From: Actinomycetota bacterium
Lineage (GTDB): Bacteria > Actinomycetota > Actinomycetes > Nanopelagicales > Nanopelagicaceae
Direction: 5' to 3'
Assembly (NCBI GenBank): GCA_010023045.1
Contig: RGJX01000006.1
Location: 1-49,592 of the forward strand
Length of the DNA: 49,592 nt
The notes below the pieces were generated by a model that was not told the DNA's origin, ran no database searches, and was given only the letters and a program-made list of their open reading frames with translations. Position 1 is the stretch's first letter. The number at the start of each line of letters is the position of its first letter. The position numbers and the translations under genes were made by a program. Shown piece after piece: positions 1 through 49,592 of this stretch.

Positions 1-99
1 GGTGTTGGTGTTGGTGTTGGTGTTGGTGTTGGTGTTGGTGTTGGTGTTGGTGTTGGTGTTGGTGTTGGTGTTGGTGTTGGTGTTGGTGTTGGTGTTGGT
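1..99. repeat. Perfect GGTGTT hexanucleotide tandem repeat
   Basis: Sixteen uninterrupted copies of GGTGTT plus a partial copy fill bases 1-99, and the window begins inside the array. On the minus strand it reads (ACA CCA)n, the Pro-Thr linker of the secreted protein. Each unit is two codons, so unit gain or loss by slippage would change linker length without shifting frame. The true copy number is unknown because the array is cut by the window edge. Confidence 0.95.
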
Positions 100-461
100 T
101 CGATCACGCCTATAACGTTATAAAGCAGAGTTTTATCACTCTTAGGCCCCGAAGCTGGATTTGCAATAAGAGTCACTGTCCCAGTTGCTGTAGGAGTTAT
201 GGTGAATGTGGTGCTCGTTGCATTTTTGGGAAAACTGAGGACCTTTCGCTCATCTAGGCCTCCACCACTGATGTCCACGTGGAAGTTTCCATTGAAACTT
301 CTATCAACGGTAATCGTGAAGGGTGCAGACTCTGTATTTACTGGACCTTGAGATGGACCCGAGAAGTCTGCATCTGCTGCTTTGCTCGGCAAGAGATTTA
401 CTGAGCTCATTAGAAGTAGCACTAGCCCCATAGAAACTACTCGCAACAAACCCTTGATCAT
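1..461 (-). CDS. Secreted protein with Pro-Thr repeat linker, N-terminal part (runs off the window)
   Basis: An open frame starts at ATG 459-461 and stays open to base 1, so about 153 residues are visible and the C-terminus lies outside. A GAGGAAGAGGA Shine-Dalgarno sits just upstream. Residues 1-30 form a typical signal peptide: MIKGLLRVVS, a hydrophobic core with LVLLLM, and an Ala-rich end (SKAADA). Residues about 31-120 look like a single beta-sandwich, Ig-like or Calx-beta-like segment rich in Thr, Ser and Asn. From about residue 122 the frame is a pure Pro-Thr alternation encoded by the hexamer repeat. Such linkers usually space an exported domain away from the wall or membrane. It is divergent from the LuxR-type gene at 634. 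The function of the missing C-terminal part is unknown. Confidence 0.7.
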   Translation of the reverse strand, partial: MIKGLLRVVSMGLVLLLMSSVNLLPSKAADADFSGPSQGPVNTESAPFTITVDRSFNGNFHVDISGGGLDERKVLSFPKNATSTTFTITPTATGTVTLIANPASGPKSDKTLLYNVIGVIEPTPTPTPTPTPTPTPTPTPTPTPTPTPTPTPT

Positions 462-633
462 TCCTCTTCCTCTCTAGCCGGAGGAGGAAGGTTTCAGTAG
501 TGAGAGATAAATTGTTTACAGAAGATAGGTTTTTAGAGCGCAACAACCTCGCAGATGTCTGATAGGTCAATGTCCGGCTAAAGACCAATTAAGACAGTAA
601 TTAAAACTGATTAAAGGCTAACCTCTCTATTGC
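462..633. promoter_or_regulatory. Divergent intergenic region between the secreted-protein gene and the luxR-type gene
   Basis: This 172-base AT-rich stretch lies between two divergent starts and must hold both promoters. The minus-strand Shine-Dalgarno (GAGGAAGAGGA) occupies about 462-473. I see no convincing pair of -35/-10 boxes and no strong inverted repeat. Open frames across it are short and look non-coding. Confidence 0.4.
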
Positions 634-1353
634 GTGAAGAAATCGAAAGGACTTGAAGAATTGTTCTACAAAGAACTGGCTGGAATCGCAAACCAGATTA
701 ATCAATTACAACCTGATATTGATGGGTTGCTCAAGTTGTTTTGTCTCCGCAAGATCGCAGATCGTAAGTTTCTCGCCGCTTTTTACCTTCAGATTGAGAA
801 AGATGGGCGTCTTTATCTAAGGAGTTACTACGGGGCTGTTCCCCAAGAGGTTGGTTTGAATAGTGAGCCGCTATCGATATTTGACTCTCACCCAGCCTCT
901 GAGGCAGTCATTCGAGGCTCACTTACCTGGTCAAATGGCAAGAAGTCAGATACTTCAGGTCGAAAACAAATGACTCCAAATCTGATCGCCTGGCCGGTGA
1001 TGTCTCAAGAGAGAATCTTGGGCGTTTTATTAGCACTCTCAGATACCCCATTCAAAGGCGAAGATCATGAACTCGAATACTTCGAGGCCCTTGCATCAGT
1101 AATTGGCGGAGCGATCATAAAAAAACTTCCCACAACGAACATAGCCCCCTCAAGGCACAAGCAGATTCTTGAGCAAAATCGATTAACAGAGAGGCAAGAG
1201 CTAATTCTTCGGATGATTTCAGAGGGAAGAACTAATGGCGATATTGCTGATGTCCTTGGTTACTCAGAGTCTCTCATTAGGCAAGAAACTATTCGAATAT
1301 ATGCGCATTTGGGATGTAGTGGTAGATCTGTTATCCAAGCTTCACCGGTTTAG
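634..1353 (+). CDS. GAF-LuxR family transcriptional regulator
   Basis: The 239-residue protein has an N-terminal GAF-like sensor region (about 30-165), including the pattern IAWPVMSQERILGVLLALS seen in GAF folds. A LuxR/FixJ-type helix-turn-helix follows at about 184-239, with LTERQELILRMISEGRTNG, then DIADVLGYSE and the recognition helix around LIRQETIRIYAHL. It should bind DNA as a dimer in response to a small ligand or redox signal. The GTG start is the first possible one after an in-frame TAA and has no clear Shine-Dalgarno, so the mRNA may be leaderless. It ends two bases before the convergent OmpA-like gene. Its target is unknown; the divergent secreted protein is the obvious candidate. 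Confidence 0.8.
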   Translation: MKKSKGLEELFYKELAGIANQINQLQPDIDGLLKLFCLRKIADRKFLAAFYLQIEKDGRLYLRSYYGAVPQEVGLNSEPLSIFDSHPASEAVIRGSLTWSNGKKSDTSGRKQMTPNLIAWPVMSQERILGVLLALSDTPFKGEDHELEYFEALASVIGGAIIKKLPTTNIAPSRHKQILEQNRLTERQELILRMISEGRTNGDIADVLGYSESLIRQETIRIYAHLGCSGRSVIQASPV

Positions 1354-1355
1354 AA

Positions 1356-2060
1356 CTACGACGCTGGATAGATTAGAACTGAGACCTTGCGATCGAATGG
1401 GTCAACTAAGCCATCCTTAGTGGATGCTAAATATTCGCCCATGTTCTCTGTCTTAATTACCGCGCCAGTAGCGCCTAAGTTGGCCAGTTTCTTGGAGAGA
1501 TATTTGGAGGCAACGTTCACGCGCTTTAATGAAAGGGCGAGATTTGAATCGTTACTCCCAGCTCTATCAGTCATTCCAACTAAGTAAGCGCCAAGCAGGC
1601 CTGAGTTATACATCTGCTTCGCCATCTCAGCAATTACCATCTTCCCTTCTACTGAAAGCTTTGCTGAGCCTGAATTAAAGTGGACATGTCCTAGATTTAT
1701 TGGACCTTCTAGCATCACTCGCACCGGGCGTCCTGCAGTTTGGGAGTCGGTCCCAAAGAAAACGTTATCGCCAACTGCAACTGAGGACTGGAGTAGATAT
1801 TCCCCGCCATCCTTGACCATCGATATCTCATCACCAGACTCACTCTCAAGAACAAATTCGGTATCGCCGTTTGGCATAGTCACAGTAAATTTGTTGATTA
1901 CTGGATAGACCACGCTTGAATTGCTCTTCATCAGAGGTTCTTCACCCCGCTCAATTGTTACCGTCATCTCCGTTGGAAATGAATACTCAGAAGCGCTTGC
2001 AGACATTGCTAATGCTGGAAGGGCTAACATAGTCATCCCAAATATAAATTTGTTTTTCAT
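1356..2060 (-). CDS. Exported OmpA-like domain protein
   Basis: A 234-residue protein with a signal peptide (MKNKFIFGMTMLALPALAMS, cleavage probably after the Ala near 23), a beta-rich middle of about 100 residues, and a C-terminal OmpA/MotB-like peptidoglycan-binding domain (about 123-234). The domain shows VHFNSGSAKLS, the helix-strand motif GMTDRAGSNDSNLALSLKR, where D165 and R180 match the diaminopimelate-contacting positions, and a final DRKVSVLIYP strand. In a one-membrane actinobacterium this would tether the protein to the cell wall. AAGGAG precedes the ATG. The role of the N-terminal domain is unknown. Confidence 0.75.
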   Translation of the reverse strand: MKNKFIFGMTMLALPALAMSASASEYSFPTEMTVTIERGEEPLMKSNSSVVYPVINKFTVTMPNGDTEFVLESESGDEISMVKDGGEYLLQSSVAVGDNVFFGTDSQTAGRPVRVMLEGPINLGHVHFNSGSAKLSVEGKMVIAEMAKQMYNSGLLGAYLVGMTDRAGSNDSNLALSLKRVNVASKYLSKKLANLGATGAVIKTENMGEYLASTKDGLVDPFDRKVSVLIYPAS

Positions 2061-2159
2061 TATTCTCCTTGATTAATTGGTTTCGTCTCTAGCTGAGGGG
2101 AATTGACTTTAATACTGGATATTTATCGAAAGCAGACTTTTCTAGTCACACATTTCTTC

Positions 2160-2180
2160 TGACCAGATAAAGACTGGTCA
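2160..2180. promoter_or_regulatory. Inverted repeat in the divergent region (candidate operator)
   Basis: TGACCAG and CTGGTCA form a perfect 7-bp inverted repeat separated by 7 bases (ATAAAGA). It lies in the 160-bp gap between the OmpA-like gene (minus) and the response regulator (plus), 40 bases before the regulator start. Spacing and symmetry fit a dimeric regulator site, but the binding protein is not known and no promoter boxes confirm it. Confidence 0.35.
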
Positions 2181-2220
2181 TCCTCAATTACTGCGATTAG
2201 GCACACTTATTGTTCGCAGT

Positions 2221-2931
2221 ATGACAACAGATACCGCACTAATAATTGAAAACAATCCAATCGACAGAAAGTTTATGCAGAATGCACTTGAGTCATGGAA
2301 CTTGAGCGTTCGAGCTGAAAGCGACTTCGCCCGTATAAGAGATCACTTCACACTTGGTGACTTCAAAATTGTGCTCTTTCATCTTGTTGGAGATGTCATG
2401 AAAACTGTTGATGTCTTGGGGTGGCTAAGAATGCACACTAAAGGAGCCCTTATTCCTCTTATTGATCACGGCAGTGCCTACACCGAGGACATGTGCGTCC
2501 GCGCCGGGGCTGATGAGATCATCACTAAGCCAATTGTGCAGAAGCTCTTCCTGCAGCGAGTGAATTATCACTTGGCTAGACAAGACGCATTTGCTAAAGA
2601 TGAGGACGAGCAGTACGAAATCAATGACCTGCGCCTTGAAGTGCCGCTCTGTGAATTTCGAGTTGGAGACAAGCTCGTTCCCCTCACCAAGACAGAGTTC
2701 CTTCTAACTCAAGCCTTTATGGCTGAACCAGAGCGAGTCATCTCTAGACCTGAACTACTCAATGTCATCAAAGTAAAAGATGGGATTGGCTCAAGTCATC
2801 TGATTGATACTCACCTATCTAGACTTCGAATTAAAATTAAAGAAAACGGTGGTGGTGATTACATCTTCTCGATTAGAGGTTTAGGAGTGAGATTCCTCGC
2901 TCCCGAGCATTTGATGCGAAAGTCTTCTTAA
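2221..2931 (+). CDS. OmpR-type response regulator with a degenerate receiver domain
   Basis: The 236-residue protein has an N-terminal receiver-like fold (about 5-120) and a C-terminal winged helix (about 136-227) typical of OmpR/PhoB proteins (LTKTEFLLTQAFM, SSHLIDTHLSRLR, FSIRGLGVRF). The receiver keeps the conserved Lys (IITKP, K103) but lacks the phosphorylation chemistry. The acidic pair is E10-N11, the phospho-acceptor position in IVLFHLVGD is His 54 rather than Asp, and the Thr/Ser position is Asp 82. It probably works without phosphorylation. No sensor kinase lies nearby. There is no clear Shine-Dalgarno. Its targets are unknown; the divergent OmpA-like gene is a candidate. Confidence 0.8.
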   Translation: MTTDTALIIENNPIDRKFMQNALESWNLSVRAESDFARIRDHFTLGDFKIVLFHLVGDVMKTVDVLGWLRMHTKGALIPLIDHGSAYTEDMCVRAGADEIITKPIVQKLFLQRVNYHLARQDAFAKDEDEQYEINDLRLEVPLCEFRVGDKLVPLTKTEFLLTQAFMAEPERVISRPELLNVIKVKDGIGSSHLIDTHLSRLRIKIKENGGGDYIFSIRGLGVRFLAPEHLMRKSS

Positions 2932-2941
2932 GTAAATAGAA

Positions 2942-2974
2942 ACGGGGCGATGTCGCTAGAGAACATCGCCCCGT
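2942..2974. terminator. Strong hairpin between convergent genes (likely bidirectional terminator)
   Basis: ACGGGGCGATGT (2942-2953) pairs perfectly with ACATCGCCCCGT (2963-2974) around a 9-base loop. It sits between the 3' ends of the response regulator (plus) and hsp20 (minus). On the minus strand the stem is followed by TTTCTATTT, a reasonable U-rich tract; on the plus strand only ATTAT follows. Confidence 0.75.
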
Positions 2975-3003
2975 ATTATCGACAGCTTCTTAGATTCGCA
3001 AAA

Positions 3004-3477
3004 TTAACCTTGGCGAATCTGAACGGCTAGGCGACGCTTTGGAAGGGGCGCCTCTCTCTTGACGTCAATCTCAAGAATGCCGTTTCGAAGTGTGGCATCA
3101 AGAACTTTGTCGTGTTCGGAAAGTTGGAAGCATTGCCGAAAACTACGCGCCTTGATACCTCTCTGAAGATAATCTTCCTTCTCTTCTTTACTTTCTTCTT
3201 TTATTTCCCCCGAAACTACAAGCGTCTCATCCTCTAGCTCCATCTTGAGATGATCTTTAGAGAATCCAGCCACCGACATTTCAATTCGGTAGTGATCTTC
3301 ACTGATTTTTTTGATATTGGATTCCGGGTATTCATGGAAGCCATCAAATCCGTCTTCCCATTTCTCAACTAAGTTATTGAAGACGTCATCGAAACCCACC
3401 ATCCACTTCTCCCCATCGGCAAGAAGTGAAGCAAGAGGCGATCTAAGTCGACTCTCCCTTTTTAGAATATTGGACAT
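3004..3477 (-). CDS. Small heat shock protein Hsp20 (copy 1)
   Basis: A 157-residue small heat shock protein. The alpha-crystallin domain covers about 50-148, with the A-G-doublet region (VAGFSKDHLKMELEDETLVV) and the diagnostic GILEIDV strand near the end. The C-terminal tail holds VQI, matching the IxI-type motif used to join subunits. The N-terminal arm carries GEKWMVGFDDVFNNL, shared with the neighbouring paralogue. These proteins form oligomers in the cytoplasm that hold unfolding proteins without ATP. AAAGAGGAAAA precedes the ATG. No CIRCE or HAIR element was seen upstream. Confidence 0.9.
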   Translation of the reverse strand: MSNILKRESRLRSPLASLLADGEKWMVGFDDVFNNLVEKWEDGFDGFHEYPESNIKKISEDHYRIEMSVAGFSKDHLKMELEDETLVVSGEIKEESKEEKEDYLQRGIKARSFRQCFQLSEHDKVLDATLRNGILEIDVKREAPLPKRRLAVQIRQG

Positions 3478-3511
3478 TTTTCCTCTCTTTCTTGAAATTG
3501 CAGTTTTTGTC

Positions 3512-3543
3512 GCGGGATGACGTGGATAGACACGCCATCCCGC
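3512..3543 (-). terminator. Hairpin between the two hsp20 genes
   Basis: GCGGGATGACGTG (3512-3524) and CACGCCATCCCGC (3531-3543) form a 13-bp stem with one non-Watson-Crick position and a 6-base loop. In minus-strand RNA that position is a G-U pair, so the structure is better in the direction of hsp20 transcription. No T-run follows, so it could be an inefficient terminator or an mRNA processing/stability element at the 3' end of hsp20 copy 2. Confidence 0.5.
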
Positions 3544-3577
3544 TATACCTACATAAAGGAAGGTTCGCGCCGTTTCA

Positions 3578-4051
3578 CTATCCAGCCCGAACCCAGTTTG
3601 AAACAGGCTCCACAGCTAACGAATCCGCCTGTTCTACCTCAATCTGCAGGATTCCTTGGTGCAGATTGCTATCAACTATGCGCGTACCTCTGCCAAGTTG
3701 GAAACTTCTACGGAAGCCGCGAGCGCTGATTCCTTTCTGTAAGTAATTCTGGTTTTCCTTCTCTGCATATTCAGTTTTGCTCCCCGTCACAACAAGAAAT
3801 TCACCGACCATTTTCACCCTAGGAGTTGATTCACAGAAGCCGCCGAGATCAATCTGGATCTGAAATCCATGACTGTTACGGGTAGCAATCTGCGAAACGG
3901 GATAGTTACTTAGGCCATCAAATTGAAGCAGGGACTCATCCTCCATCACCTCGAAAACTTCATCGAATCCGACCAACCAGTCCTCGCCCTCCACGATCAT
4001 AGAAATCAATGGAGTACGAAGAAATGACTGTGATTTTGCTACGAATATCAC
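3578..4051 (-). CDS. Small heat shock protein Hsp20 (copy 2, diverged)
   Basis: Same length (157 residues) and plan as the downstream copy: an N-arm with GEDWLVGFDEVFEVM, an alpha-crystallin domain (about 50-145), YLQKGISARGFRRSFQLGRG and the final strand GILQIEV. The likeness over the whole length points to tandem duplication followed by strong divergence. This copy lacks a clear C-terminal IxI-type motif (tail VEPVSNWVRAG), so it may assemble differently, perhaps as a partner of copy 1. The start is GTG at 4051, backed by AAGGAG at the right spacing. Confidence 0.8.
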   Translation of the reverse strand: MIFVAKSQSFLRTPLISMIVEGEDWLVGFDEVFEVMEDESLLQFDGLSNYPVSQIATRNSHGFQIQIDLGGFCESTPRVKMVGEFLVVTGSKTEYAEKENQNYLQKGISARGFRRSFQLGRGTRIVDSNLHQGILQIEVEQADSLAVEPVSNWVRAG

Positions 4052-4194
4052 TGCTTCTCCTTACTTGTTGCGGAGTCGAATAGAAGCAATTAGCACTAAT
4101 GATGGAATCTCTTCGCTCTCACATCGTGCTCGCAAGGTTGTCTCAAAGGCAAATTTCTATTCAATCGAACTAACGATGGAGTAATACTTCGACT
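4052..4194. promoter_or_regulatory. Divergent intergenic region before hsp20 copy 2 and the membrane protein
   Basis: 143 bases between divergent starts. It contains TTAGCACTA, similar to one arm of the CIRCE heat-shock operator, but the second arm is absent at the required distance. No clear promoter pair or hairpin is visible. Confidence 0.3.
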
Positions 4195-5049
4195 ATGAAA
4201 ACTACTTTCAATCATTCGACAGAAGTAAGAATTAAGGAATCCAGCACACGCCAAATATCGCTACCTGAAGTAGTTGGATATGCAGGTTCACTAATGGCAA
4301 TTGGATCAGTAACACTATTTTTATATACAAAGTGGGAAGACATCACCCAGGCTCAAAAAACTGCTACCTTCTCACTTATTGCAATAGCGCTATTTGTCAC
4401 TGGATTAATCGCAAGCAATGGTGCGGATGTCCGTCGTAGAGTTTCTTCATATATTTACACCTTGGCCACGATCTCGTCATGGCTTGCAGTTTATGTAACT
4501 TTTCCCGATGACCCACCAATACTCCAAAGCTTCGCCCTTGCTACAGTCATCGCGCTACTCGGCTACACCATATCCAGCACTCTTCTTGGCCATACAACTC
4601 TTTTCTTGGCCTCGGTGGGAACTCTTGCTGGGCTTGGATATGAGATGGTTGATTCGGAGAACTTACGACTTTACACTCAAATAAGTCTCGTCATTGCTTT
4701 TGCCTTAACTTGGATGGCCATCTCTTCTATTCGCATAATTAATCAGAATCTTGGCTTAATACTTTCAAACTTGGCAATAATCGGTACTGCTCAAATCACT
4801 TTTTTTAGAGAGTTCGAGAACCTTTCCTACATTATTGGTGTTGGCTTGATTGTTTTAGCAGTCTGGCTCTACACAAAGATTGCATCGTGGATTTTGGCGG
4901 CTTCAGCCATGACAGCTCTAGGTGCCGGTGCGGCCGAGTTTGTAATCTCGACGATGGATAACTCACTCGCCGCCATAATCGGCATGTTGCTGATAGGAGG
5001 AATAGTTACAGCTATTGGGATTCGCGCAGCTGGAGCGAGAAGTAATTAG
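4195..5049 (+). CDS. Polytopic membrane protein of unknown function
   Basis: A 284-residue protein with a polar N-terminus (about 1-24) and about ten hydrophobic segments (roughly 26-44, 56-73, 82-102, 108-126, 132-150, 158-175, 186-204, 210-227, 230-250, 257-275). Loops are short and there is no soluble domain. The pattern YAGSLMAIGSVTLFLYTKWEDI resembles the start of DUF2157-like membrane proteins, but I do not recognise a family with confidence. No transport or catalytic motif is visible. It is transcribed alone and its end overlaps the convergent mycoredoxin gene by 4 bases. It may be envelope-related; this is a guess from location only. Confidence 0.65.
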   Translation: MKTTFNHSTEVRIKESSTRQISLPEVVGYAGSLMAIGSVTLFLYTKWEDITQAQKTATFSLIAIALFVTGLIASNGADVRRRVSSYIYTLATISSWLAVYVTFPDDPPILQSFALATVIALLGYTISSTLLGHTTLFLASVGTLAGLGYEMVDSENLRLYTQISLVIAFALTWMAISSIRIINQNLGLILSNLAIIGTAQITFFREFENLSYIIGVGLIVLAVWLYTKIASWILAASAMTALGAGAAEFVISTMDNSLAAIIGMLLIGGIVTAIGIRAAGARSN

Positions 5050-5297
5050 AGGAGCTTTAGAGCTTCCAACTTCTCCTTCAGCGCGTTATCGGAAGGCTCG
5101 GTTAAGTGCGTTCCGTCTGGGAAGACGATTACTGGGATAGAGCGCATACCGCCGTTGATTTCAATAACTTTATCGGAGGCGCTTGTGTCGGTCTCAACAT
5201 CGATGTAGTTGTAGGAAACGCTATTTGAATCAAGAAATCTCTTGGAACGGCGGCAATCTCCACACCACTCAGCTCCATACATTGTTATCTCAGCCAT
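5046..5297 (-). CDS. Mycoredoxin / glutaredoxin-like thiol-disulfide protein
   Basis: An 83-residue thioredoxin-fold protein with the active-site motif WCGDC (C12, C15) at the end of the first strand, the cis-proline loop RSIPVIVF and a C-terminal DGTHLTEPS segment. Length and motifs match actinobacterial mycoredoxin/NrdH-like glutaredoxins, which reduce mixed disulfides with mycothiol or serve ribonucleotide reductase. Mycoredoxin-1 of mycobacteria has CGYC; here the residue is Asp. It lies 2 bases after dapB and probably shares its transcript. Cytoplasmic. Confidence 0.8.
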   Translation of the reverse strand: MAEITMYGAEWCGDCRRSKRFLDSNSVSYNYIDVETDTSASDKVIEINGGMRSIPVIVFPDGTHLTEPSDNALKEKLEALKLL

Positions 5298-5299
5298 GA

Positions 5300-7329
<2,030 letters not shown>

Positions 7330-7338
7330 AACTTCGAA

Positions 7339-9531
7339 CTACTCGCTTGCGGTCTCTTCAAGAACCGGTACTAGAGATAGCTTGCCTTTTGGATCGATTT
7401 CCCCGATCTCAACATGGACCTTATCCCCGACCTTCATAACATCTTCTAGGTTCTCAATTCGCTTTCCGCCATGCATTTTGCGGATCTGTGAAACATGGAG
7501 CAATCCGTCTTTGCCTGGAAGAAGATTTACGAATGCGCCGAAGGCGGCAAGTTTCACAACGGTTCCGTTGTAGCGTTCGCCAACTTCAGGGAGTTTCGGA
7601 TCAGCAATCGCAATGATCTGGGCTTTAGCGGCATCAGCGGCAGTGCCATTTGTGGCACCGATGTAGATAGTTCCATCATCTTCAATGGTGATCTCAGCGC
7701 CAGTTTCATCTTGAATCTGGTTGATGACCTTGCCCTTAGGACCGATAACAGCGCCGATTTGATCGACTGGAATCTTGATGCTCATGATGCGTGGTGCAAG
7801 TGGATTCATATCATCTGGGCGATCGATTGCCTCATTCATGACATTAAGAATCGCAAGACGAGCTTCCTTTGCTTGCAGCAGCGCACCAGCAAGAACGCTT
7901 GCGGGGATTCCATCGAGCTTGGTGTCGAGTTGTAGCGCGGTGACAAACTCTTCTGTACCGGCAACTTTGAAATCCATATCGCCGAAAGCATCTTCAGCGC
8001 CGAGAATGTCAGTTAAAGCTACATATTCGGTCTTTCCATCTACCTCATCAGAGATAAGACCCATAGCGATACCAGCGACTGGCGCCTTTAGCGGAACGCC
8101 AGCATTTAGAAGTGAGAGCGTTGAAGCGCAGACAGATCCCATCGAGGTAGAACCATTTGATCCCAAGGCTTCGGAAACTTGGCGAATCGCGTAAGGGAAC
8201 TCTTCACGAGTTGGAAGAACTGGAAGTAGAGCGCGTTCTGCAAGGGCGCCGTGGCCGATTTCGCGGCGCTTCGGGGAACCAACTCGACCGGTCTCACCTG
8301 TTGAGTAAGGCGGGAAGTTGTAGTTATGCATATAGCGCTTGTGATCTTCTGGATTTAAAGTATCAAGCTGTTGTTCCATCTTGAGCATATTCAAAGTTGT
8401 GACGCCAAGAATCTGGGTCTCGCCACGTTCGAAAATTGCCGAACCGTGAACGCGAGGAATCACTTCGACTTCCGCGGTCAATGGACGAATGTCCTTCAAG
8501 CCACGGCCATCGATACGAATCTTCTCGCGCAGCACGCGCTGACGTACTAACTTCTTTGTGAGTGAACGAAGTGATGCAGAAATCTCTTTCTCGCGTCCTT
8601 CAAACTGTTCAGCAAGGCTCGCCTTTATATCTTCGGAAATCGCATCGAGTTCGCTTTCGCGCTCTTGCTTTCCGGCGATAGTTAGCGCTTTCGCTAGGCG
8701 ATCCTTTGCAGCTTTTTCAACAGCAGCAAATGCATCTTCTTGATAATCCAAGAAGACTGGGAATTCTGCAGTTGGCTTTGCGGCCACCTTTGCTAATTCC
8801 AATTGCGCTTCGCAGAGAATTCGAATAAATGGCTTTGAGGCTTCTAGGCCTGCGCCAACAATCTCTTCAGTTGGGGCGCCAGCGCCTCCGGCAACTAGTG
8901 AGATTGTCTTTGTGGTCGCTTCCGCTTCAACCATCATGATGGCAACATCGTCGCCAGCAATCCGACCAGCTACGACCATGTCGAATACGGCGCGCTCTAG
9001 ATCGCTGTGATTTGGGAATGCCACCCATTGGCCATCAATCAGCGCAACGCGAACGCCACCAATTGGACCGGAGAATGGAAGTCCCGCGAGTTGTGTGGAC
9101 ATCGAAGCAGCATTAATCGCGATCACGTCATACATGTGATCTGGATTCAACGCCATAACCGTTACAACGATCTGGACTTCATTACGAAGTCCCTTAATGA
9201 ACGATGGGCGAAGTGGGCGATCAATCAAGCGACAAGTAAGGATTGCATCCTCAGATGGACGTCCTTCGCGGCGGAAGAATGAACCTGGGATTCTTCCAAC
9301 TGAATACATTCGCTCTTCCACATCTACAGTGAGTGGGAAGAAATCGAATTGATCCTTCGGGTTCTTTGATGCAGTTGTTGCAGAGAGCAACATTGACTCA
9401 TCATCTAGATATACGACTGCAGTTCCTGCAGCTTGACGCGCTAAGCGTCCGGTCTCGAAACGAATTTCTCGTTTCCCAAATTTGCCATTGTCTATCTTTG
9501 CAACGGCATAACTAACGTCTTGACCCTCCAT
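7339..9531 (-). CDS. pnp: Polyribonucleotide nucleotidyltransferase (PNPase)
   Basis: A full-length PNPase of 730 residues: two RNase PH domains separated by an alpha-helical linker, then a KH domain ([20 protein letters not shown]) and an S1 domain ([20 protein letters not shown]). The second RNase PH core has [21 protein letters not shown] and [15 protein letters not shown], the phosphate-binding and catalytic region. It degrades RNA 3' to 5' using phosphate and can also add tails. Start at ATG 9531 with AGGAGAG upstream. The long structured leader suggests post-transcriptional control. Confidence 0.98.
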
Positions 9532-9542
9532 GGGTCTCTCCT

Positions 9543-9643
9543 ATTCTCTATTCCCACCACGGCCACCAGAGAATGGATCTTCGATCGAAGCCCACGGCAA
9601 TCATCCGTAAGCCACCACCGAGGACCAGTCATCCGGCCCGTGG
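9543..9643 (-). ncRNA. Structured pnp leader, candidate actino-pnp motif
   Basis: The gap between rpsO and pnp is full of complementary segments. CCACGG (9592-9597) can pair with CCGTGG (9638-9643) around a GC-rich interior, CTTCGATCGAAG (9579-9590) is a perfect 12-bp palindrome, and ATTCTCT (9543-9549) pairs with AGAGAAT (9568-9574) just before the Shine-Dalgarno. A conserved RNA called actino-pnp is known in the 5' UTR of actinobacterial pnp genes, and location and density of pairing fit. I matched it by position and pairing only, not by a covariance model. Confidence 0.5.
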
Positions 9644-9668
9644 CGAGATTTATTAAATTATTTTCAAA

Positions 9669-9938
9669 CTAGCGGCGGATGCCGAGCTTGTCGATGATCG
9701 CGCGATAACGAGCGATATCGGTCTTTGCAAGGTATTGCAGAATTCTGCGGCGGCGACCTACGAGAAGAAGTAGACCACGACGGTTGTGGTGATCGTTCTT
9801 ATTTGTTTGTAGGTGCTCAGTTACTTGCTCGATGCGCTTTGAAAGTAGCGCTACTTGTGCCTCAGGGCTTCCTGTGTCTGATGCAGAGGCGCCAAATTTG
9901 CTAATGAGTTCTTTCTTTTCGGCAGCTGTTAATGCCAT
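9669..9938 (-). CDS. rpsO: 30S ribosomal protein S15
   Basis: The 89-residue protein matches S15 over its whole length: [20 protein letters not shown], the [20 protein letters not shown] segment that contacts 16S rRNA helices, and [16 protein letters not shown]. It binds early in 30S assembly. The ATG follows AAAGGAAG. The rpsO-pnp pair is widely conserved and is often controlled by RNA processing in the intergenic region. Confidence 0.98.
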
Positions 9939-9963
9939 TGTCTAACTTCCTTTACATCTTTCA

Positions 9964-9975
9964 CGAGGGCCCTCG
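9964..9975 (-). promoter_or_regulatory. Palindrome in the rpsO leader
   Basis: CGAGGGCCCTCG is a perfect 12-bp palindrome about 25 bases before the rpsO start. A further short pairing, CGAG with CTCG, lies just upstream in the transcript. It may form part of a leader hairpin controlling S15, as autoregulatory leaders are common for this gene, but this is inferred from position only. Confidence 0.35.
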
Positions 9976-10056
9976 GTCTTATTCACGAGCGCACGATTTC
10001 TCGCTTGCGGGGTGAAATCTACCAGCGCGCTCATAATGTGAGAAATTGAGTACGAA

Positions 10057-10974
10057 TTACGCGTGATATCGGGTCAATTCTCGAGCTTTATCGCAATCTA
10101 TCTTCATCTGGGCAAGGAGTGGATCAAGGCCGGCAAATTTGATCGTGTCACGCAATCTCCAACCAAACTCTACTTTTGCAACTTGGTCATACAAATCTAA
10201 ATCTCTTTCATCAAGTGCGTATGCCTCTACTTGCCGACCTCGAACTCCATCAAAGGTTGGATTGGTGCCGATTGAAATTGCAGCGGGCCAACGATGGGCA
10301 CCAACAGTTAACCAACCTGCGTACACCCCATCAGATGGGATAGTGGAATTTGCTCCGACTTGAACATTCGCAGTTGGATAACCAATCTGTCGGCCACGCT
10401 TCTCGCCATGGATTACCGGACCGACAAGTTGGTGAGGTCGAGTCAACAACTCGCGAGCGATTTCAATATTTCCACCAATAATCGCCTCACGAATTCGTGT
10501 AGATGAAACCGAATTGCCTAGTTCGCTCTCGAGATTTAGCGCTAAAACTTCAACGTCAGAGTGCTCCTTCAGATAACTTGCATCGCCGCTCGCCTTTGCC
10601 CCAAATCGGAAATTTGAGCCAATAACTAGCGCGGTTGCGCTCAACTCCTTCTTCAAAACGTCCTCAATGAATTGATCAGGAGTCAATCTGGAGAACGCTT
10701 CTGTGAATTCAATTACGGCAACGCTTGATACCCCGTGATTAAGTAGTTGGTTAATCCGCTCTTTGAGAGTTAGTAACTCAGTCGGAGCTTTATCTCTTGC
10801 AACTATCGCAGCTGGATGAGGATGGAAAGTTAGGGCGACAACTGGGGCGTTTAGTGCAAGTGCTCGTTTGATTATTGCTTGGTGGCCTTTATGAACTCCA
10901 TCAAAGATTCCGATGATCACAGTCGCTCCTGAAATAGGAGCACCATGCCACTCAATATTAAAACTCGTACTCAT
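10057..10974 (-). CDS. ribF: Bifunctional riboflavin kinase / FAD synthetase
   Basis: 305 residues with the N-terminal nucleotidyltransferase domain (GIFDGVHKGHQ, FRFGAKASGD, SSTRIREAI) that makes FAD from FMN, and the C-terminal kinase domain (GEKRGRQIGYPTAN, the ATP-binding PTAN motif) that phosphorylates riboflavin. I choose ATG 10974 because the protein then begins MSTSFNIEWHG as usual, 13 bases after the truB stop. The longer frame, from 11028, would run back into truB. Part of the truB-ribF transcript. Confidence 0.94.
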   Translation of the reverse strand: MSTSFNIEWHGAPISGATVIIGIFDGVHKGHQAIIKRALALNAPVVALTFHPHPAAIVARDKAPTELLTLKERINQLLNHGVSSVAVIEFTEAFSRLTPDQFIEDVLKKELSATALVIGSNFRFGAKASGDASYLKEHSDVEVLALNLESELGNSVSSTRIREAIIGGNIEIARELLTRPHQLVGPVIHGEKRGRQIGYPTANVQVGANSTIPSDGVYAGWLTVGAHRWPAAISIGTNPTFDGVRGRQVEAYALDERDLDLYDQVAKVEFGWRLRDTIKFAGLDPLLAQMKIDCDKARELTRYHA

Positions 10975-10987
10975 CGGGCTAATTCTT

Positions 10988-11845
10988 TCATGAGTTGAAA
11001 ACACTGACTGGCTGTGCACGTCCCTCACGATTTTCTAAAATCGCAGCAACCTCGCCATCGGGAGCAATCCCAACCACGGAGCCATCTACATCTGATTTAT
11101 CAATCCTTCGACCAAACCGAAGTTCAACTACCTCATCAAATCCCAGTTCGCGCTTTGGTAGAACTTTGGTGATGGCATCAGCAAGCGGCAGTACTTGTGC
11201 GCTTGCAATCTCTCCAGCTTGAGCAAGATTAAAAGGTGCAACTTCAGTCCGGCGAAGTTCAATCAAGTGTCCCCCAACTCCAAGCGCTGTGCCTAAATCT
11301 CGAGCAATGGCACGGATGTAGGTCCCGGCTGAGCAGGTTACGTCAACATCAATATCTAGGTGTTCGCCTCTACGAATAGCAAGGACTTTCAACTCATGAA
11401 TTGTTACCTCGTTAGCGGCCAACTCGACTTCCTTGCCTTCTCGCACTAAATCATATGCTCGCTCTCCAGCAATTTTCTTAGCCGATACTGAGCTAGGCAC
11501 CTGCATAAAAGTTCCACGAAATTTATCTATAGCGTTTTCAATATCTGAATCTGTTACAGCTCGCCAATCTCTTTCCGCTATTACATCGCCTTCTTTATCG
11601 TCTGTGACCGTTGAAATTCCCAGTCGAATAACTGCGTTGTAGCGCTTCCTGCCCGTAACGATGTATTGAAGAAATTTCGTCGCATTATTGATTCCAACTA
11701 CCAAAACGCCGGTAGCCATAGGATCTAAAGTTCCAGCATGACCAACTTGTTTTGTGCCGAGACGTTTTCGTACTTGGGCGACCACATCATGGCTAGTCAT
11801 CCCCGCAGGCTTATCAATTACTAGAAAGCCGTGCTCCTTGCTCAT
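10988..11845 (-). CDS. truB: tRNA pseudouridine(55) synthase
   Basis: 285 residues with the TruB catalytic motif [14 protein letters not shown] (Asp near 41), the N-terminal [12 protein letters not shown] loop, and [15 protein letters not shown]. It converts U55 of the T-loop of tRNAs to pseudouridine. A short C-terminal extension follows in place of a full PUA domain. Its ATG overlaps the rbfA stop as ATGA, so the two are translationally coupled. Confidence 0.96.
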
Positions 11846-12276
11846 TCTGCGTCGCGAACTCGCGGGGTCTTGTATGGATCACTTCCGCCAATCGGCTTTG
11901 CAACATCACGGAGATGAGCAATCTCTTCATCATGTTTCTTTACTTGATCTAAGAGATCCTCAAAATTCTTTGCTGTCTCAGAAAGCGCATCAACAAAGAA
12001 AGTCAGTGTAGGAACAACTCGGGTCCCTAACTCTCTACCAACTTCGGTTCTAAGAACTCCTTTGGCGCTCTCAAGTGCCTTTGCGGTATTCGCGCGCGCT
12101 TCATCATCGCCTAGGACGGTGTAGAAGATGGAGGCTTGCTGGAGGTCGCCGGTAACTCGAACATCGGTAATCGTCACAAAACCAAGACGTGGATCCTTTA
12201 TGCGGTTTTCCAAAGCTTGAGCTACGACGACTTTGATTCGATCGGCGACTTTAGCTACGCGGTGTGATTTCCCCAT
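11842..12276 (-). CDS. rbfA: 30S ribosome-binding factor A
   Basis: 144 residues of Rbf[25 protein letters not shown] at the start, [20 protein letters not shown], and [20 protein letters not shown]. This KH-type protein helps mature the 5' end of 16S rRNA and release 30S subunits. It overlaps infB by one base (TAATG) and truB by four, as in the standard nusA-infB operon. A charged C-terminal tail ends the protein. Confidence 0.96.
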
Positions 12277-14923
12277 TACGCACGCTTTTTCTCGCGCATC
12301 TCGAAGACTTCAACGACATCTCCGACTTGGATATCTTTGTAAGAACCAAGTCCGATACCGCACTCGAATCCTTCGCGGACCTCAGTTGCATCATCTTTGA
12401 AGCGGCGTAGAGAGTCGATAGTTAGGTTATCGCCGATTACGACGCCATCTCGAAGAACTCGAGCTTTAGCATTTCGACGGATAACTCCGGACAAGACAAG
12501 TGATCCGGAGATAGTTCCGAATTTACTCGACTTAAAGATTTCGCGAACTTCAGCAGATCCAATAGTTGCCTCTTCGTACTCAGGCTTGAGAAGGCCTTTA
12601 AGTGCAGCTTCGATCTCTTCAATTGCCTTGTAGATGACTGAGTAGAAACGAACTTCAACTCCTTCTTCATCGGCAAAAGTTGCAGTCTGTGGTTCAGGCT
12701 TGACGTTAAAGCCAACGACTACGGCGCCAGATGCAGATGCAAGAGTGATATCGCTCTTAGTAATCGCGCCAACGCCGCGGTGAATAACCCGAAGATCAAC
12801 TTCACTTCCGACATCGAGTTGGACAAGTGCATCTTCTAGCGCTTCTACCGAACCGCTCACATCGCCCTTCAAAATCAAATTCAAAGTTGTGACTTTGCTC
12901 TTCTCCAAGAAGTCTTCCAGCGAAACTTTCTTCCGCGCCTTTGCAAGTGCTGCATGACGTTCACCGGCTTGACGCTTCTCGGCGATTTGGCGAGCCGTAC
13001 GATCTTCCGGTGCAACTATGAACCCATCGCCAGCGCTCGGAACAGATGTGAAGCCAAGAACCTGGACCGGACGAGATGGGCCGGCTTCCTTTATTTCATG
13101 GCCGAACTCATCCATCATCGCACGAACACGTCCGAATGCAGATCCTGCGACGATTGAGTCACCCATCTTCAAAGTTCCGCGTTGTACGAGGACCGTTGCG
13201 ACAGGTCCACGACCACGATCAAGATGGGCTTCAATTGCTACTCCACGCGCGTCATCTTCATGAATCGCACGAAGATCAATAGCCGCATCTGCAGTGAGAA
13301 GGATTGCATCGATTAGCTCTCCAATTCCTTTACCGCTGATCGCAGATACATCAACGAATAAAGTGTCACCGCCATATTCTTCGGCAACGAGGTTGTATTC
13401 GGTGAGCTGTTGACGCACCTTTGCAGGGTTCGCGCCTTCTTTATCAACCTTATTTACTGCTACTACGACCGGAACGCTTGCGGCTTGGGCGTGATTAAGC
13501 GCTTCAATTGTCTGTGGCATAACTCCATCATCGGCAGCTACAACTAGCACTGCGATATCAGTAACTTTCGCACCACGAGCGCGCATAGCGGTAAAGGCCT
13601 CATGGCCTGGTGTATCGATAAAGGTGATTGCACGGTTTATGCCATTGTGATCGTGGTGAATCTGGTAGGCGCCAATATGCTGGGTAATTCCGCCTGCTTC
13701 GCCCTTTACGACTTCAGTCTGGCGAATTGCATCCAATAGTCGAGTCTTTCCATGATCGACATGGCCCATCACTGTTACAACTGGTGGCCTAATCTCGAGA
13801 TCTTCTGGATTTACATCAGCTAACTCTTGTTCGAGATTGATATCAAATTGCTCGAGAATCTCTCGGTCTTCATCTTCGGGAGAAACAATGGTGACTTTGT
13901 AGCCAAACTCATTTCCAAGCATCTCAAGAGTGCTCTCATCAACTGTTTGAGTTGCAGTGACCATCTCGCCTAGATGGAAGAGGACCGAAACAAGTGCAGC
14001 TGGATCTGCACCGATTTTTTCGGCGAAGTCAGCTAGCGAGGCTCCTCGACGTAGACGCACCGGAGTATTTCCATCACCTCTCGGAACAATTGCACCACCA
14101 ATTGTTGGTGCTTCCATATTGTCGATCTCTTCGCGTAGCGCCTTCTTGCTCTTATAACTCTTTTTCTTTCCGCCACCTTTTCCAAATGCGCCACCAGCGC
14201 CAGGACGTTGTCCGGGGCGACCGGGTCCACCAAAACCACCTGGACGTGGCGCGCCACCTGGTTGAGATCTATAAGGACCGGAGCCTTGCGGACGTGAACC
14301 TGGTGCACCTTGTCCTGGAGAAAATTGTCCGGGGCGACCTCCACCTCGTTGATCAGTTCTCTGATCAGGTCGTGGTGGTCGCGCAGCAAAACCGGGACGA
14401 ACCGAACCTGGACGTGGTCCAGACATTGGTCCTCTCTGTCCACCATGTTGTCCACCTTGTTGTCCGGCTGGCCGTGGTGGTCTTGGACCACCAGAAGTTC
14501 CAAATGGATTATTTCCTGGTCGTTGCGGTGGACGTTGTCCGGGTTGTTGCTGTGAAGGTCTTTGCTGTGAAGGTCTGGGAGCTGATGGTCTTGGAGCTGC
14601 GGAAGTTCCGAATGGATTATTTCCACCGCGAGCAGCAGGTGGCCTTGGTGGAATCGCAGTTGCAGCGGGAGTTGATGGTGCAACTGGAGTAACAGGAGGT
14701 ACTACGGGAACATTAGCGATTGGAGTTACGGGTGGAGTTGCAACGCTCTCTTCAGATGCTTCTTCAACTTTGGGAGCGGCTTTTTTAACAGCAGCTTTCT
14801 TTGCTGGCGCCTTCTTTGCAGGCTTTGCTTCAGCAACTCGCCCATCTCTTGGAGTTTTGCAAGGACATCCTTGCTATCCATCCCTACATCTTTTGCTAAT
14901 TCGTAAACGCGGACCTTTGCCAC
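12276..14923 (-). CDS. infB: Translation initiation factor IF-2, reading frame interrupted near 14838
   Basis: The start is GTG 14923, with AAGGAG upstream and the universal IF2-N opening [19 protein letters not shown]. After LAKLQEMGE (29 residues) the frame is lost. From about 14838 the other frame continues with [16 protein letters not shown], a long Pro/Gly/Arg-rich region, and the complete factor: P-loop [21 protein letters not shown] and the IF2 C-domains, ending at 12276. The first start codon in the second frame is ATG 14426, giving 716 residues. Families normally have a segment like SASSTIE-PVV after LQEMGE, so about 70 bp, not a multiple of three, appears missing. Either an assembly error or expression from 14426 without IF2-N. 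Confidence 0.88.
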
Positions 14924-15107
14924 TTTTCTCCTTCTGTGGCCCCGCGTTTTTTGGGAACGCGACGCCTAAATTGACCTGCTCATGATCTAGCGGTGCTCAT
15001 TAGAGTGCCATTACCTTCATACCAGCTTTCGTTCCAGTAAATATGAGGCGGAAACCTCAGATGCGAACCATACTCCTTGGGCTGCGAAATCGCGAAAAAG
15101 GTCCGGG
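14924..15107 (-). other. nusA-infB gap without a recognisable ylxR gene
   Basis: 184 bases separate the nusA stop from the infB start, where most Actinobacteria carry ylxR (about 270 bp, with a conserved Cys-Val-Gly-Cys-Arg motif). None of the three minus-strand frames shows that motif or stays open across the gap. A 6-bp inverted repeat CGCGTT / AACGCG with a 7-base loop lies about 20-40 bases before the infB start, followed by the AAGGAG site. I see no other feature. Confidence 0.5.
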
Positions 15108-16082
15108 TTATTCGCTCGGAGCGGCATCAGAATGGATATCAATGCGCCAGCCGGTAAGGCGAGCAGCCAACCTAGCGTTCTGGCCATCTTTACCAATCGC
15201 AAGGGAGAGTTGGTAATCAGGCACCACGACCTTCGCAGATCTCGTCTCAGCGTTAACAACTTCGACCTTTGAGACGCGGGCTGGAGCTAATGCGCTACCA
15301 ACGTATGCAGCAGGATCCTCAGACCAATCGACAATATCTATCTTCTCGCCATGTAACTCATCCATCACAGCTCTTGCACGCGCACCCATTGGACCAATCA
15401 ACGCACCTTTTGCGCTAACTCCAGAGCGAAGTGAACGGACTGCAATCTTGCTTCTATGTCCCGCTTCCCTAGCAACTCCCATAATTTCAACAACCTGATC
15501 GCGTATTTCTGGGACTTCAAGAGCAAATAATTGTTTGACGAGGGCTGGATGGCTACGCGAAAGCATAACTTCCGGGCCCTTTGCACCCTGCTTTACTTCG
15601 ACTACAAAACATTTGATTCGTTCGCCATGGGTATAAACCTCTCCAGGAACTTGTTCGTGAGGCGGAATTCTTCCTTCAACTCGACCAAGATCTACATAAA
15701 CCATTCGGTGATCTCGCCCTTGTTGAATGACTCCGGAGACGATATCCCCGACTGATGCGCTGAACTCTCCAACAATCTCAGCATCACGAGATGCACGCAT
15801 TTTTTCCTTGATGATCTTGCGCGCAGTGCTTGATGCGATACGTGAGAAGCCGGGCAGCTCATCGACAAATTCACCGACTCGTTCTCCATCTGGACCAAAT
15901 TCAGGAACGATTATCTTTATCTCGCCACTTTCACGATCTAGTTTTGCATAGGCATAAGGCTTCGCACCTTCCATCTCGCTATAAGCAATCTTCACAGCAA
16001 CTTCGATTGCGCTAATCAAACGCTCAAGTGGAATGTCGCGTTCGATTGTGAGCGCTTCCAAGACCTTCATATCGACATTCAT
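15108..16082 (-). CDS. nusA: Transcription termination/antitermination factor NusA
   Basis: 324 residues covering the full actinobacterial NusA plan: N-terminal RNA polymerase-binding domain (about 1-100), S1 domain (VGDIVSGVIQQGRDHRMVYVDLG), and two KH domains (GPMGARARAVMDELHGEKIDIV; LSLAIGKDGQNARLAARLTG). There are no C-terminal acidic repeats, as usual outside proteobacteria. It modulates pausing and termination. Its ATG overlaps rimP in ATGA, and infB follows after 184 bases. Confidence 0.97.
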   Translation of the reverse strand: MNVDMKVLEALTIERDIPLERLISAIEVAVKIAYSEMEGAKPYAYAKLDRESGEIKIIVPEFGPDGERVGEFVDELPGFSRIASSTARKIIKEKMRASRDAEIVGEFSASVGDIVSGVIQQGRDHRMVYVDLGRVEGRIPPHEQVPGEVYTHGERIKCFVVEVKQGAKGPEVMLSRSHPALVKQLFALEVPEIRDQVVEIMGVAREAGHRSKIAVRSLRSGVSAKGALIGPMGARARAVMDELHGEKIDIVDWSEDPAAYVGSALAPARVSKVEVVNAETRSAKVVVPDYQLSLAIGKDGQNARLAARLTGWRIDIHSDAAPSE

Positions 16083-16531
16083 CGCGGATCCTTGCGATTA
16101 AATTCAATCTCAATAACGGCGCGCTTAACATCAGAAAATCTAATCTCTCTTGATTCAAGGGTTGCTGACTCATCCGTCGCCGACGTGATTCGAGAGATAA
16201 AGGGTTCACCTTCATTTGGAGTGATTTTCACTAGCCGCCCTACATTCTTACGCCAATGGCGTGGCACGGTCAGAGGTCGATCAACTCCGGGCGTCGTAAC
16301 TTCTAACGTAAACGGCAGGTCGCCAAGTTGAGAGTAATTTTCCAAGATATCTGAGACCTTGCGCGATACAACGGTGACTTCATCAAGAGATGGGTTCCGC
16401 TCTTGGCCATCAATAATTACAGCGACAATTCTTCGTTTACCAGCAGGAGTGACTTTTACCTCTTCGAGAATAAATCCGGCGTTCTTGATCGCAGGGCTAA
16501 GTAGCTCAGTAAGGTTATTAACAAGAGACAT
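16079..16531 (-). CDS. rimP: Ribosome maturation factor RimP
   Basis: 150 residues of the RimP/YlxS family: AGFILEEVKVTPAGKRR, VAVIIDGQ, LDEVTVVSRKVSDILE and PFTLEVTTPGVDRPLT, the family's most conserved stretch. It assists 30S assembly. I choose ATG 16531 over GTG 16537 because the TAGG upstream is then 9 bases away instead of 3. It heads the rimP-nusA-infB-rbfA-truB-ribF run. Confidence 0.94.
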   Translation of the reverse strand: MSLVNNLTELLSPAIKNAGFILEEVKVTPAGKRRIVAVIIDGQERNPSLDEVTVVSRKVSDILENYSQLGDLPFTLEVTTPGVDRPLTVPRHWRKNVGRLVKITPNEGEPFISRITSATDESATLESREIRFSDVKRAVIEIEFNRKDPR

Positions 16532-16595
16532 AATCACCGACCTACTTATTTATTTGTTGTGAAGTTGTGGGGCGAAAGGATAGCCGGAATGAGAA

Positions 16596-17366
16596 TTAAA
16601 AGAAAGTGTCGATAGTAAGCCTGAGAATCAGCAAAGAGGTGACGATGAGAAAGACGTTACGTATCAAGCGCGAGCCACCCCGAATCGCCATACGCGCTCC
16701 AAGCAAGCCGCCAATCACATTTCCAATCGCCATCGCAAGTCCCAAGGTCCAAATAATCTTGCCGTTGGCGCCAAAGACAACAATCGCTCCTAAGTTGGTT
16801 GCCAAGTTAACAATTTTCGCCGTAACTGATGCTTCAAAGAAAGCAAAGCCAAGAAGTGCGACTAGGACCAACATTAAGAAAGACCCTGTGCCTGGTCCAA
16901 AGATTCCATCGTAGAAACCAATGCTTAGGCCAAAGAAGATTGCAATTAAATAGGTCTTGAGAGTCTTTGCCTTCTTGTTATCAGTCAATCCCAATTCTTT
17001 CTTCCGAAGGGTGTAGATGAAGACTGCGACAAGGGCAAAGAGAATTATTGGCCGAAAAGCATCTTTTGGTATTAGCGTTGCAACAGTCGCGCCGAGCGCC
17101 GAACCAATAAACGCTGGAACTGCCATCGAAAATGCGATTCGAAAATCGGGCCTCATCTTTCTTAGGTATGAGGCAGTGGCGCTAGCAGTTCCAAGAAATG
17201 ATGGCAGCTTGTTTGTGCCAAGTAGTTCTGCGGGTGGAGTTTTAGGCATCGCAACCAAGAGCGCTGGGAGTTGTATCAAACCCCCTCCGCCTGCGACGGC
17301 ATCAACTAGCCCAGCTAGGGTTGAAGCCAAAAAGAGAAAGAGGATTACCTCTATCGAAATCTCCAC
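16596..17366 (-). CDS. TauE/SafE family sulfite/anion permease
   Basis: 256 residues with about eight membrane segments and the two-repeat TauE/SafE (UPF0721) plan. The N-repeat has VDAVAGGGGLIQLPALL and the second repeat has GFYDGIFGPGTGSFLML. Family members export or import sulfite, sulfonates or other small anions, and the substrate cannot be read from sequence. The GTG start overlaps the proS stop (TAGTG), so they are probably co-transcribed. Confidence 0.88.
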   Translation of the reverse strand: MEISIEVILFLFLASTLAGLVDAVAGGGGLIQLPALLVAMPKTPPAELLGTNKLPSFLGTASATASYLRKMRPDFRIAFSMAVPAFIGSALGATVATLIPKDAFRPIILFALVAVFIYTLRKKELGLTDNKKAKTLKTYLIAIFFGLSIGFYDGIFGPGTGSFLMLVLVALLGFAFFEASVTAKIVNLATNLGAIVVFGANGKIIWTLGLAMAIGNVIGGLLGARMAIRGGSRLIRNVFLIVTSLLILRLTIDTFF

Positions 17367-19090
17367 TACTTGAGCGCGGCTAGAACTTCGCTAGTTACAT
17401 TGGCTAGAGGAACTTCGCTCTTTGTTCCGACACTTCTTATACGCAGCTCCACCTTTCCTTCAGCCAGAGCCTTACCAACAATAACTATTACGGGATTACC
17501 TATTAACTCAGCATCTTTAAATTTAACCCCTGGGCTCGCTTCTTTACGGTCATCGAGCATGACAGTTACGCCCTTTGACTCTAAATCAAGCGCAATCTTC
17601 TCAGCGGTAGTGAAGGGTAAATCTTCTTTACCTGTTGCAACGATGTGAACCATCGCCGGTGCAATCTCTTTAGGCCAAACAAGTCCAATCTCATCGTGGG
17701 TTTGTTCTGCGATAGCGGCAACCGCCCGTGAAACGCCAATACCGTAAGAACCCATCGTTACAACTCGCGATTTGCCTTCACCATCTAGCACTGTTAACTC
17801 AAGGGCTTCCGCATATTTTCTTCCTAATTGGAATATATGTCCGATCTCGATCGCACGGTCAATGACGACTGGGGTATCACACTTTGGACATGAATCCCCC
17901 GCGCGAACTTCAGCCGCCTCAACAAATCCATCAACTTGAAAATCTCTTCCATGCGTTACATAGCGGGCATGCTTATTAGGAGTGTTTGCTCCAGTTATCC
18001 AATGTGAACCAACTGTAATCCGTGGATCTGCATATAACTTAATTCCAAATCGTTTTGCATCTTGCGGCCCGACGTATCCCTTTACAAACTCTTTACGTTT
18101 TGCAAAATCTTCATCATCAAAGAGACGAAGCTCATTGACACCTTGAAGGTTCGCTTCCAGCCGCTTGAGGTCAACTTCTCGATCACCAGGAACCAGAACA
18201 CAAATTGGTTCGCCATCGGCTACGAGCAGAACATTTTTTAGTGTGTCAGCAGCAGTAATTCCCGCGTTGTATTTCTTATTCATTACCTCAACAAGGGTTT
18301 CAATAGTCGGGGTATTTGGGGTGTCTAAGACTTCTATTTCGGGAGGAGTATCAATCGCCTTCTTCTCAACTTTAGTGACCATCGCTTCAACGTTTGCAGC
18401 ATAACCACAGCTCTTGCAGAGGACATAGGTGTCCTCACCTGTGGGACATGGCGCTAAGAACTCTTCCGACTTTGATCCACCCATGGCGCCGGACATAGCG
18501 GAAACGATGTTGTAAGCCAGTCCAAGTCGATCAAAGGTAGAGATATAAGCATCGCGATGTTTGTTATAGGAAACTTCAAGTCCAGCATCATCAAGATCGA
18601 AGGAGTAAGAGTCCTTCATAACGAATTCCCGACCCCGGATAATTCCACTTCGAGGTCTTGCTTCATCTCGATATTTCGTTTGGATCTGATAGATGCTAAG
18701 TGGTAAATCTTTGTAGGAGGAGTACTCGCCTTTCACCATAAGGGTGAACATCTCTTCGTGCGTAGGACCTAGTAGGTAATCACTTCCCTTACGATCCTTT
18801 AGGCGAAAGAGCGCTGGACCATATTCATCCCAACGTGCGGTTTTTTCGTAGGGATCCTTAGGTAAGAGGGCTGGGAAGTGAACTTCCTGGAAGCCAGCTC
18901 TATCCATCTCTTCTCTTATTACTCGCTCGACATTCCTAAGGACGATTACGCCAAGTGGTAGCCACGAGAAGATGCCAGCAGCGATTGGGCGAATGTATCC
19001 CGCTCTTACCAAGAGTTTGTGGCTAGGAACGGATGCATCAGATGGATCATCGCGGAGCGTGCGCAAAAATAGAGAGGACATCCGCAACAT
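17366..19090 (-). CDS. proS: Prolyl-tRNA synthetase
   Basis: 574 residues of the bacterial type with an editing insertion. Class II motif 2 region [21 protein letters not shown], the INS editing domain between about 225 and 390, motif 3 [17 protein letters not shown], and the C-terminal anticodon-binding domain ([20 protein letters not shown]) are all present. The start [19 protein letters not shown] matches the family. It charges tRNA-Pro and clears misacylated Ala-tRNA-Pro. Followed directly by the TauE-like permease. Confidence 0.97.
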
Positions 19091-19108
19091 GGTGCGTAGC
19101 CTAGCGAA

Positions 19109-20260
19109 TTACTTAACGCTTACTGAGGGTTCACCGGATGCGACACCGGCAGCTTCCATCTCTTCTGCGATTTTCATCGCCTCTTCAATCAGCGTTTCAA
19201 CAATCTGTGCTTCTGGAACGGTCTTGATTACTTGACCTTTTACAAATATCTGGCCTTTTCCATTTCCTGATGCGACTCCAAGATCAGCTTCGCGCGCTTC
19301 GCCTGGGCCATTAACAACACAGCCCATAACTGCGACGCGGAGTGGAACTGTCATTCCCTCAAGTCCAGCTTGGACTTTCTCGGCTAATGAATAGACATCG
19401 ACTTGTGCTCTTCCGCAAGAAGGGCATGAAACTATTTCAAGTCGGCGTTGGCGAAGATTTAGCGACTCAAGTATCGAGATTCCAACCTTTACCTCTTCTA
19501 CAGGTGGCGCTGATAGTGAGACTCTAATCGTGTCACCAATACCTTCAGAGAGGAGAATGCCGAAGGCAGTTGCAGATTTGATTGTTCCTTGGAATGCCGG
19601 ACCAGCTTCAGTAACTCCAAGATGCAGCGGGTAATCACACTTTGATGCAAGAAGTCGATATGCCTTAACCATAGTTACGGGATCATGATGTTTCACAGAA
19701 ATCTTCATATTGGTAAAGCCATGCTCTTCAAATAAGCCGATCTCCCACATAGCTGAATCAACAAGCGCTTCTGGGGTCGCCTTTCCATACTTCTCGAGTA
19801 ATCGTGGATCTAATGAGCCAGCATTGACACCGATCCGAATTGGGATACCGGCATCACCGGCTGCCTTAGCAACTTCCTTAACTTTGTCATCAAATTGTTT
19901 TATGTTTCCAGGATTTACTCGCACGCCGGCACAACCGGCATCGATTGCAGCAAAGATGTACTTGGGTTGAAAGTGAATATCTGCAATTACTGGAATCTGA
20001 GATTTTTTTGCGATTTGGGCAAGGGCATCGGCATCATCTTGGCTCGGAACTGCAACTCGCACGATCTGGCAACCAGAAGCTGTTAGCTCTGCGATTTGCT
20101 GGAGAGTTGAATTGACATCAGCGGTAACAGTCGTGCACATGGATTGGACTGAGACCGGCGCATCGCCACCAACTAGAACGCTACCTAATTTGAGCTGTTT
20201 GGTCTTTCGACGCGGCGCCAAAGTAGGAGGAGGAGTCTGCGGCATGCCGAGATTGACCAT
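19109..20260 (-). CDS. ispG: 4-hydroxy-3-methylbut-2-en-1-yl diphosphate synthase
   Basis: 383 residues of bacterial IspG (GcpE). The TIM-barrel part contains [19 protein letters not shown] and INPG-like [11 protein letters not shown]; the C-terminal part has the [4Fe-4S] ligands in [13 protein letters not shown] and [12 protein letters not shown]. It performs the penultimate step of the MEP isoprenoid route, reducing MEcPP to HMBPP. AAGGAC precedes the ATG. dxr, another MEP gene, lies two genes upstream with the site-2 protease between, a standard actinobacterial order. Confidence 0.97.
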
Positions 20261-20295
20261 GTCCTTATTCTGCCTGAAGCATTAGAGTTGCTCAA

Positions 20296-20367
20296 ATGAA
20301 GCCTTGGATGTTCGTTGTTTACCTGGTGGTATCGATAGCCCTAATAACTTGGGTTTATGGTTTTTGA
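20296..20367 (+). CDS. Very small single-pass membrane protein candidate (23 residues)
   Basis: An ATG-TGA frame on the plus strand encodes 23 residues beginning MKPWMFVVYL and ending ITWVYGF. A short basic start is followed by an almost wholly hydrophobic stretch ideal for one membrane helix. It fills most of the 119-base gap between the ispG start and the site-2 protease stop, opposite to both. Only weak Shine-Dalgarno-like purines lie upstream. It may be real or a chance frame; I do not recognise it. Conservation in relatives would decide. Confidence 0.35.
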   Translation: MKPWMFVVYLVVSIALITWVYGF

Positions 20368-20379
20368 AGGTATCAGATT

Positions 20380-21564
20380 CTAGATATTCAAGTTAATCGG
20401 ATTGAAGATATCGGCAAATAAGAGCAATAAAGTAAGAAATATCAGCAACGCTAAGACCACCACGGTAATCGGGGTCAGCTTTTCAACATCTACGGGTCCT
20501 GGAATTTCTTTTCCACGCATCCGATAAATCTTGTTTCGAGTTCCTTCATAAAGAGCAACCGCAATATGTCCCCCATCGAGCGGGAGTATTGGGACTAGAT
20601 TGAAGATTCCGACAAAAATATTGAGCGAAGCAACTAAAAGTAAGAATGTTGCAAGCTTTTCCCCAGAAGTTAGAACTCCGCTTGAGGCAGCTTCACCTGA
20701 GACTCTTGCTACGCCAACTATTCCTACCAAACCCTCGCCATCTCGCTCTTCACCTAGAAATGTCTGGCCAAACAAGGATGGAATTTGGGCAGGCAAACCA
20801 ACTAAAGCCTTAAGGGAGCCGGTAAAGAGATCTCTTGTGGCGGATGCTGATGAAGCGAGTCCTTCAATTGGATTCTCACGTACCTGACCAAACTCATTTA
20901 TTATTCCGAGGAATCCTCGCGCTTCACCATCAACAATTCTTGTTGCTGGAACTATGTTGATGTTTATCTCTTGGCCATCGCGAATAATTATCAGCGCTAA
21001 ATTTTTTCCGGCTGAGGCGCGCAAAATTGGGGTGATCTCTTCCCAATCCATATTCCTAACACCATTTACTCCGATGATTTCATCGCCTGGAAGTATTCCT
21101 GCGCTCTTGGCTGGTGAGATTGGATCGCTAGGTGTGCACTCGGCGCTCTTAGGAACACATGGGACGACTTGTGAGACGGTTGGTAGTACTTTTGAGACGC
21201 CGACGCCTGTGAAGAGAATGAATAGCAAGAAGAAACCAAGTACAAAGTGAAGGAAGGATCCCGCTCCGAGAACAACTAATTTCTCAGAAGTCTTAGCTCT
21301 ATAGAAAGCCCGTGGCTGGATATCAATCGGCAACTCTTCTCTCGGGGTCATCCCAGAAATCTTGCAATAACCACCAGCAGGAATCGCTTTTATGCCAAAC
21401 TCGGTCTCTCCTCGTTGCGTGGACCAGATGCGTTTTCCAAAACCGAGGAAGAACTCTGTGACCCGCATTCCGTAACGCTTTGCCGTTATGTAATGGCCGA
21501 ACTCATGCACCATTACTGAAAAGAGAAGCGCAGCGACAAAAGCTAAGACTCCAAGCAGACCCAC
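20380..21564 (-). CDS. Site-2 intramembrane zinc protease (Rip1/RseP type)
   Basis: 394 residues. The first helix carries the HEFGH zinc motif (His 20, Glu 21, His 24), a central PDZ domain (about 120-215) includes KSAGILPGDEIIGVNGV, and the C-terminal helix region carries NLVPILPLDGGHI with the third ligand Asp. About four membrane segments. Such proteases cleave anti-sigma factors and other single-pass proteins inside the membrane. GTG start with AGGAG upstream. It sits between dxr and ispG as in mycobacteria, where the gene is rip1. Confidence 0.93.
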   Translation of the reverse strand: MGLLGVLAFVAALLFSVMVHEFGHYITAKRYGMRVTEFFLGFGKRIWSTQRGETEFGIKAIPAGGYCKISGMTPREELPIDIQPRAFYRAKTSEKLVVLGAGSFLHFVLGFFLLFILFTGVGVSKVLPTVSQVVPCVPKSAECTPSDPISPAKSAGILPGDEIIGVNGVRNMDWEEITPILRASAGKNLALIIIRDGQEININIVPATRIVDGEARGFLGIINEFGQVRENPIEGLASSASATRDLFTGSLKALVGLPAQIPSLFGQTFLGEERDGEGLVGIVGVARVSGEAASSGVLTSGEKLATFLLLVASLNIFVGIFNLVPILPLDGGHIAVALYEGTRNKIYRMRGKEIPGPVDVEKLTPITVVVLALLIFLTLLLLFADIFNPINLNI

Positions 21565-21572
21565 TTAATCTC

Positions 21573-22709
21573 CTATTTCTGCGTCAGCAACTCGGTAGCG
21601 ACGCGGCGCGCATCATTCTCGATAGCGGTGACATCAGCTAGATCACGTAACTTCTCGGGGGCCCCCGAGTTTAGTTTTGCCATTGTTCGCTCAATCGTAT
21701 CCACAATATCTGTGAATGAAATTCGCTCGCTCAAAAACGCATCAACTGCAACCTCATTCGCTGCGTTAAATATCGCAGTGAAAGATCCCCCGAGAGCGCC
21801 ACTTCTTCGAGCCAAGGCAACACTTGGGAATCTTGCTTCATCAATTGGTTGAAATTCCCAGCTATGTGCCTTACTCCAATCAATCGCCGGCATCGACCCG
21901 GCCGTTCGATCTGGATATGAAAGAGCATAAGCAATCGGCCCCTTCATGTTGGGCGGTGAAGCCTGGGCGATAGTAGAACCATCTACAAACTCAACCATCG
22001 AATGCACTACTGATTGTGGATGTATTACGGCATCAATCTTGGAATAAGGAATATCAAACAAATAGTGAGCTTCGATTATCTCTAACCCTTTATTGACCAA
22101 AGTCGCTGAATTTATCGTGACAACCGGACCCATCGACCAGGTCGGATGGGCTAGCGCATCTTTGACACTTACTTTGCTTAAATCTTTCCGCTCTCTAAAT
22201 GGTCCACCGCTGGCGGTAAGAATCACCTTGGATACATCTTCCACTCGGCCTGCGTGCATCGCTTGAAATAACGCTGAGTGTTCTGAATCAACGGGAATGA
22301 TTCGATCTCTTCCATGTGCCATTACGAGATCGCCACCAGCTACGAGTGACTCTTTATTTGCTAGTGCAACTTTATTTCCCACTTCAAGTGCGGAGAGCGT
22401 CGGTCCCAAGCCAATCGATCCAGTGATTGCATTTAGAACAACATCAGCTTGAAGCGCCGCAACTTCACGTCCCGCATTTGGGCCATCAATAACAGTGCAC
22501 TTAGGCAGCGCTTCCTTCAGCGCTATGCCATCCCCAGATGTTCCAACGACAGGAACATCAAATTTACGAGCCTGTTCGATCAGCAAACCAAGGTTATTTT
22601 CACCTGCTGATAGACCAACGACGCGGAACTTATCCGGATTCTGGGAAATTACCTCGAGAGCTTGTGTTCCAATAGACCCGGTCGAGCCCAAGATAACTAC
22701 ATCACGCAC
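21573..22709 (-). CDS. dxr: 1-deoxy-D-xylulose 5-phosphate reductoisomerase
   Basis: 378 residues. NADPH-binding GSTGSIGTQALEVI at the start, ALANKESLVAGGDLV, VDSEHSALFQAMHAG with the metal-binding Asp/Glu, TASGGPF, and HPTWSMGPVVTINSATLVNKG are all present. It converts DXP to MEP, the first committed MEP step. GTG start at 22709 gives MRDVVILGSTGS. No Shine-Dalgarno is evident, so the transcript may be leaderless; the promoter must lie in the 52-base gap shared with divergent gabT. Confidence 0.97.
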   Translation of the reverse strand: MRDVVILGSTGSIGTQALEVISQNPDKFRVVGLSAGENNLGLLIEQARKFDVPVVGTSGDGIALKEALPKCTVIDGPNAGREVAALQADVVLNAITGSIGLGPTLSALEVGNKVALANKESLVAGGDLVMAHGRDRIIPVDSEHSALFQAMHAGRVEDVSKVILTASGGPFRERKDLSKVSVKDALAHPTWSMGPVVTINSATLVNKGLEIIEAHYLFDIPYSKIDAVIHPQSVVHSMVEFVDGSTIAQASPPNMKGPIAYALSYPDRTAGSMPAIDWSKAHSWEFQPIDEARFPSVALARRSGALGGSFTAIFNAANEVAVDAFLSERISFTDIVDTIERTMAKLNSGAPEKLRDLADVTAIENDARRVATELLTQK

Positions 22710-22761
22710 TCGGTAATCATCTCAGAAACCGAAATATTCGCCGTAAAGATAGACTGCGCCA

Positions 22762-24102
22762 ATGAGTTCCGGCCCACACATTCCGCAAGAGCGCAAAGTT
22801 GTAACCGCTATCCCCGGACCAAAGTCACAAGAAGTCATAAAGCGCAGAAGCGAAGCGGTCTCAGCCGCACTTGGCATGGCTATCCCGGTCGTAGTTGAGA
22901 AAGCTGGCGGTGGCGTGATTGTCGATATCGACGGGAACTCCATTATCGATATGGGAGCTGGAATTGCGGTAGTTAACGTTGGAAACTCCGCTGATCGAGT
23001 TGTGAAAAATGTGAAAGAGCAAGTCGAAGCATTCACTCATACCTGCTTCATGATCGCTCCATATATGGGCTATATCGAAGTGTGCGAAGCCCTAAATCGA
23101 CTTACTCCAGGAACGCATAAGAAGAAATCAGCGCTATTCAATTCTGGCGCTGAAGCAGTCGAGAACGCTGTCAAGATTGCACGTAAATTCACCAAACGCC
23201 AAGCAGTAGTTGTCTTTGAACATGGCTATCACGGCCGCACAAACTTGACGATGGGAATGACTGCAAAGAACATTCCTTACAAAGATGGTTTTGGACCATT
23301 CACCCCTGAGATCTACCGAATGCCGATGGCTTATCCCTATCGCTGTGACTCCTGCTCAAGCTCTTGCGAAAACTCAGTCCTCAATAATGTTCTCCATAAA
23401 ATTGAAAAGGAAATTGGCGCTAAGAATGTTGCTTGTATTGTCATCGAACCAATTCTTGGTGAAGGCGGTTTCATAGTTCCTTGTAAAGGATTCTTACCGG
23501 GACTTGTTAAGTTCTGTAATGAGAATGGAATTCTCTTTGTTGCTGACGAAGTCCAAACAGGCTTTGCGCGAACTGGACAGATGTTTGCATGTGAAGATGA
23601 AGGAATCGTCCCTGACTTAATCACTACTGCTAAAGGAATTGCCGGCGGATTACCGCTTGCTGCTGTCACTGGCCGAGCAGACGTTATGGACTCGATTCAC
23701 GCCAGCGGATTGGGTGGAACCTTTGGCGGCTCCCCGATTGCCTGCGCAGCCGCACTTGGCGCAATCGCCACTATTGAAGAGGAGAAATTGGTAGACCGCG
23801 CTAGAGAGATCGGAAAAGTAATGTCCGATGCGCTTAATGCGATGAAGAAGAAATATCCAATTGTTGGCGACGTCCGTGGCCGAGGCGCAATGCAAGCTAT
23901 TGAACTAGTTAAGGCTGGAACTAAAGATCCAAATCCGGAAGCACAAGCTGCGATTATCAAGTACTGCCAACAAAAAGGCGTCTTGATTCTCTCTGCTGGA
24001 ACTTATGGAAATGTAATACGCCTAATCCCACCATTGGTAATCCCAGATCACCTTCTCAAGGAAGCTCTCGAAATCCTTGATGAGGCTATTTCTAAAGCTT
24101 AA
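22762..24102 (+). CDS. gabT: 4-aminobutyrate aminotransferase (class III)
   Basis: 446 residues, fold type I PLP enzyme. FNSGAEAVENAVKIAR binds phosphate, EHGYHGRTNLTMGMT is typical of GABA transaminases, FVADEVQTGFARTG contains the PLP-binding Asp, and the Schiff-base Lys is in TTAKGIAGGLPLAAVTG. It should move the amino group of GABA (or a related omega-amine) to 2-oxoglutarate, giving succinate semialdehyde. It faces the polyamine operon and overlaps speB by 4 bases at the 3' ends, so the pathway is split over two convergent transcripts. Confidence 0.92.
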   Translation: MSSGPHIPQERKVVTAIPGPKSQEVIKRRSEAVSAALGMAIPVVVEKAGGGVIVDIDGNSIIDMGAGIAVVNVGNSADRVVKNVKEQVEAFTHTCFMIAPYMGYIEVCEALNRLTPGTHKKKSALFNSGAEAVENAVKIARKFTKRQAVVVFEHGYHGRTNLTMGMTAKNIPYKDGFGPFTPEIYRMPMAYPYRCDSCSSSCENSVLNNVLHKIEKEIGAKNVACIVIEPILGEGGFIVPCKGFLPGLVKFCNENGILFVADEVQTGFARTGQMFACEDEGIVPDLITTAKGIAGGLPLAAVTGRADVMDSIHASGLGGTFGGSPIACAAALGAIATIEEEKLVDRAREIGKVMSDALNAMKKKYPIVGDVRGRGAMQAIELVKAGTKDPNPEAQAAIIKYCQQKGVLILSAGTYGNVIRLIPPLVIPDHLLKEALEILDEAISKA

Positions 24103-25097
24103 CGATCTAGCAGATTCCTAGTTGGTGAATAACTCTCACCGCTTCGCCGTTTAGCAATCGCACTTAAGGCTTCAAGCACTACTCGATTAGCAAGAATTGC
24201 AGTGATATCCGCTGAATCAAACGGCGGAGCTACCTCAACTACATCGATTCCCACGACGGGTAACTCCAAGCAGATTCTTCTTACTGATTCCAATAACTCT
24301 CTTGAAGTCATTCCGCCAGGTTCTGGCGTTCCAGTTCCGGGAGCCATTCCAGGATCTACCACATCGATATCAACAGATAAGAAAACTCCATCGCAACCAT
24401 CAGTCAAACGCGCAAAGGATTCATTTAAAACAGTATTTAGTCCACGGTGATGAATCTCAGTCATCTCGTAAGAGCGCATCCCTTGATCGCGCATCCAATT
24501 CAAAGTTACATCGTCCGGCCAATATCCACGAAGCCCGAGTTGTAGGAAGCGATCACCTCGCACGTATCCACTATCAATCAATCTTCGCATCGGTGTTCCA
24601 TGTCCGACGAGCGCGCCAAATTGGAGATCTCCAGTGTCTGCATGGGCATCAAAGTGAATCATCGAAATCTTGCCCTTACCGCGATGTTCAGCAATTCCCG
24701 CAACATCGGCCGAAGCAATTGAGTGATCACCACCAAGTACAACAGCAATCGCACCAGCTTTAGAGATCTTTTCGGTCGCCGTCTTCAATACCTTAAGTGA
24801 TTCTTCAAGGTTTCCGGGAGGCATCAATAAATCCCCGGCATCAAATACTTTAAGAGCCTTTAGGCCATCAATTCGAAGTGCTAGATGTGGGCGTTCACCA
24901 TCATGGGGAAGGTAATCCCCCATGCGAATCGCCTGTGGACCAAACTTGGCACCTGATCTATGCGAAGTACCACTATCAATTGGAGCGCCAACAATGATTA
25001 CATCGGCACCTTTGAAAGTTTCAGGCTTATCGAGATCACATGCGGGGATGCCGAGAAATGTGAAATTCGGGCCATACATATTTCCGATGTTGGTCAT
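24099..25097 (-). CDS. speB: Agmatinase-family ureohydrolase
   Basis: 332 residues of the arginase/agmatinase family. Manganese ligands are all visible: GGDHS, FDAHAD and SVDIDVVDP, followed by GTGTPEPGGMTSREL. It would hydrolyse agmatine to putrescine and urea; 4-guanidinobutyrate is an alternative substrate and would yield GABA directly. ATG 25097 overlaps the original potC stop as ATGA, the expected operon junction. In this sequence the frame also continues upstream into potC because of the potC lesion, giving a 582-residue fused frame starting at 25847. Confidence 0.88.
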   Translation of the reverse strand: MTNIGNMYGPNFTFLGIPACDLDKPETFKGADVIIVGAPIDSGTSHRSGAKFGPQAIRMGDYLPHDGERPHLALRIDGLKALKVFDAGDLLMPPGNLEESLKVLKTATEKISKAGAIAVVLGGDHSIASADVAGIAEHRGKGKISMIHFDAHADTGDLQFGALVGHGTPMRRLIDSGYVRGDRFLQLGLRGYWPDDVTLNWMRDQGMRSYEMTEIHHRGLNTVLNESFARLTDGCDGVFLSVDIDVVDPGMAPGTGTPEPGGMTSRELLESVRRICLELPVVGIDVVEVAPPFDSADITAILANRVVLEALSAIAKRRSGESYSPTRNLLDR

Positions 25098-25847
25098 GAC
25101 TTCTTTCTTTGGCGGCTTACAACTTGACCAACTATAACGATGATTAGCGCGATGAAAAACATTGCGCTTCCAATCACATTTGCTTCTGGCGGAATTCCAC
25201 GGGCTGATGAGAGAGAAGGCAAGTAGCGCTGCGCCTGCGATACCCGGCATCACTAATGGAAGCGTTACGTAGCGGAAGGTTTCGCGTTCGTTTGCATAGA
25301 GATCCATCGCAGCTTGTTCTAGGCGTGGATCCAAACTTGCGATACGAGCTTTGACGGTCACAACGACGAAGGAGATACAGAACATCACATGGGCAATCAC
25401 GATGGTCCAGAATCCTGGACTAACTCGAAGATTAAGGAACATCGCAAGAAGTGATGCACCAAGAACCACTTCAGGTGTGGCCATCGGCAAGAAGATAAGC
25501 AAATTAGTTGTGCTCCGGCCCTTGAACTTATGTCTTCCGAGTGCAAAAGCGATCATTGTTCCCAAGATTGTGGCCGCCACAGTGGAGAGGATTCCGATCT
25601 GGAGCGAATTGACTACAGCTGAACAGACTTGGGGCGCACCACATGGGTTCTTCCAGTTATCAAGAGTGAAGCCCTGCCAGATTAGATTGCTCTTTCCAGC
25701 GTCGTTAAATGAAAATGCAAAGGTATATGCGACCGGAATGAATAGATAAATGAAGGCAAGGCCTGCGTAAATACGGATTAAATTGCGGGAGATCCATCGC
25801 TTTGCTCGGTGTGAGAGCGATGGCATCGGGATAGCTGTAGTTGTCAT
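25094..25847 (-). CDS. potC: Spermidine/putrescine ABC permease PotC, frame broken near 25205
   Basis: The start (25847) through about 25210 encodes a normal PotC: N-terminal helix with IRIYAGLAFIYLFIPVAYTF, the permease EAA-like loop MDLYANERETFRYVTLPL and LLAFSL. Families then continue with a segment like SLDDF...; here the frame switches to unrelated residues. The proper C-terminus is found in another frame: RGIPPEANVIGSAMFFIALI, ending with a TGA that overlaps the speB ATG. About 70-85 bp, not a multiple of three, appear lost, removing part of one helix-loop. The shifted frame reads straight into speB. Transporter function would be lost if the lesion is real. Confidence 0.85.
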
Positions 25848-26746
25848 ACGAGCTCATCCGTATTAGTTCTGCGGATATAGAGAGTGACGAGTATCAGAAT
25901 TGTGGCCATCAAGGTGAATGAGAGAGCAGCAGCGGTTGGATAATCAACAACGGCGAAGAATCGTGATTCGATGACGTTACCGATCATTCTTGTATTTGGA
26001 TTACCGAGAATTGCAGCATTTATGTAATCGCCGGCCGCTGGAATAAAGGTAAGAAGGGTTCCAGCTACTACGCCAGGAAGTGAGAGTGGAACAGTGACTT
26101 TTCTAAAGGTGGTAAATGCATTTGCGTACAGATCACCTGATGCTTCAAGAGTTCTTGGGTCAATTCGTTCGAGGCTTGCGTAAAGCGGCAGAGTCATAAA
26201 CGGGAGGAAGTTATAGGTAAGTCCAGATACAACAGCAAACGGAGTGGATGTGAGGCGCATGGATTCATCAACAAATGGAAGAAGTTTCAGCGTTGAAACT
26301 ATCGGTCCTTCATCTCCGAGGATCTGGGTCCATGCAACGGTTCTTAGTAGGAATGATGTAAAAAAGGGCGCGACGACTAACACAAGGAGAATGTTTCGAT
26401 ACTTTCCAGATTTGAAGGCAATCATGTAGGCAAGTGGATACGCAATTGCTAGCGCAAGAATTGTTGCCAGAGCGGCATAGATGAATGACCTGATGTATTG
26501 CTCTTGATTAGCCTGGAAAGCGTCGATGTAGTTAGCGAATCGGAGCTCTTGTACATAAGTGCCGATCTGAGCGCCTTCTGGGCGGACCATGGTTGAGGTA
26601 CTTGCAAGTGAAATAATTGGAAATATAAAGAAAGTAATTAACCAGATTAGCCCGGGGGCGAGAAGTAAATATGGAGTCCAGGATTTCGATTTAATACCGC
26701 TCTTTGGGCCGGAGCTAGTTCCGGTAGCGGTATGTAGGAAAGCCAT
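25844..26746 (-). CDS. potB: Spermidine/putrescine ABC transporter permease PotB
   Basis: 300 residues with six membrane helices and the inner-membrane permease signature EASGDLYANAFTTFRKVTVP, where the ATPase docks. WTPYLLLAPGLIWLITFF is the first helix; PAAGDYINAAILGNPNTRMI is typical of PotB. It pairs with PotC to form the channel of the polyamine importer. It starts 5 bases after potA and overlaps potC by ATGA. Confidence 0.93.
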   Translation of the reverse strand: MAFLHTATGTSSGPKSGIKSKSWTPYLLLAPGLIWLITFFIFPIISLASTSTMVRPEGAQIGTYVQELRFANYIDAFQANQEQYIRSFIYAALATILALAIAYPLAYMIAFKSGKYRNILLVLVVAPFFTSFLLRTVAWTQILGDEGPIVSTLKLLPFVDESMRLTSTPFAVVSGLTYNFLPFMTLPLYASLERIDPRTLEASGDLYANAFTTFRKVTVPLSLPGVVAGTLLTFIPAAGDYINAAILGNPNTRMIGNVIESRFFAVVDYPTAAALSFTLMATILILVTLYIRRTNTDELV

Positions 26747-26750
26747 CTAA

Positions 26751-27878
26751 CTACTCGTCGTCGTCTAGATCAGCGCCGGCATTTACATCTTGGGCGCCAT
26801 CAAGTCCAAAGGTATGTTCTGGATCCCACTCAAGTGAGACCTTATCCCCCACTCGAAGGTCATGAAGTCCTTCATCATTCTGTTCAAACACAACAAGTTC
26901 TAGATCCCAAGGCGTGCGGACTAGATACTGCGTGGACGTTCCAACGAATGAGCGATCAGTAACTACGCAATCTTTAATTGAGTTGATTCCTTTATCGTCG
27001 AGCCGCAACTTTTCAGGACGGACGCCAAGAAGTATTGAATCATTTTCAGTTGAAACTCTTGATAATGGAATTTCAAAGGTATGGCCTTTGGCAGTGACTA
27101 CTGCTTTTCCGCCCGCGCGGGATTGGACCTTTGCTTTGATTAAATTGCATTGGCCAAGGAAATTTGCAACGAATGCGGTGCGGGGTGCTTCGTAAAGATC
27201 AGTCGCGGACCCCATCTGTTCGATCTTGCCTTGATTCATTACGGCAATAGTGTCGGCCATCGTCATCGCTTCTTCTTGGTCGTGGGTGACGTGGATGAAG
27301 GTGATACCAACTTCCATTTGGATTCGTTTCAATTCGATCTGCATCTGGCGACGGAGCTTTAGGTCAAGCGCTCCAAGTGGTTCATCGAGAAGCAGAACTT
27401 CAGGGCGATTTACGATTGCGCGCGCTACGGCAATGCGCTGTTGTTGTCCGCCAGAAAGTTGGCCAGGTTTGCGTTCTGCGAGATGGCCTAATTCAACCAG
27501 GGCGAGCGCCTTATCTACTTCAGCTTTAACATCTTTAATTCCGCGACGACGTAGGCCGAATGCGACGTTCTCAAAGATAGTTAGATGGGGAAAGAGCGCG
27601 TAGTTTTGAAAGACAGTATTTACATTCCGGCGATATGGTTTTTGGGTAGTGATGTCAGTTTCGCCAATATGAATAGTGCCTTGTGAAGGCTCTTCAAGGC
27701 CCGCAATCATGCGAAGCGTGGTGGTCTTTCCGCATCCTGATGGTCCAAGTAGAGCAAAGAATGAACCATCAGGAACGGTCAAAGAGAGATCATCGACAGC
27801 TTTGAAATCTCCGTAGAACTTTGAGATCCGGTTTAAGACTAGATCACCAGTATCTTGCGATACTTTCTGGTTAGCCAT
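26751..27878 (-). CDS. potA: Spermidine/putrescine ABC transporter ATP-binding protein PotA
   Basis: 375 residues. Walker A GPSGCGKTT, Q-loop VFQNYALFPH, signature LSGGQQQR, Walker B VLLLDEPLGALD and the switch His (IHVTHDQEEAMT) are all intact; the C-terminal third is a TOBE domain (LLGVRPEKLRLDD). It powers polyamine uptake from the inner face of the membrane. An acidic tail ends the protein. It lies 15 bases after potD and is co-transcribed with potB. Confidence 0.95.
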   Translation of the reverse strand: MANQKVSQDTGDLVLNRISKFYGDFKAVDDLSLTVPDGSFFALLGPSGCGKTTTLRMIAGLEEPSQGTIHIGETDITTQKPYRRNVNTVFQNYALFPHLTIFENVAFGLRRRGIKDVKAEVDKALALVELGHLAERKPGQLSGGQQQRIAVARAIVNRPEVLLLDEPLGALDLKLRRQMQIELKRIQMEVGITFIHVTHDQEEAMTMADTIAVMNQGKIEQMGSATDLYEAPRTAFVANFLGQCNLIKAKVQSRAGGKAVVTAKGHTFEIPLSRVSTENDSILLGVRPEKLRLDDKGINSIKDCVVTDRSFVGTSTQYLVRTPWDLELVVFEQNDEGLHDLRVGDKVSLEWDPEHTFGLDGAQDVNAGADLDDDE

Positions 27879-27893
27879 CCGGAGCTAGTCCGT

Positions 27894-29096
27894 TTAGTTT
27901 CCGATTGCTTCGTCGAAGGCAGCCTGGAAGTTGGTCTGCTCATCGGCGGTAAGCGCACGGAAGACTTTCACCTTTGAAAGAGTTTCCGCATCAGGGAAGA
28001 TGAATGGGCTGGCGGCCAATTCTGGATCGATCTTCTCGAGCTCAGGTTGGGCAGCTTCTACCGGACAGATGTAGTTCACATATGCCGCAACTTCCGCAGC
28101 AACTGCTGGGTCGTAGTAGTGATTCATCAAAAGCTCGGCGTTCTTCTTATGAGTGGAGGTAGAAGGAACGAGCATGTTGTCTGACCACAATGTTCCACCA
28201 GATTCTGGGATAGCGAAGTCAAACTTGCCATCATTTTCCGACTTCAAAATGAAGAGATCGCCAGACCATCCGATAACAGCGACCGCGTCACCATTAACTA
28301 GATCTTCGGAGTAAGAGTTTCCTCGAACCTTACGGATAAAGCCATCCGCAATCTTGCCCTTTAGGAAGTCGATTGCATTCATATACTGATCTTCAGTAAA
28401 TGGACCAGATGGATCTACGCCCTGGTACTGCAAGATCACTCCGATTGTGTCGCGGAGTTCTGAGAGAACTACTACGCGACCTTTATTGGCAGGGGCAAAT
28501 AGATCTTCCATGGTGCGAACGCCTTTTGGAATCTTTTGAACATTCCAGCCAAAGCCAGCAAATCCTGATTGCCAGGTAAGTGAGTAGTTACGGCCTGGGT
28601 CGAATCCAACGTTCGCTAGAACTTCGCGGATGTTTCCCTTATTTGGGATATTCGCAGCGTCTAGTTCTTGGGCGTAGCCCTGTTCAATAAAGCGGGCCGC
28701 CATCCAATCCGTTGGGGTGACGATGTCGTAACCAATATCTGAGCCGATTGCGAGTTGGCCTTGAACTTTTCCATAGAAGGAATTGTTATCGTCGATATCT
28801 TCTGTGTAGGTGACTGTTATTCCAGTAGCACTTTCAAATTGCTGGAGGGTCGGATAAACCTTTGCATCCTCATCGAAATCTAAATAAAGCGGCCAATTAG
28901 CCCAGCGAACAATCTTCTCGGTATCACTAACATCAACGATGCCAGCGCCTTCGGTTTCAGATCCACCGGTGCCGCATGCAGCGAGCGTTCCAGCTCCGAC
29001 AACAGCGCCAGCTCCTACGAGAAGTGAGCGACGAGTTAGTTGGGCGCGAATCAGCGCACGAGTCTCAGGGGCAAGCGATTCGATATCTCTTTTCAT
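27894..29096 (-). CDS. potD: Polyamine-binding lipoprotein PotD
   Basis: 400 residues of a periplasmic-binding-type protein. The N-terminus has a twin-Arg stretch TRRSLLVGAG and a lipobox LAAC near residue 41, so it is probably exported by Tat and lipid-anchored outside the membrane. WANWPLYLDFDED and YDIVTPTDWMAARFIEQGYA are typical of PotD/PotF, including the Trp and Asp residues that hold polyamine. I choose ATG 29096; a TTG one codon earlier is less likely. It captures putrescine or spermidine for PotABC. Confidence 0.93.
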   Translation of the reverse strand: MKRDIESLAPETRALIRAQLTRRSLLVGAGAVVGAGTLAACGTGGSETEGAGIVDVSDTEKIVRWANWPLYLDFDEDAKVYPTLQQFESATGITVTYTEDIDDNNSFYGKVQGQLAIGSDIGYDIVTPTDWMAARFIEQGYAQELDAANIPNKGNIREVLANVGFDPGRNYSLTWQSGFAGFGWNVQKIPKGVRTMEDLFAPANKGRVVVLSELRDTIGVILQYQGVDPSGPFTEDQYMNAIDFLKGKIADGFIRKVRGNSYSEDLVNGDAVAVIGWSGDLFILKSENDGKFDFAIPESGGTLWSDNMLVPSTSTHKKNAELLMNHYYDPAVAAEVAAYVNYICPVEAAQPELEKIDPELAASPFIFPDAETLSKVKVFRALTADEQTNFQAAFDEAIGN

Positions 29097-29162
29097 CAAT
29101 CTACTTTCTTCTCTAGTAGGGCTACTGACCGGGGAAGTGCGGGAAATCTATCAGGCAAACTC

Positions 29163-30590
29163 TCAGGCGTTGAGGTTTGTCATGACGTGCTTGATACGTG
29201 TGTACTCCTCAAAGCCATATCCGGAGAGATCTTTTCCGTAACCGGAGTGCTTGAAACCACCATGAGGCATCTCGGCCACCATCGGGATATGGGTATTAAT
29301 CCAGACGCATCCGAAGTCGAAGGCTTTCGCCATCCGCATCGCACGACCATGGTCCTTGGTCCAAACACTTGAGGCGAGACCATATTTAACGCCATTGGCG
29401 TAACGAACAGCTTCGGCCTCATCGGTGAACTTCTGGATTGTAATGACTGGTGCAAAGATCTCATTTTGAATCATCTCATCATCTTGCTTTAGATCAGCAA
29501 CAACGGTTGGGGTCCAGAAATAACCAGGGCGATTTACTTTGCTACCACCGGCTGTAACTCGCGCATGCGAAGGAACGCGATCTAAGAATCCTTGTACCCG
29601 GGCTAGCTGGTTTGCATTATTTACTGGGCCAACCAAGACATCTTCATCGGGCATTCCAACCTTAATGTTGTTCTTTGCCTGTTCGGTAAGTAGGGCAACC
29701 ACATCATCGTATGCGCTAGCTTCGACGATAACGCGGGTTGCGGCGGTGCAGTCCTGTCCGGCATTGAAGTAACCGGCGATAGCAATCCACTCACAAGCCG
29801 CCTCAAGATTGGCATCATCAAAGATAACAACCGGCGCCTTGCCGCCAAGTTCAAGATGAACTTTCTTTAGATCCTTTGATGCCTCTTTCGCAACTTCCAT
29901 ACCCGCGCGGACTGAGCCAGTGATTGAAACAAATTGTGGGATTTCATGATCTACCAACAGCCTGCCAGTTTCACGATCACCTGTTACAACATTGATTACA
30001 CCTTCAGGTAAGAATTCCTGCATCAATTCAGCCATCCAGAGAGTTGAGACAGGTGTTGTATCACTTGGCTTAAGGACCACAGTATTTCCAGCAGCAATAG
30101 CTGGTGCCCATTTCCAAACTGCCATCATCATCGGATAGTTCCAAGGCGTTACTTGTGCGCAGACACCAATCGGCTCGCGGCGGATGAAGGAGGTATGACC
30201 TTTGAAATATTCAGCAGCGGAACGCCCCTCGAGGTGACGCGCTGCGCCGGCGAAGAATCTAATTTGATCGAGCATCGGACCAATTTCCTCGGCACGAGTA
30301 ACTGCGATCGGCTTTCCGGTGTTCTCGGATTCAACTTTGATTAACTCTTCGGAGCGAGCTTCAATTGCATCAGCAATCTTATTTATTGCTTTCTGTCGCT
30401 CACCAGGAGTTGACTCACGCCAAGTTTCAAATGCTTTTGCAGCAGCGTTCATGGCCTTATCGATATCAGAAGCATTTGATACCGGAGCTTTTGCGAAGAC
30501 TTCACCGGTTGCAGGATTGATTAGATCTTGCGTTTTATCTGATGAAGAGGAAACACTTTTTCCATCGATGAAATTCTGTAGCGTCTTCAC
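29163..30590 (-). CDS. Aldehyde dehydrogenase, probably gamma-aminobutyraldehyde dehydrogenase
   Basis: 475 residues from GTG 30590, chosen because GGAGGT lies 4 bases ahead; an ATG four codons upstream would overlap that site. NAD-dependent ALDH motifs: VTPWNYPMMMAVWKWAPA, SITGSVRAG, LELGGKAPVVIFDDA with the catalytic Glu, and FNAGQDCTAATRV with the catalytic Cys. The NAGQDCTA pattern is characteristic of PatD-type aminobutyraldehyde dehydrogenases. It would oxidise 4-aminobutanal to GABA, feeding GabT. It heads the pot-speB operon, 66 bases before potD. Confidence 0.9.
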   Translation of the reverse strand: MKTLQNFIDGKSVSSSSDKTQDLINPATGEVFAKAPVSNASDIDKAMNAAAKAFETWRESTPGERQKAINKIADAIEARSEELIKVESENTGKPIAVTRAEEIGPMLDQIRFFAGAARHLEGRSAAEYFKGHTSFIRREPIGVCAQVTPWNYPMMMAVWKWAPAIAAGNTVVLKPSDTTPVSTLWMAELMQEFLPEGVINVVTGDRETGRLLVDHEIPQFVSITGSVRAGMEVAKEASKDLKKVHLELGGKAPVVIFDDANLEAACEWIAIAGYFNAGQDCTAATRVIVEASAYDDVVALLTEQAKNNIKVGMPDEDVLVGPVNNANQLARVQGFLDRVPSHARVTAGGSKVNRPGYFWTPTVVADLKQDDEMIQNEIFAPVITIQKFTDEAEAVRYANGVKYGLASSVWTKDHGRAMRMAKAFDFGCVWINTHIPMVAEMPHGGFKHSGYGKDLSGYGFEEYTRIKHVMTNLNA

Positions 30591-30652
30591 GCAAACCTCC
30601 ATAAGGCTCTATCGGTTGAGGTTTGGAGTCTAGTTATTCGGGCGGCGAATCC

Positions 30653-31741
30653 TCAAGAGTTGGCCTTTGAGATTTCCAGCGCTGCTAGCTGGCCACATGC
30701 GCCATCAATCTCTCGACCTCGAGTATCACGAACTGTTACCGGGACCCCATAATCTTCTAAGGTTTTGACGAATGCCCGTTCATCCTCTTTACGGGATGCG
30801 GTCCACTTGGAACCAGGAGTCGGGTTTAGCGGTATCAAGTTCACATGGGCATTGCGGTTCTTCAACAACCGGCCCAATAGATCGGCCCGCCAAGCCTGGT
30901 CATTAACATCTTTAATGAGCGCATATTCAATCGAGTAACGGCGACCGGTCTTATCAGAATACTTATCAGCGGCAGCTAAAACTTCCTTAACTTTCCAGCG
31001 GGTATTTATTGGAACTAAAGTGTCACGGAGTTCATCATCAGGAGTATGAAGTGAAACGGCGAGCGTTACTGGGATTCCCTCATCGATTAGTTTCTCAATA
31101 CCAGTTACCAGGCCGACCGTTGAAAGCGTTACCGAGCGTGCTCCAATTCCTAATCCATCTGGTTGTGGTGAAGTGATGTTTCGAATGCTTTGGAGGACTG
31201 GGTTGTAATTTGCAAGCGGCTCCCCCATTCCCATAAAGACGACATTAGAGAGTCTCGTCGGCCCACCAGGTAACTCACCATTAGCGCAAGTGCGGGCAGC
31301 CGCTACGACCTGTGCCGTGATTTCTGCAGCGCTTAAGTTTCTAGTGAGACCTGCTTGTCCGGTAGCGCAGAACGGACAGTTCATTCCACATCCTGCTTGA
31401 GAGGAGATACAGACCGTCGCGCGATCTCTGTATTTCATCAAGACAGATTCAACTAAAACTCCATCATGCAGGCGCCATAAATCTTTTCGGGTCATTCCGC
31501 CATCGCATGAGATCGAGCGCACCAAAGTTATTAACTTGGGCAGAACCTTCGTAGCTACAAGCTCACGTGCGCTAGCGGGAAAATCGCTCCATGTCGCGGG
31601 ATCCTCGTTGTAATGCGTGAAGTAGTGTGTGGCAATCTGATTCGCTCGAAATGCCGGTAGATCGAAACTTTGGATCCATTCACGCCGCTCATTAACAGGG
31701 ATATCGGCGAAGTGTTCTGGGGTCTTCTCTCGCTTAATCAA
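30653..31741 (-). CDS. rlmN: Dual-specificity 23S rRNA / tRNA adenine-C2 methyltransferase
   Basis: 362 residues of radical SAM RlmN. The cluster motif is [20 protein letters not shown], with SAM-binding [13 protein letters not shown] and [22 protein letters not shown]; the C-terminal Cys (GACGQL) and the other conserved Cys allow the usual methyl-Cys mechanism. It methylates A2503 of 23S rRNA and A37 of some tRNAs. The TTG start has no strong Shine-Dalgarno and follows cdsA by a few bases, suggesting coupling. Confidence 0.95.
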
Positions 31742-31744
31742 GGA

Positions 31745-32590
31745 TTAACCAAATCGCTTAATGAGTTCAATGATGCACCAAAACACCGGCGCAGTAATCA
31801 GAGCAGCATCTAGACGATCCAACATTCCGCCATGGCCAGGAAGCAGTTTTCCCATGTCTTTCAAGGATAAATCTCGTTTGATGGCACTTTCAATCAAATC
31901 ACCAGTGGTAGCGGCGAGCGCTCCAACAACTCCGGCGAGCGCTCCTATCCAGAGTTCTTGTTCCAAAAAATAGTTAAAGGCAAAGGCGCTTCCAGTTGCA
32001 GCAAAAACTAGTCCGCCAATAAAACCTTCCCATGTCTTCTTCGGTGAAATCTTTGGCGCCATTGGATGTTTGCCTATTAATACGCCAGTGAGATAGGCAA
32101 ATGTGTCGTTTAGTCCAACCAAAATTACAAGTAGGGAAATGTAAGCAAAGCCATCGCCAGATCTCGCCAATAAGAAGATAAATCCAGATATAAAGCCTGG
32201 ATACATCAACGCAAAGGTTGTAGCGGTTGCGTTCTTAACAAAACCAGAAGTTCCTTTTAGAAGTTGAAGCAAGAGCAGGCCAATTATTGATGCCACGATT
32301 GAGATAGCGAGCCCAGGAAGCCCAGCAAACCAAGAGCTAGCAATTACTGAAATCGTGGCGATCGAGAGTTGGGTAAAATTCACCTTCAATTCGCGAGCGT
32401 TAAACGCGGCGCTCAACTCATGAAGTGCCAACAGAACCGCGATTAAAACAAAGAGTGCAAAAAGAATCGGCACAAAAGCCATAGTTGAAAAGATGATGCC
32501 AAGAAGCGCAAGCCCGACCAATATTGACGGGATTAGCTTGCGACCTGCCTTCTTGTTGATCGCCTCGTTTATCGAGTGGAGATCGCTCAT
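31745..32590 (-). CDS. cdsA: Phosphatidate cytidylyltransferase
   Basis: 281 residues with about eight membrane helices and the CDP-alcohol synthase signature at the C-terminus: SAIKRDLSLKDMGKLLPGHG followed by GMLDRLDA. GLNDTFAYLTGVLIGKH and SPKKTWEGFIGG are also diagnostic. It makes CDP-diacylglycerol from phosphatidic acid and CTP in the membrane, the branch point for phospholipids. In the conserved pyrH-frr-cdsA-rlmN run, 15 bases after frr. Confidence 0.95.
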   Translation of the reverse strand: MSDLHSINEAINKKAGRKLIPSILVGLALLGIIFSTMAFVPILFALFVLIAVLLALHELSAAFNARELKVNFTQLSIATISVIASSWFAGLPGLAISIVASIIGLLLLQLLKGTSGFVKNATATTFALMYPGFISGFIFLLARSGDGFAYISLLVILVGLNDTFAYLTGVLIGKHPMAPKISPKKTWEGFIGGLVFAATGSAFAFNYFLEQELWIGALAGVVGALAATTGDLIESAIKRDLSLKDMGKLLPGHGGMLDRLDAALITAPVFWCIIELIKRFG

Positions 32591-32605
32591 GTGGCTCTCG
32601 CGAGG

Positions 32606-33166
32606 TTATACCTCGAGAAGCTCCGCCTCTTTATGCTTGAGCAAATCGTCGATCTTATGGACATGATCGCCCGTAATCTTCTCTAGTTCTTTCTCGCCTC
32701 GAGTTAAATCGTCCTTGCTAATGCCGCCATCTTTTTCAAGCTTCTCCATCGCCTCTTTCGCATTACGTCGGATAGCTCGGATAGCGACTCTCGAATCTTC
32801 CGCCTTTGCCTTCGCTACTTTTATAAACTCTTTACGACGCTCTTCAGTCAATTGCGGGAAATTGACTCGGATTACATTTCCATCTCCGCCAGGATTTACA
32901 CCAAGGTCTGATTCGCGAATCGCCTTCTCTATCGAACTAGTGGCTCCTTTGTCATAAGGAGTAATCATCGCGAGTCGAGCCTCAGGGACTTGGACCGTTG
33001 CAAGTTGTGAAAGTGGCGTTGGAGTTCCGTAGTAATCAACCATGATCTTGGCGAACATCGATGGGTGGGCTCGACCAGTACGAATAGCCGCGAAGTCCTC
33101 CTTGGCGACATCGACAGCCTTATTCATCTTGGTATTCGCATCTGCGAGAACACTCTGGGTTGTCAT
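32606..33166 (-). CDS. frr: Ribosome recycling factor
   Basis: 186 residues, full length. FAAIRTGRAHPSMFAKIMVD, YGTPTPLSQLATVQVPEAR, GGDGNVIRVNFPQLTEERRK and the C-terminal helix ending LLKHKEAELLEV match RRF. It splits post-termination ribosomes together with EF-G. It lies 40 bases downstream of pyrH in the usual actinobacterial order. Confidence 0.97.
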   Translation of the reverse strand: MTTQSVLADANTKMNKAVDVAKEDFAAIRTGRAHPSMFAKIMVDYYGTPTPLSQLATVQVPEARLAMITPYDKGATSSIEKAIRESDLGVNPGGDGNVIRVNFPQLTEERRKEFIKVAKAKAEDSRVAIRAIRRNAKEAMEKLEKDGGISKDDLTRGEKELEKITGDHVHKIDDLLKHKEAELLEV

Positions 33167-33206
33167 GACGCTCCTCTAATTGATTTACTCATCTATATCC
33201 GTCAGT

Positions 33207-33929
33207 CTAATTGACCAACGTTCCGATCTTCTCACCGCGGACTGCTCGAGCGATATTGCCCTTCTCTAAGAGATTAAAGACAACGATCGGTAACTTGTTC
33301 TCACGGCAGAGACTAAATGCTGCTGCATCTGCGACCGCAAGAGACTTTGAAAGAACATCGTTATATGAGATGTAATCAAACTTAACTGCACCCTTATCTT
33401 TACGCGGATCAGCTGAGTAGACGCCATCAACTCCACTCTTGGCAAGGAGTAGCGCATCAACCCCAATCTCAAGTGCGCGCTGGGCGGCAACGGTATCTGT
33501 GGTGAAGAAGGGCATTCCAGCTCCAGCGCCGAAAATAACTACCCGACCTTTTTCAAGATGGCGAATTGAGCGACGTGGAATATAGGGCTCAGCAACTTGT
33601 CCCATGGCAATCGCAGTTTGGACTCGGGTATCAATTCCTTCTTTTTCTAAGAAGTCTTGAAGCGCAAGACAGTTCATAACAGTTCCGAGCATTCCCATGT
33701 AGTCAGCTCGAGCTCGATCCATGCCGCGCTGCTGTAGTTCAGCGCCGCGGAAATAATTTCCACCACCGACAACGATTGCTACTTCAACTCCGGAGCGGAC
33801 AACATCGGCTATCTGTTTTGCAACATCGTTTACAACATCCGGATCAACGCCCAGGCCCTTTTCGCCACCGAAAACTTCACCAGAAAGTTTAAGGAGCACT
33901 CGTTTATAGCTCTTACGTTCATTTGCCAT
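33207..33929 (-). CDS. pyrH: UMP kinase
   Basis: 240 residues of the amino-acid-kinase fold: [24 protein letters not shown] (phosphate-binding glycines), [19 protein letters not shown], and [21 protein letters not shown]. It phosphorylates UMP to UDP and is hexameric with GTP activation in most bacteria. It follows tsf after 61 bases with GGAAGGAG upstream of the ATG. Confidence 0.97.
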
Positions 33930-33990
33930 TCGAGTGCTCCTTCCGGGCCTGATTCTACTTCTTAGTTCTTAGTACCTATTTGAGCGCGCC

Positions 33991-34818
33991 TTACTGTCCC
34001 ACGCGGAAGCGATAGAACTTAGTAATCGCAACGCCACCTTCGGTCGCGACCTGTTGGACGCTCTTCTTTTGGTCTTTGGCAAAGGCTTGCTCCAAGAGCG
34101 AAACTTCCTTCACGAAACCGGTAACGCGACCATCCACGATCTTTGCGATTGCAGCATCAGGCTTACCTTCATTACGAGCGGTCTCCTCAGCAAGGCGTCG
34201 CTCGTTGGCAATCACATCAGCAGGAATTTCATCACGATTTAAGTACTGTGGAGCAAATGCTGCAATGTGTTGTGCTACATCCTTACCTACTTCATTGTTG
34301 GCTTTATTTAGCGCGACTAACACGCCAACTTGTGGTGGTAGGTCTGGGCTAGTGCGATGTAGATAGAGCGCATTGGGGCTTCCATCAATCACAGCGATTC
34401 TACGAAGTTCAACCTTCTCACCAAGAGTTGCGTTGGCTTCATCAATTGCAGCTTGAACTGTCTTTCCAGAAGGAAGACTTGATGCGATGAAAGCAGTGAG
34501 GTCAGATTGCTTTGATGTGAAGAGATGAGTTACCAACTCTTCAGCAACTGCTTGGAAGCGGTCACCCTTCGCAACGAAATCTGTCTCACAATTGAGTTCC
34601 AATAGAACTGCCGTTGAGTCTGAAGACTTAGCGGCAACCAGGCCGTTTGAGGTCGAGCGACCTTCGCGCTTAGTTACTCCCTTAAGTCCCTTAACCCGGA
34701 TAACTTCAATCGCCTTGTCGAAATCCCCACCGGTCTCATCGAGCGCTTTCTTGCAGTCGAGCATTCCGGCCGCGGTTACTTCGCGGAGACGCTTTACATC
34801 TTCTGCTGTGTATGCCAC
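33991..34818 (-). CDS. tsf: Translation elongation factor Ts
   Basis: 275 residues. The N-terminal UBA-like part with VKRLREVTAAGMLDCKKALDE and the EF-Tu contact motif NCETDFVAKGDRF are intact, followed by two core subdomains. It exchanges nucleotide on EF-Tu. The GTG start abuts the rpsB stop (TAAGTG) with no gap, as expected for the rpsB-tsf pair. Unlike rpsB it shows no lesion. Confidence 0.97.
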   Translation of the reverse strand: MAYTAEDVKRLREVTAAGMLDCKKALDETGGDFDKAIEVIRVKGLKGVTKREGRSTSNGLVAAKSSDSTAVLLELNCETDFVAKGDRFQAVAEELVTHLFTSKQSDLTAFIASSLPSGKTVQAAIDEANATLGEKVELRRIAVIDGSPNALYLHRTSPDLPPQVGVLVALNKANNEVGKDVAQHIAAFAPQYLNRDEIPADVIANERRLAEETARNEGKPDAAIAKIVDGRVTGFVKEVSLLEQAFAKDQKKSVQQVATEGGVAITKFYRFRVGQ

Positions 34819-35570
34819 TTATGAACCTGCCGTTTCGGTTGAGGTTTCGGCAGCAGGTGCGCCAAGGAGTTCTTTCTCCCAATCAGCAAGTGGCTCACCA
34901 GCAGCTACGCTCTCGGCGCCAGCTTTTGCCGCTTCTGCAGCTTCTTTTGCAACATTTGCAGAGCGCGCTTGCAGACCAGCTGCGATCGCATCGGAGATAA
35001 CACGAGTTAGTAATGAGATTGAGCGAATCGCATCATCATTACCTGGAATCTTGAAATCAACTTCGTCAGGATCGCAATTTGTATCAAGGATTGCGATAAC
35101 TGGAATCCCAAGCTTCTTCGCTTCAGCAACCGCGAGGTGCTCTAGCTTTGTGTCAACAACCCAGATTGCGGCTGGGAGCTTGGTCATGTTACGAATACCA
35201 TCAAGGTTCTTATGTAGCTTCTCGCGTTCGCGGCGGAGAAGTAGAAGTTCCTTCTTAGTCAAAACTTGATCATTAGAAGCCTCTAGCGCCTCTAGTTCCT
35301 TAAGGCGTTGTACGCGCTTGTAAACAGTTGGAAAGTTGGTGAGCATTCCGCCGAGCCATCTCTCAGTTACATATGGCATTCCAACTCGCTTAGCTTGAGA
35401 TTGGATCGGCTCATGAGCCTGCTTCTTGGTGCCAACGAAAAGAATATTGCCGCCCTTGGCGACTGTGTCCTTTACAAAATAAAGCGCTTCATCTTTGGGT
35501 TCCAGCGACGAGTCTGATGTCCGAAATGAACACCGCTGTCGAGGAGTTCTCGCATTGTTACAACCGCCAT
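34819..35570 (-). CDS. rpsB: 30S ribosomal protein S2, reading frame broken near 35477
   Basis: ATG 35570 (AAGGAG upstream) opens [20 protein letters not shown], then [11 protein letters not shown], after which the frame hits TAA. The next base run, in another frame, continues [20 protein letters not shown] and the rest of S2 to 34819 with all usual motifs ([36 protein letters not shown]). Missing is the family segment like TERNGIYIIDLQQ...DKAYD, about 73 bp by family spacing. The join reads ATTTTGTAAAG, consistent with loss between two ATTTT copies. An Ala-rich C-tail ends the protein. S2 is essential, so an assembly fault is likely. Confidence 0.9.
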
Positions 35571-35588
35571 GGCGGCACGCTCCTTTGT

Positions 35589-35761
35589 GCGAACTTTTCT
35601 TTGTTCGCCTCGGTTGATGAGCTAGCGATTTGCTAACTCTCTAGCGTCTTGGCACCGACCAGCTCTTTTAAAACTCTTTTCAAGCTGGACCGAATTGGCT
35701 TCCTCTTTATCTCGCGAGCCGCGAGGAGAGGTAGACGCGTGAAGTCACAGATTTCTCTGTG
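35589..35761 (-). ncRNA. Structured rpsB leader with a series of hairpins
   Basis: Upstream of rpsB the minus-strand RNA can form successive stems: CACAGA-GAAA-TCTGTG (35746-35761), a tetraloop hairpin; CCTCT...CTCGCG-GCT-CGCGAG...AGAGG (35702-35731); CCAGCT...AGCTGG (35659-35688); and GCGAAC...GTTCGC (35589-35608) just before the Shine-Dalgarno. Such order and density suggest a regulatory leader, perhaps bound by S2 itself. rpsB leader RNAs are known in other phyla; I cannot match this to a known motif by eye. Confidence 0.45.
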
Positions 35762-35855
35762 CGGGCGGAATCCTACCTGAGACGGAGCGTGCACTTTTCC
35801 ACCGGATTACTGCGGAATAGGTGGACTTTGAGCAGGGAAAGAGCAGGTTCGGCCA

Positions 35856-35996
35856 GTGCGCGCCCTGGCTCTAATAGTTGCCTTTGCGATCGGCTTGGTT
35901 AGCGGCATGGTCTTGGAGCTCCCCCAACTTAGCGATAGCTCGGTAATAGATAGTGAAGTTGAGATTAGAAGAAGAGCAGATCAAGCGCGTGGGTGA
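35856..35996 (+). CDS. Small exported or membrane-anchored protein candidate (46 residues)
   Basis: A GTG-TGA frame with purine-rich AGGGAAAGAGCAGG upstream encodes MRALALIVAFAIGLVSGMVL followed by a polar, charged tail ending RRRADQARG. The N-terminus is one good membrane helix or uncleaved signal. It occupies the place, and has the orientation, of the M23 peptidase gene that many Actinobacteria carry between rpsB and xerC, but is far too short and has no peptidase motif. It overlaps the xerC 3' end by 16 bases. Unknown function; could be a remnant. Confidence 0.4.
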   Translation: MRALALIVAFAIGLVSGMVLELPQLSDSSVIDSEVEIRRRADQARG

Positions 35997-36892
35997 GCTT
36001 GTTCGTAAGCTCGCTTCAAACGATCCTCTGTTACATGGGTATAGATCTGGGTTGTAGATAAAGACGAATGTCCAAGAATTTCTTGCACTGTTCGTAAGTC
36101 CGCGCCACCTTCAAGAAGATGCGTTGCTGCTGAGTGTCGAAGTGCATGTGGACCGACTTTGATTTCTTTGCCGATTGCTTGAGTGGCCTCATAAACAATA
36201 TCTCTAACGACTCGTGGATCTATCCGCTTACCTCTCGAACCAATAAATAGTGCGCCACCACTTAAGTCATTTGCGAAACTTGGTCTCGCTCTCTCAAGCC
36301 ATGAGTCAATAGCTCGCATAGCCGGATTTCCAATCGGCACAACACGTTCACGATTGCCTTTGCCTATAACTCTTAGCGTAAAGCGCTCGCGATCAATATC
36401 ACCTAGATCAATGCCAACTAATTCAGAAACTCGGATTCCAGTCCCATAAAGTAGTTCGACTATCGCCAGATCGCGAAGGGATGCTGGAGTCCCATCTTCT
36501 CCTACCCTTTGCTCAAGATAATTAATCAACTCGGCAGCTGAATTGATATCAAGGATTTCTGGCAAATTACGTTCGGGTTTAGGGGCAATCAACTCCCTTC
36601 CAATGTCTCTCTCTAGCCAGCCATGTTTAGCCCCCCAATAAGTGAAAGCTCGTATGGAAACCACTCGACGGGTTATTGAAGAGCGAGCGGCGCCTTTTAT
36701 CTGGAGATTGGCTAGCCAAGAACGGAGATGATCGAGCTGCAAAGTTGAGAACTCAGAGACTCCCATCTGGTTTATATGCGCCAGCATCGACTCTAGATCA
36801 GCCAGATAGGCACGGATGGAGTTCTCAGAGAGATTTCGCTCGTTTCTAAGGTGCTCACTGTAAGCATGCTCCAAGTCTTTCTCGAGTGCCAT
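35981..36892 (-). CDS. xerC: Tyrosine recombinase XerC
   Basis: 303 residues with the N-terminal SAM-like core-binding domain (about 1-95) and the catalytic domain holding all six key residues: Arg in LLYGTGIRVSELVGIDLGD, Lys in VIGKGNRERVVPIG, HALRHSAATHLLEGG, GHSSLSTTQIYTHV with the nucleophile Tyr. It resolves chromosome dimers at dif with XerD. Position beside rpsB is conserved in Actinobacteria. TAATCT lies 6 bases before the ATG and no Shine-Dalgarno is seen, so a leaderless mRNA is plausible. Confidence 0.93.
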   Translation of the reverse strand: MALEKDLEHAYSEHLRNERNLSENSIRAYLADLESMLAHINQMGVSEFSTLQLDHLRSWLANLQIKGAARSSITRRVVSIRAFTYWGAKHGWLERDIGRELIAPKPERNLPEILDINSAAELINYLEQRVGEDGTPASLRDLAIVELLYGTGIRVSELVGIDLGDIDRERFTLRVIGKGNRERVVPIGNPAMRAIDSWLERARPSFANDLSGGALFIGSRGKRIDPRVVRDIVYEATQAIGKEIKVGPHALRHSAATHLLEGGADLRTVQEILGHSSLSTTQIYTHVTEDRLKRAYEQAHPRA

Positions 36893-36939
36893 GTCTAAAA
36901 GATTACTCAGATTTCATCCATTGGTGTGATGGACACAGC

Positions 36940-36955
36940 GTTGCTAATAAGCAAC
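36940..36955. promoter_or_regulatory. Short perfect inverted repeat upstream of xerC
   Basis: GTTGCT-AATA-AGCAAC is a 6-bp perfect inverted repeat with a 4-base centre, about 48 bases before xerC and 93 bases before the small plus-strand gene. It could be an operator or a small hairpin. The surrounding 155 bases (36893-37047) hold no other feature I can name. Confidence 0.3.
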
Positions 36956-37047
36956 ACTTACGTCAAGCTGATTTCAGAGGGTGTGGATTCTCGTTGCTCT
37001 TTGTCAGAGGTAGATGCGGAAATCCTCAAACTACGAATGGAGCTGGC

Positions 37048-37290
37048 GTGAGAATCGAATTAGTCGTAAATGATGATTGCTTGATTCCAGACCTTCAAAA
37101 AAGTTCCGACTTGATTCGAGTTACCATCGGGATAAACCATGACTTTGATGATGTTCTTGATTTATGTGGCGGAGATTTGAGCAATGATGAACTTGCGCAC
37201 TTACATAAACTCTGGAGTGATGATGAATTTCCTAGAACCTTTAAGCGAGAGGGCGCCTCGCTAATAATCACCGCCCGCGACGACCAATAG
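37048..37290 (+). CDS. Small hypothetical acidic protein
   Basis: 80 residues from GTG 37048, preceded by GGAG at 5 bases. It begins MRIELVVNDDCLIPDLQKSS, continues through DLIRVTIGINHDFDDV and DLSNDELAHLHKLWSDDE, and ends ASLIITARDDQ. The mix of alternating hydrophobic strands and an acidic helix looks like a real folded protein, but I do not recognise a family. The frame stays open upstream to 36886, but the GTG has the only good ribosome site. It is convergent with the XRE regulator and overlaps it by 23 bases. Confidence 0.5.
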   Translation: MRIELVVNDDCLIPDLQKSSDLIRVTIGINHDFDDVLDLCGGDLSNDELAHLHKLWSDDEFPRTFKREGASLIITARDDQ

Positions 37291-37531
37291 CTCCGAGGGC
37301 CACAAGAAGGGTTTCTGGAGAGACATCAAGCGCCTCACAAAGTGGAGCAATCACATCTACTCCTGGTGTTCGCTCTTGTCGAAAGTATCTTGAGAGTGAA
37401 CCGCGATCTATTCCGGTCTTTTGATGCAATTCCTCGAGCCCAGAGATACCTAACTCTTCCATGCGAGTCCGTAACCAGGCTGCACTCTCGTCCGCACTTA
37501 TTCGCGAACTCTTCTTCAATCCGCCGACCAT
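37268..37531 (-). CDS. XRE-family helix-turn-helix regulator
   Basis: 87 residues, almost all a Cro/CI-type HTH: ESAAWLRTRMEELGISGLEE, HQKTGIDRGSLSRYFRQERT (turn and recognition helix) and VDVIAPLCEALDVSPETLL. There is no ligand-binding domain. AGGAG precedes the ATG. It lies 8 bases after cimA in the same direction and so is probably the last gene of the branched-chain amino acid operon; whether it controls that operon is unknown. Confidence 0.85.
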   Translation of the reverse strand: MVGGLKKSSRISADESAAWLRTRMEELGISGLEELHQKTGIDRGSLSRYFRQERTPGVDVIAPLCEALDVSPETLLVALGAIGRRGR

Positions 37532-37539
37532 AAGAACTC

Positions 37540-39129
37540 CTACTCGGGTATGGCCCCTTTTCTAAGCAAACCATAAGTTAGCGCATCTTCCAACGCCATA
37601 GCCGATGCAGCAATAACATTTTCATGAACGCCTACTGTGCTCCATTCACCATTTCCATCCGAAGTTTCAACCAATACCCGAGTGACGGCACCTGTTCCAA
37701 GCCGCCCTTCCAGAATTCTTACCTTGTAATCCGTTAGCTCAAGGCCCTTAATCTCCGGGAAGATGTTCTCAAGGCCATTGCGAAGTGCGTTATCAATTGC
37801 ATTGACCGGTCCATTACCTGTACCAGTTGATTCAATCTTCTTACCCTTTGCATTAACTACAACGCTTGCTCGTGAAGTTACGGTTCGATCTGGATTTTGA
37901 TCGACAGTCGTCTCCCAACTCTCTATTGTGAAGTATTTAGGACGCTTTCCTTCCACCTCTTCGCGAAGGAGTAATTCGAAAGAGGCATCAGCGGCCTCGA
38001 AGGTAAAGCCTCGTGCTTCCAACTCCTTGACCCGCTCAACTATCCGAGATGGAACCGACTTATCAGCGCCAAGATTGATACCGAGTTCCTGTGATTTCAA
38101 TTCGATCGATGCTCGGCCCGCCATGTCGGAGACCAACATCCGCATATCGTTTCCAACTAGTTCTGGATCCTCATGTTGATACATCGCCGGATCGACCTTG
38201 ATTGCTGAGGCATGTAGCCCAGCTTTATGCGCAAATGCAGAGATACCCACATATGGTTGACGAGCACTTGGAGCAACATTTGTTACTTCAGCGACCGCAT
38301 GAGAGATTCGGAATGCTTCTTCTAACTTGCCTTCTGGAAGAACTTGTTGCTTCTTCTTTAACTGTAGATTTGCGATGATTGAGACTAAATCGGCGTTACC
38401 CGTCCGCTCGCCGTAACCATTTATAGTTCCTTGCACATGAGTAGCTCCAGCCGCAACGGCAGCAAGAGAGTTTGCAATCGCACAACCAGTGTCGTTATGG
38501 CAATGAATTCCAAGTCTTGCAGAGCTTCGCTCAAGCACATCGTGAACTACTTGGGAGAGTTCATCGGGCAACATTCCGCCATTTGTATCGCAGAGCGCGA
38601 TTACATCGGCGCCAGCTTCAGCGGCTACTCGCACGACCTCTAAGGCATAGTTGGAATTTGAGCGATAGCCATCAAAGAAATGTTCGGCGTCGAGAAATAC
38701 TCTTTGGCCGCCATCCCTTAAGAATTTAATTGAATCCCTTATCATCGCGAGATTCTCATCAAGAGTGGTACGAAGGGCTAACTCAACATGGCGATCATGA
38801 GATTTAGCGACCAATGTGACTGCGGGAGCTCCGGAATCAGCAAGAGCCTTAAGGAGTAAATCTTCTTCCGCTTTTACATTGGGCCTGCGGGTAGCTCCAA
38901 AAGCAACAAAGGTCGCGCTCTTCAATTTCAATTCGCTCTTAGCTAACTTGAAAAACTCCGTATCTTTTGGATTCGCTCCTGGCCAGCCACCCTCAATAAA
39001 ACCAACGCCTAAATCATCTAAGTGGCGCGCGATAGTTAGCTTGTCATGAACTGAGAGATTTAGCCCCTCTTGTTGAGCGCCATCTCTTAACGTTGTGTCA
39101 TAGACATGAAATGCATCAGATATGGCCAC
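37540..39129 (-). CDS. cimA: (R)-citramalate synthase
   Basis: 529 residues. HMGL/DRE-TIM barrel with YDTTLRDGAQQEGLNLSVHD, EGGWPGANPKD, GIHCHNDTGCAIANSLAAV (metal-binding His pair), and a C-terminal LeuA-type regulatory dimer domain (GNGPVNAIDNALRNGLENIF). The EGGWPG pattern and length indicate CimA rather than 2-isopropylmalate synthase. It condenses pyruvate and acetyl-CoA to citramalate, the threonine-independent route to 2-oxobutyrate and isoleucine. Its GTG overlaps the ilvE stop (TAGTG). Feedback inhibition by isoleucine is usual for the family. Confidence 0.9.
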   Translation of the reverse strand: MAISDAFHVYDTTLRDGAQQEGLNLSVHDKLTIARHLDDLGVGFIEGGWPGANPKDTEFFKLAKSELKLKSATFVAFGATRRPNVKAEEDLLLKALADSGAPAVTLVAKSHDRHVELALRTTLDENLAMIRDSIKFLRDGGQRVFLDAEHFFDGYRSNSNYALEVVRVAAEAGADVIALCDTNGGMLPDELSQVVHDVLERSSARLGIHCHNDTGCAIANSLAAVAAGATHVQGTINGYGERTGNADLVSIIANLQLKKKQQVLPEGKLEEAFRISHAVAEVTNVAPSARQPYVGISAFAHKAGLHASAIKVDPAMYQHEDPELVGNDMRMLVSDMAGRASIELKSQELGINLGADKSVPSRIVERVKELEARGFTFEAADASFELLLREEVEGKRPKYFTIESWETTVDQNPDRTVTSRASVVVNAKGKKIESTGTGNGPVNAIDNALRNGLENIFPEIKGLELTDYKVRILEGRLGTGAVTRVLVETSDGNGEWSTVGVHENVIAASAMALEDALTYGLLRKGAIPE

Positions 39130-40214
39130 TAGCAGACCTTCCGCATCCAGCCATGCTTATCTTCAATAGTTCCATGTTGGATTCCGAGTAGATGGCTACG
39201 AATCTGCATGGTTATCTCACCAGGAGTTCCATCTCCCGTGACCCAAGTTCCAGCGGCGCTCTTTGCAGTTCCGACTGGGGCGATTACTGCGGCAGTTCCA
39301 CAGGCAAAGATTTCAGAAATCTCACCGCTTGCAACTCCATCGCGCCACTCATCGATATTGATCATTCCCTCTTGCGTCTTGTAGCCGAGATCTTTTGCAA
39401 CGGTAAGAATTGAATCGCGTGTGATTCCAGGAAGGAGCGTTCCAGTCAACCTTGGAGTAAAGATGGTTGCATCCTTACCTCGGCCCTTGACGAAGTAGAG
39501 ATTCATTCCACCCATCTCTTCGACCCAGCGACGCTCTATCGCATCTAGCCAGACAACTTGATCGCAACCCTCTTTAGCCGCCTGTTGCTGTGCGAGAAGT
39601 GATGCAGCGTAATTACCTCCGCACTTTGCCTCTCCAGTACCACCAAGAGCGGCACGCACATACTCAGTTGAGATCCAAACTGTGACAGCTTTTGCAGCAT
39701 TGAAATATGCCGCCGCAGGTGTTGCAATTACTGAGAAGAGCGCTTTGTTGCTTGGTCGAACACCTAATCCAACTTCGGTAGCAATCATGAATGGTCGAAG
39801 ATAAAGAGATTCACCAATCTTCTTCGGCACCCAAGCTGCATCCACTTCAACTAACTTTGCAACACAAGAAACAAAATCATCAACTGGTAGCTCAGGAAGA
39901 GCGATTCGGGCAGCGCTCTTCGCAAAACGCAGACCATTGGCATCGGGGCGGAAGAGTGCAATCGAGCCATCAGGTTGTGAGTAGGCCTTCATTCCTTCAA
40001 ATATTTCCTGGCCGTAGTGAAAAACCATCGATGCCGGATCCATTGAGAGCGGTCCATAGGCGCGAACTTGGGCGTCGCCCCAACCAGATGATTGGTTCCA
40101 TTCCGCTAAGACCATGTGGTCGGTGAAATAGCGACCAAAGCCTGGTTCAGCAACGTATTTCTCGCGGAGATCGTTTGCGACCGGACTCGTCGAGGGAGTT
40201 ACATTAATTCTCAC
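39129..40214 (-). CDS. ilvE: Branched-chain amino acid aminotransferase
   Basis: 361 residues of fold type IV PLP enzyme in the long eukaryote/actinobacterial-type group. [67 protein letters not shown] (around the PLP Lys region) and [10 protein letters not shown] match the family. It makes valine, leucine and isoleucine from their keto acids. GTG start overlaps leuB by GTGA. Confidence 0.95.
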
Positions 40215-41244
40215 TTAAGTGCTCCCACTAAAGCTGTGCCAACTTCACTCGTACTCCGCTTGGTGTCACCACGTTTGGCCAGATCGTTCTCCACAGCGCG
40301 CTCAACATCTAGAGCGGCGTCATCGTGCCCGAGGTGACGGAGCATCATCGCAACAGACATGACTGTTGCAGTAGGGTCCGCAATTCCTTTTCCAGCGATA
40401 TCTGGGGCTGAACCATGAACCGGTTCAAACATGGATGGGAATTTTCGTTCCGGATTTATATTTCCAGATGCAGCTAATCCAATACCGCCACATATTGCAG
40501 CGGCAATATCGGTGAGAATATCTCCGAATAAATTATCGGTCACAACCACATCAAAGCGTTCTGGGTTAGTAACAAAGAACATGGAAGCAGCATCGACATG
40601 AAGATAATCGGTTGTGACTTCCGGGAACTCCTTAGCAACCTCATTGAAGGTTCGAGTCCAAAGACTTCCCGCTCTAACGAGGACGTTGTTCTTGTGCACC
40701 AGAGTTAATTTCTTGCGTGGTCGTTTCATGGCTCGAGCAAATGCGTCTCTTATTACTCGCTCTGCGCCTCGGCGAGTATTAAGGCTCTCCTCAGTTGCAA
40801 TTTCAGAGGGCGTTCCCTCAGCTAATACTCCTCCGGCGCCAACATATGGACCCTCGGTTCCTTCGCGTACAACTATGAAGTCGATTGGAGATTCTGTGCG
40901 AAGTGGACCGCGCACAGTTGGATAGAGCCGTGCGGGTCGGAGATTTATGTAATGATCAAATGCGAAACGGAGCTTTAGCAATAGACCACGTTCTAGTACG
41001 CCGCTAGGCACCGATGGATCTCCGACTGCTCCGAGAAGAATCACATCGAAGTCTTTTAGCTCTTCCAAGATTGAATCTGGGAGCGTCTCGCCGGTGCGGT
41101 GCCATAACTTGGCACCAAGTTCGAATTCTTTACGTGTGAACTCAAGCCCATGCTTCTTAGAGACGGCATCGAGGACTCTGATTCCTTCCGCTACGACTTC
41201 AGGTCCGATTCCGTCACCGGCAATCACCGCAAGCTTGTATTTAC

Positions 41245-41248
<4 letters not shown>
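40211..41248 (-). CDS. leuB: 3-isopropylmalate dehydrogenase
   Basis: 345 residues. [83 protein letters not shown] and [24 protein letters not shown]-type motifs are intact, with [20 protein letters not shown] for the NAD site. It oxidises 3-isopropylmalate in leucine synthesis and may act on methylmalate from CimA too. ATGA overlap with serA shows coupling. Confidence 0.95.
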
Positions 41249-44172
<2,924 letters not shown>

Positions 44173-45912
44173 CTATAACTCCTGTGAATCCCAGTCCGGT
44201 GCCATTTCACGGGCAATCATGATGTCATCATTTGATGTTCCCGCGGCGACCATGGGCCAGACCATGGCATCGCGATGAACGCTAAAGTCAACAACTACCG
44301 GCGCATCATTAATCGCATTTGCTTCTTTAATAATCTTGTCAACATCGCCCTTTGATTCACATAGAAGGCCAACGCAACCCATCGCTTCCGCAAGTTTTGC
44401 AAAGTCAGGTACGCGCTTTGAATTCAAATCAGTATTTGAATATCTACCTTGATAAAAGAGAGTCTGCCATTGGCGAACCATTCCAAGAGATTCGTTATTG
44501 ATAATCGCTACCTTGATTGGAATATTGTTGAGCGCGCAAGTTACAAGTTCTTGATTGGTCATCTGGAAACAACCATCGCCATCAATCGCCCAGACCGGAG
44601 TATCTGGAAGACCAACTTTTGCACCCATGGCAGCTGGAACTGCATAGCCCATAGTTCCTAATCCACCGGAGTTGAGCCAGGTTCTTGGTTTCTCATACTT
44701 GATAAATTGAGAAGCCCACATCTGGTGTTGACCAACACCGGCAACATAGACCGCATCAGGCCCGGTGATTTGGCCAATTCGCTCGATTACATATTGCGGT
44801 GAGAGCGATCCATCACTCGGTTCGTTGTAACCAAGAGGATAAGTAGAGCGAAGTGAATTCATCTGGCGCCACCAGGTAGTTAAATCTGGCTTATTCTTTT
44901 TGAACTCTGTTTCTACAGCTGGAATTAACGCTCGAATTGTTGGCCCCAGATCTCCAATAACAGGGACATCGGCATAGCGATTCTTACCAATCTCAGCTGG
45001 GTCAATATCTGCATGAATAATCTTCGCGTTTACAGCGAAGGTGCTTAGCTTTCCTGTTACTCGATCATCAAATCGCGCACCTAGAGTTATCAATAAATCA
45101 GCCTTTTGAAGCGCGGTTACAGCAGCAACGGTGCCATGCATGCCAGGCATTCCAAGGTGTTGTGGATGGCTATCCGGGAAAGCGCCTCGGGCCATCAAGG
45201 TTGTAACGACTGGTGCACCAACTACTTCAGCAAGCTTTAGTAAATCCTTAGCAGCATTTGCCTTGATTACTCCGCCACCGATGTAAAAGACTGGCTTTGA
45301 AGATTGGGCGATGAGGGATGCAGCATCTTTTATTGATTGTGAATTGGGTTCGAACTGTGGTCTATAACCGCGAAGTTCAGCGCGCTTTGGATAGCTAAAA
45401 GTTGTCATCTTTTGGAGCGCATCTTTAGCGATATCAACAAGAACCGGTCCAGGACGACCGGAGTTTGCGATGTAGAAAGCCTCTGAGATTGCACGTGGAA
45501 TATCTGCGGGATCAGTAATCAAATAATTATGTTTCGTTACTGGCATGGTGACGCCACGAATATCAGCTTCTTGGAAGGCATCAGTACCAATTGCTGGTGC
45601 TGGAACTTGGCCTGTGATTGCCACTATAGGAACCGAGTCCATATGCGCATCAGCTAGAGGTGTAACTAAGTTAGTTGCTCCCGGACCGGAGGTTGCGATA
45701 CACACTCCAGCCTTTCCAGTTACTTGGGCATAGCCGGTTGCAGCATGTCCGGCGCCTTGTTCATGGCGAACCAGAATATGTCGGATCTTTGAATCGTAGA
45801 TTGGATCGTAAGCAGGAAGAATTGCGCCGCCCGGGATACCGAACATCACTTCAACGCCGGCTTCTTCCAAAGCACGCACGAGTGATTGTGCTCCAGTTAT
45901 CTCGTTACTCAT
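44173..45912 (-). CDS. ilvB: Acetolactate synthase large subunit
   Basis: 579 residues, complete. [32 protein letters not shown] with the catalytic Glu, FAD-binding middle domain, and the thiamine diphosphate motif [20 protein letters not shown]. It joins two pyruvates, or pyruvate and 2-oxobutyrate. ATG with AAGGAG at ideal spacing. Expression is probably controlled by the attenuator 40-140 bases upstream. The last codons SQEL are followed by TAG, which may itself be created by the ilvN deletion junction. Confidence 0.97.
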
Positions 45913-45954
45913 CTTCCGCTCCTTTCCGTTACTAGTAAATATCCCTATTAATGC

Positions 45955-45977
45955 AAAAACCCTCAGTTTCCTGAGGG
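45955..45977 (-). terminator. Attenuator terminator of the ilvB leader
   Basis: On the minus strand CCCTCAG-GAAA-CTGAGGG is followed at once by TTTTTGC: a 7-bp perfect stem with a GNRA-type loop and a U-run. It is a textbook intrinsic terminator placed between the leader peptide and ilvB, 42 bases before the ilvB start, so it would stop transcription before the gene unless prevented. Confidence 0.85.
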
Positions 45978-45978
45978 T

Positions 45979-46007
45979 GCGCGTGATCTTTAAGTTAGAT
46001 CACGCGC
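45979..46007 (-). promoter_or_regulatory. Upstream hairpin of the ilvB attenuator
   Basis: GCGCGTGATCT (45979-45989) and AGATCACGCGC (45997-46007) form a perfect 11-bp stem with a 7-base loop. Its 5' RNA arm overlaps the last codons and stop of the leader peptide, so a ribosome finishing the peptide would block it. It adjoins the terminator with one base between and could extend one pair to the base of it. The exact antiterminator pairing is not resolved by eye. Confidence 0.65.
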
Positions 46008-46050
46008 AACGAATCACCACCACTGATGAAGAGAAGGTGTTCGTTGACAT
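46000..46050 (-). CDS. Branched-chain amino acid leader peptide (16 residues)
   Basis: ATG 46050 to TGA 46000 encodes MSTNTFSSSVVVIRCA. Three valine codons (GTG GTG GTG) and one isoleucine codon stand in a row just before the hairpin, the hallmark of ribosome-mediated ilv attenuation. When charged tRNA-Val and tRNA-Ile are scarce the ribosome would stall here and alter folding downstream. The ATG is 7 bases after a -10 box, so the peptide is probably read from a leaderless transcript. Too short for ordinary gene callers. Confidence 0.8.
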   Translation of the reverse strand: MSTNTFSSSVVVIRCA

Positions 46051-46057
46051 GCGGTGA

Positions 46058-46087
46058 ATTATTCCGTCACTAAATGGGGGTAGTCAA
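46058..46087 (-). promoter_or_regulatory. ilvB operon promoter
   Basis: On the minus strand TTGACT (46082-46087) and AATAAT (46058-46063) are separated by 18 bases, close matches to the housekeeping -35 and -10 boxes. Transcription would begin at or next to the A of the leader-peptide ATG at 46050. This is the clearest promoter in the window. Confidence 0.75.
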
Positions 46088-46090
46088 CCC

Positions 46091-46108
46091 CTGAGATGCG
46101 CATCTCAG
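46091..46108. promoter_or_regulatory. 18-bp perfect palindrome upstream of the ilvB promoter
   Basis: CTGAGATGCGCATCTCAG is a perfect 18-bp palindrome centred 14 bases upstream of the -35 box and about 22-40 bases after the ilvD stop. No U-run follows on either strand, so it is a poor terminator. Its position suits an activator or repressor operator; Lrp/AsnC, LysR or the XRE protein of the same locus are possible binders. Confidence 0.5.
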
Positions 46109-46129
46109 ATTATGGAATCAGATTACGGA

Positions 46130-47809
46130 CTAGTCGCAAACCGCCCCGCGGGAGGCCGAACCAACCAATTTCACATACTTCGAAAGGACTCCATAGGTGT
46201 ACCTAGGAGGTAGCGGCTTGAAACTCTTGCGCCGTTCCTCGAGTTCTCTCGCATCTACCAACAAATCTAATGTGCGAGCTTTTACATCAATTCGAATTCG
46301 ATCACCATTTCTAACTAACGCAATCGGTCCACCATCGACAGCTTCAGGCGAAACATGTCCGACGCAAAGTCCAGTAGTTCCACCCGAGAATCTTCCATCA
46401 GTAATCAACAAGACAGATTTTCCAAGGCCGGCGCCCTTAATCGCGCCAGTAATCATCAACATCTCACGCATGCCTGGGCCGCCCTTTGGACCTTCATATC
46501 GGATGACTACAACATCGCCTGCGTTGATTGTTCCATCTTCGAGTGCATCCATTGCGCCTTGTTCTCTATCAAAGACTCGGGCTGGACCTTCAAAGACATC
46601 TACACCAACTCCAGCAACTTTTGTTACAGCGCCTTCTGGAACAAGCGAACCACCCAAAATTGTAATTCCACCACTTGTGGCAAGAGGAGATGAGACCGCT
46701 TTGAGAATCTGGCCATCGGGATCAGGTGGTGCAATCTCTTTTAGATTTTCTGCCATCGTCTTTCCAGTGACAGTCATGCAATCGCCATGAATTAATCCAG
46801 CGTCAAGGAGCGCCTTTAGAACTACCGGAACTCCACCGATTTTGTCGACATCGTTCATCACGTATTTTCCAAAAGGTTTTAGATCGCCAAGAAGTGGAAC
46901 TTTCGAACCTACGCGATGGAAATCATCCATACTTAGATCAACTCGAGCTTCATGAGCGATTGCTAGTAGATGAAGTACCGCGTTAGTGGATCCACCTAAA
47001 GCCATGAGAATTGTTATCGCATTCTCAAAAGCTTGTTTTGTGAGTATGTCACGGGTTCGAATTCCTTGACGAATCAAATTCACCACAGCAGCGCCCGATG
47101 CAATCGCATAAGCATCTCTTCTTCGATCTATGGACGGAGGTGCGGCGGAGCCGGGCAAGGATAGGCCGAGCGCTTCACCAATCGATGCCATCGTATTTGC
47201 GGTGTACATGCCGCCACAGGCGCCTTCACCGGGGCAGATAGCGCGTTCAATTTTGTCCACTTCTTCTTGGGAGATTAATCCACGTGCACATGCACCGACC
47301 GCTTCAAAAGCATCAATGATGGTGACATCTCGACCATCCACTTTTCCGGGCATTATGGAACCGGCATAAACAAATACTGAGGCCACATTAATCCGAGCTG
47401 CGGCCATCATCATTCCCGGAAGAGATTTATCGCACCCAGCGAAAGTAACCATGCCATCTAAGCGCTCAGCTTCCATCACAGTTTCCACCGAATCGGCAAT
47501 GACTTCGCGCGAGACGAGCGAGAAGTGCATCCCTTCATGGCCCATGGAAATCCCATCAGAAATAGAGATGGTTCCAAACTGCATCGGGAATCCGCCGGCT
47601 TCAATTACGCCCTTCTTAGAAGCTTTAGCTAGGCGATCAAGTGAGAGATTGCAAGGAGTAACTTCATTCCAAGAGGATGCAATTCCTATTTGTGGTTTCT
47701 CCCAATCGGCATCAGTCATGCCAACGGCACGGAGCATTCCGCGAGCAGGTGCTCGCTCTAAACCATCTGTTACGAGATAAGACCGTGGCTTCATCGGGTT
47801 CTTACTCAT
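46130..47809 (-). CDS. ilvD: Dihydroxy-acid dehydratase
   Basis: 559 residues of IlvD/Edd. Iron-sulfur cysteines lie in [14 protein letters not shown] and [13 protein letters not shown]-like and [17 protein letters not shown] segments; [16 protein letters not shown] and [20 protein letters not shown] are at the C-terminal part. It dehydrates dihydroxy-isovalerate and dihydroxy-methylvalerate. It starts 4 bases after gatB, an unusual partner, and ends upstream of the ilvB promoter region. Confidence 0.96.
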
Positions 47810-47813
47810 AAGC

Positions 47814-49230
47814 TCAACCTTGTCCTAGATGTTTTAAAAGTAGTTCTCTTACTTTAGCGGCATCAGCCTGGCCTTTTGTCTCTTTCATGACTGCACCAAT
47901 CAGCGCGCCCGCAGCTGGGATATGACCATTACGAACTTTCTCAGCAACATCTGGTTGTGCGGCAATCGCTTTCTCTATTGCTTGTAGTAGCGCCGAATCA
48001 TCTGAGACCACTTTTATCCCACGTTTCTCAATAATCTCACTTGGTCTACCTTCATTATTGATGACGCCTTCAACGACTTGGCGAGCTAACTTATCGGTGA
48101 GCTCACCTTTTACGATTAGGGCGACAACTTCGGCTACATCTTTAGAAGTGATTGGAAGAGATGCCGCAGGAACTTCGCGTTCATTAGCGAGTCGGGCTAT
48201 CTCGCCAAGCCACCAACTTCTAGCACGGGTTGGGTCAGCGCCGAGTTTTACGGTCTCTTCTACTTGATCGAGAACATCGGCATTAATCATCGCCGCCATC
48301 TCTTTATCGGGAACCTGCCACTCTTCTTGGATTCGCTTTCTTCTTACCGAGGGCTTTTCTGGAAGTGAACTACGTATCTTCTCAATCCAATCCGCAGCAG
48401 GTGCGACCGGCACAAGATCAGGTTCTGGGAAATAGCGATAATCCTCAGCCTGTTCCTTCGAGCGACCAGGAGTTGTTTCGCCCGTGTCTTCATGGAAGTG
48501 GCGAGTTTCTTGAATGACCCGTTCACCTTTATCCAAGATGCCGGCATGACGAATCATCTCGCTTCTTACGGCTCGCTCTACACTTCGAAGCGAGTTCACA
48601 TTCTTTGTCTCACTACGAGTACCAAGTTTTTCTGCTCCGATTAGACGGAGTGAAACATTGGCATCACAACGTAGCGATCCCTGCTCCATCTTCACGTCAC
48701 TTACGCCAAGGGATCTAAGAATGTCGCGCAGCTCAGAGACATAGGCTCGCGCAACCTCAGGTGCGTACTTACCAGTTCCAGTCAGAGGTTTGGTGACAAA
48801 GAGATTTACCAGTGTCCTCTTCCATATGAACTCGTTCAATCTCAACTCGATAATCCTTAACGCCTTCTTCAGTATCAATCTTCACATCCAGGAATCCGCC
48901 AAAACAGATTGGTTCGTCGTATTGCGAAGTCTGAAAATTCTTTGGCATATCGGGATAGAAATAATTCTTACGGGCAAATCTTGAAAACGGTGCAATCGAG
49001 CAGTTAAGTGCTAATCCAATCGCAATCGTGTACTCAATTGCTTTGCCATTTACCGCCGGAAGTGCGCCAGGAAGCCCTAGGCATACTGGACAAACTTGGG
49101 TATTTGGTGGCGCACCAAACTCTGTGCTGCAACCACAGAACATCTTCGACTTGGTGCCGAGCTCAACGTGGACTTCTAAACCAAGAACTGGCTCATATTT
49201 CTCAATTACCTTCTCATATGAGAGCGCCAT
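47814..49230 (-). CDS. gatB: Aspartyl/glutamyl-tRNA amidotransferase subunit B, frame broken near 48800
   Basis: ATG 49230 overlaps the gatA stop (TAATG). The first 145 residues are normal Gat[13 protein letters not shown], the zinc-binding [28 protein letters not shown], and [11 protein letters not shown], then the frame ends after 9 alien residues. In a second frame [20 protein letters not shown] and the rest ([15 protein letters not shown], tail domain [14 protein letters not shown]) run to 47814. Absent is the family segment like HVGG...GADYSLVDYNRAGIPLIEI, about 86 bp. GatB is needed to make Gln-tRNA or Asn-tRNA where those synthetases are missing, so the lesion should be lethal if real. 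Confidence 0.9.
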
Positions 49231-49592
49231 TATCTCGCCCCCAACTTCGGAGCTTTAGTGAGAATCGGTGCTCCCCACTTTGAATTCAAAGCTGCTTCGA
49301 GAGCGGCGCCAACTTGATAGAGACGATCATCTTTCATCGCTCCCGCCATGATCTGGAAACCTGCGGGTAGGCCATCTTCATCAGCAAGTCCGGATGGAAT
49401 AGAAATTCCACATACACCAGCAAGATTTGTAGGAATAGTAGCTATGTCATTTAGGTACATAGCAATCGGATCATTTGACTTCTCGCCAATCTTAAATGCT
49501 GTTGTGGGAGCGGTTGGTGAGACTAAGACATCAGCTTTGGCAAACGCGTTCTCAAAATCACGAGAAATCAAAGTACGAACTTTTTGAGCGCT
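49230..49592 (-). CDS. gatA: Aspartyl/glutamyl-tRNA amidotransferase subunit A, C-terminal part
   Basis: 121 residues are in the window; the gene continues past 49592. The visible part is the amidase-fold C-terminus: [54 protein letters not shown] and [19 protein letters not shown], all characteristic of GatA. The Ser-cisSer-Lys catalytic triad lies outside. It makes ammonia from glutamine for GatB. Stop overlaps the gatB start by one base. Confidence 0.95.

Follow-up and report, generated by a model that had tools for sequence, protein, structure and literature searches.

The ilvB-ilvN-ilvC-serA operon of a Candidatus Nanopelagicaceae bacterium, which lies on the minus strand of the 49,592-nucleotide stretch of DNA analyzed here (the window), is very likely governed by a leaderless, ribosome-mediated transcription attenuator that senses Val- and Ile-tRNA and uses a conserved hairpin, hairpin A, as its antiterminator, as predicted from sequence. 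The window is contig C67 of a 1.19 Mb genome in 121 contigs. The closest IlvB among named genomes comes from Candidatus Nanopelagicales/Nanopelagicaceae, and the identities of IlvD, IlvB, IlvC, and SerA were checked with NCBIfam.

Leaderless leader-peptide attenuation of ilvB is an already known actinobacterial device. Our literature search returned no relevant report, among its top-ranked matches, of leader-peptide attenuation in Nanopelagicales, and the present case extends it to these streamlined freshwater actinobacteria. Nor did we find a description of a class-wide arrangement in which antiterminator and terminator stand end to end with two fixed distances.

Organization of the ilvB leader

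All parts of the attenuator lie between the ilvD stop codon at 46130 and the ilvB ATG at 45912, and, apart from the strandless palindrome, all are read on the minus strand. The series begins with the 18-bp palindrome CTGAGATGCGCATCTCAG (46091..46108; core TGAGAT-N4-ATCTCA, 46092-46107), located 4 nt upstream of the -35 box TTGACT (46082..46087), which is separated by an 18-nt spacer from the -10 box AATAAT (46058..46063). Seven nucleotides further on starts the leader gene ilvL (46000..46050; ATG 46050-46048, TGA 46002-46000), whose 16 codons encode MSTNTFSSSVVVIRCA and which is predicted to be leaderless, with its ATG at +1. The putative regulatory codons are GTG GTG GTG for Val10-Val11-Val12 (46015..46023), directly followed by ATT for Ile13 (46012-46014). 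Hairpin A, the proposed antiterminator (45979..46007), is an 11-bp stem, GCGCGTGATCT-N7-AGATCACGCGC, with the stop codon in its 5' arm, and 0-1 nt separates it from the intrinsic terminator (45955..45978), which comprises the stem CCCTCAG-GAAA-CTGAGGG (45977-45960), a possible extra A45978-U pair, and a U-run (45959-45955). A Shine-Dalgarno sequence, AAAGGAG (45919..45925), then precedes the regulated gene, ilvB (44173..45912), which encodes the large subunit of acetolactate synthase, with ilvC and serA further downstream.

This order of palindrome, promoter, ATG, peptide, hairpin, terminator, and ilvB agrees base by base with the original prediction. Two points had escaped it: the design is of a known actinobacterial type, and the palindrome is probably the operator of a separate regulator of branched-chain amino acids.

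Several further features were observed around the leader. The serA gene (phosphoglycerate dehydrogenase, 41245-42864) comes after ilvC, with whose end it overlaps, and serine synthesis may thus be subject to the ilvB attenuator as well. The motif GCATTA(G/A)T(G/A)GG, right after the U-run (45954-45944), is conserved genus-wide and partly beyond. In one relative (L006, genome G003), a short unit, AAAGGCGATACCAGAAA, is repeated several times in tandem in the stretch from the terminator to the ilvB ATG. The leader region gave no Rfam match at E <= 1, the sole Rfam match in the window being an Actino-pnp RNA at 9573-9629 (minus strand, 59.4 bits).

Conservation in the family and the class

All 29 relatives fetched first have the same parts in the same order upstream of ilvB, the exceptions being L014, whose promoter is masked, and L022, whose leader begins with GTG, and the arrangement recurs in three further relatives of the family comparison. 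The class-wide sample comprised 20 further genomes of other families and 76 named genomes, most of which have the device. An automatic scan of the named Actinomycetes, which gave preference to start codons lying at the expected distance from a -35 box, recovered the same ordered parts in 65 of 76, the other 11 not being parsed automatically. This shared order argues that the arrangement in the window is not due to chance. In the genomes that have it, branched-chain amino acid (BCAA) motifs such as LVVL, ILVL, and VVVI are followed by a hairpin at the stop codon and then by a terminator, and the peptides range from 12 to 29 residues in the family comparison and down to 9 in the named set. The ilvB attenuator with a Val-Val-Val-Ile leader, as originally proposed, is therefore supported, the Val/Ile codons and the two stems being preserved in relatives.

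Four metagenome-assembled records titled Bifidobacterium breve (L112, L117, L119, and L128) have IlvB proteins 72-79% identical to that of the window. L112 also carries an ilvB leader of the Nanopelagicaceae type, and the species names of all four look wrong.

A start codon tied to the promoter

In the family, the distance from the -35 box to the start codon is 35-37 nt whatever the length of the peptide, and class-wide it is 35-38 nt. A parse unbiased by distance placed the start 35-37 nt past the first T of TTGAC in all family members but two, L023 and L028, both of which have a second in-frame ATG at 35. A distance that stays fixed while the peptide varies in length ties the start to the promoter rather than to the regulatory codons and places the start codon at the promoter's +1. 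This spacing is the geometry of a leaderless mRNA, and a leaderless start is accordingly what we predict for the window. In the family leaders, no Shine-Dalgarno sequence precedes the leader ATG (best core match 0-3 nt), whereas that of ilvB is clear (4-6 nt). The homologous leader of Streptomyces lividans, MRTRILVLGKRVG, is leaderless by RNA-seq (PMC8079986).

The same observations make it very unlikely that the transcript begins upstream, at another promoter or by readthrough from ilvD, in which case the leader would not be leaderless and the palindrome would be part of the RNA. The end of ilvD lies about 22 nt upstream of the palindrome, which would allow readthrough, but the fixed distance from -35 box to ATG, the leader ATG without a Shine-Dalgarno sequence, and the leaderless S. 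lividans homologue all speak against it, as does the occurrence of the palindrome between leuC and ltbR in one relative (G027), as expected of a DNA operator.

As for codon usage, GTG accounts for 15% of the 182 Val codons in ilvD, ilvB, ilvC, and serA, less than any other Val codon, but for 105 of the 161 Val codons in the family leaders.

Hairpin A and the terminator

In the window, hairpin A and the terminator together fold at -34.4 kcal/mol, compared with -13.1 +/- 2.9 for shuffled sequences (z -7.4). Covariation of the leader, one of the checks suggested with the original prediction, was assessed in an alignment of 22 leaders, in which hairpin A exceeded both shuffled and slid controls: 20 double-changed cells against 7.3 by shuffling, a covariation score of 0.266 against 0.149, and 90.9% of cells paired against 21-55% in the slid controls.

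Two distances are narrowly held across 104 distinct leaders of Actinomycetes. In unconstrained minimum-energy folds, hairpin A is separated from the terminator by 0 nt in 82 leaders, 1 in 16, 2 in 4, and 3 in 2; the earlier remark that the two stems adjoin rather than exclude each other is thus true class-wide, 98 of the 104 leaders having a gap of 0-1 nt, and the stems seldom have bases in common. Measured from its first nucleotide, the last Val, Ile, or Leu codon lies 7-8 nt before the base of hairpin A in 64 leaders and 4-10 nt in 98, and three of the outliers stem from how the BCAA codon run is defined. The stop codon, by contrast, wanders from 13 nt inside hairpin A to 5 nt upstream of it, which suggests that the spacing of codon to hairpin and of hairpin to terminator is under constraint, unlike the position of the stop. 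Hairpin A itself spans 23-69 nt. Its apparent loss in L078 arose because the stop codon sits in the loop; with a longer segment folded, this leader has a 12-bp hairpin A and a gap of 0.

A control set of other terminators from the window and the loci was dropped as too noisy, consisting mostly of weak intragenic stems. A separate, genus-specific 5' stem, P0 (46008..46045, minus strand; nt 6-43, within the leader ORF), abuts hairpin A and ends directly before it in 20 genus members. It shows one compensated pair, in which Thr/Ala codon 3 (ACG/GCG) pairs with a synonymous Arg codon (CGT/CGC), with one G-U intermediate; its shuffle z-scores are only -1.5 to -2.4, and it is possibly comparable to H1 of Corynebacterium glutamicum.

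When the 3' arm of the terminator was withheld, at most one of the seven leading bases of its 5' arm could pair upstream in the window at any Val/Ile stall, so that in this genome the stems do not compete for bases, and no base-paired antiterminator involving the terminator 5' arm was found in the window. The folding of alternative structures, likewise suggested at the outset, had hairpin A and the terminator co-folding without a gap in free RNA; as the two are compatible there, thermodynamics alone provides no switch. A pairing of the Val codons with the 3' arm of hairpin A was considered and rejected, the short GUGA/UCAC match seen by eye being far weaker than hairpin A.

These results make mutual exclusion of the enteric type, with the antiterminator capturing part of the terminator stem through an overlap of about 3 nt, as proposed for H2/H3 of C. 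glutamicum, a somewhat unlikely mechanism. Such an overlap is favored in C. glutamicum by mutations at the shared GCC (PMC11857589), and in a few members of the class 2-6 bases of the terminator 5' arm can find partners upstream, so that competition by overlap may operate there. Against it stand the 0-1 pairable base in the window, the same count in 29 of 49 leaders, the gapless co-folding, and the fact that the 3' arm of hairpin A adjoins the terminator 5' arm, which makes a 2:3 pairing between them impossible.

Proposed mechanism

The direction of the switch in the attenuator we favor is inferred from the homologues of Mycobacterium tuberculosis and C. glutamicum, and a response to BCAA supply through leader codons is likewise known from homologues. 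Transcription would begin with the A of the leader ATG, the 5' end then being loaded with a ribosome. With charged Val- and Ile-tRNA ample, it would pass the GTG GTG GTG ATT run and, once Arg14 is in the A site, cover the 5' arm of hairpin A, whereupon the terminator would form and the operon would be off. With these tRNAs short, the ribosome would be held at the Val codons, still 10-16 nt short of hairpin A, which could then form, letting RNA polymerase read through and turning the operon on. Stepping a model ribosome that covers 12 nt from the first base of the A-site codon along the window leader left hairpin A at -18.4 kcal/mol when the A site held the codon for Val10 or Val11, at -14.3 for Val12, -4.6 for Ile13, and 0 from Arg14 to the stop, while the terminator (-15.8 kcal/mol) was never blocked by the ribosome at any step.

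If starvation switches the operon on, as in the homologues, hairpin A must hinder the terminator, and since it cannot do so by pairing, we infer that it blocks the terminator base sterically. Within the RNA exit channel or beside it, hairpin A would take up the room required by the terminator stem at its base, and a helix fused to the 5' base of the terminator might not be accommodated beside the hybrid as the last terminator pairs close. On this model, switching should depend strongly on the spacer that separates the two stems. Its extension to the Actinomycetes as a whole, in which an abutting antiterminator would block closure of the terminator base in the polymerase without base-pair competition and two rulers (about 7-8 nt from codon to hairpin, 0-1 nt from hairpin to terminator) would set the decision, is put forward tentatively, with a chance that we place a little short of even. 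Should abutment be enough for antitermination, attenuators whose stems do not overlap may have been missed elsewhere, because searches usually demand mutually exclusive helices.

Hairpin A could instead be a pause or anti-antiterminator hairpin that synchronizes polymerase and ribosome, with termination set mainly by the closeness of the ribosome, a role we regard as unlikely. The 3' end of the hairpin falls about 11-12 nt upstream of where the terminator loop ends, a place at which a pause could aid leaderless loading, and H1 of C. glutamicum is named an antiantiterminator in PMC11857589. The tight codon-hairpin and hairpin-terminator spacing, however, is more in keeping with a switch than with a timer, and no second antiterminator can be seen. 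In short leaders of 9 residues, such as MSTTFVVVI, hardly any RNA remains free upstream of the ribosome.

The palindrome and LtbR/NdgR

The core TGAGAT-N4-ATCTCA stands beside the -35 box in nearly all Nanopelagicaceae, at 4 nt in most relatives, and most genomes have 1-2 exact copies of the palindrome. The operator scans were confined to exact matches because one-mismatch scans gave 5-10 sites per genome, near background in several genomes. The extra copies that were fetched are intragenic, with one exception: in G027, a copy is placed between leuC and the divergent gene for an orthologue of the IclR-type regulator LtbR/NdgR. In nearly all relatives, the leuC-regulator intergenic region carries TCTCA-N5-TGAGATG and a degenerate second half, 2-4 mismatches from the ilvB form, and an ltbR orthologue is divergent from leuC, the one at G000:C78:43930-44646 included. 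In Streptomyces coelicolor, NdgR binds at ilvB, ilvD, leuB, and its own leuC intergenic region (PMC4340878). The copy and variants between leuC and ltbR, together with this binding at ilvB, make an LtbR operator the most likely reading of the palindrome in the family; from its sequence and context, it is probably the operator of an LtbR/NdgR protein in Nanopelagicaceae.

The ltbR gene itself looks leaderless, with a -10-like CATTAT about 7 nt before its GTG or ATG, inside the putative operator (L054, at G000:C78:43930-44646, and the leuC-ltbR intergenic regions L046-L074).

It is quite unlikely that physiological control rests with the operator and its regulator, the leader being a weak attenuator or the relic of one. 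Conservation of the operator is strong and ilvB is bound by NdgR in S. coelicolor, but two Nanopelagicaceae genomes, L026 and L043, are without the operator and keep the full attenuator, and the attenuator extends across the class, far beyond the family to which this operator form is limited.

Comparison with known systems

The leader in the window has two features of the actinobacterial leaderless ilvB attenuators, a short ORF rich in Val/Ile/Leu codons upstream of ilvB and an intrinsic terminator. With ilvL of S. lividans and S. coelicolor (MRTRILVLGKRVG, ilvBHC), which is leaderless as is predicted for the window, it shares a BCAA-rich short ORF, several hairpins, and a U-tract before ilvB; that leader is also present in G054 and several Streptomyces, with a gap of 0-1 between hairpin A and terminator. 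The Streptomyces leader differs in its longer hairpin A, in having Ile-Leu-Val-Leu in place of Val-Val-Val-Ile, and in that no TGAGAT-N4-ATCTCA operator was seen there. Swapping candidate ilvB leader codons in S. coelicolor was reportedly without effect, as cited in PMC1262725, which counts against the attenuator reading that we prefer. In M. tuberculosis, changing LVVI to AAAA abolishes induction (PMC13236596). The ilvB1NC leader of that species likewise combines a BCAA uORF with a model of antiterminator versus terminator, but it has another sequence and a longer leader region, and its published exclusion is by mutually exclusive folds.

The ilvBNC leader of C. glutamicum, or ilvB-II motif, is comparable: its leader MTIIRLVVVTARRLP is leaderless, its Val codons have been tested by mutation, and its terminator is proven (PMC11857589 and PMC10272879). 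Mutations of Val codons and of the start codon matter there, as cited in PMC11857589. It differs in that antiterminator and terminator share about 3 nt and H1 is separate. The RNA of Corynebacterium ulcerans folds with a 10-nt gap rather than abutting stems, and the Corynebacterium ilvB-II P1/P2 consensus with its overlapping antiterminator was not found in the window, as judged from the folds, the upstream pairing, and the Rfam search. The enteric attenuators (trp, his, ilvGMEDA) use a shared strand and exclusion by pairing, whereas the stems here abut with 0-1 shared base.

The LtbR/NdgR regulon (leuCD, leuB, and ilvB) resembles the present case in the leuC-divergent orthologue and in ilvB being a direct NdgR target in S. 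coelicolor. It differs in the site, which at ilvB is TGAGAT-N4-ATCTCA, the published NdgR/LtbR consensus KTYCRSMWYSYGRRM not being found there.

The candidates of Seliverstov et al. (2005; PMC1262725) occupy the same genomic place and have BCAA codons and a terminator, but that survey identified no antiterminator, called the mode of attenuation unclear, and covered only Corynebacterium, Mycobacterium, and Streptomyces. To it, our comparison adds a candidate for the missing antiterminator and two exact spacing rules, which make the unclear mode of actinobacterial ilvB attenuation testable by spacer insertion.
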